This document shows, piece after piece, positions 1-64,000 of a stretch of DNA of 64,000 bases. The notes under the pieces are model-generated. The model saw only the letters and a list, made by a program, of their open reading frames with translations. It was not told the origin of the DNA and did no database searches. The stretch covers positions 1-64,000 of the forward strand of contig JAVYTR010000003.1 in assembly GCA_038728585.1 (NCBI GenBank). The letters are read 5' to 3'. This DNA is from Conexivisphaerales archaeon. GTDB lineage: Archaea; Thermoproteota; Nitrososphaeria; Conexivisphaerales; DTJL01. Made by a program: the position numbers and the translations under genes. Positions within the stretch are counted from its first letter, which is position 1; every line of letters starts with the position of its first letter.

Positions 1-212
1 TAAGGAGCCAAGTACATCCTTCCTTCAGAGTTACTTTTCGTCGGAAACAATCTCTTTTCAACAAACCCTCTTATCCATCCTTCCGGCAATGCTGATGCAA
101 AACCGACCAGAGACTGGCCGCCGTAGTCACTCATTATCGCAGTCTCGCCTGTAAGCACTACTTTGTAGCCCCGTAAATTGTGATTTTTGCGATTAGAGAG
201 GATACCCAGCAT
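1..212 (-). CDS. B12-binding/radical SAM protein, N-terminal part (partial, runs off left edge)
   Basis: About 70 codons are visible, starting at an ATG (210-212, minus strand) immediately preceded by an in-frame TAA and a GGAGGGA ribosome-binding-like stretch. The product contains KVVLTGETAIMSDYGG, then a GF(A)...P motif and ends LAP at the window edge. This resembles my memory of the N-terminus of archaeal B12-binding radical SAM proteins, which have KVVLTxDxTLMSxY, GFGTC and later APYGLRKIEA. The radical SAM CxxxCxxC cluster would lie beyond the window, so the assignment rests on the N-terminal pattern only. The promoter side faces the pyrophosphatase gene. Confidence 0.6.
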   Translation of the reverse strand, partial: MLGILSNRKNHNLRGYKVVLTGETAIMSDYGGQSLVGFASALPEGWIRGFVEKRLFPTKSNSEGRMYLAP

Positions 213-528
213 TTATCCCTCCCCTGAAGTATTCTGGCAAGAAACAACCTGCTGAAAGGGAAGAGAAAGAAATATGCAGACAATATGTCTGCCTGTACAT
301 AAAAAATAAATTTGTTATTTCGTCGCGTAAATATTTTACCACAAAACTTCACAAGCATTTTTAGGCCATGTCAGCCCGGAGTAGATCAGACCCGAAAACC
401 TTTTAACCGCAAATTAGAAGAGCCCGCTTTGATAATTCACCATGGGACTCCTGTCCAAGTTATCATTAAAGTTTGAAAGGCTTCGGAGCCTTTCAGCTTC
501 ATGAAAAGTATGTTGATGGTGGTACAGA
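213..528. promoter_or_regulatory. Divergent intergenic region between radical SAM gene and pyrophosphatase gene
   Basis: No gene is visible in these 316 bases. They hold a perfect 7+3+7 inverted repeat (GCAGACA ATA TGTCTGC, 276-292) upstream of the minus-strand gene. An AT-rich CCTTTTAA stretch near 400-408 could be a BRE/TATA for the plus-strand gene. A perfect 8-bp hairpin with loop TCGG lies at 475-494. TATA assignments are by eye. Confidence 0.45.
475..494 (+). promoter_or_regulatory. Leader hairpin upstream of pyrophosphatase gene
   Basis: GAAAGGCT TCGG AGCCTTTC forms an uninterrupted 8-bp stem with a four-base loop, ending 34 bases before the ATG of the pyrophosphatase. If transcription starts at the CCTTTTAA box upstream, the hairpin would be in the 5' leader. 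No clear U-tract follows, so a leader element is as likely as a terminator. Confidence 0.4.
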
Positions 529-2625
529 ATGGTGTATTTGACTGAAGAATTAGCGATAGTAGGAGCTCTTGCGGGGCTTGTCTATGCTATAGCCCTGATA
601 AGATACATCTTCACGAGAAACCCTGGCTCAGAAAAGATGCAGGAGCTGGCAAATTATGTTAAAGAAGGAGCAAATGCCTTCCTGAGGAGAGAATACCTGA
701 CCATAACCCCCATAGCAATAGTCCTTGCGATCGTAATTGCATTCGTGGTGAAGCCGTTCGGACTGGTGGCTCTCGGGTTCGGAGTTGGTGCAGCCTTCTC
801 GGCTCTTGCAGGATACATAGGAATGAGCATGACTGTTAGGTCAAGCTCAAGAGCAGCTGAAGCAGGTAAGAAAGGAATCAACGATGCTCTGATTGTTGCA
901 TTCAGAGGTGGTTCAGTGCTGGGCATGACTGTGCCAGGCTTGGCTCTGCTCGGCCTTGCACTGTTCTACGTGTTTATTCCAAATCCAGCTGCTGTAGTTG
1001 GCTTCGGGTTCGGTGCGAGCCTGATAGCGATGTTCATAAGGGTTGGAGGTGGTATATATACAAAAGCAGCTGACCTGGGTGCTGATATAGCAGGGAAGAT
1101 AGAGGCAGGAATTCCGGAAGACGACCCAAGAAATCCTGGAGTTATAGCTGACAATGTGGGAGACAATGTCGGCGACTGTGCAGGTATGGGAGCTGATGTA
1201 TACGAATCGTACATAGTGACAGCTCTGGCTGCAATACTACTTGGCACGCTTGTGTTTCTGAATGGTGGGCTATTCGCTACAGCAAGGCCTGACCTTGTTG
1301 CATATCCACTGGTCATAGGGGCTATGGGGATAATCGGTTCTATCTTCGGAGGGCTTGCAGTTAGAGGGGCCCAGAGAGGCAAGGCTATGTCTGCATTGAA
1401 TAGAGGCCTCTACACAGCAGCAATACTAACTGCCATTCTTGACGTTGCGGTAACCCTTTACCTGTTTTCTTTCAACATGAGATTCGCCTATGCAATGCTT
1501 GGAGCAGTACTGCTCGGCCTGATTGTTGTGGTTGTAATAGAATCAGTTACAGACTACTACACTTCTTACAGATTCAAGCCTGTCAGGGAGATAGCTGAGG
1601 CATCCCAGACCGGTTCAGCGACCAATTTTCTTACAGGTTTTGCTACAGGGCTCAAGAGCGCTGCTCCAGTAGCATTGATACTGATAATTGCGATAGCTGC
1701 TTCCTATTACTTGGGTTACTGGGCTTCATCAGGCAGCTGCAGCATAAATGCGATATGCGGTTCAGGGGTCTACACCACTTCGATAACAACCATGAGCATG
1801 CTTTCTTTGACTGGAATAATACTATCAATCGATGCGTTCGGCCCTATTACTGATAATGCCAACGGGATAGTTGAAATGGCTGGCGTTGAGGGAGTTAGAG
1901 AGGTAACTGATGAGCTGGATGCAATAGGAAACACAACAAAGGCGACTACCAAAGGATTTGCGATAGGTTCTGCTGCACTCGCAGCTCTATCCCTGTTCAT
2001 TGCATACCAGAGCGAAGTGACATCACAGTATCTGCAGCACGGTGTGAGCAATCCACCGCAGTATGTTCTCTCAGACCCGTACCTTCTCATAGGGCTTCTG
2101 ATTGGTGGCCTGCTACCATTTTACTTCTCATCCTTCCTTATAGGAGCTGTCGGGAAGGCAGGATTCAAGATGGTGAACGAGATAAGGAGGCAGTTCAACG
2201 AAATCCCGGGCCTGAGAGAAGGGAAGGCCAAGCCGGACTACGAAAAATGTGTCGACATAAGCACTTCTGCTGCGTTGAGGGAGCTCATAGCTCCGGGCCT
2301 CCTCGCGATACTCACACCTATTGCGGTTGGTCTGATTCTTGGACCAGTTGCACTAGGCGGTGTACTAATAGGGAGCGTCATATCAGGCGTCTTTCTTGCT
2401 TTGATGATGGCTAATGCTGGCGCAGCATGGGATAATGCTAAGAAGTACATTGAGACTGGAATGTATGGAGGGAAAGGAACCCCTACACACGCTGCTGCAG
2501 TCAGCGGAGATACAGTTGGTGACCCGTTCAAGGATACAGCTGGACCGAGCATAAATTCCCTGATCAAAGTTCTGAACACAATATCGATAGTCTTCGTGGT
2601 AATCTTCGTTCTTCTACACCTGTAA
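529..2625 (+). CDS. hppA: Membrane-bound proton-translocating pyrophosphatase
   Basis: This 698-aa integral membrane pyrophosphatase hydrolyses PPi and pumps ions across the membrane. The length and many hydrophobic segments fit the M-PPase family (about 16 helices). Catalytic motifs are present: GGGIYTKAADLGAD at residues 173-186, the DDPRNPGVIADNVGDNVGD stretch at 198-216, and DTVGDPFKDTAGPSIN near the C-terminus. The potassium-specificity site reads GNTTKATT (467-474), with Lys at 471 and Thr three residues later. In this family that is the signature of potassium-independent H+ pumps. The ATG at 529 starts directly before the first helix. The gene stands alone, and its leader contains a hairpin. 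Confidence 0.96.
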   Translation: MVYLTEELAIVGALAGLVYAIALIRYIFTRNPGSEKMQELANYVKEGANAFLRREYLTITPIAIVLAIVIAFVVKPFGLVALGFGVGAAFSALAGYIGMSMTVRSSSRAAEAGKKGINDALIVAFRGGSVLGMTVPGLALLGLALFYVFIPNPAAVVGFGFGASLIAMFIRVGGGIYTKAADLGADIAGKIEAGIPEDDPRNPGVIADNVGDNVGDCAGMGADVYESYIVTALAAILLGTLVFLNGGLFATARPDLVAYPLVIGAMGIIGSIFGGLAVRGAQRGKAMSALNRGLYTAAILTAILDVAVTLYLFSFNMRFAYAMLGAVLLGLIVVVVIESVTDYYTSYRFKPVREIAEASQTGSATNFLTGFATGLKSAAPVALILIIAIAASYYLGYWASSGSCSINAICGSGVYTTSITTMSMLSLTGIILSIDAFGPITDNANGIVEMAGVEGVREVTDELDAIGNTTKATTKGFAIGSAALAALSLFIAYQSEVTSQYLQHGVSNPPQYVLSDPYLLIGLLIGGLLPFYFSSFLIGAVGKAGFKMVNEIRRQFNEIPGLREGKAKPDYEKCVDISTSAALRELIAPGLLAILTPIAVGLILGPVALGGVLIGSVISGVFLALMMANAGAAWDNAKKYIETGMYGGKGTPTHAAAVSGDTVGDPFKDTAGPSINSLIKVLNTISIVFVVIFVLLHL

Positions 2626-2662
2626 GTCTACAGAAACGATTATCTGTTCATACTTTTAGAGA

Positions 2663-3244
2663 TTGTGCCGAAAGGAGATGAGTAAGGGTTCTTACGAAGT
2701 TAGGGATAGGGTTCTGATATTAGCCTCAGACGATGTTGAAGATGTAGAGCTCCTATACCCCTACTACAGGCTGAAGGAAGAAGGATACTTGCCTGTGGTG
2801 GCAAGCGCGCAGGAGGGTTCGATAACCGGTAAACATGGGTATAAAATTGAAGTGGACCTGCTATACAGCCAGGTCAAACCTGAACAGTACACAGCGCTTC
2901 TTTTACCAGGGGGGAGGAGCCCTGAAAGGGTAAGGCTGGATCAGCATGCTATAAGCATCGTTAAACACTTTATCGAAAGAAAGAAACCGATTGCAGCCAT
3001 ATGTCATGGTCCACAGATTCTCATTTCAGCAAACGCAGTCAAGGGGAGAAGGATGACTTGCTGGAAGGGAGTAAGAGACGATTTGATAGCTGCTGGCGCA
3101 AAGTATGAAGATAAGGAAGTGGTGCAGGATGGCGAATTTATAACATCGAGGCAACCCTCAGACCTGCCATATTGCATGTCTTCTTTTCTGAGGATGCTGA
3201 AGTCAGAGGCAAAGAGCTTAGCTGCAGAGGCCAAGCAGAGATAA
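2663..3244 (+). CDS. DJ-1/PfpI family protein
   Basis: This 193-aa single-domain protein belongs to the DJ-1/PfpI superfamily of glutaminase-like folds, which includes glyoxalase/deglycase and general stress proteins. It opens with the ...VLILASDDVEDVELLYPYYRLKEEG pattern and carries the nucleophile elbow AAICHGP with Cys114 and His115. The long frame begins at TTG 2663. An ATG at 2678 (MSKGS) is an alternative start, but the GGAG sequence sits directly against that ATG and fits TTG no better. The exact substrate cannot be told from sequence. The gene is 37 bases downstream of the pyrophosphatase, and co-transcription is possible. Confidence 0.88.
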   Translation: MCRKEMSKGSYEVRDRVLILASDDVEDVELLYPYYRLKEEGYLPVVASAQEGSITGKHGYKIEVDLLYSQVKPEQYTALLLPGGRSPERVRLDQHAISIVKHFIERKKPIAAICHGPQILISANAVKGRRMTCWKGVRDDLIAAGAKYEDKEVVQDGEFITSRQPSDLPYCMSSFLRMLKSEAKSLAAEAKQR

Positions 3245-3294
3245 AGGATAGATAGCTTCAAGTTCTTCAACAGATGGCTGAAGGATGACCTGAC

Positions 3295-3555
3295 TTGGAC
3301 TACTATATTCTCCTGGTGTTCATAGCAGGTTTTTTGGCTGGTATAAGGTTCGGTGATAGATTAAGGATACCACATGCGGAAAGGGTTGCTTCACTTTTGG
3401 CCATCCTGCTGCTCTTCGTAACAGGGTTCAGTCTGGGCAGCTCCTGGTTTTCTGCTGCAGTATCAGCAGTAGTACCTCTTTCTCTGCTGATGGCTGTCCT
3501 AGCCATATTTTTCAGCCTCGTGACTGCAGAATTGCTGTGGAGAAATATGAAGTAG
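3295..3555 (+). CDS. LysO-like exporter, N-terminal piece (DUF340-type)
   Basis: This 86-aa hydrophobic protein has about three membrane segments and starts at TTG 3295. It matches the N-terminal third of LysO/YbjE-type lysine exporters, which are normally one protein of about 300 aa. The next gene carries the rest and starts 26 bases after this stop. The pair therefore looks like a naturally split two-subunit exporter, or an old frame break where both halves stay open. The clean reading frames and separate start signals favour two functional small proteins. The assignment depends on the partner gene. Confidence 0.6.
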   Translation: MDYYILLVFIAGFLAGIRFGDRLRIPHAERVASLLAILLLFVTGFSLGSSWFSAAVSAVVPLSLLMAVLAIFFSLVTAELLWRNMK

Positions 3556-3581
3556 AGAAAGGGATAGAGAAGGAGAAAAGG

Positions 3582-4187
3582 ATGAAGATAAGAGTAGCAT
3601 TCTTCCCGTTTGTTCTGCTCCTGAGCTTTCTGGCAGGGAGCATGCTGTCGGAGCTAGTAAAGATGAGCCAAGCTGCTGATTCAACTCTTCAGCAGACTGC
3701 TCTAGCAATCTTCATCCTTGTGGTCTCTTATGATGTTGGTTCAAAGATGAGGTCATCAGACATCAGAAGCATAATGAACCAGACTGCATTGCTTGCTGCC
3801 AGCTGCATCATAGGGAGTATAGTTGCTGGCCTCATCTTCGCTCTGATAATTGGCTTTAACGTCAAGCTTTCACTAGGTATCTCACTCGGAATGGGTTGGT
3901 ACACTTTTGATGGACCTGCACTAGCTGGTTATGCAGGAGCTGCTGCTGGTGCTATGGGATTCTTTTCTAATTTCTTCAGGGAATTGCTAACTCTGCTCTT
4001 TTATCTACCAGCGTCAGCAGCCACAGGCAGGGTAAAGGCAATACCGATGGGAGGAGCCACAACCATGGATACCACTCTCACAGTGATGAGAAGCGAGAAC
4101 GAACCCAGGATAACAGCCCTTGCATTTGCACATGGTGCCCTTATCTCTCTGTTCGTGCCTCTGCTTGTAACGCTTGCGATAGCATGA
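3582..4187 (+). CDS. lysO: LysO family lysine exporter, C-terminal piece
   Basis: This is a membrane protein of 201 aa from ATG 3582, which is preceded by a GGAG-containing purine stretch. The longer frame from GTG 3537 adds only a charged tail overlapping the upstream gene. It contains the LysO/DUF340 core: an SYDVGS motif, a GMGWYTFDGPALAG segment, SNFFRELLTLL, and GGATTMDTTLTVM followed by AFAHGALISLFVPLL. In bacteria LysO exports lysine and its toxic analogue. The partner encoded just upstream supplies the N-terminal helices. lysS follows immediately, a suggestive lysine-related neighbourhood. Confidence 0.8.
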   Translation: MKIRVAFFPFVLLLSFLAGSMLSELVKMSQAADSTLQQTALAIFILVVSYDVGSKMRSSDIRSIMNQTALLAASCIIGSIVAGLIFALIIGFNVKLSLGISLGMGWYTFDGPALAGYAGAAAGAMGFFSNFFRELLTLLFYLPASAATGRVKAIPMGGATTMDTTLTVMRSENEPRITALAFAHGALISLFVPLLVTLAIA

Positions 4188-4246
4188 CAGAAGAATAAGT
4201 ATCGATACACTATATTAGACCAGGTTTGCAGAGGAGGGCGAGGCGT

Positions 4247-5854
4247 TTGACAGAGGCTCAGATCATAGGCAAGGGAACCTGGCTGGACAAGGTTGCCAGG
4301 AAGGTTATAGACAGAGAACTGGAGCTGAAAAGGGATACATCGATGATAAGGGTCGAAAGCGGTCTTGGAGCAAGCGGCATACCTCATATAGGAAACTTGT
4401 CTGATGTCATTAGGGCATATGGCATACAGCTTGCTCTTCAGAATCAGGGATACAAGAGTGAGCATATAGCCTACATAGATGACATGGACGGGCTGAGAAG
4501 GGTTCCGCAGGGGATAAAGGACTCTGCCAGACTGGAAAGATACCTGGCGTTTCCGGTCTCCAGAATACCTGACACGTATTCATGCCACAGCAGCTACGGC
4601 GAACATGTTGGTGCACTGCTTAGGGATGCCATGGACAGGGTTGGAGTTGAATATATCTTTGAAAGGGCCTCAGTCAACTACAAGAACGGAAGGCTGCTCG
4701 AACAGTCAAGAAAGATACTGAAATCCAGTCAGCAGATAGGAAGAGCTATCAAGGAGATAACAGGGCAGGAGAAGTACGAAGAGACTCTGCCATATTTTGC
4801 AGTCTGCCAGAGCTGCGGCAGAATATACACAACACAGGCCTTGAGTTTTGATGAATCAACAGACAGCGTAAGTTACAAGTGTGTAGGGGTTCAGCTGAAG
4901 GGGAAATGGCACGAGGGATGCGGATACGAGGGCGAAGTAAAGCTTTCTCAGGGAGAAGGAAAGCTGAGCTGGAAGGTGGAGTTTGCGGCCAGGTGGTCTG
5001 CGCTCGACATCAGGTATGAAGCGCACGGGAAGGAGCTTCTTACCTCTGTCAAGGTTAACGACTGGGTGAGCGACAACATTCTCGGCTTTGCTCATCCCTA
5101 CCATGTAAAGTATGAATTGCTCTTGAGCAAGGGAGGCAAGAAGCTCTCAAAGTCTGAAGGAAACCTCATTACTCCAGAAACCTGGTTCAGATATGGTAGC
5201 CCGAAGAGCCTTGTTCTGCTGATGTTCAAGAGGATAGTCGGTACAAGGGTGATTTCAGTGGAGGATATACCGAAATACATGGATGAGGTTGACAGGCTTG
5301 AAGACGTTTATTTTGGAAGGATAAAGGTACAGCCTGAATCGAAGGCTGTGAAGATGAAAGGACTGTATGAATACGTCAGTTTCATGAAGCCTCCTGCAAA
5401 GCCTCAGGTGCACGTACCTTACATGCTTCTTGCTGAGCTTGGTAGAATCGCTCCTCCAGATAGTCCTGTAGAATACGTGCTGAAGAAGCTTGAAGGGTAC
5501 AGAATGATACAGGCTGGCGAAAGAAGTCCTGAACTTATCGAAAGGATACAGATGGCCAGAAACTGGGCGTTAGAAGTCAAGGGTGAGACACCCGAGGTGA
5601 AGATTGAAGAAGTGCAGAGGAAGGCGCTGCTTGAGCTTGTAGAAAGAATCAAGACCTCAGCATCTGCCGAGCAGGTTCAGAACGCGATCTTTGAAACTGC
5701 AAAAAGCCATTCAATTCCTGCTTCAGACTTCTTCTCCCTTCTTTACCTGATATTGCTGGGCACTGATAGAGGTCCAAGGCTTGGGCCATACATTTTCGAC
5801 CTTGGAAAGGAGAGAGTGGTAAAGATACTGCTCTCTCATATAGATGCTGCTTGA
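4247..5854 (+). CDS. lysS: Lysyl-tRNA synthetase, class I
   Basis: This class I LysRS, the archaeal type unrelated to class II LysRS, charges tRNA-Lys. The HIGH-like motif GIPHIGN lies near residue 50, the KMSKS loop is KKLSKSEGN near residue 310, and a Zn-ribbon-like region has CQSCG and a later GCGYEG. I chose TTG 4247 because a strong GGAGGG lies 8 bases upstream (4233-4238); the frame itself is open from TTG 4226. The product is 535 aa, typical for the family. An ACTATATTAG box near 4208-4217 is a plausible TATA element. Confidence 0.95.
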   Translation: MTEAQIIGKGTWLDKVARKVIDRELELKRDTSMIRVESGLGASGIPHIGNLSDVIRAYGIQLALQNQGYKSEHIAYIDDMDGLRRVPQGIKDSARLERYLAFPVSRIPDTYSCHSSYGEHVGALLRDAMDRVGVEYIFERASVNYKNGRLLEQSRKILKSSQQIGRAIKEITGQEKYEETLPYFAVCQSCGRIYTTQALSFDESTDSVSYKCVGVQLKGKWHEGCGYEGEVKLSQGEGKLSWKVEFAARWSALDIRYEAHGKELLTSVKVNDWVSDNILGFAHPYHVKYELLLSKGGKKLSKSEGNLITPETWFRYGSPKSLVLLMFKRIVGTRVISVEDIPKYMDEVDRLEDVYFGRIKVQPESKAVKMKGLYEYVSFMKPPAKPQVHVPYMLLAELGRIAPPDSPVEYVLKKLEGYRMIQAGERSPELIERIQMARNWALEVKGETPEVKIEEVQRKALLELVERIKTSASAEQVQNAIFETAKSHSIPASDFFSLLYLILLGTDRGPRLGPYIFDLGKERVVKILLSHIDAA

Positions 5855-5893
5855 ATTCTCTGCAGGGATGCAAGGAAAGGATTTAATCTGAGG

Positions 5894-5910
5894 AATGCTA
5901 GGTCAGCATT
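5894..5910. promoter_or_regulatory. Palindrome at the cdc6 start region
   Basis: AATGCT AGGTC AGCATT is a perfect 6+5+6 inverted repeat ending 3 bases before the cdc6 ATG. A TTTAAT box near 5882 is a possible TATA, so the palindrome would overlap the transcription start, which is a position suited to repression. Its short arms make chance occurrence possible. Confidence 0.35.
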
Positions 5911-5913
5911 GAT

Positions 5914-7077
5914 ATGATACTGAAGGATGGAGACAGACTATTACCTACCTACATACCGAGTGAGATCCCCCACAGGGAGAAGCAGGTCCAGCAGATCCTT
6001 CAGTATTATTCGAATGTACTGGATAATCCTGATTCAGCAGGGTTGAAGTTTTACCAGATAATCGGACCAGTAGGCTCTGGAAAAACAGTTGCCACCCTGA
6101 AGTTTGGAGAAGCTATCGAAGAGGGGGCAAAGAGGAGAGGAATGAAGCTCAAGGTAGTATATGTGAATCCCAGGCAACACGGGAGTACAAGGCTGATGGT
6201 CTTCAGAAGAATGGTTCAGGCTGTCGAACCCAACCTCTTCTCTGCCAGCTACAGCGCAGAGGAACTTCTAGTTGAACTGTTAAAGTACCTGAGCAAGAGC
6301 AACAGGTACATGATGCTGATATTCGACGAGCTGGATTACTTTGTCAGTCAGTCGAAGGAGCAGATAGTCTACAACCTGACCAGGATGAATGAGACTCTTC
6401 CCGACCAGCAATGCAGAATGCTTGGTGTTATCTTCACGGCAAGAAGCAATGCATACCATTCAAAGCTTGATGATGCTGAGCTGAGCAGCCTGGGAAGATA
6501 CTACGTCAGGTTTGACTCATACAACTCCCAGCAGGTTTACGATATACTGGAGAGGAGAAGCTACGAAGCGATAGTTCCTGGAGCGGTGAACGATAAGGTG
6601 TTGAGGTACATAGCTGACGTTACTGCCAGCCCTCCAGTGTCTGGAGACATCAGGTATGGCTTATCCCTTCTATACAACAGCTGCATGCTGGCACAGAACA
6701 GGGGCGATTCTGAAGTCAGGCTTGACCATGTCAGGTCAGTAATGGGAGTGATAAGCCCATCACTGACGGAGGAAGAGCTGATGTATCTTCCTGAAGATGA
6801 GAAGTTCATTCTCTATGCGATCTCCAATGGCCTGAAGTATAGCAGTTCGCCTTACCTTTCTTTTGACCAGATAATGACTCAGGTAGAACAGTTAAGAGAA
6901 AGCAGGAAAGGGAAGAAGCTTGATGCTAAGGCTATTGTAAAGGGTGTGCAGGACCTAGCTGATAGGGGCATCATTGAGTTGAGAAGCCTGACTGAGATAG
7001 GAATCCCCAACATACCAGCAAACATGCTTGAGAAGTTCCTGGACTTCCTGATGAAGAGGTTAGAAAACGAGAGATGA
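5914..7077 (+). CDS. cdc6: Orc1/Cdc6 family replication initiator
   Basis: This 387-aa AAA+ ATPase is related to archaeal Orc1/Cdc6, which binds origins and loads MCM. It has a Walker A motif GPVGSGKT (51-58), a Walker B motif LIFDELDYF around 135-143, a sensor-like IFTARSN, and a C-terminal region with winged-helix character. Archaeal chromosomes usually have origins next to a cdc6 gene. The upstream gap here is only about 60 bases and shows no recognisable ORB repeats, so I do not call an origin. The small HTH gene follows 10 bases downstream, probably in the same transcript. Confidence 0.9.
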   Translation: MILKDGDRLLPTYIPSEIPHREKQVQQILQYYSNVLDNPDSAGLKFYQIIGPVGSGKTVATLKFGEAIEEGAKRRGMKLKVVYVNPRQHGSTRLMVFRRMVQAVEPNLFSASYSAEELLVELLKYLSKSNRYMMLIFDELDYFVSQSKEQIVYNLTRMNETLPDQQCRMLGVIFTARSNAYHSKLDDAELSSLGRYYVRFDSYNSQQVYDILERRSYEAIVPGAVNDKVLRYIADVTASPPVSGDIRYGLSLLYNSCMLAQNRGDSEVRLDHVRSVMGVISPSLTEEELMYLPEDEKFILYAISNGLKYSSSPYLSFDQIMTQVEQLRESRKGKKLDAKAIVKGVQDLADRGIIELRSLTEIGIPNIPANMLEKFLDFLMKRLENER

Positions 7078-7087
7078 TGAACCTGAG

Positions 7088-7378
7088 ATGATGAACCAGA
7101 GTAGAATCATCGAGAAAGGTATATGCAGTCCTGGAAGGCTCAGGATAATAGCATCTCTCGCAAACCCTGATGGGAAACCGCTCTCAAAATATCAGCTTGA
7201 AAGGCGGACCGGGATAAGGTCTTCCTCTCTTTCGTCAGACCTGAGAAAGCTTCAGGAGATTGGGTGGGTTCAGCAGATAATCGAGAGCGACAGGAGGATT
7301 CTATTCACTCTGAACAAGGAAAACGACCTGCTGAAAAGAGTGCTCCTTTTTCTTGATTCTGTAGGTTATCTAAGGTGA
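7088..7378 (+). CDS. Small winged-helix DNA-binding protein
   Basis: This 96-aa protein is almost entirely one winged helix-turn-helix domain: GRLRIIASLANPDGKPLSKYQLERRTG, then the recognition-helix region SSLSSDLRKLQEIGWV and a wing with RRILFTL. It resembles ArsR/MarR-like archaeal regulators without metal-binding cysteines. It lies just after cdc6, with TGATGA between them. Its target is unknown; autoregulation or control of the initiator gene is a guess. Its last 9 bases overlap the convergent transporter gene. Confidence 0.7.
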   Translation: MMNQSRIIEKGICSPGRLRIIASLANPDGKPLSKYQLERRTGIRSSSLSSDLRKLQEIGWVQQIIESDRRILFTLNKENDLLKRVLLFLDSVGYLR

Positions 7379-8041
7379 ATCCCTTTCCACTTTACCCTTC
7401 TCGACCATGGTAAAGCTGGGAAGCCAGTACTTCTGGATGCCGGTGAAGTTCCATCTTGCGAAGACATAGCTGGATGCTGCTGTTGCTGGTATTATGCTGA
7501 GCAGGTTCTGTATGATGTTAAAGATTGCAGTGAACAGAAGGACAAAAGTAAAAGAGTTCAGTGCAGCGATACCGAAGAAATTTGAAAGCTGAGTTGATGC
7601 TATACTGATGAAGTTTGGAGCTACAAGGTAAAAGTAGGCGAGATTAGCTACAGTCAGAAGAGGCACCCTTATCACACTTGCCATGAGTATCGATAGTGTT
7701 GCATAATTCCAGACAGCTGTTCTTTTGACTATTGCTGAAACGAGAAGCCTTGTTATCACCATGCCCAGCACAATACTTCCTACACCAAGGAATGCAAGAA
7801 GCGGACCAAACGGGGCAAACTGTCCGAGCATCTCAAGAATTATTAGATATTCGAAGCTAGCTAGTGTACCTGCCAGGGGACCGTATAGGATTACCGCCAT
7901 CACAATAGCTATCTCTGCGAACTGAAATTCCAGATATGGCAATGGAGCAAAGGGAAGACTGATATGCATGTAGGAGATGGCGCTTGCCAGAGCACCGAAG
8001 ACAGCGCCACCTGCTATCGCTTCGGTCGTTGTCTGAGGCAT
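7370..8041 (-). CDS. ECF transporter S component, probably riboflavin-specific (RibU-like)
   Basis: This 223-aa membrane protein has about six hydrophobic segments. It is similar to vitamin-binding S components of energy-coupling factor transporters, with an early PLPYLEFQFAEIAIVMAVILYGPLAG pattern (the usual position of F/LDxxEIP...GP). The S component alone binds the vitamin, and EcfA/A'/T modules, not seen here, supply energy. The gene is divergent from the riboflavin kinase gene across only 76 bases, which strongly suggests riboflavin as substrate. The ATG at 8041 lies about 25 bases from a TATA-like AATATATTTTTT (minus strand), so the transcript is probably nearly leaderless. Confidence 0.75.
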   Translation of the reverse strand: MPQTTTEAIAGGAVFGALASAISYMHISLPFAPLPYLEFQFAEIAIVMAVILYGPLAGTLASFEYLIILEMLGQFAPFGPLLAFLGVGSIVLGMVITRLLVSAIVKRTAVWNYATLSILMASVIRVPLLTVANLAYFYLVAPNFISIASTQLSNFFGIAALNSFTFVLLFTAIFNIIQNLLSIIPATAASSYVFARWNFTGIQKYWLPSFTMVEKGKVERDSP

Positions 8042-8061
8042 GGGTCTGCTGTAGATTCTGC

Positions 8062-8088
8062 TAGTAATATATTTTTTGGTAAATACTA
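8062..8088. promoter_or_regulatory. Inverted repeat over both divergent TATA boxes (candidate RbkR operator)
   Basis: TAGTA at 8062-8066 and TACTA at 8084-8088 form an inverted repeat whose next bases also partly match (TAGTAAT against TAGTATT on the other strand). Between and beside the arms lie AATATATTTTTT, the likely TATA for the minus-strand transporter, and CTAAAATATT, the likely TATA for the plus-strand kinase. RbkR proteins are known archaeal kinase/regulators that bind palindromes upstream of riboflavin genes. The exact motif here is inferred. Confidence 0.45.
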
Positions 8089-8117
8089 AAATATTGGTTG
8101 AATGTTGACGTAGGCAA

Positions 8118-8825
8118 TTGACAAGAACCCACGCTAGACTGAAGTCGACTTACCTTGCAGCGCTTGTTGAGCTGTTGCTTGCAGGGGCAAAGAGCAAGCC
8201 TGTTAACATAACTACTTCAGAGCTTGCAAGAAGACTGGGCAAGTCTCAGCAGGCTGCGTCCAACCATATCCTGGAGCTAGAAAGAGAGGGATACATCGAA
8301 AGGCAGAGAGAGGGGAGGGGATTCGCTCTGAAGATAACTGATAAAGGGGTTAATGAACTGGCATCTTTTTACCTGACGCTGAGGAGCATGATGGAGGAAG
8401 CGCCAGACATGTATGAGTTTCATGGTTACGTCTTCACCGGTTTGGGTGAAGGTGCCTATTACATGAGCCTTCAGGGGTACAAGAAGCAGTTCAGGAAGAA
8501 GCTTGGTTTTGAACCATACCCTGGCACCCTGAACCTGAAGCTCAAATCTGCACTGGAGATGCAGAGGATGGCAGAGCTGAAGCAGAGAGAGGGGATAAGG
8601 ATAGAGGGATTCAGCAACGGTAACAGGACTTATGGAGGCCTGAAGGTCTACTCTGCGCTTATAGAGGACGAAAGAGGAGCATTGCTTGCGATAGACAGAA
8701 CTCATTACGACAATTCCGTTATAGAAGTGATTGCTCCAGTCAGACTTCGTGATGTGCTTTCTTTGCAGGAGAATTCGAAGGTTGTTGTAAAGGTGTTTCT
8801 TGACACTACAAAGATAATCCCTTGA
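8118..8825 (+). CDS. ribK: CTP-dependent riboflavin kinase with N-terminal HTH (RbkR type)
   Basis: This 235-aa bifunctional protein has a winged-helix domain at about residues 10-80 (ELARRLGKSQQAASNHILELEREGYIERQ) followed by the archaeal riboflavin kinase domain (98-235). That domain has FTGLGEGAYYMSLQGY and the FEPYPGTLNLKL motif (131-142). The family makes FMN from riboflavin using CTP, and HTH-fused members (RbkR) also repress riboflavin genes. The start is TTG 8118; an in-frame stop lies just upstream and a CTAAAATATT box is 25 bases before it. The adjacent divergent S component and the palindrome between them support an autoregulated riboflavin uptake/activation module. Confidence 0.92.
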   Translation: MTRTHARLKSTYLAALVELLLAGAKSKPVNITTSELARRLGKSQQAASNHILELEREGYIERQREGRGFALKITDKGVNELASFYLTLRSMMEEAPDMYEFHGYVFTGLGEGAYYMSLQGYKKQFRKKLGFEPYPGTLNLKLKSALEMQRMAELKQREGIRIEGFSNGNRTYGGLKVYSALIEDERGALLAIDRTHYDNSVIEVIAPVRLRDVLSLQENSKVVVKVFLDTTKIIP

Positions 8826-9115
8826 ATGTATCTTTATCTATCTTTCCTCGTCCCCATTGATGTTCTGACATGCTAGCTTCGACAGGCTAGGGGAGTTGCC
8901 AATTCAAGAAGCTCTTCATGATGCATAGCGTAACACAATTCTCCTCGATGGGCTATGTCAGACCAAAAATTGACAAAACTTTATGCATTCTGGTTCGTTC
9001 TATATATTTATACTCACAACCCCCAACGGTGCAATTCATCTCTTAGCTGAAGATAAGGCGTCTCTTTGTCCATTGCCATTTAAGCTTTTAAGGTAGTGCA
9101 TTCGATAGTTAAGAG
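8826..9115. other. Intergenic region between ribK and upp
   Basis: No gene is visible in these 290 bases. They contain the base-paired element at 8864-8962, a TATATATTTATAC box at 9001-9013, and a GCTTTTAAGG box at 9084-9093 that sits 26-30 bases before the upp ATG and is the most likely upp promoter. Confidence 0.5.
8864..8962 (+). ncRNA. Candidate structured RNA element downstream of ribK
   Basis: The ends pair perfectly (TCTGACAT 8864-8871 with ATGTCAGA 8955-8962, plus a G-U). Inside are a 5-bp hairpin CTAGC/GCTAG (8873-8877, 8886-8890), a GGGGAG/CTCCTC helix (8890-8895 with 8941-8946, one G-U) continued by TTG/CAA, and a small GAA-GCTC-TTC hairpin. This makes a plausible three-way-junction fold in an otherwise AT-rich gap. 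I recognise no known RNA family in it. It lies upstream of the closest upp promoter, so it may belong to the ribK 3' end or be a free RNA. Confidence 0.3.
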
Positions 9116-9781
9116 ATGTCGAATCAATCTTTTGAAGGTAGAGTGCATGTAATAGACCACCCGCTTGCACAGTCGATACTCACTCAGCTCAGAGACAAGA
9201 AGACGGACCAGATCACCTTCAGGAAGGGTGTCGTGAAGGCAGGAAGGCTGATGGGCTACGAGATAATAAGGACTATGCCTGTAAGAAAGATAAAGGTGAT
9301 TACTCCTCTTAATGCCCAGGCTGATGGGATAATAATACCTGACCTAGAAAATATAGTAATAGTGAACGTGCTGAGAGCTGCGATGCCTCTCGTCGAAGGT
9401 CTGCTGAAAGCTTTTCCGCTGGCGAGGCAAGGGGTTATGGCAATACAGAGAGTTGAGGATAAGCCCGGACTTCAGAACATAAGAGCCGTGAGGTACTTTG
9501 GAAAGATACCTTCGCTCAAGCCGGAGGATACGGTTATAGTTGCTGACCCGATGCTCGCCACAGGCTCCACTCTGTCTGAAACTATAGGTGAAGTGCAGAA
9601 GTTTGGCAGACCAAAGAGGACTGTGATAACCTCGATCATTTCGTGCGACTATGGTATCAACAGGATTCTCAAGAGTTTTCCAAAGGTTGAGATCTTTACC
9701 CTAGCTGTTGACCACAAGCTGAACGAGCATGGCTACATAGTGCCAGGTCTGGGAGATGCAGGAGACAGGTCTTTCGGTTAA
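9116..9781 (+). CDS. upp: Uracil phosphoribosyltransferase
   Basis: This 221-aa type I phosphoribosyltransferase makes UMP from uracil and PRPP in pyrimidine salvage. The PRPP loop reads DPMLATGST (144-152), the uracil-binding end is GLGDAGDRSFG at the extreme C-terminus, and NVLRAAMPLVEGL is conserved. The length matches family members. The ATG at 9116 lies close behind a GCTTTTAAGG box, suggesting a leaderless message. The neighbouring minus-strand gene is an S component of an ECF transporter and converges with it. Confidence 0.95.
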   Translation: MSNQSFEGRVHVIDHPLAQSILTQLRDKKTDQITFRKGVVKAGRLMGYEIIRTMPVRKIKVITPLNAQADGIIIPDLENIVIVNVLRAAMPLVEGLLKAFPLARQGVMAIQRVEDKPGLQNIRAVRYFGKIPSLKPEDTVIVADPMLATGSTLSETIGEVQKFGRPKRTVITSIISCDYGINRILKSFPKVEIFTLAVDHKLNEHGYIVPGLGDAGDRSFG

Positions 9782-9783
9782 AA

Positions 9784-10458
9784 CTAGCTGATGTCTGAAA
9801 CCCTGCCCTTAAGCCAGTTCACACCCGAATTTATTACACCCATTCTTTCTGCTGTGACATATACTGCCCAGACCACGCTTATAGTAAGCAAACCATGAAT
9901 TACGTTGTAAAGACCTGTTATTGCTGTAACAAGTATAGCAGCTGCAAGCACCCCAGACACGTGTACACCGAATTCTGAGAGAGCTTGTGTGGCAAAAGGC
10001 AGGTAGCGGTCAGGCGATATGAGGTAATAGAGGAGGAATGTCGGGGGTATCATTATGAGGAATCTGGTCAAGGTTCCTGAGAAGAGGAGTGTTGCGAATC
10101 TCCTTCTGGCTATTGTGCTTGTGCGAATGAAATACGTGCCAAGATACAACCCTAGCATGGTAGCAAATACAGCCATGAACTTCATAGTAGGACCTATTAT
10201 CGGGTCAAAGCTTGAATGAAGATTTAGAATCATCCAGTGAATCAGTGTAACAGTCATACCTCCTGCAGGGCCAAGAAGAAGGAAGGCAAGCACATCCGGC
10301 ACTTCTGCCAGGTCGAACCTGAGGAAAGGAAGCAGAGGAAAAGGAACAGAAATTGCAGACAGCGACAGGATGGCAGCCAGAGCAGAAAGTAAAGCAGTTA
10401 AGGCTAGCCTCCTCGAGTCTGAATGTTTTGCTTCTCTTTTTTGAGCTGATATCAACAC
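9784..10458 (-). CDS. ECF transporter S component (second, RibU-like)
   Basis: This 224-aa membrane protein has six hydrophobic segments and the S-component motif LPFLRFDLAEVPDVLAFLLLGPAGG near residues 42-66, close to RibU-type riboflavin binders. It starts at GTG 10458, with a TATA-like run (TTTTTATAC on the minus strand) about 27-35 bases away and no room for a leader. It is convergent with upp. It is the second S component within 3 kb, and the ligand could be riboflavin or another vitamin. No Ecf ATPase or T component is seen in the window. Confidence 0.72.
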   Translation of the reverse strand: MLISAQKREAKHSDSRRLALTALLSALAAILSLSAISVPFPLLPFLRFDLAEVPDVLAFLLLGPAGGMTVTLIHWMILNLHSSFDPIIGPTMKFMAVFATMLGLYLGTYFIRTSTIARRRFATLLFSGTLTRFLIMIPPTFLLYYLISPDRYLPFATQALSEFGVHVSGVLAAAILVTAITGLYNVIHGLLTISVVWAVYVTAERMGVINSGVNWLKGRVSDIS

Positions 10459-10503
10459 AGAGCTTATGACTATGCATAACAGGTGTATAAAAATATTAAT
10501 CTA

Positions 10504-10812
10504 TTATGCCGGTTTAGACATACATTTACTTGCTGCTTCTATTACCTTTCTCAGCTCCTCCTTATTCCTTAGATAAGGTACCCTGGACCTGCCAACATCG
10601 TATATCCCGACTATACCTGCTTCTTTCAACTTTTCAACGTGCCTGTAGGTTACTGCGTAGTCAGTATGAAGAAGTCTTGCTATCCCTTTAAGATGCAGGG
10701 GCTTCTCTGAATTCAGGAGAAGATGAATTATCTTCATTCTGGAAGGGTTTCCCAGAGCAGAAAAGAATGCATGAAGGTTGTTTGATTCTTCTGCCATAAT
10801 ATATCCTCGCAA
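10504..10812 (-). CDS. ArsR-like winged-helix regulator
   Basis: This 102-aa helix-turn-helix protein contains FFSALGNPSRMKIIHLLLNSEKPLHLKGIARLLHTDYAVTYRHVEKLKEAGIVGIYDVGRSRVPYL, a standard ArsR/HTH_20 winged-helix layout. It lacks the paired cysteines of metal-sensing ArsR proteins, apart from one Cys near the C-terminus. It sits just upstream, in the same direction, of the second S-component gene (45 bases apart), which it may regulate. The start ATG at 10812 precedes the conserved domain by about 9 residues. Confidence 0.78.
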   Translation of the reverse strand: MRGYIMAEESNNLHAFFSALGNPSRMKIIHLLLNSEKPLHLKGIARLLHTDYAVTYRHVEKLKEAGIVGIYDVGRSRVPYLRNKEELRKVIEAASKCMSKPA

Positions 10813-10898
10813 TAGACATAAATTTATGTTCTTCTCTTACAAATTTTTGCCCCATTTAGACTTCAGGTCAGCGTTTATTAGGTGCGTGTGAAGAACTT

Positions 10899-12194
10899 TT
10901 GTGGATGCTGAACCTGCCTGATGCCAAGGAATTGGCAGATGAGCTGCCGCCTATAGTCAGGATAAAAGGCCCACAGCTCTGCCTTCAGTGCAGGTTCTCA
11001 AGGCTGTTATGCGGAAGGCCGAAGTGCCCTATACTTATGAAACTCAGCTCGTTTGCTCAGTTGAAGAGTTCATTGAGCAACCAGATGCAGTCTGATTCTC
11101 CTCCTTCGGCGTTTGTAGGTAGAATAGGCTATCCCAGAGTTTCGTTTGGTCCGCTATTGCCTCCCCAGAGAGGTAATACAGCGATATTTGACGAACCCGA
11201 GCTCTGGAGAAACTTCCAGTTTGAACAGATAGTCAGCCTCAGGATGTCGATGGTCAGAGCTAAGAAGAGCGCAGAGATACATTCTGCCTCTGACCCCTCA
11301 GGTATGCTCTATGATACACAGCTAAGTATGCTCAGCCTAAAACCTGTCTATGCGGAATTTCGTTTCAGGAAGTCTCCTGCTGAAGGAATCTATTACCTTG
11401 ATGACACATCCGCTCCTTTCGGTCCATCAGCAAGCGTGGATGAATACAGGTTTGAAAACAACACAGCTGACAGAAGGCTTGAAAAAGTATACTATGACAA
11501 GGACCTCAAATCAGAACAGGCAGTGTTGGAGCTGTACAGATCTGGCCTGACAGTGAATACTATACAGAAGGTATTCAGCCTAGGGATGACAGGCATAGCA
11601 AAGAGAAGGAAGCTTGTACCTACCAGGTGGAGCATAACGGCAGTAGATGATATAGTGTCAAGCAGCCTTCTTGATGAAGTGAAGATGATGCCAAGCGTTG
11701 ATCTGTACCATGTGTTCCTCTACGATATGCTGGGAAGTAGATATGTGATAATTATATGCCCAGGCAATTTCTCCTATGAATGGGTTGAAGCATGGTTTCC
11801 GAGGACCCTGTGGAATCCATCAGGCATGCAGGCTAGCTGCATTGCAGACCATGAAGGCTTCTATGGAAGAAAAGCTTATGCCTTGCCAGGAGGTTGCTAT
11901 TACTCCGTAAGGCTTGCGATAGCAGAATACATGTCAAAATTGAGGAGACAAGGTGTAGCAATAGCTCTCAGGGAGATATACCCGGGGCAGCTTCTCCCAC
12001 TCGGGGTTTGGAATGTAAGGGAGGCTGTCAGGGCAGCGTTGGAAACACAGCCTTTTATCTTTGACCAGCTGAATAACGCACTCGATTTCGCTCTGAGCAA
12101 GCTGAAACTGACAAAAGAATTCTGGCTTGCCAACAGCTATCTCATAAGGCAGCTCCTGTTTCAGAAGAGGATTGAAACCTATGCTGACAGGTGA
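10899..12194 (+). CDS. Nre family DNA repair protein
   Basis: This 431-aa archaeal protein of the Nre family (DUF650/DUF651) in other archaea takes part in DNA repair and often binds PCNA through a C-terminal PIP motif. It has an N-terminal cysteine motif CLQCRFSRLLCGRPKCPI (residues 28-45) and the conserved F(V)GRIGYPxVxFGPLLPP block. The C-terminus here (LFQKRIETYADR) shows no obvious PIP box, so PCNA binding is not supported. The frame begins at TTG 10899, and ATG 10905 is equally likely. The stop codon lies inside a hairpin (12189-12231). Confidence 0.85.
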   Translation: MWMLNLPDAKELADELPPIVRIKGPQLCLQCRFSRLLCGRPKCPILMKLSSFAQLKSSLSNQMQSDSPPSAFVGRIGYPRVSFGPLLPPQRGNTAIFDEPELWRNFQFEQIVSLRMSMVRAKKSAEIHSASDPSGMLYDTQLSMLSLKPVYAEFRFRKSPAEGIYYLDDTSAPFGPSASVDEYRFENNTADRRLEKVYYDKDLKSEQAVLELYRSGLTVNTIQKVFSLGMTGIAKRRKLVPTRWSITAVDDIVSSSLLDEVKMMPSVDLYHVFLYDMLGSRYVIIICPGNFSYEWVEAWFPRTLWNPSGMQASCIADHEGFYGRKAYALPGGCYYSVRLAIAEYMSKLRRQGVAIALREIYPGQLLPLGVWNVREAVRAALETQPFIFDQLNNALDFALSKLKLTKEFWLANSYLIRQLLFQKRIETYADR

Positions 12195-12231
12195 AAGTGA
12201 TGATATGTGCAAAAGGTTATTATCTTCACCT
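12189..12231 (+). terminator. Hairpin spanning the nre stop codon
   Basis: AGGTGAA (12189-12195) pairs with TTCACCT (12225-12231). After a three-base AGT bulge, GATGATA (12199-12205) pairs with TATTATC (12218-12224, one G-U). The loop has 12 bases, giving 14 bp in total. It covers the TGA of the nre gene and ends 75 bases before the ABCE1 start. A short TTT follows, so it may be a weak terminator or a processing or stability element. Confidence 0.4.
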
Positions 12232-12306
12232 TTAACCTGACTTCGAAGACTAAGGGTGAGCATGGTAAGGGAAGAGATGGCCAGAGAGAGGAGAGGATGA
12301 AGAATA

Positions 12307-14115
12307 ATGGAGCACAGAGTTGCAGTACTTGACAGGGACCATTGTAATTTCAAGAAGTGCCAGCATGAGTGCCAGAGATTCTGCCCTCCTCAGATGATGG
12401 GCACGAGCGTCATCGAGTTCGGTGAAGATGGCTATCCTGTCATAAACGAGGTTACTTGCATAGGTTGCAGCATATGCGTAAAGAAATGCCCGTTCGAAGC
12501 GATAAGCATAGTCAACCTTGCGCAGGAGCTGGGGGGAGAGAAGGTACATCAGTACGGACCGAACACATTCAGACTCTACAGACTACCAGTGCCAAAGAAG
12601 GGGAAGGTGGTAGGGCTGGTAGGGAAGAACGGTGTCGGAAAATCAACATCCATAAACATACTCTCTGGCAATGTAATCCCCAATCTGGGAAACTACGAAA
12701 TCCAGCCTTCATGGGACCAGGTTTTGAAGGCCTTCCAGGGGACAGAGCTGAGGTCTCACTTTGAATCTGTAAGCAGGGGGGAGCTTCGCTCATCAGTCAA
12801 GCCCCAGGCTATATACATGATCCCGAAGGCATGGAAGAAGAGCGTCAGGGAGCTGATAGATGCCTATGATGAAAGAGGTATTGGGGATGAAATGATCAAT
12901 CTGCTAGGGCTGCAGCAATCGCTTGACAAATTGCCTGGTGAACTGAGTGGGGGAGAGCTACAGAGGACAGCAGTAGCCGTCGCCGCAGAGAGAGATGCTG
13001 ACATTTACTTTTTCGATGAGCCTTCAAGCTACAACGATGTCTTCCAAAGGATGCAGGTTTCGAGGGTGATAAGAAGGATAGCAGATGAAGGAAAGAGCGT
13101 GCTTCTTGTTGAGCACGACCTAACTTTCTTGGATTACGCTACGGATTACATACACATACTTTATGGAGAGCCTGCAGTTTACGGAATAGTAAGCAGCATT
13201 TATACAACATCAGAGGGTATAAATTCGCTTCTTGAGGGTAGAATTCCTGACGAGAACATAAGGTTCAGAGACACATCTGTGACTTTTGATATGTATTCGT
13301 CCAAGCCCGAAAGGGTTGAAGCTGCTGATGTGCTGACCTATACAGGGCTGGTGAAGAAGTATCCCGGGTTTGAGCTCTTTGCTGAAGAAGGCTCGCTTAG
13401 AGAAGGGGAGGTCATAGGAGTTCTTGGAGCTAATGCGTTGGGCAAAACTACCTTTCTGAAGCTTCTCGCTTCACAGGAAGTCCCCGAAAGTGGTAGCATA
13501 AACACAAAGGCTAAGATATCCTACAAGCCACAGTACCTTGAAAGCAATTATGAAGGAACTGTGCAGCAGCTTCTGGATTCTGCGGTTGGAGATGCATGGA
13601 ACAATGAGTATAACCTGTCACAGCTGATAAGGCCTCTGTCAGTAAACAGGCTGATGGAGAAGAAAGTGAACGAGCTGAGTGGAGGAGAGCTTCAGAAGGT
13701 TGCTGTAGCTCTTACATTGCTGAGAGAGGCTGACATCTATGCGCTGGACGAGCCTTCAGCCTTTACCGATATAGAAGACAGGATTGCCATGGCAAGGGCA
13801 TTGCAGAGATACGTAAAGGCAAAGGGGAAGAGTGCAATAGTCATCGACCATGACGTAATGCTGATAGACATAGTTTCAGATGCGCTGATCATATTCACAG
13901 GCAGACCTGGCGAGAGAGGCGAAGCAAGTACAGTCATGACGAAAGAGAAGGGGATGAACATCTTTCTTGCGAACATAGGAATGACTTACAGAAGAGACCC
14001 CAGCACAGGCAGACCCAGAGTCAACAAGCCTGACAGCAGACTGGATAGGGAGCAGAAGGCAGCTGGAGCATACTATTACATGAAAAGAGAAGAAACGGAT
14101 AAGGAAGATAAGTAA
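12307..14115 (+). CDS. ABCE1/Rli1 ribosome recycling ATPase
   Basis: This 602-aa protein splits ribosomes after termination together with aRF1/Pelota. The order of domains is diagnostic: an N-terminal ferredoxin-like region with two Cys clusters (CNFKKCQHECQRFCP and CIGCSICVKKCP), then NBD1 (Walker A VGKNGVGKST near residue 100, signature LSGGELQR, DEPSSYND) and NBD2 (LGANALGKTT, LSGGELQK, DEPSAFTD). The ATG at 12307 follows a GGAGAGGATG stretch. A 12-codon open frame (ATG 12262) precedes it and ends in TGA, perhaps by chance. Trm5 follows closely. Confidence 0.97.
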   Translation: MEHRVAVLDRDHCNFKKCQHECQRFCPPQMMGTSVIEFGEDGYPVINEVTCIGCSICVKKCPFEAISIVNLAQELGGEKVHQYGPNTFRLYRLPVPKKGKVVGLVGKNGVGKSTSINILSGNVIPNLGNYEIQPSWDQVLKAFQGTELRSHFESVSRGELRSSVKPQAIYMIPKAWKKSVRELIDAYDERGIGDEMINLLGLQQSLDKLPGELSGGELQRTAVAVAAERDADIYFFDEPSSYNDVFQRMQVSRVIRRIADEGKSVLLVEHDLTFLDYATDYIHILYGEPAVYGIVSSIYTTSEGINSLLEGRIPDENIRFRDTSVTFDMYSSKPERVEAADVLTYTGLVKKYPGFELFAEEGSLREGEVIGVLGANALGKTTFLKLLASQEVPESGSINTKAKISYKPQYLESNYEGTVQQLLDSAVGDAWNNEYNLSQLIRPLSVNRLMEKKVNELSGGELQKVAVALTLLREADIYALDEPSAFTDIEDRIAMARALQRYVKAKGKSAIVIDHDVMLIDIVSDALIIFTGRPGERGEASTVMTKEKGMNIFLANIGMTYRRDPSTGRPRVNKPDSRLDREQKAAGAYYYMKREETDKEDK

Positions 14116-14147
14116 GAAGAAAAAGAAGAACAGAGAGATAGGAAGAA

Positions 14148-14975
14148 TTGAAACTGATAAGGGAAATGTTGTCAGGTATTCTGAGCCAGGATGAACTCGA
14201 AAAAGTAGCTGGAGGTTTTGACCTGATAGGTAACATAGCAATACTGAAGCTACCTGAAGAGATGGAGCCAGCCAAGAAGAAAGTGGTGGCAGAATTACTT
14301 ATGGACAGAATTCCGAGGCTGAAGTCAGTCTGGAACCAGACAAGCCCGTTTGAAGGGCCGTACAGGCTTAGAGGACTTGAGCACCTGGCTGGAAGCAGTG
14401 ATACAAGGACAGAGTACAGGGAGCATGGTGTAAGATTGATTGTTGATGTAGCTAGAGCTTACTTCTCGCCAAGACTCTCAGAGGAGAGGCTAAGGGTTGC
14501 CAGGCAGGTAAGGGAAAATGAAGTAATATTCAACATGTTTTCGGGTGTTGGTAGCTATTCAATCCTTATAGCGAAGATGGTAAAGAATGTGAAAGTATAC
14601 AGCAGCGAGATTAACGAGGAAGCTTACAACCTTATGGTTGAAAACATTGAACTGAACAGAGTATCAGGGAATGTCATACCAATGCTAGGAGACTGCAGAG
14701 AACATGCAAGGAACTTCAGGTCAGCGTTCAATAGGGTGATCATGTCGCTTCCCGAGGAATCGAGCAATTATCTACCCGTTGCCATTGAGACGGCCAGCAA
14801 AGGAGCTGTAATCCACTTCTATGCGATGGCGAAGGGAGAGAAGAAGAAAGTTGTGCAGGAAGAGTTTGAAAGGGTGAGGAGCAGATTCGACTCACTCAAA
14901 ATGCTGGCTGGCAGAGTTGTTACTGAGGCTGGTCCCAGAGTTTACGAAGTTGTTCTTGACCTTTTGCGAGAATAA
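14148..14975 (+). CDS. tRNA (guanine37-N1)-methyltransferase Trm5 family
   Basis: This 275-aa SAM-dependent methyltransferase has the Trm5 layout: a short N-terminal domain (FDLIGNIAILKLP), then a class I Rossmann domain with NMFSGVGSYSI and the acidic SSEINEEAYNLMVENIELN. It also has a VIMSLPEES motif where related enzymes have NLP. Trm5 makes m1G37, which prevents frameshifting. The C-terminal part is standard. It starts at TTG 14148, 32 bases after ABCE1, probably one operon of translation genes. It is somewhat shorter than typical Trm5 (about 330 aa), mainly at the N-terminus. Confidence 0.85.
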   Translation: MKLIREMLSGILSQDELEKVAGGFDLIGNIAILKLPEEMEPAKKKVVAELLMDRIPRLKSVWNQTSPFEGPYRLRGLEHLAGSSDTRTEYREHGVRLIVDVARAYFSPRLSEERLRVARQVRENEVIFNMFSGVGSYSILIAKMVKNVKVYSSEINEEAYNLMVENIELNRVSGNVIPMLGDCREHARNFRSAFNRVIMSLPEESSNYLPVAIETASKGAVIHFYAMAKGEKKKVVQEEFERVRSRFDSLKMLAGRVVTEAGPRVYEVVLDLLRE

Positions 14976-15547
14976 TGAATTTTTCTGCACGAGCTCGCTA
15001 AAAGCGAAGCCACCCTGATGGGCTCAGGATATCTACCCTGAAGGAGAAAATCCTGAAGAATGGCTGCAGCATCGTCATCGTTGATTCCCAAGCTTCTTAT
15101 GAAGATGCTTTTACCAGTCTTCAGCGTTATTCTCTTTCTCTCGCCAAGCCTCTTGTACTGTTCCAGCTTATGTGATGCTCTCTCACCAAACCTCTCCATT
15201 ATTGCATTCTCGATACCTTTTGATTCCCTGTAGCTCAGGCAGACCAAAGGGATCCCAGTTTCCGAGTGCACCCTGTCAAGGTCCACAATGTTGTAATAAC
15301 TTATGATGGCTCCAGATAGCATGATTATGTTGATATCACTTCTTTTGAAGGAGTGGTAGAGCTGTATTATTTTTGATGTTGAATCATCACCTCCAACAGA
15401 TGTTCGTATGAAAGAGAAACCGTCGATGATGAAATCTTTTCTCATCACCACGCCTGCAAGAAGGCTCTTGGTATCTCTTTTGGGGTCGAACGACTCAGCT
15501 ATACCCAGAGCCCTTATCCCAGATTTGAACGGGTGGATTCTTCGCAA
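14942..15547 (-). CDS. DUF99 family protein (UPF0215)
   Basis: This 201-aa protein resembles archaeal DUF99: an N-terminal KSGIRALGIAESF, GVVMRKDFIIDGFSF, and a central VHSETGIPLVCLSYRESKGIENAI. No biochemical function is established that I can state. The 3' end overlaps the convergent Trm5 gene by 34 bases. The C-terminal tail (HYSRKRSRTTS) is basic and probably unstructured. Confidence 0.8.
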   Translation of the reverse strand: MRRIHPFKSGIRALGIAESFDPKRDTKSLLAGVVMRKDFIIDGFSFIRTSVGGDDSTSKIIQLYHSFKRSDINIIMLSGAIISYYNIVDLDRVHSETGIPLVCLSYRESKGIENAIMERFGERASHKLEQYKRLGERKRITLKTGKSIFIRSLGINDDDAAAILQDFLLQGRYPEPIRVASLLASSCRKIHYSRKRSRTTS

Positions 15548-15591
15548 AAGAGTTTATCAGCTCCGCCCTTCCTTCTTTCCATCCATCCATC

Positions 15592-16125
15592 TCACTTTTG
15601 TACCTTAAGAGGAGCCTGCTTGAAGTAATCCCTGAGCTGGTTAACTATTAGAAAGGTTCTTCTTGCTATACCCTCGTTTATCTGTCTGTTATCAAGAGAC
15701 TTTAGTTCGTCAAGATAGGAGATTGCGCGAACATCGATCCCCAGCAATCCTGAAGAGGAAAGTCTGTTTGCCAGGTCGCTCAAAGTTGTATGTGCCTGGT
15801 CGACGCCAAGTTTTGCTGCTGCGGCAGCCAGAAGTAGCTCTGCGGCTTCATAGCTGTACTTCGCTGCCTGCGCAAATTCTCTGCCCTTCAGCAGGTCAGA
15901 TGCTAGGTCTATCCTTATGTCAGCGTCTGAGCTCTGAACTGAAATGAAGTAGCTCTGCCCAGGGAAGAAAGAGGGCTGGGGAGCGTATGCAGCTCGAGAC
16001 TGCGGGTTGACTGAACGATAGAGAGAAGCTACAAGTATGGCTAGAGCAATGAACGTCATGAACCAGTAAAAGAGAGCAACGTAGTCAACAGCTGAAACTG
16101 CAAGGGTGACTGAATGCGGTAGCAT
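15592..16125 (-). CDS. Single-pass membrane protein with HEPN-like helical domain
   Basis: This 177-aa protein has one membrane helix at about residues 15-38 (YVALFYWFMTFIALAILVASLY), a linker, and a helical C-terminal half. That half has DLLKGREFAQAAKYSYEAAELLLAAAAAKLG and a following HTTLSDLANRLSSSG, the helix pattern of HEPN domains. The RxxxxH nuclease motif of HEPN toxins is not seen. It lies downstream of two DUF131-like genes on the same strand, separated by a long perfect inverted repeat. I do not recognise a function. Confidence 0.5.
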   Translation of the reverse strand: MLPHSVTLAVSAVDYVALFYWFMTFIALAILVASLYRSVNPQSRAAYAPQPSFFPGQSYFISVQSSDADIRIDLASDLLKGREFAQAAKYSYEAAELLLAAAAAKLGVDQAHTTLSDLANRLSSSGLLGIDVRAISYLDELKSLDNRQINEGIARRTFLIVNQLRDYFKQAPLKVQK

Positions 16126-16132
16126 GGCTTAC

Positions 16133-16213
16133 ATATAGCGGCGACTCTGATTAATGCCTTTTCCTTCATTTTTATCTCGGCTTAACTCTGATTCTTCATC
16201 GTCGCCGCTATAT
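16133..16213. repeat. Long perfect inverted repeat between small membrane-protein genes
   Basis: ATATAGCGGCGAC (16133-16145) is matched exactly by GTCGCCGCTATAT (16201-16213), giving 13 bp with a 55-base spacer. Two copies of CTCTGATT lie inside (16145-16152 and 16187-16194), one next to each arm. The first arm starts 8 bases from the start codon of the HEPN-like gene. In RNA this would make a stable long-loop hairpin. A terminator, a leader element or a small mobile-element remnant are all possible. Confidence 0.5.
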
Positions 16214-16252
16214 TGTTATGGCAACAGCTATTTGAGCTGACGGTAAATATGC

Positions 16253-16540
16253 TTATACGGCTTCCTTCTGCTTGGCTCTTGATGACCTGTACATGAGAAA
16301 AGAAAGAACGAGTATCAGTATCGCTATTATGAGCGATACAGGTAAAAGGTACTGATAACCAGGCCCAGCACCGAAGACTATCGGGAAAGGACCTATGAAA
16401 ATCACTCCTCCGACTGAAGTTGAACCCTGCTGAATGCCTGAAACAGCCAGAGCTGCTACACCTGCAAAGATCAGTAGAAAACCAAGAAAGACTGCAATAA
16501 GACCGAGGCGCTGTAGGCTCATAGCTGCGCAAACACCCAT
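16253..16540 (-). CDS. DUF131 family (TIGR00304-like) membrane protein
   Basis: This 95-aa protein has two membrane helices flanking a conserved GGVIFIGPFPIVFG loop, as in the archaeal DUF131 small membrane family. The start overlaps the end of the upstream paralogue by 22 bases, so translation is probably coupled; an internal ATG (MSLQRLG) is an alternative start. No function is known for the family. Confidence 0.7.
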   Translation of the reverse strand: MGVCAAMSLQRLGLIAVFLGFLLIFAGVAALAVSGIQQGSTSVGGVIFIGPFPIVFGAGPGYQYLLPVSLIIAILILVLSFLMYRSSRAKQKEAV

Positions 16541-16743
16541 ATCAGCATCAAGGTGATCGCAAGAACCATGAGGACAACCAAGAGTCTGCGGTCGTTTCCT
16601 GCTATGACTGGTATAGGCCCTATCATCAGTATCGCACCACCTTTAACGTTGCTTCCAGATTGCTGAATAAAGAGCAGGATAAACCCTGCAATTATCAGAG
16701 CAAGGCCTGCAAGAATAAGCGGTGTGAAGATGTCTGTCAGCAT
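16519..16743 (-). CDS. DUF131 family membrane protein (paralogue)
   Basis: This 74-aa protein has two helices around the loop GGAILMIGPIPVIAG, closely matching the loop of the downstream gene (GGVIFIGPFPIVFG). The two proteins look like tandem paralogues that may form a heteromer. The start at 16743 is followed directly by the first helix. A promoter would lie in the 66 bases shared with the divergent nitroreductase gene, where an AT-rich AAAAATAATTACTAGG stretch (16744-16759) is visible. Confidence 0.68.
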   Translation of the reverse strand: MLTDIFTPLILAGLALIIAGFILLFIQQSGSNVKGGAILMIGPIPVIAGNDRRLLVVLMVLAITLMLIWVFAQL

Positions 16744-16809
16744 AAAAATAATTACTAGGCCATAAGTTAAAAGTCTTTATCTGAAGTCATGAAGCTTGAG
16801 CGATAATCG

Positions 16810-17397
16810 ATGGAGTTTCAGCAGGTTGTGAGAAGAAGGAGAATGGTGAGACACTTCAGAACTGATGATGTCCCTCAACAGATGGTAGACCTTATACTTG
16901 AGCTAGCCCAGCATGCCCCGAGCGCTGGCTACAGCCAGGGAGTGGCCTATGTTGTTGTCAGGGATGAAGCAGTCAAGAGGAGGCTTGCAGAGCTTCAGGG
17001 AGAAGAGGAATATGTCGGTTCAGGATTTCACAGATGGATAAGCGAGGCCCCAGTTGCTCTCGTAGCTTGTGTGAGTGAAAAGATGTATCATGACAGGTAC
17101 AGGGAACCGGATAAGTTGAAGGATGGTAAAGAGATAGAATGGCCCACTCCCTACTGGTTCTTTGATGTGGGGGCTAGTTGCATGATAGCTCTGCTGGCAG
17201 CTGTGGACCTTGGTCTGGCTGCTGCCTTTAGCGGTGTGAGCAGAGTTATGGAGGTGAAGGAGCTGCTATCGATACCTGAGCATTTTCATCCTGTTGGTGT
17301 GATATCTGTTGGATATGGAGATAAGGATGTCAGGTCTCCATCACTTAAGAGAGGAAAGAAGAGCTGGAAAGAGTTTGTTCACTATGAAAGATGGTAG
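16810..17397 (+). CDS. Nitroreductase family flavoprotein
   Basis: This 195-aa FMN-dependent oxidoreductase has the N-terminal RRRRMVRHFRTDDVP flavin-phosphate-binding pattern, QHAPSAGYSQG, and the C-terminal GVISVGYGDKDV of the nitroreductase fold. Such enzymes reduce nitro compounds, quinones or flavins with NAD(P)H; the substrate cannot be told. The gene is alone on its strand, with the ABC exporter converging on it. Confidence 0.9.
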   Translation: MEFQQVVRRRRMVRHFRTDDVPQQMVDLILELAQHAPSAGYSQGVAYVVVRDEAVKRRLAELQGEEEYVGSGFHRWISEAPVALVACVSEKMYHDRYREPDKLKDGKEIEWPTPYWFFDVGASCMIALLAAVDLGLAAAFSGVSRVMEVKELLSIPEHFHPVGVISVGYGDKDVRSPSLKRGKKSWKEFVHYERW

Positions 17398-17480
17398 ATA
17401 TCAGGATTGCAGCTCTGGACTGCTAAATGTTTTCGCTCAAGACAGTGAACAATTAGGTTATGAGAGAGGAGAGGTTGTAG

Positions 17481-18251
17481 CTAGACCTTGCCCAGAAGTC
17501 TGACTTTGCTGAAGACATACCTGTAGCAAAGGAACCCTATGACAAGCATCAGCAGTGAAGTAAGAGATATGGTAAGCAGGGAATATGGCGAAAGGGAAGC
17601 AGATGCTACAGCAAGGCGAAGGGCGTCAGCTATCTGGGATAATGGGTTGTATGTGATCAAGGTGACAGCAAAAGAGGGCATTATCGACTTGACGGCAGCT
17701 AAGGGATAGAAGACTGTGCTCATCCCTAGCAGGGCCATCTGCACCCCTTCTGCAAAGGCCCAGAACCTGTCGCCACCGCCTGAAAAGAGGTTTATCACCG
17801 CAGCTATGCCACCTAAACCCATAGAGACAAAGAACATGAAAGGTATCATTACAAGGGTTGATAGCGAGAAGAGGCCATGAACGAAAGAAACAGCTACAAG
17901 AAGCAGTATGCTGCTGAATATCAACCCGCCCAATCCTGCAGAGAGAATATGCGCAAAGGCTAGGCCGTTAAGGGAAAGCGGAAGACTGAGATAGTACTGT
18001 GTCACACCTTCAGAAAGACCCAGGTGAACTCTTCTTCCAACGTCGAGGGCTGCTGCGAACATTCCAGCTATTATCACCCCCGGTACATAGAAGACGAAGT
18101 AGTTGAAGCTCATCATGTTTGTATAGATGAGTCCTACAACGAACATATCAGAGAGATTAAGAGTAACAAGTGTGAGTATAAGCCACTTTGTCCTGAAAAA
18201 GTATGAGAGGTCCACCCTTGCTACCCTCATCATGGCTGCCATTTGGTTCAT
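17481..18251 (-). CDS. ABC-2 type transporter permease (second of pair)
   Basis: This 256-aa membrane protein has six hydrophobic segments: a short cytoplasmic start (MMRVARVDLSYFFRTKWLILTLVTLN) and a C-terminal YNPLSQIADALRLA, typical of ABC-2 permeases of drug or polymer exporters. Its ATG overlaps the stop of the preceding permease gene by 4 bases, so the three genes (ATPase, permease, permease) form a coupled operon on the minus strand. The substrate is unknown. Confidence 0.85.
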   Translation of the reverse strand: MNQMAAMMRVARVDLSYFFRTKWLILTLVTLNLSDMFVVGLIYTNMMSFNYFVFYVPGVIIAGMFAAALDVGRRVHLGLSEGVTQYYLSLPLSLNGLAFAHILSAGLGGLIFSSILLLVAVSFVHGLFSLSTLVMIPFMFFVSMGLGGIAAVINLFSGGGDRFWAFAEGVQMALLGMSTVFYPLAAVKSIMPSFAVTLITYNPLSQIADALRLAVASASLSPYSLLTISLTSLLMLVIGFLCYRYVFSKVRLLGKV

Positions 18252-19015
18252 GATGATTTGACCCCTTCGACAAATCTAGCGGTAAAGAATATGCCGAGAA
18301 ACAACGTTCCGACTGCTAGAGCAACTAGCACAGAAGCTGCGAGAGATGGACTTAACAGTAAGGAAGTGTCAAGGCCTATGGCTCTTCTCAGCAGGTCAGC
18401 GCCATAGGCTATCGGATTTGAAAGAGTTGCCTTTGCATATATATCGTTCATCGAGGAGACAGGATAGCTTATTGTGCTGAACCTGATCAGCAAAGCGCTG
18501 AGTGCGGCTACGATTGCACTGTAGATGTCGAAAGATTTGAAGGCTATGACCGAGAGAGAAACCATCAGCCCCATTATCCCCACTGCAAGCAGGGTGAGAA
18601 CCGCTAAGGTTGAAATAAAATTGAAAAGGGTAAATAATCCACTCAGAAACAAGACTATAAGGACTGGGGGTAGAGTTCTGGCGAGGTTAACGATTACTCC
18701 TAAGACGAGCTGTTCGACGAAAAATTCTCCTCTTCCTAGCGGAAGAGAAAGGATGTATCTCAGCCTTCCTTCATGCGCACTCTCCACAAACCTTCTACCG
18801 CTCCATGAAGCTATGTTGAAAGTTGAAAGCACAACAAGGCCTGTTCCATAGTAGAAGAAATAATCATGTACAGTGACCACAAGTGTAGACATTATTGAAC
18901 CGTACACAAAAAATTGGAAGAGGAAGTATATCCACGAGTAGCCTATCCATAAAGGGGAATTGAAGGCTTCCCTCAGGTCAAATTTCAGAAGAGATGAAAC
19001 CTGGTATGTGTTCAT
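18248..19015 (-). CDS. ABC-2 type transporter permease (first of pair)
   Basis: This 255-aa protein has about six membrane helices and an ABC-2 pattern including SAHEGRLRYILSLPLGRGEFFVEQL, the coupling region after the second helix, and LSNPIAYGADLLRRAIG. It pairs with the downstream permease to form a heterodimeric pore driven by the ATPase encoded upstream. It overlaps the downstream gene by 4 bases and touches the ATPase gene at a single base. Confidence 0.85.
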   Translation of the reverse strand: MNTYQVSSLLKFDLREAFNSPLWIGYSWIYFLFQFFVYGSIMSTLVVTVHDYFFYYGTGLVVLSTFNIASWSGRRFVESAHEGRLRYILSLPLGRGEFFVEQLVLGVIVNLARTLPPVLIVLFLSGLFTLFNFISTLAVLTLLAVGIMGLMVSLSVIAFKSFDIYSAIVAALSALLIRFSTISYPVSSMNDIYAKATLSNPIAYGADLLRRAIGLDTSLLLSPSLAASVLVALAVGTLFLGIFFTARFVEGVKSS

Positions 19016-19956
19016 CAGTCAACACTTTTCTTCGGCTTGACTATGGTCATGAACACATCGTCCAAAGATGGCTCGGTTATGTGGACTGATTGTAGTCTTA
19101 TGCCCTGAAGAAGCTTTACTGTGATCGGTAGCCAGTCCTCTGACCTGCTGACAGAAACTCTCAGGTGTTTAGGGTCGACTTCAATTATTCCAACCGTACC
19201 AGGTACTGATTTGATCGTTTCTATGATGTAACGGGTGGTTGGTTCAGCGAATTCCAGGTCAACGATATCTCCCCCCTTCAAGCTGTCCTTCAGATTGGAA
19301 AGTGTATCAGTAACTACATCTCTGCCTGATGAGAAGATTGTAATTCTGTCAGCAAGATATTCAGCTTCTCTTACTTCGTTCGTAGCAACTATTACTGTGG
19401 AACCTCTTTCCTTAAGCTCCTTTATCTTATCCCACATCAGGCGCTTTCCATCCAAGTCTACCATGGCTGTTGGTTCATCAAGCAATGCAAGCTTGGGAGG
19501 GCTTACGAAAAGTTTTGCCACCTCAAGCCTCTTCGCCTGCCCTCCTGAAAGGTCCATGAACTTTTTATCCCTTGATTCCCACAATTCAAACTCCTTCAGC
19601 GTTCTTTCCACAATCGCTGAACGCTCTGGCTCCTTTACACCATACATGGATGCATGAAAAGATAGGATGTGCTTGGGCTTGTGCCTCCAGAAGCCTCTGG
19701 GGTCCTGAAATGCAATTGCAACAAGCTGTCTGACCTGAAGCTGATGTCTGACTATGTCATAGCCTAGGACAGAAGCAGTCCCCTCAGAAGGCCTGAGCAC
19801 TGTTGATATCAGATGAAGAAAGGTGGTCTTGCCAGAACCGTTTGGGCCTAGCAAAACTCTTATCTGGCCTGACTCTATTTTGATGTTGAGTCTGTCTAAG
19901 GCTTTGAAGTCTCCGTAGCGCTTAGTGAGCTCATATGTTTCTACAGCAAAACTCAA
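19015..19956 (-). CDS. ABC transporter ATP-binding protein
   Basis: This 313-aa ATPase of the ABC-2 exporter group has Walker A GPNGSGKT (37-44), Q-loop AFQDPRGFW, signature LSGGQAKR, Walker B LALLDEPTAMVD and H-loop region VIVATNEV. The usual switch histidine is replaced by Asn in ATNE, which is uncommon and may change catalysis. About 100 residues follow the core domain, as in drug or lipid exporters of this class. It leads a three-gene operon with two permeases. Confidence 0.9.
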   Translation of the reverse strand: MSFAVETYELTKRYGDFKALDRLNIKIESGQIRVLLGPNGSGKTTFLHLISTVLRPSEGTASVLGYDIVRHQLQVRQLVAIAFQDPRGFWRHKPKHILSFHASMYGVKEPERSAIVERTLKEFELWESRDKKFMDLSGGQAKRLEVAKLFVSPPKLALLDEPTAMVDLDGKRLMWDKIKELKERGSTVIVATNEVREAEYLADRITIFSSGRDVVTDTLSNLKDSLKGGDIVDLEFAEPTTRYIIETIKSVPGTVGIIEVDPKHLRVSVSRSEDWLPITVKLLQGIRLQSVHITEPSLDDVFMTIVKPKKSVD

Positions 19957-20238
19957 TCAGACGGTCACCCAGAAATACTGACAATAGACGTGACGAGGCT
20001 CAGTAATATGTTATTTATCGTTTGCTGCATGACCTAAAACAAGCAAAGGTACAACGATTGAAGAGATTTTCCCTTTTATCATCAGCCAGCAGAGTTCTTA
20101 GCAGGTTCATGCGTAAAAAATGATACTGAGAGGATAAAAGAGAAGCGAATTTTAGTTAAATTATCGTTTATTTATTATGTTGTATGAGCGAAGCCTGAGC
20201 GTAAGAAAGATGTAAAGACACGTACAAAACTCTGATAT
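19957..20238. other. Intergenic region between ABC operon and tRNA-Arg(GCG)
   Basis: These 282 bases are AT-rich, with no coding frame I can support. AT-rich runs near 20155-20180 (TTTATTTATTATGT) may be promoter elements. No clear TATA lies at the expected spacing from the tRNA start. Confidence 0.35.
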
Positions 20239-20314
20239 GGGCCCGTGGCCAAGTACGGATCAAGGCATCACCCTGCGGAGGTGAGGATCGTGGGTTCAAA
20301 TCCCACCGGGCCCG
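20239..20314 (+). tRNA. tRNA-Arg (anticodon GCG)
   Basis: This is a complete 76-nt cloverleaf without an intron. Acceptor GGGCCCG (20239-20245) pairs with CGGGCCC (20307-20313), with discriminator G at 20314. The D-stem is GCC/GGC. Anticodon stem TCACC/GGTGA (20268-20272 and 20280-20284) encloses loop CTGCGGA with anticodon GCG at 20275-20277. The T-arm is GTGGG/CCCAC with loop TTCAAAT. CCA is not encoded. An 11-base copy of its T-arm (GGGTTCAAATC) recurs just downstream near 20324-20334. The gene borders an accessory-looking region. Confidence 0.95.
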
Positions 20315-20452
20315 TTATCGCTCGGGTTCAAATCTTTCAGTAAACCCTCGGTCCGTTCCCGTGGTCTCGGTCATGCCATTACGTTGAAGCTATACCGATA
20401 TAAGCCCCAATCAATCCGCTGGACTTTATCCATCGCCGGGACTTCCGACCAA

Positions 20453-20476
20453 AAGATAGGTCGGAAATTCACTCGG
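20453..20476. terminator. Hairpin downstream of the MerB-like gene
   Basis: TTCCGACC (20453-20460) and GGTCGGAA (20469-20476) form a perfect 8-bp stem with an 8-base loop. It lies 31 bases past the stop of the minus-strand MerB-like gene and has no U-tract, so it could be a terminator or mRNA-end element. Confidence 0.4.
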
Positions 20477-20506
20477 AAAGGTGTCAGGAATCAACCCATT
20501 CGGCCC

Positions 20507-21184
20507 CTAGAGCTTCCAAAAGTCTCCTTTGAGCTCAATCGAGCCCCAATAATTCATCAGCTCATCCTTTGTCGGCCTTGCGTAATCGAGTCTCATCTTG
20601 TTCCTGTAGATTGGGATGCTGATCTTGAGTGTTTGATCTAGTGAAAGAGCCTCCCCACCAAGACTGGGATTTTTCTCCAACCAGTCACCCAAGTGTTTTC
20701 TTGAACTGAAGAAGACCATATGGTTGGCGCATGTGATAACAATGTTCTCCCACCACTTAGCCGCTGGAAGACTCAAGTATACCAATGGATCAGAGGGAAT
20801 CGAGAATTTCGCTCTCCCCTTGCTGAACTTTATGCGAATTGGTTCGGCGCAATGGTGGCAGAAGGAGTCTACTTGTGTGTCCCGCGCTAGCATTATGTGG
20901 TAGGCGACTGCATCCCAAGCGCAGGCCGCGAAGTAACCCTTTCTGCCGACCTTCACCCGGAAGGGGGTGTCTAGTGCTGAGAATGGATTGGCCATTAGTA
21001 TCCTATTAGTTCCTGGCACCCTGATGACGTGATGCGCCACCTCTAGCTCTTCGAGAACTCTGGCCGCTTCGTTTCTTGGCAGCCCAAACCGATCCATAAT
21101 TTCTTCCAGCACAGGGGCCCGGCTGTTATCCAGAAAATAGTCGAAGATGTATTTTCGGACTTCCTTTGCGAGATTTTCAGCCAT
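20507..21184 (-). CDS. MerB-like organomercurial lyase family protein
   Basis: This 225-aa protein aligns by eye with MerB alkylmercury lyases. It has an N-terminal winged-helix-like region (VLEEIMDRFGLPRNEAARVLEELEVAHHVI), then the catalytic Cys and Asp in FAACAWDAV (Cys88, Asp91). A second catalytic Cys lies in VITCANHMVFFSS (Cys152), matching MerB Cys96, Asp99 and Cys159. An extra pair, Cys109 and Cys112, follows. MerB splits carbon-mercury bonds, and many archaeal homologues have uncertain activity. No merA or merR is near. The GC-richer sequence and the position beside a tRNA gene and two pseudogenes suggest transfer. Confidence 0.78.
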   Translation of the reverse strand: MAENLAKEVRKYIFDYFLDNSRAPVLEEIMDRFGLPRNEAARVLEELEVAHHVIRVPGTNRILMANPFSALDTPFRVKVGRKGYFAACAWDAVAYHIMLARDTQVDSFCHHCAEPIRIKFSKGRAKFSIPSDPLVYLSLPAAKWWENIVITCANHMVFFSSRKHLGDWLEKNPSLGGEALSLDQTLKISIPIYRNKMRLDYARPTKDELMNYWGSIELKGDFWKL

Positions 21185-21192
21185 CTCGGCCG

Positions 21193-21212
21193 ATCTCGCT
21201 AGCGAACGAGAT
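21193..21212. promoter_or_regulatory. Palindrome in the MerB-like gene promoter
   Basis: ATCTCG (21193-21198) and CGAGAT (21207-21212) form an inverted repeat around CTAGCGAA, with an inner TCGCTAGCGA palindrome. It lies between a TAAATATAAT box (minus strand, about 21211-21221) and the ATG at 21184, a typical operator position. The regulator is unknown. Confidence 0.4.
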
Positions 21213-21458
21213 TATATTTACCTTTGCATGATATTTCCGCAGGGTCGCCGCGATTGGTGAGCGCTTTGTGATAACGGTCCGGAATCCCTAGGTGCCAGCT
21301 ACGGTTCACGCATGGGTACTCTACAAACGCTTTATGGGTGCGGTAGCCGGGATTTCACCCGGGTTCTACCTAAGAGCGCAAGAATCTCGATTTACCTCCT
21401 TGGTGGCGCAACAATCCAAAGACCTGAACCCGCTCAGGTTCGAATCCCAGAGTATATG
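21213..21458. other. Gene-free stretch with hairpin and isolated T-arm-like motif
   Basis: No gene can be supported here. A hairpin at 21342-21370 pairs GGTAG-CCGGG with CCCGG-CTACC, with a GTT bulge. GGTTCGAATCC at 21438-21448 matches a tRNA T-arm consensus, but no acceptor or anticodon stem can be built around it. It may be a remnant of an integrated element. Confidence 0.35.
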
Positions 21459-21946
21459 CTATGACTGGAATAGTTTTTCGAAAATATGACTCTGCCGATT
21501 TTTTTTCCTTAGGAGATTTATAGCTTCGCCCATGAGCACACTGGATGTTCCTGCTAATAATGAATCCATAATTAAATCTACTAGGAAGTCTTTAGGAAAA
21601 GGAGCTTAAAAGCAACTCTTATCATTAGGGAGACCAACCATAGTACGAGAATGAACGGCGACCCTTTGAACAATAAACTTCCCTCTTTGTAGAAGGATTT
21701 AATCCCCTTCCTAAGCCTGAGGCTTGCCACTACCCTTAATGGTATAAGAATAACTATATCGGGATAAGAGGAATCGCAATACACTCCAAGCAAGAGCTAC
21801 TGCATTTAGTATCAGGTAAATTACAGGGAGCCTTATCTATCCTAACGCTAGACTTTCTCCCGTTTCTTTTTCTTATGAGCCACATGCTGCAAATGCAGCT
21901 AATATAGCTAGTATAACAAAGTAGAAATAATTCTCACTTATCGCAT
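21459..21946 (-). pseudogene. Decayed small membrane protein gene
   Basis: Hydrophobic coding sequence is spread over three frames. It begins with ENYFYFVILAILAAFAA after a GGAGGT stretch, then RLPVIYLILNAVALAWSVL, then IVILIPLRVVASLRLRKG...YKEGSLLFKGSPFILVLWLVSLMIRVAF, and ends with LVDLIMDSLLAGTSSVLMGEAINLLRK. At least three stops or frameshifts break it. The pattern resembles small DUF1453/CcdC-like membrane proteins. The gene is clearly broken, and this region shows relaxed selection. Confidence 0.6.
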
Positions 21947-22104
21947 ACCTCCTTTCCTATTATGGTTTATAGTACGGAGAAAAGTGTCCTCGAAGTGCGA
22001 ACTTGGTTGCATATGAGCACTATCGCATTATGTTTCCTTTGGCATCCCGGCTGTTATATCATCTTTTCGAAATACAGCAATCGTCAATGAGTTTTTTGGT
22101 TGCT

Positions 22105-22395
22105 TCACTCAAGCTGATCGCTCCTTAAACCTCCTGCCTTTTCTCTTCGCTTAGCGTCATCAGTGACAAGAGTAAGATTATTCCTCTTGGCAGCGGCCAT
22201 ATACGCGGCGTCATACGTGCTGACCTTTAGCTTTACTGCAAGTAAAAATACTTCCTCAGGTTCAGCATCCAGCTTGGGAATGAGAGAGTTGACCTCGGCT
22301 ACGCTCCTTACAAGCTCGAGTGCATAATCGCTGTCAAGTTTTCAAAGTAAGATTTGTTCTTTCCAGATTGCGTTGACACATTCGTATAATGAAGG
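22105..22395 (-). pseudogene. Broken VapC-type PIN-domain toxin gene
   Basis: The clearest part reads KLKVSTYDAAYMAAAKRNNLTLVTDDAKRREKAG, the conserved C-terminal half of VapC PIN ribonucleases (YDAxYxAAA, LVTDD). Upstream, in a different frame, SLYECVNAIWKEQILL matches the middle of the domain, and a stop separates it from DSDYALELVRSVAEV. The N-terminus with the first Asp is not recovered, and no antitoxin gene is seen. This is a dead toxin-antitoxin remnant next to the MFS gene. Confidence 0.65.
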
Positions 22396-22439
22396 ATTGG
22401 AAGAGCAACTCAATGCCAGCTGGGGAAGAAAGAAGTTCT

Positions 22440-23663
22440 TCATACAGATGGCCCATGCCTCCAACCATTTCCCTCTTGCACGATCGCTACGAAGAGGAGA
22501 CCCAACAACACTACGGCAGCTCCTAAGAAGAATCCGGTTGCTAGCCCTCCGAAGATATCAGCAAGAAGGCCTGTTATGAAGGGAGCTAATATGGAAGATG
22601 ACATAGCTGCTACGTTCAGAAGAGCCAATGCGCTACCCAGTTGCTCCTGGCCTATGAAGTCTGCAACCCATGCTATGACTATTGGGTCTAAGGTGAGCTT
22701 TCCAAATATGCCATAGAAGGCTATTGCCAGCAGAACGTAAGTTAGGTTGGAGCTAATTGCCAGTATAAATATGGCCAACGCTGCAAGAGGGAGAATTATC
22801 ATTGCTACTCGCTTTCTTCCTGCTCTGTCTGAATAATAGCTTATCAGTATCGAGCTGGGTATTGCAAATGCCGAAAATACAGCTGTGACGGCCCCACTGA
22901 AGAATATGCCCAGGCCTAGCGACTCCTGAAGATAGGAGGGACCCCAGGTCAGTATCACCCAGTAGCCGTAAAGAGAGCAGAACATGGCACAGCAAAGCAT
23001 TACAAAATTCCTGTTCTCTAGCAATTTCCTGTAATTGACCAAGGGGCTTCTGTTATCTTTGTCGTTCAACGGTGGTTCCTCAGTCAGTCCTCTAAGCATG
23101 ACCGCAACTACGAACGTTGGTACAGAAAGAAGTATCAGCATAACCTGCCAGTTTTGAAACAGATTGAGAATAGGCCCGGCCACAAGCAATCCTGCCATAG
23201 TTCCAAACCCCATTCCAGAATTTATAAGGGCAGATACAAGTCCTCTTTCACCCCTTATCGTAGCGTTTGAAATCCTGTAGGCAGTAGGATAGTAAGCACC
23301 AGCTCCAGCTCCGTGTAGTCCCATGAGAAGCACAAGAAGCAGATAACTGTACCCAAGTGCTCCTGCAGCGAGCAGTGAAACGGCTGCAAGCAGAAAGAAT
23401 AGGAACATCACCTTTCTGTAGCCAAACTTCTCAGCAGTTATTGTTGCGGGTATAGTAAAACCGACGTAGGCAAGAAAGTAGATTGATACTACCAGAGATA
23501 CCTCAGAATAAGTGAGACCGAACTGCTGACGTATCAGGTTCATTATAGGAGATATACTAAGCCTGTCTGCGTATATCATCACCCAACCTGCACTGAGGGC
23601 AAGTATAGCTGACTTGAAATCTGCACTTCTGAATTCCTTCGTTCCTGAGGTAGCAGCTGTCAT
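22440..23663 (-). CDS. MFS transporter
   Basis: This 407-aa major facilitator protein has about 12 membrane helices. The loop 2-3 motif is AEKFGYRKVMFL, repeated in the second half as SYYSDRAGRKRVAMI. The start (FKSAILALSAGWVMIYADRLSISPIMNLIRQQFGLTYSEVSLV) resembles organic anion or sugar-acid porters of the MFS. The substrate is unknown. It is a single gene bordering the decayed region. Confidence 0.88.
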   Translation of the reverse strand: MTAATSGTKEFRSADFKSAILALSAGWVMIYADRLSISPIMNLIRQQFGLTYSEVSLVVSIYFLAYVGFTIPATITAEKFGYRKVMFLFFLLAAVSLLAAGALGYSYLLLVLLMGLHGAGAGAYYPTAYRISNATIRGERGLVSALINSGMGFGTMAGLLVAGPILNLFQNWQVMLILLSVPTFVVAVMLRGLTEEPPLNDKDNRSPLVNYRKLLENRNFVMLCCAMFCSLYGYWVILTWGPSYLQESLGLGIFFSGAVTAVFSAFAIPSSILISYYSDRAGRKRVAMIILPLAALAIFILAISSNLTYVLLAIAFYGIFGKLTLDPIVIAWVADFIGQEQLGSALALLNVAAMSSSILAPFITGLLADIFGGLATGFFLGAAVVLLGLLFVAIVQEGNGWRHGPSV

Positions 23664-23822
23664 TATTACGGCAGGGATTGAAAATGGGGCACATAAGAGA
23701 TTTTGGATTGTGAAGCTCTAGCGGAGAGAAGAAATTAAAGAGACAAATCCAAAAGTGATGAAAAGAAATCTTAGGCTTTGTGCTTTGTTTACCATGTATT
23801 CTAAATTCTTCTATTTAGTAGG

Positions 23823-24335
23823 TCATGGACGTGATTTTCTAATACTTGGATGATAGTCTCCAGGCACCCTCCTGAAGGCTATGTTAAGTCTGTTCCACCC
23901 GTTTATAGCTATGATTGCAAGGGTAAGGTCCACCAGCTCCTTTTCGCTGAAATGTTTCTTCATCTGTTGATAGACCTCGTCAGGAACATGACTATCAGCT
24001 ACAAGTGTAATTGCCTCCGTCCAAAGTAGAGCTGCCCTTTCCCTTTGAGAATAGAAGGGGGTTTCAGACCAGGCAGGTAGAGAATAGATTCTTTGCCCAT
24101 TCTCTCCCTCAGCCAAGGCATCCTTGACATGCATATCTATGCACCATGCGCATCCGTTTATTTGCGAAGCTCTGATCTTAACGAGGTTGAGGAGTGAAGC
24201 TTCAAGACCTGATGATTGCACGTATCTTTCAAGACCAAGCATAGCTTCTCTGACACCCGGGGCTATCTTGGTATAGTCAAGACGTGCCTTCATAAAGTGG
24301 ATGTTATGCAACCTGTTATTAAACCAGTCTGTCAT
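23823..24335 (-). CDS. AhpD-like carboxymuconolactone decarboxylase family protein
   Basis: This 170-aa protein contains the AhpD-type active site NGCAWCIDMHVKDAL with Cys62, Cys65 and His69. Members act as thiol peroxidase partners or as decarboxylases; the CxxC-H motif favours the alkylhydroperoxidase type. The first ATG (24335) gives a 14-residue leader, and the second (MKARLDY, 24293) matches the usual family start better. It lies in a stress-like gene group. Confidence 0.88.
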   Translation of the reverse strand: MTDWFNNRLHNIHFMKARLDYTKIAPGVREAMLGLERYVQSSGLEASLLNLVKIRASQINGCAWCIDMHVKDALAEGENGQRIYSLPAWSETPFYSQRERAALLWTEAITLVADSHVPDEVYQQMKKHFSEKELVDLTLAIIAINGWNRLNIAFRRVPGDYHPSIRKSRP

Positions 24336-24384
24336 TTAATGACTTGAACAACGATTGAAGACGTCGAATAATTCTCACACTTTT

Positions 24385-25293
24385 TCATATAGTGCGTTGA
24401 GCAGAGGAAAGAGCTCTCCGTGACCTTGGAACGACTTCCCTCGCAAACAGCCTTACCTGTTCAACCTTATCTTCTCCTGCAGGCCAAAAATTGAACGATG
24501 TCACTCCCAGTTTGTGGAAGTTCAAAAGTATCTCTACCCATCCTTCTATAGTAGCATACAACACGTTTGGCCTGCTGGGCTTGACTTGGCTTTCATCTTC
24601 AAGAATGATGCCTCCAAAATTGTAATTGACGATAATCGAGGCTGGATTTCTGCCAGCATCTTTCGCAGCATCTTCTATCAATTGCTTCTTCGCGCGAATA
24701 TCTTGTGGAGGCAGATACGGAAGAGATATGGTCCATCCGTCTCCCAGTCTACCAGTCAGCTCGAGCATTTTAGGACCATACCCGCCTACCCACAGATTGA
24801 CATGATGATAGGGATGCGGTCCAAACTGTGCGTTTTTCAGTCTGTAATACTTCCCCTCAAACGTAACCGGTTCACCCGACTTGTTGTTCAATAGCAACCT
24901 GATGATTCTCATTCCTTCCTCAAAAGCTCTGAACGCCTCGCTAGGCTTCTTTCTCGAAACACCGAACGACTCTATCCCTTCCCAGAAGGCACCTGCACCC
25001 AGCCCGAGCTCAACCCTCCCCTTCGTCAGCAGGTCCAAGGATGCTGCAGCCTTTGCAAGCATTGGAGGATACCTTAGAGGCATATCAGCCACGTTTATCA
25101 GAAGATGCACATTCTTTGTGGACATTCCCAGAGCAGTGAGAAGAGTCCAAGTATCAAGGAAGAGAGGGTTGTACGGATGGTCCTGCACACCTATAATATC
25201 CAACTCATACGAGTCAGCCAACTTTGCAATAGAAAAGCAATCTTCCACATACCTTGAGTCAGGGTTTATATTGACACCAAACAGGGGAAGCAT
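24385..25293 (-). CDS. LLM-class flavin/F420-dependent oxidoreductase
   Basis: This 302-aa protein has a luciferase-like monooxygenase TIM barrel: LADSYELDIIGVQDHPYNP near the start, AKAAASLDLLTKGRVELGLGAGAF in the middle, and HHVNLWVGGYGPKMLELTGRLGDGW. In archaea this type often uses coenzyme F420. The substrate is unknown. It is 49 bases upstream of the AhpD-like gene on the same strand, so the two may be co-transcribed. Confidence 0.88.
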   Translation of the reverse strand: MLPLFGVNINPDSRYVEDCFSIAKLADSYELDIIGVQDHPYNPLFLDTWTLLTALGMSTKNVHLLINVADMPLRYPPMLAKAAASLDLLTKGRVELGLGAGAFWEGIESFGVSRKKPSEAFRAFEEGMRIIRLLLNNKSGEPVTFEGKYYRLKNAQFGPHPYHHVNLWVGGYGPKMLELTGRLGDGWTISLPYLPPQDIRAKKQLIEDAAKDAGRNPASIIVNYNFGGIILEDESQVKPSRPNVLYATIEGWVEILLNFHKLGVTSFNFWPAGEDKVEQVRLFAREVVPRSRRALSSAQRTI

Positions 25294-25520
25294 CCTAGCA
25301 TCTTGGTGAGATCAAACGTTAAAAAGAATTAGCTTAAATTCAGATCCTGTCGTGCTGATGAGCAAAACTCGTGATAATAGAGAAAATTCAAAAGGCAACT
25401 AGAAAGGACCGACAAGTCATCTGATGAAAAAGTTAATGGTATCTGGTAGTTAAGAAGCACTTCTTTTCCCCTAATCTGAATAGAAACCTTTTCTTCCCTC
25501 ATCCTCGGGAAATCAGGGTT

Positions 25521-26102
25521 ATGAGTGCAGGAGAATTGCCGGTTGATAATACGATTAGACCAATTGTCTTTACCATAGGGCATTCAACGAGGCCATTTCA
25601 CGCATTTCAAGAGATACTCCTCGCTCATCAACTAAGAATGCTCTTTGACATTAGGACCATACCTAGGTCAAGATACAATCCACAGTACAACGGGGAGAGG
25701 CTTGAGTTGAGTCTGAAGGAAGAAGGAATAAAATATAGACACCTCAAACAACTGGGAGGGCTGAGAAGACCTGCGGATAACTCTGTAAATATCGGATGGA
25801 GGAACCTGAGCTTCAGAGGATTTGCTGATTACATGCAAACTGCTGATTTTATTTCGGGTTTGGAAGAAGTTATCAGTGCAGCTGCTAAAGAAAGGGTTGC
25901 TATCATGTGTGCAGAAGGAAATCCTTACAGATGCCATCGCTCCCTAGTTGGTGATGCTCTGCTGGTTAGAGGTATAGCTGTGATTCATCTTTCAGGTGTC
26001 AGTTCTGCTAGTTATCACAGATTGACACCTTTCGCCAAGGTGAAGGGATTAACGATAACCTACCCTGCGGAAAAGCAGGAAAGGAAGGAAAGGACGGACT
26101 GA
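25521..26102 (+). CDS. DUF488 family protein
   Basis: This 193-aa protein has the DUF488 pattern: FTIGHSTRPFHAFQEIL, MLFDIRTIPRSRYNPQYN, YRHLKQLGG, and the Cys motif AIMCAEGNPYRCHRSLVGDAL. The two Cys residues and adjacent basic residues are conserved in the family, whose function is not established. The ATG at 25521 follows the divergent LLM gene by 227 bases, which hold no other gene. Confidence 0.85.
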   Translation: MSAGELPVDNTIRPIVFTIGHSTRPFHAFQEILLAHQLRMLFDIRTIPRSRYNPQYNGERLELSLKEEGIKYRHLKQLGGLRRPADNSVNIGWRNLSFRGFADYMQTADFISGLEEVISAAAKERVAIMCAEGNPYRCHRSLVGDALLVRGIAVIHLSGVSSASYHRLTPFAKVKGLTITYPAEKQERKERTD

Positions 26103-26152
26103 TTGAGCTAATCTGAGCATATCTTTTGATGAATCAGCCATTGATTACTTGA

Positions 26153-26467
26153 CTATTCATTCCCGTACGAAAAAACTTCTTGCAATATCATCCTGTTCAG
26201 TCTGCTCTTGTTTCCGAAGTGCTTCTGATAGTCCTCTCTCAGTCTTTTTGCATTGCCGCTGAGATAAGCGTCGATCACTTCTACATTGTCTGCTTCGTAA
26301 AGAGTCAGAAAACTGGACTGCCTTTCTTTCAACCTGAACAAAGTAGCTCTCTTGAATTTTCCTGATTTGACGACTTCAGGAATATGGTTTCCCGTCATCC
26401 AATCTTGCCATTCTTTTTGCACTTTTTCATCAACATCATAAGAAACGGCGTAAATGGATCTTGCCAT
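26153..26467 (-). CDS. DUF4286 family protein
   Basis: This 104-aa protein has a dimeric ferredoxin-like alpha/beta-barrel pattern: YAVSYDVDEKVQKEWQDWMTGNHIPEVVKSGKFKRATLFRL, then DAYLSGNAKRLREDYQKHFG. This matches DUF4286 proteins, for which no function is settled. It is a short single gene between DUF488 and the HxlR regulator. Confidence 0.75.
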   Translation of the reverse strand: MARSIYAVSYDVDEKVQKEWQDWMTGNHIPEVVKSGKFKRATLFRLKERQSSFLTLYEADNVEVIDAYLSGNAKRLREDYQKHFGNKSRLNRMILQEVFSYGNE

Positions 26468-26541
26468 ACCTTCTGCAAACAGGTTGATGGTACAAATACT
26501 TTAGCGAAGACTAAACCAGAATCTAACTATCTATGCAATGG

Positions 26542-26886
26542 TCATCTGGCTTTTGATGCAATCCCTTCAGCTTCAGGTGCCATCCACTTTTCTCCCCATG
26601 CACGAAGACCCTCAAGCACGCTGCTCAGCTCTTTCCCTTTTTGAGTCAGAGAATAGGTTATTGCTACCTGGTGATCTACCTTCACGTTTCTTGTTACAAG
26701 GTCCTCCTTCTCCATCTCCCTCAGAGTCTCAGCTAGCACCTTGCTAGAAATGGACGGGATTGAGCCCTTCAACTCGTTGAACCTCATCTGCTTGTGCATC
26801 AACCTGTCGATTATTACCAGGTGCCACCTTCTTCCAAGAACCGCAGATGCTGCTGTAATAGGGCACCAGTTCTCTCTTTCTTTCAA
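26542..26886 (-). CDS. HxlR family transcriptional regulator
   Basis: This 114-aa winged-helix protein of the HxlR type opens with CPITAASAVLGRRWHLVIIDRLMHKQMRFNELKGSIPSISSKVLAETLREMEKEDLVTR. The N-terminal Cys in the NWCPI motif is typical and is redox-active in some members. It is divergent from a DoxX-family gene, with a perfect palindrome between them, so it probably controls both. Confidence 0.92.
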   Translation of the reverse strand: MKERENWCPITAASAVLGRRWHLVIIDRLMHKQMRFNELKGSIPSISSKVLAETLREMEKEDLVTRNVKVDHQVAITYSLTQKGKELSSVLEGLRAWGEKWMAPEAEGIASKAR

Positions 26887-26920
26887 ACCACGAGGCCCAC
26901 GCTATAGTTTGTTAAGATAA

Positions 26921-26975
26921 GTATAAATAGTTACCTTATGAAACCCAGTTACTAAAGGTAACTTGATGGAGGTGA
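26921..26975. promoter_or_regulatory. doxX promoter, HxlR-type operator and ribosome-binding site
   Basis: GTATAAATAG (26921-26930) is a good archaeal TATA box for the DoxX gene. GTTACCTT (26930-26937) and AAGGTAAC (26955-26962) form a perfect 8-bp inverted repeat starting at the box and covering the expected start site, so binding there should repress. GGAGGTGA at 26968-26975 is a strong ribosome-binding site 9 bases before the ATG. Confidence 0.6.
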
Positions 26976-26984
26976 ATAGCTGAT

Positions 26985-27419
26985 ATGGCTTTGCTTAGTA
27001 GCATGCTGATACCCTATCTTTCATACATTGCACTTATCACCAGAATATGGTACGGGGCTAATATGATGATTCATGGTTATCCAAAGATAGTACAGAGAAA
27101 TCAGGTTGTACAGATGATGGCTGGATGGTGGGGAATGCAGAAGAGCATCGGAACTGTTTCCACAATGGTAAACATGGCAGCTCTGCTTGAATTTGTAGGT
27201 GGTATATTCATGATAGCAGGCTTTCTTGTTCCGATCATATCTCTCTTCTATGCGATATTCTTCCTATCTATCATAGTGATGAAGAAGAGCAGGGTCAAGT
27301 CAAAGTACATAGACGCTTCAAACAGCTATGAAACAGATGCACTCTACCTGCTGATAGCGATTCTGCTGATATTCCTCGGCGCAGGTCAGTTCTCTTTAGA
27401 TTCCCTGATAGGGTTCTGA
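26985..27419 (+). CDS. DoxX family membrane protein
   Basis: This 144-aa protein has four membrane helices and the DoxX pattern: ITRIWYGANMMIHGYPKI near the start, MAALLEFVGGIFMIAGFLVPIISLFYAIFF in the middle, and YLLIAILLIFLGAGQFSLD at the end. Family members are linked to redox metabolism and oxidative stress. It is divergent from the HxlR gene. A long T-rich tract follows the stop. Confidence 0.85.
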   Translation: MALLSSMLIPYLSYIALITRIWYGANMMIHGYPKIVQRNQVVQMMAGWWGMQKSIGTVSTMVNMAALLEFVGGIFMIAGFLVPIISLFYAIFFLSIIVMKKSRVKSKYIDASNSYETDALYLLIAILLIFLGAGQFSLDSLIGF

Positions 27420-27431
27420 AGGAGCATCAAC

Positions 27432-27466
27432 AAATTTTATTTTAACTAATCTATTTTTCTTTCTCA
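27432..27466 (+). terminator. T-rich terminator after doxX
   Basis: Starting 12 bases past the doxX stop there is a run of T-rich sequence (ATTTTATTTTAACTAATC and TATTTTTCTTTCTC) with no hairpin. This is the usual archaeal terminator type. Confidence 0.55.
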
Positions 27467-27549
27467 TCTGTCTTCATGCCAATCATCATAGTCTCTTCTG
27501 CGGAAAAAGATGAGCATGTTTTTCTACCCAGATACAGAAGTTTAAAGCG

Positions 27550-27933
27550 TTGAATGCAAAACAGTTGGAGTTTCTGAAGAAGCATCAGCTCTGCAGGCTT
27601 GCAACTGCTTCTAAGGATGCTACTCCGCATGTTGTACCTGTTATCTATGCTGTTGACGGAGATAGTGTGGTAATAGTAACAGATTACGGGACGAAGAAGC
27701 TGAAGAATCTGATGGAGAATCCCAAGGCAGCCCTGGTTGTTGACGAATTCAGGCCGAACAGGGGTCTGATGCTGACGGGCAGGTGCGAAATATATGAAAG
27801 AGGAAAAGAGTATATTCGATTTCAGAGACTGCTTTACGATAGATTCGAGTACTACAGAAATAACCCATGGAATGAAGGCGAGGCTCCTATCCTGAAGTTG
27901 ATACCGGAAAAGGTATCGAGCTGGTCGATTTAG
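27550..27933 (+). CDS. Pyridoxamine 5'-phosphate oxidase-like (PPOX) FMN/F420-binding protein
   Basis: This 127-aa split-barrel protein has QLCRLATASKDATPHVVPVIYAVDGDSVVIVTDYGTKKLKNLMENPKAALVVDEF, the flavin- or F420-binding half of PPOX-class proteins. The C-terminus is short, so it is one of the compact archaeal members. The cofactor, FMN or F420, is not decided. It starts at TTG 27550 with a TTTAAA box about 10 bases before it. Confidence 0.82.
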   Translation: MNAKQLEFLKKHQLCRLATASKDATPHVVPVIYAVDGDSVVIVTDYGTKKLKNLMENPKAALVVDEFRPNRGLMLTGRCEIYERGKEYIRFQRLLYDRFEYYRNNPWNEGEAPILKLIPEKVSSWSI

Positions 27934-27999
27934 GCCTCATTAGCAAGATAGACTGTAAAGAGAAGAAGGAATATAAAATCAACCGGTGGTGAGCCTGCT

Positions 28000-28671
28000 G
28001 TGACTCTCAGCGTAGGGATAGTTCTTGCGGCTCTGGGTATAACCACTCTTGAGATGGTTGAAGCATCTGCTGTGGGCCTGACCCTGTATCATACCTCCAA
28101 GAGGATTTCAGTGTACGGGGCTGTGGCAGCCGGTTCTGTGGCTGTCTTGCTACCAACATTCTTGCTTGGCAGAGCGATCTCTTTTCTTCCCGTGTTTGAC
28201 GTGAGGATAATAGCTGCATTGTTACTCCTTTACTTTGGGATTAGGCTAGCCAGAAGTGCCAGAAGGGCAGTGATAAGGTCCAAGGCTGGCTCCTTTCAGA
28301 CTGAAGAGGAATCTCATAGAAGCCTGATGCTGGCGGGGTTTTCTGTTGGGGCAGTAGAAGCGTTTGAGGCAGCCATAGTGCTTGTTGCTCTGATACCGAT
28401 CAGCCTTGAATCAGCAGCTTTGGGCTTCATACTTGGAATATTTGTTGTGCTGATTTCGACTCTCATGCTCCATTCACAGGTCAGAAAGGTGAAGCAGGCA
28501 GGGATGAAGGTAGCTGTATCAGCATTACTACTTGCGTTTTCTGCCTTCTGGGGTGCTGAATCGTTTCTGCAGATTAACGATATAATCCTCATTCCTCTGT
28601 TTCTTGTGTTTGTTCTAGCTGTGTATTCCTATTCCCACTTCAGAATAGCGTCATCGACAACCCAAGGTTAA
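28000..28671 (+). CDS. Integral membrane protein with repeated acidic helices (COG4280-like)
   Basis: This 223-aa protein has about seven hydrophobic segments arranged as two similar halves, each opening with an acidic helix: ALGITTLEMVEASAVGL near residue 12 and GFSVGAVEAFEAAIVLVAL near residue 115. Paired ExxEA helices are reminiscent of FTR1/COG4280-type metal or ion permeases, but I cannot assign a substrate. It starts at GTG 28000 after GGTGGTGAG. Confidence 0.5.
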   Translation: MTLSVGIVLAALGITTLEMVEASAVGLTLYHTSKRISVYGAVAAGSVAVLLPTFLLGRAISFLPVFDVRIIAALLLLYFGIRLARSARRAVIRSKAGSFQTEEESHRSLMLAGFSVGAVEAFEAAIVLVALIPISLESAALGFILGIFVVLISTLMLHSQVRKVKQAGMKVAVSALLLAFSAFWGAESFLQINDIILIPLFLVFVLAVYSYSHFRIASSTTQG

Positions 28672-28732
28672 AAGTTCACATTTGGCTTCAAGATAATGGG
28701 ATGGAGAAAAATAGATAATTATAAGACCAAGA

Positions 28733-28752
28733 CTTGATATCCTGATATCAAG
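28733..28752. promoter_or_regulatory. 20-bp palindrome upstream of mobA
   Basis: CTTGATATC (28733-28741), CT, GATATCAAG (28744-28752) is a perfect inverted repeat with 9-bp arms. It lies directly after a TATA-like ATAATTATAAG (about 28725) and 32 bases before the mobA ATG, so a bound regulator should affect mobA transcription. Confidence 0.55.
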
Positions 28753-28784
28753 GAGACAGCAAGTGTATCCTGGGGAGTCAGATT

Positions 28785-29408
28785 ATGCGTATGCCCTATT
28801 CTGATTTGGCAGCAGCTGTACTGGCAGGCGGCAGCAGCTCCAGGATGGGAGAAGACAAAGCATTCCTCAGGTTGAAAGACTCCTTCTTCATAGAGCTGGT
28901 TGTCAAGCAGATGAAAGAGGCTGCCAAATGGATAGTAGCAGTCGTTGGTGAAAAGGACCCAAAAAGGTTCCAGCAGGTTCTGGGTGAGGGGATACAGGTG
29001 ATCCAAGATACGTACAGGCTTGGGAACCCGATGGGTGGAATGCTTACCGCTTTTGAACACCTCTCTCGGGAAAATGAGTATGTCGCTGTGGTTGCATGTG
29101 ACCTGCCGTTCGTCAAGAAGGAGGTGATATGGAGGATATATGATAAAGCTAGGGGTCATGATGCTGCGGTCCCTAAATGGCCGAACGGAAACCTTGAGCC
29201 GCTCTGCGCAGTCTACTCAGCGGAAAAAGGTCTCGAAGTAGGCAAAAGGCTTTTGGAAAGGCGAACCATAGGATGCAAGGAACTGGTCAGGAGCCTGAAA
29301 GATGTAAAATATATTCCGGTCGAAGAACTGAGGGATGTTGACAGCGAGCTGATGTCTTTCAGAAATATCAACACTAAGGAGGATTTTGAGGCAGTCCTGA
29401 AACTGTAA
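28785..29408 (+). CDS. mobA: Molybdenum cofactor guanylyltransferase
   Basis: This 207-aa enzyme joins GMP to molybdopterin to make the bis-MGD cofactor needed by NarG. It has the nucleotidyltransferase start AAAVLAGGSSSRMGEDKAFLRLK, the GNPMGGMLTAFEHL stretch and the metal-binding VAVVACDLPFVKKE, and the middle PKWPNGNLEPLCAVYS is typical of MobA. It faces the mobB-like, moeA and nar operon and is convergent with it, which fits one nitrate reductase maturation locus. Confidence 0.93.
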   Translation: MRMPYSDLAAAVLAGGSSSRMGEDKAFLRLKDSFFIELVVKQMKEAAKWIVAVVGEKDPKRFQQVLGEGIQVIQDTYRLGNPMGGMLTAFEHLSRENEYVAVVACDLPFVKKEVIWRIYDKARGHDAAVPKWPNGNLEPLCAVYSAEKGLEVGKRLLERRTIGCKELVRSLKDVKYIPVEELRDVDSELMSFRNINTKEDFEAVLKL

Positions 29409-29446
29409 ATCCGAATCCAAATCTGAATTTGAGTTTGAATGAAGTC

Positions 29447-29956
29447 TCAGTCCTGCGTGATAAGCTGAGCTATCTTGGGAACATCTTTCTTTATGTCATA
29501 TACGGGTATTCCTTTGTAATCTCTGAAGCCCTTGGACGAGAACATGCCTGTGATCACCCTCGCATCTTGATGCAGAGACAGTAGTTCATCCAGCTCCCTT
29601 TCATTCTTAGCACAAACAACAGTCACTAAATCCTTCCTTCCTGCTAATTCCTTGTACAGACCTTCGACAAGAAGGTAATCTAATCCCTTCTCTTCAAAAT
29701 AGGCGAGCAGCTGGTCCAGAGTATTTTCAGTCACCTTTTCATGAATGATCAGCAGGTCGGGAGAAATCAATACTGCAGGGTTTGCGCCTGAGAGGAAATG
29801 TAACCAAGAGTCCTTTTTTGTTATCTCTACGTTTCCCTTTCTTGCATTTTTTATGCTTGCTATTTTCTTCCCTTTGGATGTAAGATATGCTGACAGCGCA
29901 GTGAGAGCTGTAGTCTTTCCGCCGCCCTTGAACCCGGCAAAAAGCACTATCTTCAA
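29447..29956 (-). CDS. MobB-like P-loop protein
   Basis: This 169-aa GTPase-like protein has a P-loop AGFKGGGKTT near residue 8 and the MobB-type ASIKNARKGNVEITKKDSWLHFLSGANPAVLISPD. The region DYLLVEGLYKELAGRKDLVTVV matches the conserved E-G motif. MobB assists MobA in cofactor assembly but is not essential in bacteria. It follows moeA by 3 bases, is the last gene of the nar operon, and converges with mobA. Confidence 0.88.
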   Translation of the reverse strand: MKIVLFAGFKGGGKTTALTALSAYLTSKGKKIASIKNARKGNVEITKKDSWLHFLSGANPAVLISPDLLIIHEKVTENTLDQLLAYFEEKGLDYLLVEGLYKELAGRKDLVTVVCAKNERELDELLSLHQDARVITGMFSSKGFRDYKGIPVYDIKKDVPKIAQLITQD

Positions 29957-29959
29957 CGG

Positions 29960-31213
29960 TCAGTCGCCTTCTATTCGTAACAGCTCCATAGGGCTTAGGA
30001 GCTTTACCTTTACAGAATCTCCTCTCAACAGCCTCTCCTTGGGGGAAAGTATTGTGAAAGAGTTTGCAGTGAGCAAACTTGACATCAGGTTAGAACCCCA
30101 TTCGAGAGGAGTTGCAAAAAAGCTTCCTTTCTTCCTTTTGAGTTTAACAAGGTATGCAGCGGGCAGGTAACGTTCGTTCTCCATTGTTTCAGACAGAGTT
30201 GCTTTCAGCGTTATCGAGCTCTCTATTTTCGGACCCAAGTTAGCATATATGATGCTTGGGATAACAAGAGAGAAGAGAGCAACTGCTGACGAGACTGCAT
30301 GAGCAGGAAGCATCCAGACCAGCTTGCGATGTAACCTTGCAAGTCCAGTAGGTCTCGCCGGGAGAAGCTTTACCCCATGAAATATTATTTGTGCATTCAT
30401 GGATTTCAAGAAGTCGAGCAAAATGTCGTTCAACCCAACAGAACTCCTTCCTATAGTCAGGATGAGATCGTGGCTTGCAACTGCATCTTTCAGGAAAGCG
30501 TTTAGTTCTTCTGTTTCATCTCCAGCAATACCCATAAGATGAGGCTCACATCCTATCTCCTTCAGGCAGTATGAGACGTAGTAAGCATAGTTGTTGTAAG
30601 CCCTGCTGTCATCAGCTTCAGACTTTTTCTTCAGTTCAGTGCCTACAGAGATTACAGCTATCCGAAACCTTCTATTTACCTTTAACTGATTTATACCCTC
30701 GAACAGCAGCAAGCTGACTTTAGCTGCATTGAGAATCTCGCCCTTTCTGACTATTATGGTTCCTTTGCGTATATCTTCGCCCCTCTTCAATACGTTTTTG
30801 AACCTGGGTGGAGGAGACATTAGCTCTATCTCGTCCCCAAGGAATCTGGTGTCTTCAACCTTCACGACAGCATCCGCATTCCTTGGCAGTTGCGAGCCTG
30901 TCGTCACATAGGTTGCAGCATAGTTACCGGATGATATAGCGCTTGAAACCTTTAGGCGTATGCGCTTCTTCCGCTCATGCTCACGCTCGTACAATCCTGC
31001 AACATCCTTTGTGCTCAATGCATAGCCATCCATCATTGCTATGTCGGTCTCTGGGATATCTAACCTGGACCTGATTGTTTCAGCTGCGATTCTTCCCACC
31101 GCTTCTTTTGTATGTATCGTCTCATATTCAGGACTTGGTGTGGATGAGATGGCAAGGCTGAGCGCCTTTTCGTAATCTGTCAGCTTGATGTACTTCGCAA
31201 TGTCTGGCCTCAA
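29960..31213 (-). CDS. moeA: Molybdopterin molybdenumtransferase
   Basis: This 417-aa MoeA inserts molybdate into adenylated molybdopterin. It begins TDYEKALSLAISS, has RLDIPETDIAMMDGYALSTKDV, VVKVEDTRFLG and the GEDIRKGTIIVRKGEIL block, and later EIGCEPHLMGIAGDETEELNAFLKDAV. The molybdate-site loop GRSSVGLNDILLDFL differs from the common GGxSxGxxD. The start overlaps the stop of the channel gene by 4 bases, so it is translationally coupled within the nar operon. Confidence 0.93.
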   Translation of the reverse strand: MRPDIAKYIKLTDYEKALSLAISSTPSPEYETIHTKEAVGRIAAETIRSRLDIPETDIAMMDGYALSTKDVAGLYEREHERKKRIRLKVSSAISSGNYAATYVTTGSQLPRNADAVVKVEDTRFLGDEIELMSPPPRFKNVLKRGEDIRKGTIIVRKGEILNAAKVSLLLFEGINQLKVNRRFRIAVISVGTELKKKSEADDSRAYNNYAYYVSYCLKEIGCEPHLMGIAGDETEELNAFLKDAVASHDLILTIGRSSVGLNDILLDFLKSMNAQIIFHGVKLLPARPTGLARLHRKLVWMLPAHAVSSAVALFSLVIPSIIYANLGPKIESSITLKATLSETMENERYLPAAYLVKLKRKKGSFFATPLEWGSNLMSSLLTANSFTILSPKERLLRGDSVKVKLLSPMELLRIEGD

Positions 31214-32301
31214 CCTGTAACACTCTTCGTGTTCGGTACGTAGCTGGTGGAGAGCTTCTTAACGATTGTGTAAACCAGTCCTGAAATTTCGTAGAACCAA
31301 GCAACTATGGCTATATATACAAAGATATCAGGTATGATGGAAAGCTGGAGCAGACCTGTTGCTTTTATCAGCATGAGGGTGCATACTGTATACATACCCA
31401 TCGGGAAGACTGCACCCCAGAACTGAGGGTCGTAGTTCAGGAATTTCACTCCTCCGAAAGCGTGCCGCCAGACCCCTATGATAAGCAGCCAAGGTACCCA
31501 CCAAGAACCAAAACCCCAGATCATCAGTGTTGTACCTGAAATGAACGTATACAGCTGGTTCATCAGCTCCTGATTGATGGACGAAAGATGCATGTTCTCA
31601 TAGATCAGCAGCAGCGAGCCTGCAAGCGTCGTAATAGCTGTAGCCCCCATGTTGATCCAGTATGGGCCTGTTGCATCCTGAGGGTCGAGCCTGAAGAAGA
31701 GCAGCCTGTAGCTGATAAGTGCTATAAGCACCACGTACATCATCCAGCCGATGAAGTACATTATTATCGCTGCAGTGTAGGTGTACGGATAGTATGGGCT
31801 GAGCCTCGCCCCCAGCACTGAAACTGATTCTGTTGATACCACAGCTACCAGCCAGGTTCCGTTTATACCAGTTTCGAGCGAAGGTTTCTCCTTGCCTATC
31901 ATCAGTGAAGTGAATATTGAATACTGGTATACAAACCAGAGAGCTAACCCAAAGAGCCAGAGGATATATGCGGCTTCAAAATTGTGCATGATCAGAACCA
32001 GCTGCACTGCTAGTGTATTGTTACCAGCAATGACTGTGAAAAACCCCGGTGCCCTTCTGTGATTTTTGAGATCTCCTATGTATGCTGAAGGAAATAGGAG
32101 AAGACGGAGGACTGTGAAGAACCAGATGATGACATAAGCAGCGATGTTGATGTACATCAGAGGTACAGCTAGGTATGGCATGTCGTAAAAGAAGGATGCT
32201 ATCGATACTATCCCGGTAGCCATTACCATCGCGAAATAAGAAGGCATCAGATTCGAAACTTCATATTTCACCTTTGCCCAAACGCTCTCCACAGAGAACA
32301 C
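31210..32301 (-). CDS. SLAC1/TehA/TDT family anion channel or transporter
   Basis: This 363-aa protein has about ten membrane helices. It starts MPSYFAMVMATGIVSIASF, and has a middle GTWLVAVVSTESVSVLGARLSP and a late FWGAVFPMGMYTVCTLML; all are hallmarks of the TDT (Mae1/TehA/SLAC1) family. Plant SLAC members conduct nitrate and chloride, while others move C4-dicarboxylates. It sits between narI (1 base apart) and moeA (4-base overlap) in the operon, where other organisms place NarK or a channel. Nitrate/nitrite transport is therefore a strong but unproven inference. Confidence 0.85.
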   Translation of the reverse strand: MFSVESVWAKVKYEVSNLMPSYFAMVMATGIVSIASFFYDMPYLAVPLMYINIAAYVIIWFFTVLRLLLFPSAYIGDLKNHRRAPGFFTVIAGNNTLAVQLVLIMHNFEAAYILWLFGLALWFVYQYSIFTSLMIGKEKPSLETGINGTWLVAVVSTESVSVLGARLSPYYPYTYTAAIIMYFIGWMMYVVLIALISYRLLFFRLDPQDATGPYWINMGATAITTLAGSLLLIYENMHLSSINQELMNQLYTFISGTTLMIWGFGSWWVPWLLIIGVWRHAFGGVKFLNYDPQFWGAVFPMGMYTVCTLMLIKATGLLQLSIIPDIFVYIAIVAWFYEISGLVYTIVKKLSTSYVPNTKSVTG

Positions 32302-32302
32302 C

Positions 32303-32995
32303 TCAGGCCTTCTTGGAGATGCTCCTGTAGACTATGTTGCTCCTCCAAAGGTAAGGCAACGGAAGGCTGAAGATGTGCACAAGCCTGGTGAACGGAAGGG
32401 CTGCGAAGAAGAGAAGACCGAGAAGGGTATGCAGCTGATAGCTCAGTGGAGCGCCCGCAATTATTGCAACATCAGGCCTGAAAACGAGCAAGCTGCGTAT
32501 GTAGACCCCTATAGTTGAACGGTAGTCGTATTCTCCGACAAAAAGGGAGAAACCTAATGTGTTGAGCAACCCGCTCACCATAACAAAGAGGAGCAGGCCA
32601 AGTGTGAAGTAATCATCGACACCACTTGTCGCCTTGACCCTTCTGTTCACAAGCCTTCTTACAAGAAGTATGATCAAGCCAGTTACTGAGATTACTCCTG
32701 CTAGAGCACCGCCATAAAATGCTATTATATGGTAGCTGCTGAAATTTATTCCAAGGGTTTCGTAAAAGGAGAGAGGTATGATGAGCCCCATTATATGGCC
32801 TATGAAGACGAAGATAAAGGCCCAGTGGAACATAAGGCTACCCCACATCAGCATCCTTTTTTCGAGTATCTGGCTTGATTTCGAGGTCCAGCCCCACGGG
32901 TCTCTGTCGTATCTGAGAACTATGCCTAATATGAAGACGGTCAGTGCAACATAGGGATATATTATCCAGAGAAAAAGCTCAGCTTCGGCAGACAT
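32303..32995 (-). CDS. narI: Respiratory nitrate reductase, gamma subunit (cytochrome b)
   Basis: This 230-aa membrane subunit passes electrons from quinol to NarH through two hemes. It has five hydrophobic helices. The heme ligands are in place: His57 and His67 in FHWAFIFVFIGH, and His189 and His207 in YQLHTLLGLLFFAALPFTRLVH. The length equals that of bacterial NarI. It follows narJ by 2 bases and is followed by the anion channel gene. Confidence 0.96.
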   Translation of the reverse strand: MSAEAELFLWIIYPYVALTVFILGIVLRYDRDPWGWTSKSSQILEKRMLMWGSLMFHWAFIFVFIGHIMGLIIPLSFYETLGINFSSYHIIAFYGGALAGVISVTGLIILLVRRLVNRRVKATSGVDDYFTLGLLLFVMVSGLLNTLGFSLFVGEYDYRSTIGVYIRSLLVFRPDVAIIAGAPLSYQLHTLLGLLFFAALPFTRLVHIFSLPLPYLWRSNIVYRSISKKA

Positions 32996-32997
32996 GA

Positions 32998-33513
32998 TCA
33001 GGCTTCGCCTCCCATTGCACCAACAAGAACTCTGAACAGTTTTGAATACAGGCTATTCACCCTCTCGACGTTATTTGCAAGTTCAGTTATCTGCGTTGAA
33101 TAGCTTCTCAGGGCAAGCTCAGCATCTTCATCCCCAGCTATAGAAAGGAATCGCAGAAATGTGGGTAGATAGTCCGGAAGTTCTTTACCGTTATCCACCA
33201 TACCTGACTTCCTGTAAAGGTTCTTCAGCTTCAGCAGCTCACTTCCCCTCTCCATGCTGACACCAAGGGAAGGATATGACAGATAGAGGCTGCAGTTCTC
33301 GGAGAAGTCAAAGGTTTTCACATAGCTCTCCTGAAGTTCTATCTGGTCCATGTCTGCAAGATGGTCGATAAAATCTAAAAGCTGGACTGCCAGCTGCTCG
33401 GGTAAAGATTCTGCCTCTTTCTTCAGCTCATCTAGGGAAGAAAGAAGCGATGAATTTGGATAGACTAGAAGTCTCGAGCAGATGTAGAAAGTCTTCCTTT
33501 GGGTCTGGTTCAA
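32998..33513 (-). CDS. narJ: Nitrate reductase assembly chaperone
   Basis: This 171-aa helical protein of the TorD/DmsD-NarJ type helps insert the cofactor into NarG and stays with the apo-enzyme. It has ICSRLLVYPNSSLLSSLDEL at the start, LQESYVKTFDFSENCSLYLSYP in the middle and DYLPTFLRFLSIAGDED near the end, all NarJ landmarks. It lies between narH (3 bases) and narI (2 bases), the canonical order. Confidence 0.93.
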   Translation of the reverse strand: MNQTQRKTFYICSRLLVYPNSSLLSSLDELKKEAESLPEQLAVQLLDFIDHLADMDQIELQESYVKTFDFSENCSLYLSYPSLGVSMERGSELLKLKNLYRKSGMVDNGKELPDYLPTFLRFLSIAGDEDAELALRSYSTQITELANNVERVNSLYSKLFRVLVGAMGGEA

Positions 33514-33516
33514 ACC

Positions 33517-35097
33517 TTAAAACCTCCAGTCTGCAATAGTATTTGAGCCTCTGGAAGCAGTACACCCTGAACAGCCTGAACAGCCTGATGATGATGATGA
33601 TGACGCATCTCTGCTACCCTTTCCCTTCTGTGAAGCCAGGTACCTTGCGTATTCCTCCTTTTCATAGAAAGGCAAACCGGCAAGACCCTGGTCTGTGTAG
33701 AGGTCTCTGGCGAGCTCCCTGTGCGAGGTTGGGATTACAAACCTCTCCTCAAACTTGGCGATTGAAAGCAACCTGAAAATCTCCTTTGTCTCCTGCTCTG
33801 TCAGTCCGGCCTCTCCTATTTTGTTCCAGTCTGGCTCTGCACCTATGGTGATGGCTCTCATGTAAATTCTGACCGCAGCGAGCTTCTTCAGTGTAGCCCT
33901 GACAGGTTCTTCGTCACCAGCTGTAAGGAGGTTCGCCAGGTAGAGTATTGGGATTCTCAGCTTATCGATCGATGGGAAGATGTCATCTTCGCTTCCGGTA
34001 GTTTGTAGAACCCTGTCAGCTATCGGACTCAGCGGAGGTATGTACCAGACCATAGGCAGAGTTCTGTATTCCGGATGAATCGGAAGAGCAAGTCTCCACT
34101 TGACTATCAGCTTGTAGACAGGAGAGCGCTTTGCATAATCTATCCACTCCTCAGGTATGCCGTTTTTTATCGCTTCCCTCTTGACATCTTCATCGAACGG
34201 GTCAAGAAAGACTGATAGCTGAGATGAGAGCAGCTCCTTTTCGTCTCTGACAGAGGCAGCCTGATGTACTCTGTCAGCATCGTAGAGCATCACTCCTATG
34301 TATCTGATCCTTCCAACACATGTTTCTGAGCAGATCGTTGGTAATCCAGATTCAATCCTGGGATAGCAGAATGTGCACTTCTCAGCCTTATGAGTCTTCC
34401 AGTTGAAGTATACCTTCTTGTACGGGCAGCCTGAAATACAGAACCTCCATCCCCTGCACGCTTCCTGGTCTACGAGCACTATCCCGTCCTCCTCCCTCTT
34501 GTATATCGCCCCTGAAGGGCAGGATGCGACGCATGAAGGGTTCAGACAGTGCTCGCATATCCTTGGCAGATAGAACATGAATGCATCCTCATATTCGAGT
34601 CTTATCGAATTCTCCAGCCCTTTAAGGTTGATATCATGAGGGGCTGTAACCTTGCTGCCTGCCAGGTCATCCTCCCAGTTCGGCCCCCAGGCTGGCTGAG
34701 CCTCGCTTCCTGTTATAGAAGAGATAGGTCTTGCAACAGGCTGATGAGAACCCTGCGGGGCAGACGTAAGCTGCTCGTAGCTGTAGGTCCATGGGTCATA
34801 GTAGTCGTCGAGAATTGGCAGTACGGGGTTGAAGAATATCTTCAGCAGTCTGGACAGCTTGCCACCCTGTTTCAGCCTGAGCTTTCCATTTCTGAGCTCC
34901 CAGCCTCCCCTGTTCTTTGACTGGTCTTCCCAGCTTCTAGGATAACCCAGTCCAGGCTTTGTCTCTACGTCGTTGAACCAGATGTATTCTGCCCCTGGCC
35001 TGTTCGTCCAAGTATTCTTGCAGGTGACTGAGCAGGTGTGGCAGCCTATGCATTTATCCAGGTTCATGACCATGCATATCTGGGCTTTAACGTTCAA
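33517..35097 (-). CDS. narH: Respiratory nitrate reductase, beta subunit (Fe-S)
   Basis: This 526-aa electron-transfer subunit has four clusters: CIGCHTCSVTCKNTW near the start, CEHCLNPSCVASCPSGAI, CRGWRFCISGCPYKK (a Trp in place of one Cys, giving the 3Fe-4S cluster as in NarH), and CTFCYPRIESGLPTICSETCVG. The C-terminal tail (about residues 497-519) is unusual: a run of serines followed by GCSGCSGC, absent from E. coli NarH. The corresponding DNA is a short direct repeat. It overlaps narG by 4 bases. Confidence 0.97.
   Translation of the reverse strand: MNVKAQICMVMNLDKCIGCHTCSVTCKNTWTNRPGAEYIWFNDVETKPGLGYPRSWEDQSKNRGGWELRNGKLRLKQGGKLSRLLKIFFNPVLPILDDYYDPWTYSYEQLTSAPQGSHQPVARPISSITGSEAQPAWGPNWEDDLAGSKVTAPHDINLKGLENSIRLEYEDAFMFYLPRICEHCLNPSCVASCPSGAIYKREEDGIVLVDQEACRGWRFCISGCPYKKVYFNWKTHKAEKCTFCYPRIESGLPTICSETCVGRIRYIGVMLYDADRVHQAASVRDEKELLSSQLSVFLDPFDEDVKREAIKNGIPEEWIDYAKRSPVYKLIVKWRLALPIHPEYRTLPMVWYIPPLSPIADRVLQTTGSEDDIFPSIDKLRIPILYLANLLTAGDEEPVRATLKKLAAVRIYMRAITIGAEPDWNKIGEAGLTEQETKEIFRLLSIAKFEERFVIPTSHRELARDLYTDQGLAGLPFYEKEEYARYLASQKGKGSRDASSSSSSGCSGCSGCTASRGSNTIADWRF
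33565..33604. repeat. Short tandem repeat in narH 3' end
   Basis: The plus strand reads CCTGAACAG / CCTGAACAG / CCTGATG followed by GATGATGATGATGAC. It encodes the poly-Ser and Gly-Cys-Ser repeats of the NarH tail. Tandem 9-base and 3-base units are prone to slippage, so the tail may vary in length between strains. Confidence 0.6.
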
Positions 35098-38000
35098 CCC
35101 AGCCAGTTCACCTCCCTCATCTTTCTTATGTAGACAAATGTATCCCTCTGATTCCCCACAGGACCCCAGTAGTTGAAACCATAGCTGAACTGTGCATAAC
35201 CGCCTATCATGTGAACAGGCTTTACCCTTATCTGGGTGACGCTGTTGTGTATTCCTCCTCTCTCCTTAGTTATCGATGAGCTGGGTACGTTTACAGTTCT
35301 GTCCTGAGCGTGGTAGGAAAACGCTGAACCCCTCGGTATCCTGTGGCTTACTACAGCTCTTGCTACCATCACTCCGTTCCTGTTGAAGACCTCAACCCAG
35401 TCGTTATCCAATACCCCTATATCCAAAGCATCCTGGTGATTCAGCCAGACAGTTGGACCTCCCCGGAAAAGGTTCAGCATCCTCAAGTTATCAGAGTAGG
35501 TTGTGTGTATAGACCACTTGTTGTGAGGCGTTATCCATCTTGCCTTCAATAACTTCTCATCTTTGGCTGGAGAAGTCTCACCATCGATGAAGGGCTCTGG
35601 CATCAGAGGAGGCCTGTAGGTCGGCAGGCTCTCCCCGAATTCTCTTACGAGCTGATGGTCAAGGTAAAAATGCTGCCTTCCCGTAAGTGTTCTCCATGGC
35701 ACCTTTCTCTCGACGTTGACAGCAAAGGCAGTGTATTGCCTGCCTCCTTTTTCTATCCCGCTCCAGACAGGCGTTGTCAGAACTCTCCTTGGCTGTCTGA
35801 TCAAGTCATCGAACCTGATCCTTACTCCGCTCTCGTCCTCAACAAGGTCCTGCAGACTTTCTCCAGTCTTCTTTTCAAGCGTCTTCCAGCCCTTCATGGC
35901 TATTGAGCCATTTGTTGCTCCTGAAAGGGCCATTATAGCCTCAGCCACCTTTACAGGGTCGCTGATGTCAGGGCAACCAGCGATCTCCTTTTCTCCCAGC
36001 TCTCTCTTCAAAGCCTCGTACTCTTCCGCCACGTTGAAGACGATACCCTTAGCACCGATTCCTGCCTGGGTAAGCAGGGGACCGAGCGAGACCATCTTCC
36101 TGTAGATTGCTGTATAATCCCTTTCGACAACCCTCAGCCTTTGGGTGTTCTTCGCTGGCTGGGGTTTTTCGCCGTTTGTCCACCACTCCTGAATTCTCCC
36201 TCTTGGCTGCGCAATTTCATCAGGCGTGTCGTGCATGAGAGGTATTGCTACAACATCCCTGACAGGTTTTGGCAGGTACTTTGTAGCCATCTGCGAGAAG
36301 ACTCTGGCAATCTCTGTGAAGGTTGCCCAGTCGCTCTTCGACTCCCATACAGGGTCTATTGCTGGGTTGAAAGGATGGATGAACGGGTGAAGGTCGGTTG
36401 TGCTGATGTCATGTTTTTCATACCACGTCGCTGCTGGAAGAACTATGTCTGAGTAGAGGGCTGTTCCGTCCATCCTGAAGTTGATATCGATGAGCAAGTC
36501 CAGCTTGCCCTGGGGTGCATCTCTAACGTTTATCATATCAGGCCTGACTGTCAGCTCCTTACCCATCACCGCATTCTTTGTGCCTAGCAGGTGTTTCAGA
36601 AAGTATTCGTGCCCTTTGCCGCTGGCAGATATCAGGTTTGCTCTCCAGACGAACAGTACTCTGGGGAAGTTGGATGGCTCATCAGGGTCCTCCACAGAGA
36701 ACTTCAGCTTTCCCCCTGCCAAATTCTCTGCAACAAAGTCAACCACCTGCTGCTCATTCTTTGCTCCATGCTCTTCAGCTTCCCTGGCAATGTCTATCGG
36801 GTTTCTGTTGAACTGGGGATAGAACGGCAGCCAGCCAAGTTTTGCTGCAAGAACGTTGTAGTCAGCAAAATGAAGTGAGCCATATCTGCCTGCAAGAGGA
36901 GAGGCTATTCCTTTTGCAGTCTGGTACTCATATCTCCACTGGTCAGTAGCGAAGTAGAAAAATGAAGTACCGTTCTGCAGACGAGGTGGCCTTGACCAGT
37001 CGTTCGCAAAGGCTACTGCAGACCAGCCTTCGAGAGGCCTGACCTTTTCCTGTCCAACGTAGTGGGCCCAGCCTCCTCCATTAACTCCCTGTGAGCCTGT
37101 GAGTAGAACAAGAGAAAGAATAGCCCTGTAGATCTGGTCGTTGTGGTACCAGTGGTTTATGCCTGAGCCCATTATGATCATAGACCTGCCTTTTGTAAGT
37201 TCAGCATTCCTGGCAAATTCTCTAGCTATCTGAATTACATTCTCCCTTTTTACTCCTGTTATAGCTTCCTGCCAGGCTGGTGTGTAGGGCTTTGCGTCAT
37301 CATAATTCGTCGGATAATCACCCTTGAGGCCTCTGGATATGCCTGTCGATGCCAGTAAAAGGTCGAACACAGTTGTGACCAGATACTCTCTGCCATCAGC
37401 CTTCAACGTCTTTGCAGGGACTTCTCTCTTGAGAAGTCTGGATGCAGAACCCTCTTCAAAGTATGGGAAGGCCACTGTGACAACGCTATCATGCTTTCCT
37501 AGAAAAGTGAGAATAGGTTTGATTTCCTTGCCATCGGAAGCGAGCTCAAGGTTCCACTTTCCCTCCTCTCCCCACCTGAAACCTATGCTGCCGTTCGGGA
37601 TCGCTGGCCTTTCACTGACAGTATCGAAGACTGCCGTCTTCCATTCAGGGTTCTGGGTCTTCAGGCCCAGGTCAGATGCTGTAAGAAAGTTTGTAGAGAC
37701 GTAGAAATCCTCTCCTGGAACCTTGTCAAGAATAACAAGGAAAGGAAGGTCTGTGTAGGTTGCAGCATATTCTTCGAAGTATTCGACGTGCCTATCTACG
37801 TAGAACTCTTTCAATATGACATGGCTCATCGCAAGAGCTAATGCTCCGTCAGTTCCAGGCCTGACAGGCAGCCAAACGTCTCCGAATTTTACGTTGTCAG
37901 TATAGTCCGGGCTGACAGCAACTACCTTACTGCCCTTGTACCTAGCCTCAACCATGAAGTGGGCATCAGGAGTTCTTGTTATCGGCAGGTTTGCTCCCCA

Positions 38001-38762
38001 CATGATTATGTAGGAGGAGTTGTACCAGTCAGCGCTTTCAGGAACGTCTGTCTGCTCCCCCCATATCTCAGGCGAAGCTGGTGGAAGGTCGCAGTACCAG
38101 TCATAGAAGCTTATGATACCGCCTCCCAGCAGTGATATGAACCTGGAGCCTGATGCATAGCTGACCATCGACATAGCTGGAATGGGGGTAAATCCAAATA
38201 TCCTGTCTGGACCGAATTTTTGTATTGTATAGATTAACGAAGCAGAGATAAGCCTGTAAAGTTCCTCTGCGTCAGCCCTAACGAAACCTCCAAGGCCTCT
38301 GGCAGATTTGTAAATGCTTGACTTTGATGGGTCTTCAACTATGCTCTTCCATGCCTTGACTTCATCGCCTGCTGATTCCGCCAGAGCTTGCTTCCAGAGT
38401 CTCCACAGAGCTCCTCTAACGTATGGATACTTTATCCTGAGAGGACTATATACATACCAGGAAAAAGATGCTCCTCTGGGGCAGCCTCTCGGTTCATATT
38501 CCGGCATTGAAGGGCCATTGGTAGGGTAATCAGTCTGCTGCGTCTCCCAGGTTATTATGCCATCCTTGACGTATATCTGCCAGCTGCAAGAGCCTGTACA
38601 GTTGACCCCGTGAGTCGACCTGACAACTTTGTCGTGCTGCCACCTTGACCTGTAGGCCTCTTCCCAAAGCCTGTCTCTTGGCATAAGAGAGCTCCATCCT
38701 TCAGAATACTTCTTGCTCCGCCTGAAGAATTGAGGTATCTTGCGGAGCTGAGGATGGGTCAT
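35094..38762 (-). CDS. narG: Respiratory nitrate reductase, alpha subunit (Mo-bisMGD)
   Basis: This 1222-aa catalytic subunit reduces nitrate to nitrite. FS0 cluster ligands His51, Cys55, Cys59 (HGVNCTGSC) and Cys94 are present. The Mo ligand is Asp239 in GEQTDVPESADWYN. The start resembles E. coli NarG (RWQHDKVVRSTHGVNCTGSC), with a short leader that contains FFRRSKK but no Tat RRxFLK motif and no following hydrophobic stretch. Many archaeal Nar enzymes are Tat-exported, so this one is probably cytoplasmic-facing. Its ATG is 64 bases from a TTATAAATA promoter box. Confidence 0.97.
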   Translation of the reverse strand: MTHPQLRKIPQFFRRSKKYSEGWSSLMPRDRLWEEAYRSRWQHDKVVRSTHGVNCTGSCSWQIYVKDGIITWETQQTDYPTNGPSMPEYEPRGCPRGASFSWYVYSPLRIKYPYVRGALWRLWKQALAESAGDEVKAWKSIVEDPSKSSIYKSARGLGGFVRADAEELYRLISASLIYTIQKFGPDRIFGFTPIPAMSMVSYASGSRFISLLGGGIISFYDWYCDLPPASPEIWGEQTDVPESADWYNSSYIIMWGANLPITRTPDAHFMVEARYKGSKVVAVSPDYTDNVKFGDVWLPVRPGTDGALALAMSHVILKEFYVDRHVEYFEEYAATYTDLPFLVILDKVPGEDFYVSTNFLTASDLGLKTQNPEWKTAVFDTVSERPAIPNGSIGFRWGEEGKWNLELASDGKEIKPILTFLGKHDSVVTVAFPYFEEGSASRLLKREVPAKTLKADGREYLVTTVFDLLLASTGISRGLKGDYPTNYDDAKPYTPAWQEAITGVKRENVIQIAREFARNAELTKGRSMIIMGSGINHWYHNDQIYRAILSLVLLTGSQGVNGGGWAHYVGQEKVRPLEGWSAVAFANDWSRPPRLQNGTSFFYFATDQWRYEYQTAKGIASPLAGRYGSLHFADYNVLAAKLGWLPFYPQFNRNPIDIAREAEEHGAKNEQQVVDFVAENLAGGKLKFSVEDPDEPSNFPRVLFVWRANLISASGKGHEYFLKHLLGTKNAVMGKELTVRPDMINVRDAPQGKLDLLIDINFRMDGTALYSDIVLPAATWYEKHDISTTDLHPFIHPFNPAIDPVWESKSDWATFTEIARVFSQMATKYLPKPVRDVVAIPLMHDTPDEIAQPRGRIQEWWTNGEKPQPAKNTQRLRVVERDYTAIYRKMVSLGPLLTQAGIGAKGIVFNVAEEYEALKRELGEKEIAGCPDISDPVKVAEAIMALSGATNGSIAMKGWKTLEKKTGESLQDLVEDESGVRIRFDDLIRQPRRVLTTPVWSGIEKGGRQYTAFAVNVERKVPWRTLTGRQHFYLDHQLVREFGESLPTYRPPLMPEPFIDGETSPAKDEKLLKARWITPHNKWSIHTTYSDNLRMLNLFRGGPTVWLNHQDALDIGVLDNDWVEVFNRNGVMVARAVVSHRIPRGSAFSYHAQDRTVNVPSSSITKERGGIHNSVTQIRVKPVHMIGGYAQFSYGFNYWGPVGNQRDTFVYIRKMREVNWLG

Positions 38763-38865
38763 TCGATATCATCCCTCTGTTTCATGGATGATTCTGGCAT
38801 TATAATCCAGCATGTATAAGCAGGTTATAAATACAGGTACCCTTACGTATTAGGTTATTACCTTT
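38763..38865 (-). promoter_or_regulatory. narG promoter region
   Basis: On the minus strand TATTTATAA (38825-38833) is a clear TATA box about 65 bases before the narG ATG. Upstream of it are the partly palindromic AGGTTATTACCT (38852-38863) and AGGTA/TACCT arms (38835-38839 and 38859-38863), which are possible operator sites for the regulator encoded just upstream. Confidence 0.5.
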
Positions 38866-39489
38866 TCATCTTCTGTATCTCTGCTCAAGGTATTCCTGCA
38901 CAATCTTCTTGACTCCTCTTCTAAGAGTCTCAGCAAGAGTGGGTGTAGAAAGTCCGAGCTGCGAAGCCAGCTGTGTCACCGTGGTCTTTCTGTCAACGTC
39001 AAACAGGCCATTCTGATAAGCAAGAAAGATTGCTTTGAACTGTTTCGGAGTCAGCACGCCGTTCTCAAAATATTTTGTCTTTGTCAGAACATGGACAGGT
39101 ATTCCCTTATTCTCCATTCTCATCACAAACTCCTTTATCGCAGAGGGGTTCAGAGCTAGAACATGGTATGTCATCTCAAAGTCAGAGAATTGCTCAGCAT
39201 CGATGACTATCAGGTCTGACCTGGCAAGCTCCCTGCAGGTTGTGCAGCTCTTGCTTTCTACTAACAGCTTCTTCTGTCCGAGCATCGCAACCTTCACCGC
39301 ATTTCTTCTGAGCCGGTTCAAAACCTGTTCAGGCGGAGCCCTTACCTCCAGCTTGTGGACGCTTGTCTTTGTCCCAACTTTGAGAAAGAAGAGAGAAGCT
39401 CTGCCCTTCGAGAGAGATGCAACTTCAGATACTTTACATTTTCTTTTCCTGACCCTGATGAAGGCCTCTACAGGGCTAGATGGCTTCAA
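38866..39489 (-). CDS. Bat-type (HTH_10) transcriptional regulator
   Basis: This 207-aa protein has a C-terminal HTH of the bacterioopsin-activator type: VLTPKQFKAIFLAYQNGLFDVDRKTTVTQLASQLGLSTPTLAETLRRGVKKIVQEYL. The N-terminal half contains a CTTC pair (Cys102, Cys105) that could bind metal or act as a redox switch. It lies immediately upstream of narG on the same strand with narG's own promoter between, so it is the obvious candidate nar regulator. This is an inference from position. Confidence 0.85.
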   Translation of the reverse strand: MKPSSPVEAFIRVRKRKCKVSEVASLSKGRASLFFLKVGTKTSVHKLEVRAPPEQVLNRLRRNAVKVAMLGQKKLLVESKSCTTCRELARSDLIVIDAEQFSDFEMTYHVLALNPSAIKEFVMRMENKGIPVHVLTKTKYFENGVLTPKQFKAIFLAYQNGLFDVDRKTTVTQLASQLGLSTPTLAETLRRGVKKIVQEYLEQRYRR

Positions 39490-39628
39490 TCCACCTTTAA
39501 TTTGGAACTGCAGCTATTTATTATCTTCTCCCCAGCATCGCCAGCTTTGCCCGAATGCAGGAGATGCTGAAATGAAGATTAAGTTGCTGGTATGGCTTAC
39601 TTGCTCTTGCTTCCGTCCAGAATCTTTC

Positions 39629-40864
39629 CTACAACCTGAGCAGTGCAGATACAGCTGTCAGCAATCCTGTGAAGACTACTGCGATGACGGAGACCCAGTA
39701 AAAAAGCTTCCAGTAACCTTTCAGATACCGCTTACCCATTATCCTCTGATTCGATGATATGAGACCCAGCAAAACTGCAGGCACAATTGTCACAAAGACG
39801 AAGACTACCATAAGGTTAACCATCAGCTGGACCATATTTGAAAAGATTAAGGGTACGAGCATTGCAGGAAGGGTCTCCAGTATGTAAACCATGTAGAATT
39901 TCCTTGCCAGAACGAACCTATCCCCTATTCTCCTTCTCCATCCCAGTGCTTCTGCTATCCCCCAGGTGCTGGCCAGTGATATCACAACCAGAGCCAGAAA
40001 CGAGGCTGACCCAAGACCGATTGCGTAAAGAATGTACGAATAGGGACCAGCCAAAGGAACTAGAGCTTCAGCCAACTTCTTCGATGACAGAAGGTTTACT
40101 GGGCCTATAGATGCTGAAACTATTACGATGCTTATCATCAAGACCTCGCTTGCGATCGCTCCGAACAGAGTTTCAAACCTCTCAAAGGAATAGTGGTCTC
40201 TTTTCAGACCCTTCTGGACCACAGCTCCAGCCTGATAGAAGAGCATCCAGGGCATTATGACAGCTCCTACATTCGCTGCAATCATGTAGCCGAAGGAGGG
40301 GTCTGCGTATGGCTGGATGGGGTTCAGTCCTACATTCAGCAGCTTCTGCAAGTCCACTCCTACCAGAAAGGCGTCAACTACATACGAAGATAATAGCACT
40401 GCGGAGACCAAGAGAAGGATTCTTTCTGTTCTCTTATAGCTACCAGTAAAAACGAGCAAAGCATGAATGAAGAAGACTAGGGGTAGAGAAATATAAGGAG
40501 CTATCCCGAACACCTCCATTGCCACGGCCGCTCCTGCATATTCAGCGGAATAAGAGAGAAAATCAGTCAGGAACATCGGTAGAGAGGCGAGAATGGCCAT
40601 TCTTCTAGAATAGTACTCTCTGATTATCTCTGCCAGTCCTTTCCCCGTGGAAACGGCAACCCTACCTGCAGCCTCCTGTATGAAGAACAGAGGAACAATC
40701 AGTATTATCAGTATGAAGATCATGTGGTAGCCATATGCAGCCCCGCTTTCTCCTGCGGTTACTATGCTGGGGGCATCCACATCAGCCATCATCACAATCC
40801 AAGCCGGACCTATGATCGAAAGAAAGGAAAGAATGGTTGCCTTTCTCCCTGAAAGCTGGTTCAT
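39629..40864 (-). CDS. Nramp-like divalent metal transporter (variant)
   Basis: This 411-aa membrane protein of the Nramp fold has about 11 helices. Helix 1 reads SIIGPAWIVMMADVDAPSIVTAGESGAAYGY, where canonical Nramp has DPGN; the motif here is DAPS (Asp30, Pro32, Ser33). Helix 6 has MPWMLFYQAG instead of MPHN. The key Asp and the Met are kept, but the Asn and His are changed, as in Nramp-related proteins with altered metal preference. Substrate (Mn, Fe, Mg or other) is uncertain. The gene lies in the nar neighbourhood. Confidence 0.8.
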   Translation of the reverse strand: MNQLSGRKATILSFLSIIGPAWIVMMADVDAPSIVTAGESGAAYGYHMIFILIILIVPLFFIQEAAGRVAVSTGKGLAEIIREYYSRRMAILASLPMFLTDFLSYSAEYAGAAVAMEVFGIAPYISLPLVFFIHALLVFTGSYKRTERILLLVSAVLLSSYVVDAFLVGVDLQKLLNVGLNPIQPYADPSFGYMIAANVGAVIMPWMLFYQAGAVVQKGLKRDHYSFERFETLFGAIASEVLMISIVIVSASIGPVNLLSSKKLAEALVPLAGPYSYILYAIGLGSASFLALVVISLASTWGIAEALGWRRRIGDRFVLARKFYMVYILETLPAMLVPLIFSNMVQLMVNLMVVFVFVTIVPAVLLGLISSNQRIMGKRYLKGYWKLFYWVSVIAVVFTGLLTAVSALLRL

Positions 40865-41218
40865 TATTGCACCTTTTCAACAACTACCTATCACATAAGG
40901 TAATAAACCGAACCCAGAAATCCAGCAGACAGTTATCGATTCGAGCTTCAGATGTCAAACGTTATGTCTTTGCACTTTTCGGCAGAATGTTGGGTCTAGG
41001 CAGGATGAGCAACTGATGAGTTGGAAACAGTTGATATACAGACACAGAAGGAATACCAAGTTTAGGTATGGTTCGAATCAACAAATTGATACAATGGTTT
41101 GTGAATAAACAGAAAATAGCTTCAGATATGACACATTCTTGTTCATTAGTTTACAAGCCACATAGCCGAAGACCTGCCAGCTTTAGGCTCCGACAATCTC
41201 ATTCAAACAATCGTTCTC
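40865..41218. other. Gene-free region upstream of Nramp-like gene
   Basis: These 354 bases have no supportable gene. The end next to the Nramp-like ATG carries AGGTAATAAACC (40898-40909), similar to AGGTTATTACCT of the narG promoter in the opposite orientation. TTTATTA within it may be the TATA on the minus strand. The rest is AT-rich, with no repeats that stood out. Confidence 0.4.
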
Positions 41219-42844
41219 CTATTTGCTATTGTAATTGTTATGATGCGATCTGCCTGAGTGCAGGTATACGAGGAGAAAGGAGATGATGAGGAAAGCAATA
41301 AGCAAGGCAACAAGCCTGAGCAAAGACGAAAACAGAGCAGGTTCTATGTAGAAACCCAGAACCGAAGAACCGAAGGCATCTTGAACCTGAACATAGACAT
41401 AGGCATAACTGGTTTTTGAATTAGGCAGCTCCAGGTAGGGAACGGTGGTAACTGTGTAGTTTCTTCCGTTTAGGAACCATGTATACCTGAATGGGGCAAC
41501 ACCTCCTGACACGTTTACAAACAGGGTGTTTGAAGCTGGGTTGTAAGCAATTTCTCTGACCCAAGGCTTAGGAGATACAGAAATAGAAAGTGGAAGGGCT
41601 TGGAATGTTTTCTGGCCCATATCCACAACTACAGTCACCAGATACAATCCTGGAGATGAAGGCAGGAATGTGTAGTTGTACACCGACACGGAAGAGTTAT
41701 AGTTCTGTGAAAGCGTTTCTGTTGAGTTTACGAGCCAGTGCAGAGTTGCGTTAGACTGAGGAGGGAGAGTGAGCAGATAACATAATCTAAGTTCTTGGTT
41801 CACTTCAGTATTGAATGTATTGCTAAAAATTACAATTGTGCCATTGCTGAAGAATGAAGAGAAACCAGTTAATGTCTGTGAACCTGAGCACATTGAAACT
41901 GTGGAGCTGATTATAGGCTGAAAAGCCTGAGTATTGTTTCCAGATGGTTGAGAATAACCCTTGCTGGTATTCACAACCGGAGGCGAGAAGGTTTGACCTT
42001 TGCTATCGCCAGTATAAAAGCCAAATGTGGTTGAAAACTCAGTCAGGTTTGACCATTTCAACTCTTGCACGTTCCCATCCTGCAAGGTGACAAATCTTTC
42101 GGTCTGAAAGATGACAGAGTTGTTGAGCCTGTCTGTCATGTCAATGAACATGTAGGAGCTGTCAAGTCCTTTGGTAGATGTGTATGAGACAAATTTAGGA
42201 TTGCTTATTTCTGTTCCTGAAAAGTACTGTTCCGTCATCAAGCCTGTGAAGAAACCATGCGCGGCTTCAGGTGCAGAACCTCTTCCTAGGAAGACTGTAG
42301 CGTTGAACGACCGATAACTGACTAGCGCTGTTGCTCCTGTGTTCCAATCATACGCTGACATGAATAAGAATCCAGCTGAACTGCCGTTTCCTATGGTCAT
42401 CGTAACAAGAATCAGGTCTCCGTTATTGACCGTCCCTGCGAACGGCTGAAGTCCTGCGGAGTTGCTTGCTTGAGGAAAGACTATAGAACCGTTGGGGGCG
42501 AATACTGCATATATGAAAGAGAAGCCGGTTCCTCCACCGAAGCCTGGATACCAGTTGTACGCAACCCCAGCCTGATACCAGTAGCCTGAATCCGTCAGGC
42601 CGTTAAGAAGATATGCAGGACCGAAACCGAGACTGTTGTTTTGAGCTATGGCAGTGATGTTGTAGGCCAGGCTAGGCGTATCTGCTATAAAAGCTTCGCC
42701 CATCTGCAGATTGTACCTCAAGGAAACAGGTTGCGCAAAAGACTGGACGTTATGCGGCACTGGCACTATGACAGCGATGCCTGTAGATAAGACCAGAAAA
42801 AGAGCAAACAGGGAAGAAAGGCAACTGCTTCTTCCATCAAGCAT
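41219..42844 (-). CDS. Secreted or surface-anchored protein of unknown function
   Basis: I start it at ATG 42844 (MLDGRSSCLSSLFALFLVL, a signal peptide); the frame is open further up to 43105 but would overlap the RNase H gene. The mature part of about 500 aa is rich in Asn, Ser, Thr, Tyr and Gly with many N-glycosylation sequons. It contains YLLNGLTDSGYWYQAGVAYNWYPG, YAVFAPNGSIVFP and SAYDWNTGA. Near the C-terminus is an Ig/PKD-like stretch (GGVAPFRYTWFLNG), then a membrane helix (LLRLVALLIAFLIISFLLVYL) and a short basic tail. It is probably anchored outside the cell. Similar large secreted proteins occur in crenarchaea, but I know no function. Confidence 0.75.
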   Translation of the reverse strand: MLDGRSSCLSSLFALFLVLSTGIAVIVPVPHNVQSFAQPVSLRYNLQMGEAFIADTPSLAYNITAIAQNNSLGFGPAYLLNGLTDSGYWYQAGVAYNWYPGFGGGTGFSFIYAVFAPNGSIVFPQASNSAGLQPFAGTVNNGDLILVTMTIGNGSSAGFLFMSAYDWNTGATALVSYRSFNATVFLGRGSAPEAAHGFFTGLMTEQYFSGTEISNPKFVSYTSTKGLDSSYMFIDMTDRLNNSVIFQTERFVTLQDGNVQELKWSNLTEFSTTFGFYTGDSKGQTFSPPVVNTSKGYSQPSGNNTQAFQPIISSTVSMCSGSQTLTGFSSFFSNGTIVIFSNTFNTEVNQELRLCYLLTLPPQSNATLHWLVNSTETLSQNYNSSVSVYNYTFLPSSPGLYLVTVVVDMGQKTFQALPLSISVSPKPWVREIAYNPASNTLFVNVSGGVAPFRYTWFLNGRNYTVTTVPYLELPNSKTSYAYVYVQVQDAFGSSVLGFYIEPALFSSLLRLVALLIAFLIISFLLVYLHSGRSHHNNYNSK

Positions 42845-43003
42845 CTTTTCTAATCCGACTCTGCAGATGGTGTATTTGAATGTTGTGAGTGCATTCTGCC
42901 TGAATCGTTTAAACTCATTCAGGAATTGTGATTTAACTATAAGCATCTTCGGATACCGAAGGAAGGCAACGTTAAATGCATGCTTTTTGTGGCAGACGGC
43001 AGA

Positions 43004-43429
43004 ATGAGGATTACAGTTTACATCGATGGGCTGACAGAGCCCATCAACCCAGGCGGGGTAACGACTTGCGCCTTTGTAGTCTACCAGGATGGCAAGAAGA
43101 TTCACGAGGAAAAGAAATTTGTAGGAAAAGGAAAAGGATATAGCAACAACGTGGCAGAATACTCAGCTCTGCATGCGGCGCTACACTGGCTGCTTGAAAA
43201 GGGAATCAGAAAGAATGTAGAAATAAGAAGTGATTCTAGATTGCTTGTCAACCAGATGAAGGGAGAATGGAAGGTCAAGGGAGGTCTGTACGTTGAGACT
43301 TACAAAAGAGCGAGAACATTGGCAGACAAGTTTGAAGACATAACATTCAGATGGATACCTAGGGAACAAAACCAAGAGGCTGATAAATTATCGAGGATCG
43401 CATACGATGAGTATCTGCATGGCAGTTGA
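43004..43429 (+). CDS. Ribonuclease HI family protein
   Basis: This 141-aa protein from ATG 43004 (the frame is open from 42980) removes RNA from RNA-DNA hybrids. The catalytic carboxylates are visible as Asp8 (VYIDGLTEP), Glu52 (VAEYSALHAAL), Asp77 (RSDSRLL) and Asp127 (EADKLSR). It resembles archaeal/bacterial RnhA-like single-domain proteins. The start region overlaps the unused upstream part of the surface-protein frame. It is a single gene. Confidence 0.9.
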   Translation: MRITVYIDGLTEPINPGGVTTCAFVVYQDGKKIHEEKKFVGKGKGYSNNVAEYSALHAALHWLLEKGIRKNVEIRSDSRLLVNQMKGEWKVKGGLYVETYKRARTLADKFEDITFRWIPREQNQEADKLSRIAYDEYLHGS

Positions 43430-43626
43430 ACGAAGTCGGGCAAAGCTTTTTGTATGTACTGAATTTGTTTTAGGTCAGTCTTAGGCCCTTACCGACTTGT
43501 TTCCTCTGGCGTTTGCCTGTGTTATGAACAGTATCTGACTTAACGAGTGCTCATTTCAGCTCAGGAGCAATTGTTGCTTTGCAGCTGAAACCTAGATACG
43601 TTAATTATACACCAAAGGAATACTTG

Positions 43627-44403
43627 ATGTCTGGTATAAGATTGCAATCACAGGACGAGATGCTCCGGGTTGAAGGGCTGGTTGTAAAATATGCTGATAA
43701 GGTAGCCGTAGACAGTTTATCGTTTTCGGTTTCCACTGGAACAGTGTATGGCTTGCTAGGTCCAAACGGTGCTGGAAAATCCTCCACGATAAGGGCAATA
43801 GTCGGGCTGGTTCAGAAGTCAGCTGGGTCGATCAAAATACTCGGTAGAGATGTGGATGAAGACCCGGTCTGGGTCAAGTCCAACATAGGCCTAGTACCTG
43901 AAAATCCAGTGCTTCTTGACTCCTTAACCCCGAACGAGTTCTTCGAGCTCATAGCATCTGTCAGAAGGCTGAAGGACACTAGAAGGATGAAGTCGCTGGT
44001 AAACGCATTTGAATTTGAAGAGTTCATGGATACACCAATAGCTTCTCTGTCGCTCGGCAATAAACAGAAATGCGCTGTGATAGCTGCCTTGGCCCACGAC
44101 CCGAAGCTTCTCATTCTTGATGAACCTTTCAACGGACTCGATGTCAGGTCTGTAAGGATATTCAAAGATATTATTACAAAGCATGCCGCTTCGGGAGGGG
44201 CTGTCTTATTCTCAACCCACATCATGGAAGTCGCCGAGAAGATCTGCAACAGAGTGGGGATAATTGACAGAGGAGTGAAGGTTGCTGAGGGGACGATGGA
44301 AGGGTTGAAGGAAACAATGCATGGTTCTAGCCTGGAGGAAGTCTTCCTGAAGGTTACAAACATGGAGAAGGAGATCGAGGAAGTTCTGAAGGCACTGGAG
44401 TGA
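43627..44403 (+). CDS. ABC transporter ATP-binding protein
   Basis: I choose ATG 43627 because a TTAATTATAC box (43600-43609) lies about 20 bases before it; the frame is also open from TTG 43579. The protein has Walker A GPNGAGKS, signature LSLGNKQK (a variant of LSGGQ), Walker B LLILDEPFNGLDV and H-loop LFSTHIM. It couples with the permease that starts at its stop codon (4-base overlap). It resembles exporters of the ABC-2 type; the substrate is unknown. Confidence 0.9.
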   Translation: MSGIRLQSQDEMLRVEGLVVKYADKVAVDSLSFSVSTGTVYGLLGPNGAGKSSTIRAIVGLVQKSAGSIKILGRDVDEDPVWVKSNIGLVPENPVLLDSLTPNEFFELIASVRRLKDTRRMKSLVNAFEFEEFMDTPIASLSLGNKQKCAVIAALAHDPKLLILDEPFNGLDVRSVRIFKDIITKHAASGGAVLFSTHIMEVAEKICNRVGIIDRGVKVAEGTMEGLKETMHGSSLEEVFLKVTNMEKEIEEVLKALE

Positions 44404-45929
44404 ACTCGATGCAGGAAGAGATGAAACCTGCGAGGTCCCTTCTGGTCAAGGCTGTCGTTAAAGAACTGCTTTACCAGGGCTACGTTGCAGGCAGGCTGAC
44501 AGGGCTTACACCTGGTGATGTCAAAAAGGCGATAAGGTCTGCGAACAGGTCCAGGCTCTTCATAGCTGTACCCTTTGCCATCGTACTTCTGATAATAGTG
44601 GTTGAAGGCTATTTCCTTTTCAGGCGTAGCCCTCTGCTGTTTCCTCTATCTGTACTGACCTGGACGTTCATGCCTACCTTCGTAACAGTAATACAGCTAT
44701 CGTATGGTGCTTCCTCAGGCCCTCAGATAAGAGAGTTTCTGGTTACACTCCCTCTGGAAGAAGATAGAATATACGGTGTCGCAGCCGGTGCTGTGGTCAG
44801 CTCGCTGGCCGCTTCGATAATAGCGCCTGTCATCATATTACTGCTATCGATACCGCTCGTGGGAATATGGGTAGCTGTCTCTGGGCTGATCGCTGATGCG
44901 ATGTCTGTTTCGTTTGCTCTGATAGTTGTTTCGCTGATAATCAACATATACAGAAGGCTGGGCTCAACCAACAGACTTTCTGCGATAATCAGGATAGCCA
45001 TAACAGTACCAATTCTGCTGCTCAGTCTTTCCTTCGGCTATTTTCAGACAGCTGATATAAGGCTGAGCAGTTTTGAGGAGACTTATCTGCCTGTTCTGAA
45101 CCTTGCTGGTGTCGCGCTTGGAAACGTTGAAGCATTTGCAATCGCATCGACTTATGCTCTGGTGATAGTTTTACTTGGTTACTATGGGTTCAGAAGAACT
45201 TCAGTAAGCTTGCTATCCCCTCTCTCCTTCTTTTCTTCAAAGCTAGGAAGGTTCCGTGTAAGGGTGAGAAGCCCTAGCACTGCCATGATAATGTCTGACT
45301 TCAGGCAGATAACCAGGTCGCCGAGGCTGGCCGGCTTCATAGCTGTACCTTTCCTCTATGTGATCGTAACAATCTTTCAGGGTTTCTCGTTTCACAGTTC
45401 GGATGTTCAAGGTAGTCTCGCAGGTCAGATACAGTTCGTTACGAACGTTTTACCTGTTGTTGCAATTTCTTCCTTCTTGGCTTATGTCCTATATCTTACA
45501 GAACTGAGAGGCTACGCATATCTTGAAACTCTTCCTCTGGCCAAATTCACAAACCTGAAGAGCAAGCTGACTGTGGTGCTGATTTTCTACATGGCTTCGG
45601 CGCTTATAATGGGGATAACCTACCTTTACCTGGGAAGTGGCGTAGTTATCCTTCCGATGCTTGGAATGTCTCTGGCAGTTGCTTCTTCCGTCATCTATAC
45701 AGCAATATACTTCAGATATTCCGTAAGAACTATGCTTGCGGGTGTTGTAGGCATATTGAACCAGGCAGTCTATACTGTGATAAACCTGTTCATCTTCGGG
45801 ATTCCGGCTGCTGTCTACACCGTAGGACTCTTCCTCACCAGAAGTTTCATCGCTCCTCTGCCATATCTTGTCGCTGCTGGTCTGCTAGAGCTATTCTTCC
45901 TCTTGTGGATGCTGGCCAAGGCCAAGTGA
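44400..45929 (+). CDS. ABC-2 type large permease
   Basis: This 509-aa membrane protein has about 12 hydrophobic segments in two halves, starting GTG 44400 or ATG 44409. It has FRQITRSPRLAGFIAVPFLY and ELRGYAYLETLPLAKFTNLKSKL, in which conserved charged residues follow a helix as in ABC-2 permeases. A single long permease with its ATPase could form a homodimeric exporter. It overlaps the ATPase stop by 4 bases, so the pair is a coupled operon. Confidence 0.8.
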   Translation: MNSMQEEMKPARSLLVKAVVKELLYQGYVAGRLTGLTPGDVKKAIRSANRSRLFIAVPFAIVLLIIVVEGYFLFRRSPLLFPLSVLTWTFMPTFVTVIQLSYGASSGPQIREFLVTLPLEEDRIYGVAAGAVVSSLAASIIAPVIILLLSIPLVGIWVAVSGLIADAMSVSFALIVVSLIINIYRRLGSTNRLSAIIRIAITVPILLLSLSFGYFQTADIRLSSFEETYLPVLNLAGVALGNVEAFAIASTYALVIVLLGYYGFRRTSVSLLSPLSFFSSKLGRFRVRVRSPSTAMIMSDFRQITRSPRLAGFIAVPFLYVIVTIFQGFSFHSSDVQGSLAGQIQFVTNVLPVVAISSFLAYVLYLTELRGYAYLETLPLAKFTNLKSKLTVVLIFYMASALIMGITYLYLGSGVVILPMLGMSLAVASSVIYTAIYFRYSVRTMLAGVVGILNQAVYTVINLFIFGIPAAVYTVGLFLTRSFIAPLPYLVAAGLLELFFLLWMLAKAK

Positions 45930-45938
45930 TCAGGTCTT

Positions 45939-47006
45939 TTATTCGAAAGTTATGATGCTCTTGATTTCTTCTTCGTCCTTCTTCATGTATGCTTCTTCAA
46001 AGTCTTCTGGCCTGTAAATACCTGTTATCATGCTACTCAGAAAGGATGGCCACATCCTCTGGATCTCAACCAGATGGTCCCTTCCTGTTTCAAAGTATTG
46101 CCTGTTAGCATTGACTGAACCGAAATAGATCCTGTTGCCAAGGACCAAGCTTGTAAAGAGGTTCCCTATGTCCTGGGATGCTAAAGCCTCTCTATAGATA
46201 CCCAGAAATGAGACTATTCCGTTTGGCCTTACCAGTCTCTGTGCCTCCATGGCGACCTGAACGTTTCCTGTAAGTTCGAGAACAAGATCGTATCTGTTCT
46301 CAAGGTTCTGCAGAGGGTTAAGCTTAGAATTGATGTATTCAGCACCTGTCTGCCTTACAAGCTTGGCCTTAAGGCTTTCTTCAGGCCTTGTTGCAACTGT
46401 GTGGACCTCAAGACCCATAAGTCTGAGCAATGCTGTGGCAAGAAGCCCCACAGGGCCAGCACCCAGGACCAGAGCCTTCTCTGGTCTGATAGGCAATCTG
46501 GCACTCTGCATTGCAAGAGCAATTCTGATTCCCTTCTCAGCTATGGTTAAGGGTTCGAGCAGCACTCCTGTTTCAGAGAGAGTATCTGGGAGCTTCACAA
46601 CAAAATTGTAATCTGTCAGAGCAAACTCGCTTGCAAAGCCGTGCAGCTCCTTTATCCCATGCTCCTTGTAGTTACCTGTAAGGCACATGTCCGACATCCC
46701 CAAGCTGCAGGCCTGGCAATTTTCGTTGCAGTTTCTTCTTACAGTAGGAACAACCAGTTGCCCCTTTCTGAAAGATGACCCGTCATCACTCTCCTCAACC
46801 CTGCAGAGAGATTCATGGCCGATGACAAGATAATCGCTTCCAGCTGGAGCACTGCCATAAAATCCTTCGACTATGTCCCTGTCAGTGCCGCATATACCAA
46901 CCTTCAGCACCCTGAGAAGCAGCTGGTTTGCATCAGGCTTCGGTAATGGTAAATCAGCCAGCCTTAGAGTTCTCTGGGTGCCTGGGCTAACTACCAGCGC
47001 TTTCAT
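45939..47006 (-). CDS. Zn-dependent medium-chain dehydrogenase (glucose dehydrogenase type)
   Basis: This 355-aa protein from ATG 47006 has MKALVVSPGTQRTLRLADLPLPKP, GICGTDRDIVEGFYG (catalytic Zn Cys), GHESLCRVEE, the structural Zn Cys set CNENCQACSLGMSDMC, and LVLGAGPVGLLATALLRLMGLEVH for the cofactor. It resembles the Sulfolobus/Thermoplasma glucose 1-dehydrogenase family of the non-phosphorylative Entner-Doudoroff pathway. The sugar range is unproven. An upstream AATAAATATC box on the minus strand suggests a short leader. Confidence 0.87.
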   Translation of the reverse strand: MKALVVSPGTQRTLRLADLPLPKPDANQLLLRVLKVGICGTDRDIVEGFYGSAPAGSDYLVIGHESLCRVEESDDGSSFRKGQLVVPTVRRNCNENCQACSLGMSDMCLTGNYKEHGIKELHGFASEFALTDYNFVVKLPDTLSETGVLLEPLTIAEKGIRIALAMQSARLPIRPEKALVLGAGPVGLLATALLRLMGLEVHTVATRPEESLKAKLVRQTGAEYINSKLNPLQNLENRYDLVLELTGNVQVAMEAQRLVRPNGIVSFLGIYREALASQDIGNLFTSLVLGNRIYFGSVNANRQYFETGRDHLVEIQRMWPSFLSSMITGIYRPEDFEEAYMKKDEEEIKSIITFE

Positions 47007-47084
47007 GAATCTACATGGCAGGAGGTGGTGATATTTATTGCAATCTGACAATAGGGTCTGTAAATTGGGTGCTGCCCGATAGCC

Positions 47085-47444
47085 TCAACGGATGAAGGTA
47101 CCCCTCTTTTCAAGTCCCAGAATGGCCCAGAAGGAACCCTCATCCTGAAGCTTTATGCACATTCTGCAGAAGAACTCGTTTGCTTCATCAACGTTCATCT
47201 CTTTGGAAGCTAGCTTGGAAGCGACCTGCATTGCATATCTCTTTACTATGCTGCTGTTCTCACATACCTTGACCAGTTTTGCCCTTCTGGAAGAGAGATA
47301 ATGACTGACAGCTGCCTGTGTTGTGCCTAGAAGGGCAGCAACCTCCTGCTGAGTCATCCCATACTCAAAGACAAGTTTCTTTGCGACAGTTGACCTGAAT
47401 GCTGGCAGTAGGTACCTTATCGAGTACTCACAGGCTGGCCGCAC
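47085..47444 (-). CDS. COG2522-type HTH regulator
   Basis: I start it at GTG 47444 (MRPACEYSIRYLLPAFRSTVAKKLV), the usual family start; the frame is open further to 47555 but lies over the promoter. The helix-turn-helix is EYGMTQQEVAALLGTTQAAVSHYLSSRRAK. Family members occur near isoprenoid and other biosynthesis genes in archaea. It is divergent from the prenyl diphosphate synthase, with a perfect palindrome between, so it probably regulates that gene and itself. Confidence 0.82.
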   Translation of the reverse strand: MRPACEYSIRYLLPAFRSTVAKKLVFEYGMTQQEVAALLGTTQAAVSHYLSSRRAKLVKVCENSSIVKRYAMQVASKLASKEMNVDEANEFFCRMCIKLQDEGSFWAILGLEKRGTFIR

Positions 47445-47488
47445 ACTTGAGCTTAGTGGGTATACTGATATAGGCTTAATGCTGAAAA

Positions 47489-47533
47489 CTGATATAAACC
47501 GTTTGCACACGTTTGTGTGCAACTTCTTAATAA
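47489..47533. promoter_or_regulatory. Divergent promoter with TTGCACAC palindrome
   Basis: TTGCACAC (47503-47510), GTTT, GTGTGCAA (47515-47522) is a perfect 8+4+8 inverted repeat. On the minus side a TATA-like GGTTTATATC (about 47491-47500) follows it. On the plus side an AACTTCTTAATAAG box (about 47521-47533) follows it. Being between two divergent TATA boxes, it is positioned as an activator or bidirectional control site for the COG2522 regulator and the prenyl synthase. Confidence 0.6.
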
Positions 47534-47572
47534 GTAGTATGAAAAGGGTTATCATGCAGATTCGGGAAGTGA

Positions 47573-48430
47573 ATGGCGTTGACAGACAGAGATGAGGAAA
47601 GGGCGGTTCTCAGCATGAATTTCTCCAAGACTCACAGTCAGCAGCTTGCTCAGGTCGACGGCAAGATTGAAGAGATACTGAACCAATACTCAGAGCATCC
47701 TCTCAATTCTCCTTTGAGGTATGCGCTGAGAGGAGGCAAGAGGCTAAGGCCATTGGTTCTGCTGCTTGTAAACGATGCTCTTGGAAGGGGTGAAGAGGAC
47801 CCGCTTCCCGCTGCGTCAGCGGTAGAAATACTTCACACAATATCTCTTATTCATGATGACTTTATCGATAACGCTTCCGAGAGGAGAAAGATGAAGCCAT
47901 ATTATATGCAGTTCGGGCTCGAGTCAGCCTTCCTTGCTGCGGATTTCGCACTGGGAATAGTTCTTTCGATATCTTCCGGCTACAAAGACCAGAGGATAGG
48001 AATGGAGCTTGCAAAGACTACTATTGAGATGTCTGGAGGCGAGGAGCAGGAGAGAAATATTCTGAGTTCAGGCAGAAAGGTTACCTTCTCGGAGTATCTG
48101 AGTATACTTGAAATGAAGACAGCTTCGCTCTTCAGAGCCTCAGCAAAGATAGGGGCACTTCTCTCCAAAAGGCCAGAAATGGCTGAAAGAATGGCAAAAT
48201 TCGGGATCGAAATAGGTATGGCGTACCAGCTCAGAGACGATTTGGCAGACATGGACAAGAAGGGCGAGCTGAGTTCTCTTCTAGATGGCTATGACAGCGA
48301 AGAGAACAAGATAAAGAGAATAGAAGACGAAGCTGCAAGAAGGCTAGGGATTGCACTGAAGGAGCTTAAGGGGCTTGAAGACAGCTATTCGCTCAGAAAG
48401 TTGACGGCGCTTCTCACAGACTATTTCTAG
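47573..48430 (+). CDS. Polyprenyl diphosphate synthase (probably geranylgeranyl)
   Basis: This 285-aa trans-prenyltransferase makes isoprenoid diphosphates for membrane lipids. The first Asp-rich motif is HDDFIDNASERR (Asp95, Asp96, Asp99) and the second is LRDDLADMDKKGE. The positions just before the first motif carry small or aliphatic residues (ISLIH) rather than aromatics, which allows GGPP or longer products. It starts at ATG 47573. It converges with the nuo cluster by 4 bases (stop 48430, nuoN stop 48427). Confidence 0.9.
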   Translation: MALTDRDEERAVLSMNFSKTHSQQLAQVDGKIEEILNQYSEHPLNSPLRYALRGGKRLRPLVLLLVNDALGRGEEDPLPAASAVEILHTISLIHDDFIDNASERRKMKPYYMQFGLESAFLAADFALGIVLSISSGYKDQRIGMELAKTTIEMSGGEEQERNILSSGRKVTFSEYLSILEMKTASLFRASAKIGALLSKRPEMAERMAKFGIEIGMAYQLRDDLADMDKKGELSSLLDGYDSEENKIKRIEDEAARRLGIALKELKGLEDSYSLRKLTALLTDYF

Positions 48431-49875
48431 AGACCCAGGAATGAAAGGATCGGGTTCAGAACTGGTGCAGGAAACAGACCAGTTGCTATTATGAATATCG
48501 CAGCAAAGGCCAGTACGAGAAGAACGTCTGTCTTCTCAGGCTGCTGAACCCTGCCTGTGTCTGCTGGCTGTTCAAAGTATACCCTCTTTGCAAGATAGGA
48601 ATAGTAAGCTAGTGCTATTGCGCTGTTTATCAGAGCCACAGCTGCAAGCCAGCTCATACCGGCTTGAACTGCTGCGATGAACAGGAAGAGCTTGCTCCAG
48701 AAGCCATTAAGAGGAGGCATACCTGCCAGGGCAAACAGCGATATTGTGAAGCCAAGAGCAGTGCCAGGAGCACGCTTGTAAAGACCGTTCAGAAGGCCCA
48801 GGTCATCGTCCATGTTCGCTATGGAAACGAAAGCTGAACCTTTCATAACTCCGTGAAATAGGACATGAAGCAGGAGCCCGACTATGCCTATGGCTGCCCC
48901 TGGAGTCCCTTGCACAGCCAATCCGATCGTAATGTAGCCGGCCTGGGCTATGCTCGAATATGCCAGCATCCTCGAAACCTTCTTCTGGGTCAGTGCAGCG
49001 ATATTACCCCAGGTAATTGTTACTGCAGCCACTATGCCAAGTGCCAGCTGCCAAGAAAGGCCGAATGCTATGAACTGCTGTGAAGCAAGCAATGATACGA
49101 ATATCCTGAGCGCAGCTGCAAAACCTGCCTTCTTTGAACCGGCAGCAAGGAGAGCCCCTATCTGAGGAAAGGTCCCCTGAAGTGCATCCGGCAGCCAGAA
49201 GTGAAACGGAGCAAGCGCCATCTTTACTGCAAACCCTGAAGCGAGAAGAGAAGCTGTCAGCAGAAAGGCAGGAAGCTGCTGTCGAGATGAGTGCTCGAAT
49301 GCATAGATAATAGAGCTGAAAGATGTTGAGCCTGTAAGACCATATGCAATCGACAGGCCAAAGAGAATCAGTGCTGCAGAAAGAGCTGCAGCTAGGAAAT
49401 ACTTCATGGACGCCTCACTCGACAGCCTGTCTCTCTTCTTCAGTGCGACCAGTACGAAAGTTGGAACTGTCATGAGTTCCCAGGAGACAAGCAGGAAGAG
49501 CAGGTCTGTCGTCGATGAGACCAGAACCATGCCTATGACGGTGAAGAGTATGAGGGAATAGTAGATGGATGAATTCTTATCAGTCTCCATAGTTGAAATT
49601 GAACCTATTGCAGCCATCAGCGAGACTATGATTATTGTTATGCTGAAGAAGAACGAAATCATGTCGAAGGAGAGAAGCGAAGTGGGATAGTACCAGATAC
49701 CATGGGGTCCAAAGAAGAGTTCGAACGGAGTTTCTGCAAGGGCAAGAAGAAGTGAGGCTATGGCAATATATGCCGACAATCTGTCTCTGCTGACGCTCTT
49801 CCTCGCCGCTCCGTAGACAGGCAGTATTATTGCGGGCAAGGCGAGGGTTAAGAGGAGAATCAGCAATTCAGGCAC
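48427..49875 (-). CDS. nuoN: NADH-quinone oxidoreductase subunit N
   Basis: This 482-aa antiporter-like membrane subunit has about 14 helices. Key residues are in LLFLLVSWELMTVPTFVLVALKK, FHFWLPDALQGTFPQIGALLAAGSKKAGF, where the Lys triad lies, and YSSIAQAGYITIGL. It is the distal gene of the minus-strand cluster and overlaps nuoM2 by 8 bases, so its reading is coupled. NuoN is one of the proton-translocating modules. Confidence 0.92.
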   Translation of the reverse strand: MPELLILLLTLALPAIILPVYGAARKSVSRDRLSAYIAIASLLLALAETPFELFFGPHGIWYYPTSLLSFDMISFFFSITIIIVSLMAAIGSISTMETDKNSSIYYSLILFTVIGMVLVSSTTDLLFLLVSWELMTVPTFVLVALKKRDRLSSEASMKYFLAAALSAALILFGLSIAYGLTGSTSFSSIIYAFEHSSRQQLPAFLLTASLLASGFAVKMALAPFHFWLPDALQGTFPQIGALLAAGSKKAGFAAALRIFVSLLASQQFIAFGLSWQLALGIVAAVTITWGNIAALTQKKVSRMLAYSSIAQAGYITIGLAVQGTPGAAIGIVGLLLHVLFHGVMKGSAFVSIANMDDDLGLLNGLYKRAPGTALGFTISLFALAGMPPLNGFWSKLFLFIAAVQAGMSWLAAVALINSAIALAYYSYLAKRVYFEQPADTGRVQQPEKTDVLLVLAFAAIFIIATGLFPAPVLNPILSFLGL

Positions 49876-51337
49876 CTCCTGCCACGGCTCTGACGAACGT
49901 CATAACAGGAGACAAGATCAGGCCTGGAGCGATCAGAAGGAGAACCAGGGGGATAAGGAAGAGAAGCATGTAGATTGCATAACCTCTTGATACATCTGAA
50001 TAGGTTAGGCTTGCATCCTTTTCGCTGAGAACCATCCTCTTCAGCATCCACAGCATATATGCAGCTGTGATGCCAGGGACAAGAACCGCTACCCAGAGCC
50101 AGCTGTTGTAGAGTATTCCGCTGTAAATCACCATGAATTCGCTCAGGAAGCTGCTGTAAAGTGGAGCTGCCATCGCAGCAAGCGCTCCAAGGATGAGCAG
50201 AATAGATGCCTTTGGCATCTCGAACCTCATACCCCTGATTATGTTCATATCCCTAGTGTTGAAGGTGTGCTTTACAACTCCTGTCAGGGTGAACATCAGG
50301 CCTATTGCAAAGGCATGGTTGAACATCTGAAAGACAGAACCAGCTATTCCAAACGATGCAGAGCCTGCAGCTGCTATTCCTGCAAAGGCACCGAACAGCA
50401 CAAACCCCATGTGATTTATGCTTGTCAAGGCGACCATTCTCTTCATGTCGCTCTGCCTCAGAGCAACTATTGCACCATAGAACATGGTTATCAGTCCCAC
50501 TGCCATGAAGAACCAAGCATAGTGTAGTGCAGTGTAGCTGAAGAGTTGAAGGTTGAACCTGAGTATGCCATAGCCTCCCAGCTTCAGAAGCAGACCCGCC
50601 AGCAGGACGCTTATCGGCGTGGGAGCTTCAACATGAGCATCCGGTAACCATGTATGAATTGGAAAGACCGGAAGCTTCACTCCGAAACCTATGAAGGTTA
50701 GAATGGATACAAGCAGCTGCACAGAAGGCTGGACCTGCTGGTTGAGAAGTGAAAGGAAGTCAAAGGATGGTGAAGGAACTGAGAAGTAAAGAATTATGAA
50801 GCCCAGAAGCATCGCTACACTCCCCCCGTATGTGAATAAAAGAAACTTTGAGGCTGCGTACTTCCTGTTTGGGCCGCCCCAGATGCCTATGAAGAAGAAC
50901 ATGGGAAGCAGGGTAGCATCCCAGAAGAAGTAGAAAAGAATGAGGTTCAACGAAGTGAACACTCCTATGCTTGCAGCTAGGAAGAGCAACAGAAGGGAGT
51001 AGTAGGATGCCTTCTTTTCTTCTATCTCTATCTTTGAACCATATGCTGCAAGCAGCGTAAGGGATGAAGCTATAGTTATCAGCGGAGCCCCGAGTCCGTC
51101 AAGGCCAAGGTGAAAATCTACGAACCCCTTTACCCAGATGTAGTCCTCCTGAAGCATGAATGTGTAAAGGCCTGACCTAGCAACCTCTGCGAAGGCTATG
51201 ATTGTAAGTACAACCTCTACCAGAGACACACCAAGCGCAACCAGCCTGGAATAATCTTCTTTCGCCCTGCCCAGAAGGTAAGCCAACAACCCTCCTGCTG
51301 CAGGCAAGATGATCATGCTTGATATTATGGGAAACAT
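49868..51337 (-). CDS. nuoM: NADH-quinone oxidoreductase subunit M (second NuoM-like)
   Basis: This 489-aa subunit has NLILFYFFWDATLLPMFFFIGIWGGPNRKYAASKFLLFTYGGS, FPIHTWLPDAHVEAPTPISVLLAGLLLKLGGYGILRF and MKRMVALTSINHMGFVLFG, the canonical NuoM motif set with Glu/Asp and Lys at the pumping sites. It is the more classical of the two M-like genes here. It follows nuoL by 3 bases and overlaps nuoN. Confidence 0.93.
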   Translation of the reverse strand: MFPIISSMIILPAAGGLLAYLLGRAKEDYSRLVALGVSLVEVVLTIIAFAEVARSGLYTFMLQEDYIWVKGFVDFHLGLDGLGAPLITIASSLTLLAAYGSKIEIEEKKASYYSLLLLFLAASIGVFTSLNLILFYFFWDATLLPMFFFIGIWGGPNRKYAASKFLLFTYGGSVAMLLGFIILYFSVPSPSFDFLSLLNQQVQPSVQLLVSILTFIGFGVKLPVFPIHTWLPDAHVEAPTPISVLLAGLLLKLGGYGILRFNLQLFSYTALHYAWFFMAVGLITMFYGAIVALRQSDMKRMVALTSINHMGFVLFGAFAGIAAAGSASFGIAGSVFQMFNHAFAIGLMFTLTGVVKHTFNTRDMNIIRGMRFEMPKASILLILGALAAMAAPLYSSFLSEFMVIYSGILYNSWLWVAVLVPGITAAYMLWMLKRMVLSEKDASLTYSDVSRGYAIYMLLFLIPLVLLLIAPGLILSPVMTFVRAVAGGA

Positions 51338-51340
51338 CTC

Positions 51341-53413
51341 TCATATCAACCCCATGAAATGATAAAGCAGCAGCAGAAGGAAGAGCAGGCCGAAGACAAC
51401 AGCAAACAGATATGACTCTGCATTCCCCGTCTGCAGCTTTCTGACCCCTCTGGATACTATCGAGAAGAAATATGCCACGCCGTTCATGAACCCGTCAACA
51501 ATCTTCCTGTCGAAGAAGTCGCTTACGGAGGCAAAGGCGACAGAGGCTGAAGAAACAGGTAAGTTGACCTTCTGGAAGAAGGAATTTTCTATGTAATCGG
51601 TCAGCTTCTGACCAAACCATATTGATGTGTTGACAAAGAGCCTGTAATAGATGGCGTTGATGTAAAGCCTCTCCCAGACAAACCTGTAAAGCGCTGAGGC
51701 GACCGAAGATGAGACTGCTTTGGCAGCATCCCATGTCCTTGAGATGTAAAACGGGTATGCTACCACTATTCCTATCGCCATAACAGAGAGAGAAGTTGCG
51801 ACTGCAACAGGCTGTAGAGCGAAAGATGGGGTTGGAATGTTCAGGTTGAACCCTCTTAGAGTTGATGACATGCTGCTGAAGAGGAAGTTTTCGAAAAGAG
51901 GAGCAAGCAGACCAAGCAGAACTGTCATGGCTGCGAGCGAGGCGTATGTGCTGAACTGTCTTATCCTTGCATCACCGTGAAATTCTTTTGGTGCTTTACC
52001 GAAGAATACGAGACCAGTCATTCTGAGGCTGTAAAATGCTGTTGCTATCGCAGTTAGAGATGACAAAACATACACAGAAGCTACAGCAAAGCTGAGCTGG
52101 GATGAGAGTGTTGCTGCGAAGATTAAGTCCTTGCTGAAGAAACCGCTCAGGGGAGGAACGCCAGCTAGAGCCAGAGCAAGAATTACGAAGGCGTAGAATG
52201 TCCTTCTGGCATAGGTTTTAAGACCGCCCATCCCGTCAACCGAGTATGAGCCTGTCATATGGATTAGAACCCCTGCTGCCATGAAGAGCCCTGCCTTGAA
52301 CATCATGTGCGAAAGAAGCTGAAAGAGTGAAGCCGCATATGCCTCAGTAAAAGAGGGTGCTAGCCCTGCTATCCCTAGCGCTAACATCATGTATCCTATC
52401 TGGGAGACTGTGCTGTATGCTAGTATCTTCTTAATCTCCTTGTTTACAATTCCCTGCACAGCAGCAATAGCAGCAGTTAGCGCCCCTATCGTTGCCAGAA
52501 AGACAAAGAAGTACCTCACCTCAGGGAAAGGCAGGAGGAAGAAGATTGGTGCAATCCTGGCAACGAAGAAGACACCTGCCTTGACCATTGTGGCAGCATG
52601 AATAAGCGCTGAAACAGGGGTTGGACCTGTCATTGCATCGGGAAGCCATTCGTGGAACGGAAACTGAGCTGACTTGCCAAGCGCTCCGCCCAGCATGAGC
52701 AGCATTGCTGGAAGCAGAAGGTTTGATGCATGGAGAGAGGAGGCCCATGATGTGTTAGCTGCCAGTTCTCTGAAGTTGAATGTTCCCGAATAGAAGTATA
52801 TCATGAATATGGAAGAGAGGGTGAGAAGGTCTGCAAACCGGGTCGTTATGAAGGCCTTCATACCAGCATGTGTAGGGCTTGCTGCTTGGGGGACACCCAG
52901 TGCCACATCCCCTTCTCTTCCGACCCACCTGTCCTTTTCATCACCATAGTAATGTCCTATCAGTGCATAGCTGCATAGTCCAACCCCTTCCCAGCCAAAG
53001 AAGAGCTGCAGAAGGTTGTCGGAATAAACTATCAGGAGCATGCTCCCTATGAAGAAATTCATAAAGAACCAGTATCTAGCTAGACCCTCCTCGTTGTGCA
53101 TGTAGTCTATGCTGTAGACCATTATCAGAAAGCTGACCCAGGCCACGGCAGCCCCCAAGATCGCGCTGAGCGGGTCTATCAGCACCCCCGCCTTAATGCT
53201 GTAGAACCATGGCACCTGCAGGTCATAGCTTTTGCTGCCTGGAATGGTTGTAAGAAGAAGGTAAGTTGCAAGTAATGCAGAGATAAGAGAGGGAATAACA
53301 ACAAGAAGCCCCATCTTCCTTTCTTCAAGCCTGGAGAATGACGGGGTGAGAATCGCACCAGCCAAGGGTACTATCCACACGAGCCAGGCTGCAAGCCATA
53401 TTGTTTCAGTCAT
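51341..53413 (-). CDS. nuoL: NADH-quinone oxidoreductase subunit L
   Basis: This 690-aa subunit has the NuoL features: LLQLFFGWEGVGLCSYALIGHYY, FPFHEWLPDAMTGPTPVSALIHAATMVKAGVFFVARI, and KKILAYSTVSQIGYMMLALG. A long C-terminal part holds the lateral helix and extra transmembrane segments that distinguish L from M and N. It has 1 base between the preceding M-like gene and itself. Confidence 0.94.
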   Translation of the reverse strand: MTETIWLAAWLVWIVPLAGAILTPSFSRLEERKMGLLVVIPSLISALLATYLLLTTIPGSKSYDLQVPWFYSIKAGVLIDPLSAILGAAVAWVSFLIMVYSIDYMHNEEGLARYWFFMNFFIGSMLLIVYSDNLLQLFFGWEGVGLCSYALIGHYYGDEKDRWVGREGDVALGVPQAASPTHAGMKAFITTRFADLLTLSSIFMIYFYSGTFNFRELAANTSWASSLHASNLLLPAMLLMLGGALGKSAQFPFHEWLPDAMTGPTPVSALIHAATMVKAGVFFVARIAPIFFLLPFPEVRYFFVFLATIGALTAAIAAVQGIVNKEIKKILAYSTVSQIGYMMLALGIAGLAPSFTEAYAASLFQLLSHMMFKAGLFMAAGVLIHMTGSYSVDGMGGLKTYARRTFYAFVILALALAGVPPLSGFFSKDLIFAATLSSQLSFAVASVYVLSSLTAIATAFYSLRMTGLVFFGKAPKEFHGDARIRQFSTYASLAAMTVLLGLLAPLFENFLFSSMSSTLRGFNLNIPTPSFALQPVAVATSLSVMAIGIVVAYPFYISRTWDAAKAVSSSVASALYRFVWERLYINAIYYRLFVNTSIWFGQKLTDYIENSFFQKVNLPVSSASVAFASVSDFFDRKIVDGFMNGVAYFFSIVSRGVRKLQTGNAESYLFAVVFGLLFLLLLLYHFMGLI

Positions 53414-54970
53414 TTAGCTGACCACCCCTACCAGAAGGACTGAAGAGAGATAGGCAAAGGAGTTTGAGAAGAGGAAAGGATAGATCCCTGCTATAACAGA
53501 TGCCGCTGCAAGTATAGCCAGGGGCAGGAGAAGGTAAGAATTCTGGCGAAGCATGATGCTCGTCGCATGACTGGAAGGTGATTCAGCTACAGGGTTCTGA
53601 ATTGTCTGCCTGCCGAAGAATATCTTCTTTACGGCCCAGAGCGAATATGCGCTTGTTATTATGCTACCTATAAGGGCCAGAAATGCGAGCAGCAGAAGCG
53701 ATGAAGACGAATGGAGAAGAGATGAAGCGAATATGCCTTGGAAAATGAAGAATTCTGCGATGAACCCGAAAGTAGGTGGAACACCCATCATAGTGAGAAA
53801 GCCTATCATCGAAAAAGTGGTCATGTAGGGAAGTCTTCCTGCAAGACCGCCCATTCTGCTCATTGCTATCTGTCCGGTCTGAAGCGTCAAAAGCCCTGCC
53901 ATCATGAAGAGAATCGCCTTTGCAAACCCGTTTGCTGCGTAAAGCGAAATGCTCCCTGCGAGGCCGAATGCAGTATTCGAACCTATCCCTATCGCCATAT
54001 AACCCATCTGGCTTACACTAGAATATGCAAGGAGAAGTCTGACATCATCCTGGGAAAGAGCTGTGAATCCTCCATAGAGTAAGGAGATTATGCCCCAAAT
54101 CACCAGATAAGGAGATATTACAGCAAAAGAAGTAGGAAGGTCAAAAGCTAGTATCCTTATTATCGCATAGCCTGCAATACCCGACATCAGCGCTGACAGT
54201 GTGGCAGAAACAGGTGCCGGAGCCTCCTTGTATGCTGATGGCAGCCATACATGCAGCCCGAAACCGCCGAGCTTCACCATGAGGCCAAGCAGTATTGCCA
54301 CAGATGCGTAGAGCACAACCCTGCTGGAAATGATGAATGGAGCTGCTGAACCATGGGTATAGGCGTATATTGCGTTAAGGTCGAGTGTTCTGAACGTGAA
54401 GGCTATAGCTATCAGGCCTGCCAGCATAACAAGCGCGCCTATATGGGTCCAGATGAAGTAAGAGAACGATGCGTTAGACCTCCCGGAGTAGCCAAACTCA
54501 GCTATTAGAAAGTAAGATGGTATGAGCATCAGCTCGAAGAATATGTAGAATTCCACTAGGTTGGTGGATAGCACTGTACCCAGCATTCCAAAGATAAAGG
54601 TCAGGTAGAGGAAGTAGTAGGCTGACCACCTCCTTGACCCCAAAGTTTCAAAATGTTTATCCATGAAGTAGTATGAATAGATGGCTACCATGCTCCCGAC
54701 AAGAGCTATAATCAGGGAGAAGGTCAGGCTAAGTCCGTCCAGCTGGAAGCCAACGTTACCAAGCGGTTGCCAGGAATAGCTCTCCAGATACCTGCTGGTT
54801 GCAGGATTTGTAAAGAGTCCAGAGTAAAATGCTGTGTAAGCTATAAGCGACAGGGATAAGAGAAGGGAGGCAACTGATACTGCAGCTGTATATCTTCTCT
54901 CGTTTCTGATAAGGGAAAGCAGAGCTGCGACGAGTGGAATGAAAGTTGCGGTCAAAAGAAGATAGTACAA
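53414..54970 (-). CDS. NuoM-like antiporter subunit (first NuoM-like)
   Basis: This 518-aa subunit follows nuoK directly. It has LVEFYIFFELMLIPSYFLIAEFGYSGRSNASFSYFIWTHIGALVMLAG, GLHVWLPSAYKEAPAPVSATLSALMSGIAGYAI and LLLAYSSVSQMGYMAIGIG. The first conserved Glu (FFELML) and the second-motif HVWLPSAYKEAP are typical of M/L-family pumps, although the lysine pattern differs from the later nuoM. Having two M-like genes gives four antiporter-like subunits in this cluster. Confidence 0.85.
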   Translation of the reverse strand: MYYLLLTATFIPLVAALLSLIRNERRYTAAVSVASLLLSLSLIAYTAFYSGLFTNPATSRYLESYSWQPLGNVGFQLDGLSLTFSLIIALVGSMVAIYSYYFMDKHFETLGSRRWSAYYFLYLTFIFGMLGTVLSTNLVEFYIFFELMLIPSYFLIAEFGYSGRSNASFSYFIWTHIGALVMLAGLIAIAFTFRTLDLNAIYAYTHGSAAPFIISSRVVLYASVAILLGLMVKLGGFGLHVWLPSAYKEAPAPVSATLSALMSGIAGYAIIRILAFDLPTSFAVISPYLVIWGIISLLYGGFTALSQDDVRLLLAYSSVSQMGYMAIGIGSNTAFGLAGSISLYAANGFAKAILFMMAGLLTLQTGQIAMSRMGGLAGRLPYMTTFSMIGFLTMMGVPPTFGFIAEFFIFQGIFASSLLHSSSSLLLLAFLALIGSIITSAYSLWAVKKIFFGRQTIQNPVAESPSSHATSIMLRQNSYLLLPLAILAAASVIAGIYPFLFSNSFAYLSSVLLVGVVS

Positions 54971-54980
54971 AGTCAGGTCA

Positions 54981-55289
54981 TCACTCCTTCATTTCGTTCA
55001 TCTCATCTACGTTTATTCTTCCTCTAAGCCTGAATGCCTGGATGATTATTGCAAGCCCTACTGCAGCTTCCGCTGCTGCTATCCCTATTACAAATATCGC
55101 AATTGCCTGAGCCTGTGAAAGAGCTAATGAGCCATATCTTGCGAATGCAGCTATGTTCAGGTTTGCCGCGTTGATGATTATCTCGATTGCAAATAGAATT
55201 CGTATCGCGTTTCTCTTCGATATGATTCCGTAAATACCTATGGCAAGAAATATCACAGACGCTATTATGTATATCGATAGTTCGTTCAA
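54981..55289 (-). CDS. nuoK: NADH-quinone oxidoreductase subunit K
   Basis: This 102-aa subunit has three helices, with the conserved acidic residue in RILFAIEIIINAANLNIAAFARYGS and the later IFVIGIAAAEAAVGLAIIIQAFRLRG. Size and motif match NuoK. It overlaps nuoJ by 4 bases and lies 10 bases before the M-like gene. Confidence 0.93.
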   Translation of the reverse strand: MNELSIYIIASVIFLAIGIYGIISKRNAIRILFAIEIIINAANLNIAAFARYGSLALSQAQAIAIFVIGIAAAEAAVGLAIIIQAFRLRGRINVDEMNEMKE

Positions 55290-55780
55290 CCTGACTCTTC
55301 AACCTCCCTCCTGGCCAGAGCTATTGCGCCGTATGCTGCTGACGTAAGAAGAAGAGCTAATACCAGGACAACAAGGCCGTAGTTGCTCATAACGAATCTT
55401 GCCAGACTGGGTATTGTGAAGGACGGTATTGTTGAGGGGTTTGGAAGTGTGTAAAAGTAGCTTATCCCCATAAGGAAGCTGGCAAGAATTATTAGGCCTC
55501 CCAGCAGGCCCATAGCAAAGAGAGGGATGCTCCTTTCTCTTCTTTGCCCCTCACCCACAACCATGACTGTGAACATTATCAGTACTGCTATAGCCCCTAC
55601 GTAGACCGCAACCTGAAAGATCGCAAGATATGTTAGGCCGAGGTAAAAGAAGAAGAGTGAGAGGCCTATGAAGAATATTGCAAGTGAAATCGCACCGTAG
55701 ACAAGGCTTCTAGATTCCAGAGAGAGTATTGCTGCAAACGACGAGAAGACTATGAGTATAAGTGGAATGATGAAGTCCAA
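55286..55780 (-). CDS. nuoJ: NADH-quinone oxidoreductase subunit J
   Basis: This 164-aa subunit has five hydrophobic helices and the NuoJ pattern YLAIFQVAVYVGAIAVLIMFTVMVVGE. A repeated hydrophobic arrangement follows, to TSAAYGAIALARREVEESG. It follows nuoH by 5 bases and overlaps nuoK by 4 bases. Confidence 0.93.
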   Translation of the reverse strand: MDFIIPLILIVFSSFAAILSLESRSLVYGAISLAIFFIGLSLFFFYLGLTYLAIFQVAVYVGAIAVLIMFTVMVVGEGQRRERSIPLFAMGLLGGLIILASFLMGISYFYTLPNPSTIPSFTIPSLARFVMSNYGLVVLVLALLLTSAAYGAIALARREVEESG

Positions 55781-55785
55781 CTATT

Positions 55786-56907
55786 TCACCCCACTACATG
55801 CACTATGTAAGGCTGAAGGAGAGCTATTATCACAATGTTGATGATGCAGATGGGAATCAGCCTTCCCCATCCAGCTCTGACTAGCTGGTCTATTCTAATC
55901 CTTGGGAAGAAGCCCCTGACGCTGAGAAGTATCAGAACAACTATCCCAACCTTAAGAAGCGACCAGAAGAGCGGAGGAAGCAGAGAAATTCCCTGCCAGC
56001 CTCCAAGAAATACCGTGACGAAGAACCCCGCATATGCCAGAAGCTTGACATAAGCTGCGAACTGATACAGCCCCCAGGCTATTCCTGAATATTCTGTGGT
56101 CCAGCCTGAGACCAGTTCGCTGTCAGCTTCAGGCATGTCAAACGGGATCCTTTCGAGCTCTGCCATCATGCCAGCGAAGAAGACTATCGCAGAGAGAGGA
56201 GCAAACAGTATGAACCAGACCTTCGACTGGGCCTCAGCTATCCTGGTAAGAGAGAAACTGCCTGCAAGCATAACAGCAGGCAGGGCAGCTAGAAAGAGCG
56301 GCACCTCATATGAAGCCTGCTGGTAGAGAGCCCTCAAACCTCCTATGAACGAGTACTTGTTGTTGCTGCTCCACGCTGCGAGAAGCACAACAAGCGGGTA
56401 AAAGGCCAGTATCGCGAAGAAGAGAAGCAGACCGAAGTCATAGTCCCATATCACATAGGTGGGGCTGTAGGGGACAACAATTATTGGGAGAGCCCCTATT
56501 ATGAAGGCAAGAATAGGTGAAAGAATGAATATGTTCTTGTCAGCATGCTTTGGAATGATTATCTCCTTTGTTATAAGCTTGAATAGGTCAGCTATAGGCT
56601 GTAGCAGTCCTTCCCAGCCTCCTACATAAAGAGGCCCCACTCTTACCTGGATTCTAGCCACAAGTTTCCTTTCGACCCATTCTGCTATAAGTGCGACAAG
56701 GCTGACATATATCAACCCAGGAAAGATGACCAGCTTGAACAGAGTCGTTGTTAGTATCCCCGAAGGATTTGTCAGCAAGAGGTTAACGAGCGAAATTAGA
56801 TATGGATAGATCAGGTATAATATAACAGCAACAAGTATTATCACGGCGATTATGCTGTATCTGACGAAAGAAGAAGCGTAATCTTTCCCCATCTTTTCTT
56901 CTTCCAA
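55786..56907 (-). CDS. nuoH: NADH-quinone oxidoreductase subunit H
   Basis: This 373-aa subunit forms the quinone chamber with NuoB and NuoD. It has ALIAEWVERKLVARIQVRVGPLYVGGWEGLLQPIADLFKLITKE, PFDMPEADSELVSGWTTEYSGIAWGLYQFAAY and SVRGFFPRIRIDQLVRAGW. Its first ATG gives an extra charged start (MEEEKMGKD); the second Met is also possible. It follows nuoA by 3 bases. The quinone-side partners nuoB and nuoD are not in this cluster. Confidence 0.95.
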   Translation of the reverse strand: MEEEKMGKDYASSFVRYSIIAVIILVAVILYLIYPYLISLVNLLLTNPSGILTTTLFKLVIFPGLIYVSLVALIAEWVERKLVARIQVRVGPLYVGGWEGLLQPIADLFKLITKEIIIPKHADKNIFILSPILAFIIGALPIIVVPYSPTYVIWDYDFGLLLFFAILAFYPLVVLLAAWSSNNKYSFIGGLRALYQQASYEVPLFLAALPAVMLAGSFSLTRIAEAQSKVWFILFAPLSAIVFFAGMMAELERIPFDMPEADSELVSGWTTEYSGIAWGLYQFAAYVKLLAYAGFFVTVFLGGWQGISLLPPLFWSLLKVGIVVLILLSVRGFFPRIRIDQLVRAGWGRLIPICIINIVIIALLQPYIVHVVG

Positions 56908-56910
56908 TTT

Positions 56911-57276
56911 TCAAACACCCACACTCTTCGCAACCTTAAGTGTGAGATAGATAGGAGGAAGAAGCAGAAGAAGAAGTATCAGTGCATAGACGGACTGGGA
57001 GGGGCTGAAGTTGAGGTAGGATGCCCCCCACACATACAGAAACATAGATACCACGTCGAAGATAAGAAAGAGCAAGAGAAAGGAGAAGTATTGCATGACA
57101 AGCCTCACTCTCTTACCACCTGGAGGTATCTGACCGCTTTCGAAGGTCTCCTCCTTTATGGGACTTCTTGCCCTAGGTGCCAGAATGAAGGCGACAAGGT
57201 AAAAGAGAAGCCCTCCTGCGGCACCTATCAGAAGAAAGACGGCGAACCAGAACGGTCCCCCATCGGCTAGGTACAA
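56911..57276 (-). CDS. nuoA: NADH-quinone oxidoreductase subunit A
   Basis: This 121-aa subunit has three helices, the loop KEETFESGQIPPGGKRVRLVMQYFSFLLLFLIFDVVSMFLYVWG, and the FE-G and D motifs of NuoA. It starts at TTG 57276. A CATATAAATTTAAA box on the minus strand lies 50-65 bases away. It begins the minus-strand cluster A-H-J-K-M-L-M-N. Confidence 0.9.
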   Translation of the reverse strand: MYLADGGPFWFAVFLLIGAAGGLLFYLVAFILAPRARSPIKEETFESGQIPPGGKRVRLVMQYFSFLLLFLIFDVVSMFLYVWGASYLNFSPSQSVYALILLLLLLPPIYLTLKVAKSVGV

Positions 57277-57466
57277 AGTGCCAACGCCTCTTTGGTATCT
57301 AGGTTTTGGCCCGATGGGAATGGTTTTTAAATTTATATGAGTAATTGCACAAAAATCTGCAAATCTTGGTGCTGCACGTCTGCTTCAATCGCCCAGAATG
57401 TATTAATATCTGCAAGTCGTTTGACAAGTTACGTTTAAAACCCCATCAGCCTGTTAAGTTTCGGTT
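57277..57466. promoter_or_regulatory. Divergent promoter between nuo cluster and reductase gene
   Basis: These 190 bases hold two likely TATA boxes. TTTTTAAATTTATATG (about 57325-57340, read on the minus strand) serves nuoA. CGTTTAAAAC (57432-57441) is 26-35 bases before the reductase ATG on the plus strand, which therefore is probably leaderless. Confidence 0.5.
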
Positions 57467-58498
57467 ATGAAAATAGCGGTAGTGGGCGGAGGTCCTGCTG
57501 GAAGCTACCTAGCTGCAAGGCTCCAGGGCAGACATGACGTGAAGGTGTTTGAGGGGCAGCAGAAGGACAGATTCACAAGCACATGCGCCTGGGCCACCGC
57601 CTACACTGGAGCAAGGGACATGCTCAGGAACGTAGGACTGAACTTCGACGACTACATTCTTCATAAGGGAAAGAAGATGTATGTTAGCGCTTACAACAAC
57701 ATCTATACCATCGATGCCCCTGAACTGGTAACTTTCGATAAGCCTGCGATGCTGAAGGACCTTCTGAAGGCAAGCAGAGTAGAGTATGGTGTCTTCGTCA
57801 GGGATGAAGAAGCCAGTAGCCTTGCATATGATATGATAATCGATGCAACAGGCCCATACAGAAGGGTTCTGGGTCCTCCAGAAGGAGACAGAGATATGAT
57901 ACTTCCAACTTATCAATGGCTTGTCAGGTATGACGATATGCCGTTTGATGATTTCTACATAGAGCCTTTCAGCAGCTTCAGCGGATACCTCTGGTACTTC
58001 CCCTTAGGGGACCACAGCGCCTTTGTAGGAGCAGGCGACGTCAAACTTCAGCACAGAAATAGGGTTGAGGATTTTCTCAGGAGATATCCGCCCAAGGAAA
58101 GAGTGAGAAATATGGGGAAACCAATAAGAGTAGCGGCTCCGAGGTCAGTTACACCTCATCAGAAGGGTAAGGTTGTAGGTGTAGGTGAAGCTGTAGGCAC
58201 AGTCTACCCTATTCTTGGCGAAGGGATACTGCCCAGCATGCATGCATCTGAGCTTCTCTTCTCAAACATTGATAACCTAAACTCGTACGAAGCTGGTCTT
58301 CTGAAGAAGTTCTCGGCTTATGACCTCTCATATGAATATATTCGGAGGAAGATAACCAGGACTGACAACTTTCTGAAGAGCTTCATCTCAGCCGTCAGAA
58401 TATTCATATGGTTCAAGAGAAACTTCTGGATAACCGGCGTCAACCCAAGTCTTCTTGAAACCTTTCAGGTGTTGAGGCCCAGAAGAAAGGCGCAATGA
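57467..58498 (+). CDS. Geranylgeranyl reductase family flavoprotein
   Basis: This 343-aa FAD enzyme has the N-terminal dinucleotide motif MKIAVVGGGPAGSYLAARL, a middle IIDATGPYRRVLGPP, GYLWYFPLGDHSAFVGAGDV (the YxWxFP motif of the family) and a late VVGVGEAVGTVYPILGEGILPSM. Members saturate geranylgeranyl chains of archaeal lipids or menaquinone. The divergent nuo position makes quinone-side-chain reduction attractive, but this is inference. Confidence 0.85.
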   Translation: MKIAVVGGGPAGSYLAARLQGRHDVKVFEGQQKDRFTSTCAWATAYTGARDMLRNVGLNFDDYILHKGKKMYVSAYNNIYTIDAPELVTFDKPAMLKDLLKASRVEYGVFVRDEEASSLAYDMIIDATGPYRRVLGPPEGDRDMILPTYQWLVRYDDMPFDDFYIEPFSSFSGYLWYFPLGDHSAFVGAGDVKLQHRNRVEDFLRRYPPKERVRNMGKPIRVAAPRSVTPHQKGKVVGVGEAVGTVYPILGEGILPSMHASELLFSNIDNLNSYEAGLLKKFSAYDLSYEYIRRKITRTDNFLKSFISAVRIFIWFKRNFWITGVNPSLLETFQVLRPRRKAQ

Positions 58499-58553
58499 AA
58501 TTATCTCGCAGAAAAGTTGCATAAACGACTGGTCTAATTTAAGAAGGTTTAAG

Positions 58554-59753
58554 TTAGGTTGACACTTCGCGCGATTCTTTCGCGATCGTCAGCCTGAGAA
58601 TCAATGCAACCGCTATGTTGACTAGAACCTCAACCAGAGCTACCAGAAGCACGCCATGCAGCTGCATCCAGTCATATGCCACTCCAGCGAGAAGGTTACC
58701 TGTTGCCAGGCCTATGCTGAGCAGGAAGCTGTAAAGGCCCATGACAGAGCCTCTTCTCATAACAAGGGCCCTGTCCCCGACCGCCGCAAGCAAGGAAGGT
58801 ACTACTGCTGAAAGCATGAGGATCAACGGAACAAGTATCGAGATGCGCGATAAGCTAAGCAGGTTCTGGGGATTCTGAACCACGTCCATCGCTGCTATAA
58901 GGAAAAGTATCAATCCAACAATTCCTATCCAGAGAGTTTTGTTCCTGCCTATATGGTCAGAGACCCAACCCCAGATTATCGAGCCAATTCCGATTACAGC
59001 TACGACACCGAAGAGCAGCAGGCCTGATGAAAGTTGGTTTACACCTGAGCTGTTTAAGGCCTTTGGCAGAAAGAATGCTACACCTATGACAACAGTAAGA
59101 GAAAACCAGACTGGTAAAAGGGCCAAGGTAGACTTGTCAACACCGCTGAAAGGGTTGAGGTACAGTTTCTGTGTTCTTTCAATCTTGACATCCTTCACAG
59201 CAAAGAAAGAAATGACTCCTGTTACGAGCAGAATCATGCCTACAACGAGAAATGAATCCTGGAGAGAAGTTGAGTATATGTGGGCAAAATATGCTCCTAG
59301 CAGAAAGCCGATTGCATACCCTGCCAGGTTTGAGAAGTCGAATCCTCCCATCCATCTGCCTCTGTTCGACTTTACTGTGTAGTCTGTAATCAGGGCAAGG
59401 GTAGAAACAGTTACAGCAGCTGCAGAAACACCCATCAAAGCGTGCAGGGCTGAAGCGATATCGAGGTTTCTTGTAGTTGAAAGTATGAGGTTGAGTAATG
59501 ATAAAGAAATCAATCCCAAAGTGAAGGCTATCTTTCTGCCACCTTTATCTGAGTATGAGCCTATGACAGGAGCTGCAAATGCTTCAGCAATTGGATACAA
59601 GGCTAGAGCTATTCCCGTACCTGTACCGCTGGCTACTATGTAGACGGGAAAGATTATAGCTATAACTCCAAAGCTGAGCCTTGTTAGAAGCATAACCGAA
59701 AGAACTGGGAGGATAGAGACGAATGTGTGAATTTGCTCCTTCTGTTCAGCCAA
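58554..59753 (-). CDS. MFS transporter
   Basis: This 399-aa protein has 12 predicted helices. The conserved loop motif is GSYSDKGGRKIAFTLG, with a second-half match GWVSDHIGRNKTLW. Features fit multidrug-type major facilitators; the substrate is unknown. It is a single gene on the minus strand, with a long gene-free region upstream. Confidence 0.87.
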   Translation of the reverse strand: MAEQKEQIHTFVSILPVLSVMLLTRLSFGVIAIIFPVYIVASGTGTGIALALYPIAEAFAAPVIGSYSDKGGRKIAFTLGLISLSLLNLILSTTRNLDIASALHALMGVSAAAVTVSTLALITDYTVKSNRGRWMGGFDFSNLAGYAIGFLLGAYFAHIYSTSLQDSFLVVGMILLVTGVISFFAVKDVKIERTQKLYLNPFSGVDKSTLALLPVWFSLTVVIGVAFFLPKALNSSGVNQLSSGLLLFGVVAVIGIGSIIWGWVSDHIGRNKTLWIGIVGLILFLIAAMDVVQNPQNLLSLSRISILVPLILMLSAVVPSLLAAVGDRALVMRRGSVMGLYSFLLSIGLATGNLLAGVAYDWMQLHGVLLVALVEVLVNIAVALILRLTIAKESREVST

Positions 59754-60157
59754 ATTTCGATGTTACCTCCCTCAACAATACATTTTTATGGGATTTGAAC
59801 CTCATACCTGAAGAGTCGCGAGCATCTTTCAAAGCCAGCAAATTGAGATACATGCTTTGATTCATCAGCCAAGTTGATATGAAATTCGGAATTCATGCGG
59901 TTAGAACAAAAACGAGCAAGGAACTGCAGGTCCTGACAGCTCAAATTGCATCTGAAGCTTTTCTAACCGTATTTATGCCTATCCTTGAAATAAGACGATA
60001 ACTTTTATGTTGCGAAAACAGTAGAGTATATAACGTAATTCGAAAGTCCATATCTGTTAAACCAGCATCTTATCTGTCGAAAATACAGATTAGTGAATGA
60101 CTCTTTCCCCTTTTTGTTACAGAACTGTTTTGTAGTGTCTACTCGTATGAAACTGCC
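59754..60157. other. Gene-free region before the aminotransferase
   Basis: These 404 bases have no convincing gene. They hold the structured inverted repeat at 59895-59972, a 40-codon open frame at 59879-60001 (MKFGIHAVRTKTSKELQ...) with a weak likeness to the start of Spt5/NusG, a GTATATAAC box near 60029, and an ATCTGT/ACAGAT inverted repeat around 60073-60091. An alternative reading of the whole stretch as a leader is possible. Confidence 0.35.
59895..59972 (+). ncRNA. Candidate structured element upstream of aminotransferase
   Basis: CGGTTAGAA (59898-59906) pairs exactly with TTCTAACCG (59961-59969), and the helix continues outward with a G-U, T-A and A-T. Inside, GAGC/GCTC and AGGA/TCCT can form a nested hairpin. 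The element overlaps a 40-codon open frame, so RNA or peptide function is unresolved. No known family is recognised. Confidence 0.28.
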
Positions 60158-61486
60158 ATGAAATACATTGATATCAGGGTCCCGCCCCCTGGCCCCAAGG
60201 CAAAGAAGGTAGTTGCTGACACTGAGGCAATTCTTTCCCCTTCAATAGCAAGATTCTACCCCCTTGTGGTTGAAAGTGCGCACGGAGCGCTGGTAAAAGA
60301 TGTGGATGGCAATACCTACATCGACCTGAACGCCGGGCTGGGGGTTCTTTCTGTCGGATCAACACCTGAAAGGGTTGTGGACGCGATAAAGAGACAGTCA
60401 GAGAAGTTTTTGCATTTTTCATACACAGACTTCTACTATGAGAATATAGTCGAGTTGGCAAAGAGGCTAGTAGAGATAACACCTGGCAGATTTCCGAAGA
60501 GGGTGTATTATGGTAATAGTGGGGCTGAAGGGATAGAGGCTGCCATCAAGCTGGCTAGGTACCATACCAAAAGGCCAAGGATAATAGCATTCACGGGCTC
60601 TTTCCATGGCAGAACGATGGGAGCGGTCAGCCTTACAGCAAGCAAACCGAAGCAGGTTAAGGGATTCTCCCCTCTATTGCCAGGGGTTGAGCATGTACCA
60701 TATCCATACTGCTACCGCTGCCCGTATGGCAAAACCTACCCTGACTGCGGATACTACTGTGTAGATTTCATAAGGGAGCAGGTGCTTGACAAATATGTCC
60801 CAGCAGATGAGGTATCATCGATCTTCTTCGAGCCCATTCAGGGGGAGGGAGGATATGTGGTTCCTCCACCTGACTTCTTCAAAGAGTTGAAGAAGATAGC
60901 AGAACCAAACGGCATACTGATGGTTGATGACGAGGTTCAGTCTGGTATGGGAAGGACTGGCAAGTGGTTTGCGATAGAACACTGGGGAATAGAGCCTGAC
61001 ATTACAGTCATAGCGAAGGGAATAGCTGCTGGCATGCCTCTTTCAGCAATGGTAGCTAAGGAATCCATCATGAGCTGGGGACCTGGGTCGCACGCCTCAA
61101 CTTTCGGAGGGAATCCCGTAGCAGCTGCAGCTGCCTTGGCAACTATCGAGACGATAGAAGAGAAGAAGCTTTTGCATCATGCATCTGAATTGGGAGAATA
61201 CCTCATGAAATGGTTGAACGAAATGAAGGAGAGATATGAGATAGTGGGGGATGTGAGAGGAAAGGGGCTTATGATAGGAGTGGAAATTGTAAAGGACAAG
61301 AGGAGCAAGAGTTATGCTCCGGAGAAGGTTGAAGCGATAATTGACTACAGCTGGAAGCACGGTGCTCTACTTCTGAGCTGCGGCAAGTCTACTCTCAGAA
61401 TATTTCCACCGCTCAGCATAGAGAAGGATATGGTAGACGAAGCGATGCACGTTGTTGAAGAAGCGATAAAGGTGAATGCACACTAG
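60158..61486 (+). CDS. Class III aminotransferase (acetylornithine/GABA/ornithine type)
   Basis: This 442-aa PLP enzyme has YYGNSGAEGIEAAIKLARYHTKRP, AFTGSFHGRTMGAVSLTASKP, DDEVQSGMGRTGKWFAIEHWGIEPDI and the Schiff-base Lys in IAKGIAAGMPLSAMVAK. An archaeal insertion, CYRCPYGKTYPDCGYYC, holds four cysteines that may bind metal. It resembles Pyrococcus-type GABA/ornithine aminotransferases and related amino-acid racemases. The exact substrate is not decided by sequence. No arg or lys biosynthesis genes are near. Confidence 0.88.
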   Translation: MKYIDIRVPPPGPKAKKVVADTEAILSPSIARFYPLVVESAHGALVKDVDGNTYIDLNAGLGVLSVGSTPERVVDAIKRQSEKFLHFSYTDFYYENIVELAKRLVEITPGRFPKRVYYGNSGAEGIEAAIKLARYHTKRPRIIAFTGSFHGRTMGAVSLTASKPKQVKGFSPLLPGVEHVPYPYCYRCPYGKTYPDCGYYCVDFIREQVLDKYVPADEVSSIFFEPIQGEGGYVVPPPDFFKELKKIAEPNGILMVDDEVQSGMGRTGKWFAIEHWGIEPDITVIAKGIAAGMPLSAMVAKESIMSWGPGSHASTFGGNPVAAAAALATIETIEEKKLLHHASELGEYLMKWLNEMKERYEIVGDVRGKGLMIGVEIVKDKRSKSYAPEKVEAIIDYSWKHGALLLSCGKSTLRIFPPLSIEKDMVDEAMHVVEEAIKVNAH

Positions 61487-61489
61487 ACC

Positions 61490-62182
61490 TCATGGCCAGG
61501 GGGTCTTGTCAAGGCTTCTCCACATGATGAGAGCTGCTATGCTCTTGTAGGGCTCCCATCTTTCTGAGAATTTGGCAGCTTCTTTTTCACTCGGTATCTC
61601 TGGTAAGTCATAGTTCAGCATTATCGCCTTTCTTATGCCAAGGTCAGAGGAAGGAAAGATATTCAGTCTTCCGAGGACAAAGATAAGAAGCATGTGTATT
61701 GTCCATGGGCCAACTCCTTTTATCCTGTCAAGTTCTCTGATTATCTCTTCGTCATCCATGCTGTCAAGCCTTTCTCTCTTCAGGCCGTATCTGCCTGCAT
61801 ATGATGCCACTTGCTTTAGATAAAGTATCTTCTTTGCGCTGAGGCCTGTCTTTCTGAGCTGCTCGTCGTCCGTCTGAAGGAGTCTTTCAGGATCGGGATA
61901 ACCTCCATAAAGATTGAGAAATCTGTTCAGTGTGGCTCTTGCAGCTCTGTAAGACAGCTGCTGGTATATCACGGATTGCAGAAGCGCTTCATAAGGGGTC
62001 AAGTCAAGCATCTGGAACTCGAATCCGTTTTCCCTTACCAGTCTGGCTAGCACAGGGTCTCTTTCCATCAGGTACTGCAGTCCTATTTTGATACTGCTGC
62101 GCTGCATTACAAGCCTGCCTTGATGAGTACCTGATTTAAGTATGATACGTCTGATGCCTAAGCAATCTGCTTTCCGAACCAA
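61490..62182 (-). CDS. AlkA-like DNA-3-methyladenine glycosylase (HhH-GPD)
   Basis: This 230-aa base-excision glycosylase has YQQLSYRAARATLNRFL, the helix-hairpin-helix LDRIKGVGPWTIHMLL, and the catalytic Asp in FPSSDLGIRKAI, as in AlkA-type HhH-GPD enzymes. It lacks the C-terminal Fe-S cysteines of endonuclease III. A start further in (MQRSSIKIGLQYL, ATG at 62107) is possible. It is divergent from the CBS gene. Confidence 0.87.
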   Translation of the reverse strand: MVRKADCLGIRRIILKSGTHQGRLVMQRSSIKIGLQYLMERDPVLARLVRENGFEFQMLDLTPYEALLQSVIYQQLSYRAARATLNRFLNLYGGYPDPERLLQTDDEQLRKTGLSAKKILYLKQVASYAGRYGLKRERLDSMDDEEIIRELDRIKGVGPWTIHMLLIFVLGRLNIFPSSDLGIRKAIMLNYDLPEIPSEKEAAKFSERWEPYKSIAALIMWRSLDKTPWP

Positions 62183-62225
62183 GGAAAGAGATAATTAGCA
62201 GTGCGAGGTAGATTTAGGCTTAAGC

Positions 62226-62657
62226 ATGGTGCTGTATGCGAAGGACATAGTCGACAAGGACTTCATAACTATGACTGCTGACTCTACTGCCCTTCAGGCA
62301 GCAAAAGTGATGAAGGAGAAGAGGCATGGATTCGTGGTGATAGTCGGCGAGGACCAGAAGCCGCTTGGCATAGTTACAGAATGGGATTATGTTGCAAAGG
62401 TCGTTGCGGATGAGAAGGACCCTTCGAAGACAATGCTGTCGGAAATAATGACCCCCAACGTGATAACAGTAAACGCAAACGATGGTATTGATAAGGTGGC
62501 TGAGGTGATGAGTCAGAAGATGATCAGGAGGGTTCTGGTGCTTGACAATGGCAGGGTTCTTGGAGTTATCACTTCACGAACGATCATAGGCTCGATAAAG
62601 GAGTATGTGGATAGGGTATCCGCCCAGATAGCTAGACTTCAGGCTCCGCCCTTCTGA
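62226..62657 (+). CDS. Two-CBS-domain protein
   Basis: This 143-aa protein is made of two CBS domains: FITMTADSTALQAAKVMKEKRHGFVVIV near residues 15-42, and IMTPNVITVNANDGIDKVAEVMSQKMIRRVLVL near 77-109, each followed by GIVT/GVIT. CBS pairs bind adenosine nucleotides and sense energy state. The target is not known. Its 3' end overlaps the convergent NTF2-like gene by 19 bases. Confidence 0.92.
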   Translation: MVLYAKDIVDKDFITMTADSTALQAAKVMKEKRHGFVVIVGEDQKPLGIVTEWDYVAKVVADEKDPSKTMLSEIMTPNVITVNANDGIDKVAEVMSQKMIRRVLVLDNGRVLGVITSRTIIGSIKEYVDRVSAQIARLQAPPF

Positions 62658-63091
62658 TTTCTTGGCCAGTCAGGGAAGGGACTGAAATGCTCATGAACTA
62701 TCTTCCAGCCGTCGTCAGTCTTCGCAAACACCATGGTCACCCTGGACCTTGAGCTTACACTTTTACCCTCGAACGAATAATCGTTGATGAAAACTCCGCT
62801 GTAATTGAGGTAGAATGTAGCGATAGCAACGTTGTCTACAAAATCAACCCTGAGCTCTTCTATGTTGTACTGATAATCAGACAGATTGACGAATGCGGCC
62901 TGTTCATAGACAAGAGCTTGCTCAGCATCCTGCCTAGAGTATGGAGGAAATTCGTCGAATTTGCTGAAGATTTTGCTCTGCAGATGGAAAGATGAAAGTG
63001 AAGACAGGTCTTTGTTTTTGCCAGCTTCAAATACTGCGTAGACCAGAGCGATGATTTCTTTTTTCTCCCTTTCCCTGGCATCAGATAACAT
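62639..63091 (-). CDS. NTF2/SnoaL-like domain protein
   Basis: This 150-aa single-domain protein has the DUF4440/SnoaL pattern: IIALVYAVFEAGKNKDLSSLSSF at the N-terminus, then VAIATFYLNYSGVFI, RVTMVFAKTDDGWKIVHEHFSPFP at the C-terminus. The cone-shaped fold binds a small molecule or acts as an enzyme; no function can be assigned. It converges with the CBS gene. Confidence 0.78.
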   Translation of the reverse strand: MLSDAREREKKEIIALVYAVFEAGKNKDLSSLSSFHLQSKIFSKFDEFPPYSRQDAEQALVYEQAAFVNLSDYQYNIEELRVDFVDNVAIATFYLNYSGVFINDYSFEGKSVSSRSRVTMVFAKTDDGWKIVHEHFSPFPDWPRNQKGGA

Positions 63092-63163
63092 GCTGCTTTT
63101 GTGACTTACTTGCTAGGTAATTAACGTTTTTTGCTGGTAGAAATATGCATACTCTTTCATAAA

Positions 63164-63173
63164 GGCTTAAAAT
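63164..63173 (+). promoter_or_regulatory. TATA box of tRNA-Arg(CCT)
   Basis: GGCTTAAAAT lies about 25 bases before the first tRNA base, the expected archaeal distance for an independent tRNA promoter. Confidence 0.5.
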
Positions 63174-63194
63174 TGCTCTATCCCACGCCACTTC

Positions 63195-63288
63195 GGGCCC
63201 GTAGCGCAGAAGAGCAAGCTCTGCGCAGTATGGATAGCGCGACTGCCTCCTAAGCAGTAGGTCATGGGTTCAAATCCCATCGGGCCCG
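63195..63288 (+). tRNA. tRNA-Arg (anticodon CCT) with 19-nt D-arm intron
   Basis: The precursor is 94 nt and the mature tRNA 75 nt. Acceptor GGGCCCG (63195-63201) pairs with CGGGCCC (63281-63287), discriminator G. Anticodon stem ACTGC/GCAGT encloses loop CTCCTAA with CCT at 63249-63251. After removing bases 63210-63228 the D-arm is GCGC/GCGC. The exon-intron joint folds into a bulge-helix-bulge: GCGC (63204-63207) with GCGC (63223-63226), bulges AGA and AGT, cut after the second base of each. The intron forms its own AGAGC/GCTCT hairpin. Confidence 0.9.
63210..63228 (+). other. tRNA intron in the D-loop (BHB type)
   Basis: The intron is AAGAGCAAGCTCTGCGCAG. It ends in a direct copy of GCGCAG that also precedes the 5' splice site. 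The central helix GCGC/GCGC and the two three-base bulges fit the archaeal splicing endonuclease motif, and joining AG to TATGG restores a standard D-loop. Confidence 0.8.
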
Positions 63289-63332
63289 CTCCTATTTAGG
63301 TTCTTAAATAGGGTTCCATTTATATCGTTGAT

Positions 63333-63919
63333 ATGCTAGCCATAGACCCAGTAAAGGAGTTCCTTGATGTCATACACTCCCCCTATAACAAGGGATAGGT
63401 ATTAAAAGAGACTTGACTTATTCCTTAAGCATATAGGCGTCTCTGGCGAAACGTTTGAAGAAAGAGCAGTCAACTTTGTTGCGAAAGCCAGGCAGGATCT
63501 TAGCTGGGCTACGTATACAATAAACGAATATATGAGATACCAAAAACAAAGAGCAGAGAAGGGTGAAATTTGAGTCTACTGTCCCCAACTATTATAAGCC
63601 TATAAAGCTGATTCTTGAGATGAACGATATAATTCTCAACTGGAAGAAGATAACAAGGAGGATACCTAGAGGAAGGGAATTTGCAAACGATAGAGCACCT
63701 ACAAAGGATGAGATAAGAAGGCTGATTCAGTATCCTGACAGAAGAGTTAAGCCTGTAGCTCTTATAATGAGCTCAAGCGGTATAAGAGTTGGTGCATGGG
63801 ATTATCTTAGGCTTGGTGATATACAGCCCATAGAGAGAAATGGTAGCATTATAGCAGCGAAGATGATAATGCGTAGAGGCACTAGAGATGAATATTTTAC
63901 GTCCATAGCTATGGTGTAG
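63333..63919 (+). pseudogene. Broken tyrosine recombinase (archaeal integrase) next to tRNA-Arg
   Basis: The reading starts MLAIDPVKEFLDVIHSPYNKG (ATG 63333) and is broken by a stop. In another frame it continues HIGVSGETFEERAVNFVAKARQDLSWATYTINEYMRYQKQRAEKGE, and in a third TVPNYYKPIKLILEMNDI...PTKDEIRRLIQYPDRRVKPVALIMSSSGIRVGAWDYLRLGDI. The order matches integrases common in Nitrososphaeria, with the first catalytic Arg in SSGIRVGA. The rest, with His-x-x-Arg and Tyr, is not seen before the window ends. At least two frame breaks mark it as inactive. It starts 44 bases past the tRNA, the usual attachment place. Confidence 0.75.
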
Positions 63920-64000
63920 ATCGGCAAGACAGGCCTCAGAGGAGCTAATTGATTACCATCGATTCATGCAACAAACCACAAACAGCAACAAACTTTTAAG

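Follow-up and report, generated by a model that had tools for sequence, protein, structure and literature searches.

Cytoplasmic nitrate reductases require that nitrate be imported and nitrite removed, as is established for NarGHI and NarK, and in the textbook organisms both movements are handled by NarK, a carrier of the NNP family within the MFS. The SLAC1/TDT family has been encountered in other settings. Its members Mae1 and Ssu1 are known for other anions (C4-dicarboxylate, formate or sulfite), and proton coupling occurs within the family, as in Mae1. In plants, SLAC1 and SLAH3 conduct nitrate. The TDT-family proteins of Nitrobacter have been named nitrite/nitrate transporters, an assignment made by annotation; they are found alongside NarK in these nitrite oxidisers, where they serve a cytoplasmic enzyme of the Nar/NXR type (PMC12815253). 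Finally, a survey of the Nitrososphaeria reported a cytoplasmic-type nar operon in the MAG DRTY1_bin.15 and inferred its transfer from bacteria; the word "transporter" is absent from its main text and the TDT gene is not discussed (PMC10833072). Our literature search, to which subscription papers were mostly inaccessible, returned no paper on SLAC1/TDT proteins in the NarK position of nar operons or in archaea, and a lead to Thermus PS18 proved false, being a word match only.

Here we describe a nar operon from a Conexivisphaerales archaeon that harbors a SLAC1/TDT gene in this position. The window, the whole stretch of DNA analysed, comprises 64,000 nucleotides (contig JAVYTR010000003.1, positions 1 to 64,000). 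Its relevant features, in the order in which they are read on the minus strand and followed by the convergent mobA-like gene, are:

38866-39489, minus strand: HTH_10 regulator 5' of narG, candidate nar regulator (PF04967, 55.1 bits)
35094-38762, minus strand: narG, catalytic subunit, cytoplasmic type lacking a twin-arginine signal (TIGR01580, 1816 bits)
33517-35097, minus strand: narH, iron-sulfur subunit (TIGR01660, 789.5 bits)
32998-33513, minus strand: narJ, assembly chaperone (TIGR00684, 104.4 bits)
32303-32995, minus strand: narI, membrane cytochrome b subunit with its four haem-ligand histidines retained (TIGR00351, 205.6 bits)
31210-32301, minus strand: SLAC1/TDT-family membrane protein of 363 amino acids with a GTG start, candidate nitrate/nitrite channel or exchanger (PF03595)
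29960-31213, minus strand: moeA, molybdenum cofactor insertion (PF03453 and PF00994)
29447-29956, minus strand: putative mobB-like open reading frame, the final gene in the run, assigned by reading its sequence, which has the P-loop motif GFKGGGKTT
28785-29408, plus strand: mobA-like nucleotidyltransferase (PF12804, 108.8 bits)

The open reading frames place the TDT gene one base (32302) after narI and give it an overlap of 4 bases (31210-31213) with moeA, in agreement with the first-pass annotation, which had also described the nar operon as lacking NarK; no narK is found among its genes. A promoter and terminator scan gave signals that were not clearly above those of shuffled sequence. We consider it likely that the TDT gene encodes an anion channel or exchanger of the SLAC1/TehA fold that serves the adjoining cytoplasmic NarGHI instead of NarK.

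All four genes of the nitrate reductase, narG, narH, narJ and narI, score above their curated NCBIfam cut-offs, and NarG shares 53% identity with its E. coli counterpart across its length. The molybdenum-ligand aspartate and the FS0 histidine are kept in NarG, as are the tested cysteines in NarH and the four haem histidines in NarI, and no twin-arginine signal is evident on reading the N-terminus of NarG. These features together mark NarGHI as cytoplasmic (the bacterial nNar type), an orientation for which nitrate has to be imported and nitrite exported. The operon is of the same cytoplasmic type as that reported for the Nitrososphaeria MAG (PMC10833072), and in DRTY1_bin.15, locus L019 of our survey, a TDT gene likewise follows narI.

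The window's genome (1.93 Mb, 99.6% complete) offers no recognisable NarK for these tasks. A search for narK elsewhere, which the first-pass annotation had proposed, returned as the best genome-wide MFS match to the NarK profile TIGR00886 a protein of only 55 bits, for which a family of sugar-phosphate transporters is the better fit; the next-best match is an EmrB-type drug exporter. Members of the FNT/NirC family were also absent from a genome-wide search. The first-pass annotation had spoken of a denitrification step, and this is not borne out: in the genome search the best match to the copper nitrite reductase NirK reaches 19.7 bits where the cut-off is 296, and neither cytochrome cd1 nor a sirohaem nitrite/sulfite reductase is found. 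Nitrite is therefore probably the end product of nitrate respiration here, and would need to be exported.

The protein is assigned to its family by the PF03595 SLAC1 profile, at 146.3 bits against a cut-off of 27.9 and over positions 1-326 of 331, which bears out the family named at first reading. With 79.6 bits against TIGR00816 (tdt), far below the cut-off of 237.25, it falls outside that subfamily and is thus a divergent member. SLAC1 and tdt are its only Pfam and NCBIfam matches, TIGR00886 is not among them, and the genome encodes no second PF03595 protein. The AlphaFold model (pLDDT 91.7, pTM 0.91) predicts the SLAC1/TehA helical fold: the PDB structure matches with E < 0.001, 24 in number, consist of TehA and SLAC1 entries and of complexes whose titles indicate that they contain SLAC1, at 11-18% identity and with a TM-score of up to 0.81, on TehA. 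No relative came out of PDB sequence searches, whether the TDT profile used was narrow or broad, and when profiles were compared with E. coli TehA the alignment covered just the N-terminal half and had a low probability. By alignment, F298 is the counterpart of the gate phenylalanine F262 of E. coli TehA, and it is invariant across 49 relatives, plasmid rows being left out of that alignment. F298 is followed by P299, as F450 is followed by P451 in SLAC1, a register taken from the F-P motif. The protein thus shares its Pfam family, fold and gate phenylalanine motif with plant SLAC1 and SLAH3 and Haemophilus TehA; in contrast to them, it is encoded in a respiratory operon and lacks the phosphorylation-regulated tails of the plant proteins. 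By analogy with SLAC1 and SLAH3, passage of nitrate or nitrite through it is plausible. The protein is unrelated to NarK in fold and family, and by homology it is of the channel type rather than a rocker-switch carrier.

The same position is conserved among relatives. Within a sample of 300 Nitrososphaeria genomes, a true narG is present in five, and in four of these (G000, G001, G002 and G015) a TDT gene lies immediately 3' of narI. PF03595 is found in 9 of the 300, and 4 of those 9 are among the 5 with narG. The fifth narG-positive genome, G045, has no TDT match, and NarK occupies the same position after narI. The four genomes are kin and hence do not represent four independent events. The TDT of G001 is 33% identical to that of the window, against 73% for narI and 72% for narG, and sits on a very long branch of the tree; either another TDT was recruited there or the gene diverged rapidly, and both ways a TDT was kept. 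G015 is an exception to exclusivity, as it carries a NarK-like MFS protein (116 bits) 3.1 kb away from its TDT. The proposal that the gene replaces NarK remains, apart from denitrification, the best reading, given the conserved position after narI, its occupation by NarK in the TDT-less G045, and the lack of NarK and NirC in the window's genome. Members of the SLAC1 family are anion channels of broad selectivity, and the protein might instead provide a general chloride or bicarbonate leak for charge or volume balance when Nar shifts ion fluxes. We hold this to be very unlikely, since nitrate and nitrite would still need another route, where no NarK, NirC or other route was found, and since the gene sits in the place of NarK.

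The arrangement extends well beyond these archaea. The neighbourhoods of the best 80 TDT relatives in GTDB genomes, selected by sequence alone, were surveyed as the first-pass annotation had suggested. Relatives with narG, narH or narI within 10 kb flanks were counted as near nar, and those on the same strand and at most 300 bases after narI as being in the slot. By these definitions 35 of the 80 are near nar genes and 16 are in the slot directly downstream of narI, and the slot loci span Nitrososphaeria, Thermoplasmata, Deltaproteobacteria and many Chloroflexota. The arrangement of the window is thereby found in three relatives and 15 further loci, mostly from other phyla, so the linkage of narI and TDT is more than chance. 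The slot state clusters on the tree of TDT relatives, but supported branches require it to have changed four times or more. In one Thermoplasmata locus (L020) the narI and TDT frames overlap, and in three slot loci (L030, L031 and L069) an FNT/NirC gene follows the TDT, that of L031 being confirmed as NirC. The slot TDT of a Deltaproteobacteria MAG (L041:9929-11041) is interrupted in the assembly by an in-frame stop, for which decay or sequencing error are possible causes. No established role of the family in nar operons had been known to the first-pass annotation; that statement gives way to a nar linkage that is widespread in public genomes and to the TDT transporters named in Nitrobacter (PMC12815253).

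Recurrence of the same arrangement in unrelated archaea and bacteria suggests that the family probably takes nitrate in or lets nitrite out during nitrate respiration. The protein may alternatively carry another anion, such as C4-dicarboxylate, formate or sulfite, importing an electron donor or clearing a by-product and merely travelling with nar. This would accord with relatives that adjoin other enzymes in the absence of nar, in haloarchaea, in a genome of the same phylum and in Bacteroidota. We regard it as unlikely, as the gene alternates with NarK in a single slot, nar-linked TDT genes recur in several phyla, and no donor-specific dehydrogenase recurs in the slot loci.

Whether TDT and NarK exclude each other was followed by genome-wide searches, with a protein called NarK-like by a break in the best scores, which were either about 80 or lower or at least 108. 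The curated NarK cut-off of 311.7 bits did not serve to decide presence or absence, because the G045 protein that sits in the operon slot is a NarK yet reaches no more than 168. A NarK-like protein is present in 1 of 19 slot genomes versus 9 of 14 genomes in which the TDT is only nearby, counts in which gaps in MAGs may hide NarK. Fisher's test gives p 0.0004 with related genomes counted as independent, and relatedness-aware pairing leaves at most one informative pair; owing to shared ancestry the exclusion test is weak. Nine nar-TDT genomes besides G015 also have NarK-like proteins, which counts against replacement of NarK by TDT, as does the occurrence of the subfamily beside other enzymes without nar.

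If TDT does serve NarGHI, we infer its substrate, direction and coupling mode as follows. NarGHI would reduce nitrate to nitrite inside the cell. Nitrite would leave through the channel, the genome having no nitrite reductase of the families searched, and nitrate would enter through it in exchange, coupled to protons, or passively at a permissive membrane potential. Were the protein a pure channel, nitrite would run downhill out of the cell and nitrate uptake would be opposed at an inside-negative potential, so that exchange, proton coupling, or a low or reversed potential would be needed. Acidophiles may have an inside-positive membrane potential, which would favour passive nitrate entry. Enrichment in acidic springs is reported for the Conexivisphaerales (PMC11094006). 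It is conceivable, though quite improbable, that a SLAC1-fold channel gives acidophilic archaea a passive, potential-driven uptake of nitrate for respiration, with nitrite passing through the same pore; if true, NarK, a carrier, would have an alternative based on a channel, and the family to which the plant stomatal nitrate channel belongs would have a part in respiration. The Chloroflexota presumably live mostly in near-neutral waters, and the arrangement is also found in them, so acidity is not the whole explanation.

In both archaea and bacteria, many nar operons seemingly devoid of a transporter appear to hold a SLAC1-type protein, at present labelled "tellurite resistance/C4-dicarboxylate transporter". 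Were a function assigned to it, this label would be corrected in Chloroflexota, Thermoplasmata, Nitrososphaeria and others, and the prokaryotic kin of plant nitrate/chloride channels would gain a physiological role that can be tested. Compared with Nitrobacter, the family and the proposed ions are the same, but here the gene takes the NarK slot in a nitrate-reducing archaeon that has no NarK.

The downstream neighbour raises a further possibility. The TDT gene directly precedes moeA in the window, and members of the subfamily recur beside differing molybdoenzymes; the protein could be an entry channel for molybdate or tungstate, supplying cofactor to the neighbouring molybdoenzyme. We find this barely credible, since the genome already encodes a substrate-binding protein that matches PF13531 (71 bits), a family that includes the ModA/WtpA types, and since moeA lies 3' of TDT in the archaeal relatives but no moeA match lies beside TDT in the Chloroflexota slot loci.

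Outside nar, the neighbours of TDT are mostly molybdoenzymes, several of them acting on oxyanions, and the substrate may differ between branches of the family. In Acidobacteriota, Gemmatimonadota and others, TDT ends a cluster with a NasC-like molybdoenzyme, a NarI-like cytochrome b, an Fe-S protein and a Rieske protein (L060:4919-11014, L085:4950-11014, L072, L026, L064 and L090; 851 bits to NasC in L085). This cluster is possibly an undescribed membrane-bound oxidoreductase for nitrate or another oxyanion. On haloarchaeal plasmids (L100:6316-9017 and L101:6316-9017), the gene immediately ahead of TDT encodes cytochrome b561 fused to a molybdenum domain of the MsrP/SorA type. The complete genome G360, of the same phylum as the window, has a TDT relative after what appears to be a xanthine-dehydrogenase-type large subunit (L149:1456-3911). 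Nine Bacteroidota loci (L025, L029, L032 and six more) share a conserved cassette in which a response regulator and a histidine kinase are joined by TDT and by a small membrane protein; the latter has no Pfam or NCBIfam match, and in three loci an FNT/NirC gene comes next.

Upstream of the nar operon, and on the same strand, an Nramp-type transporter gene (39629-40864) precedes the HTH_10 regulator; it scores 193 bits to Pfam, and its 79 bits against 430 for MntH leave it far under the MntH cut-offs. The HTH_10 regulator, of the bacterio-opsin activator type, is kept at the same place upstream of narG in G001 and G002, and L133:15248-15847 is listed together with it. A protein that by appearance resembles it also adjoins the nar operon of G045, and the HTH_10 protein is a candidate archaeal nar regulator.
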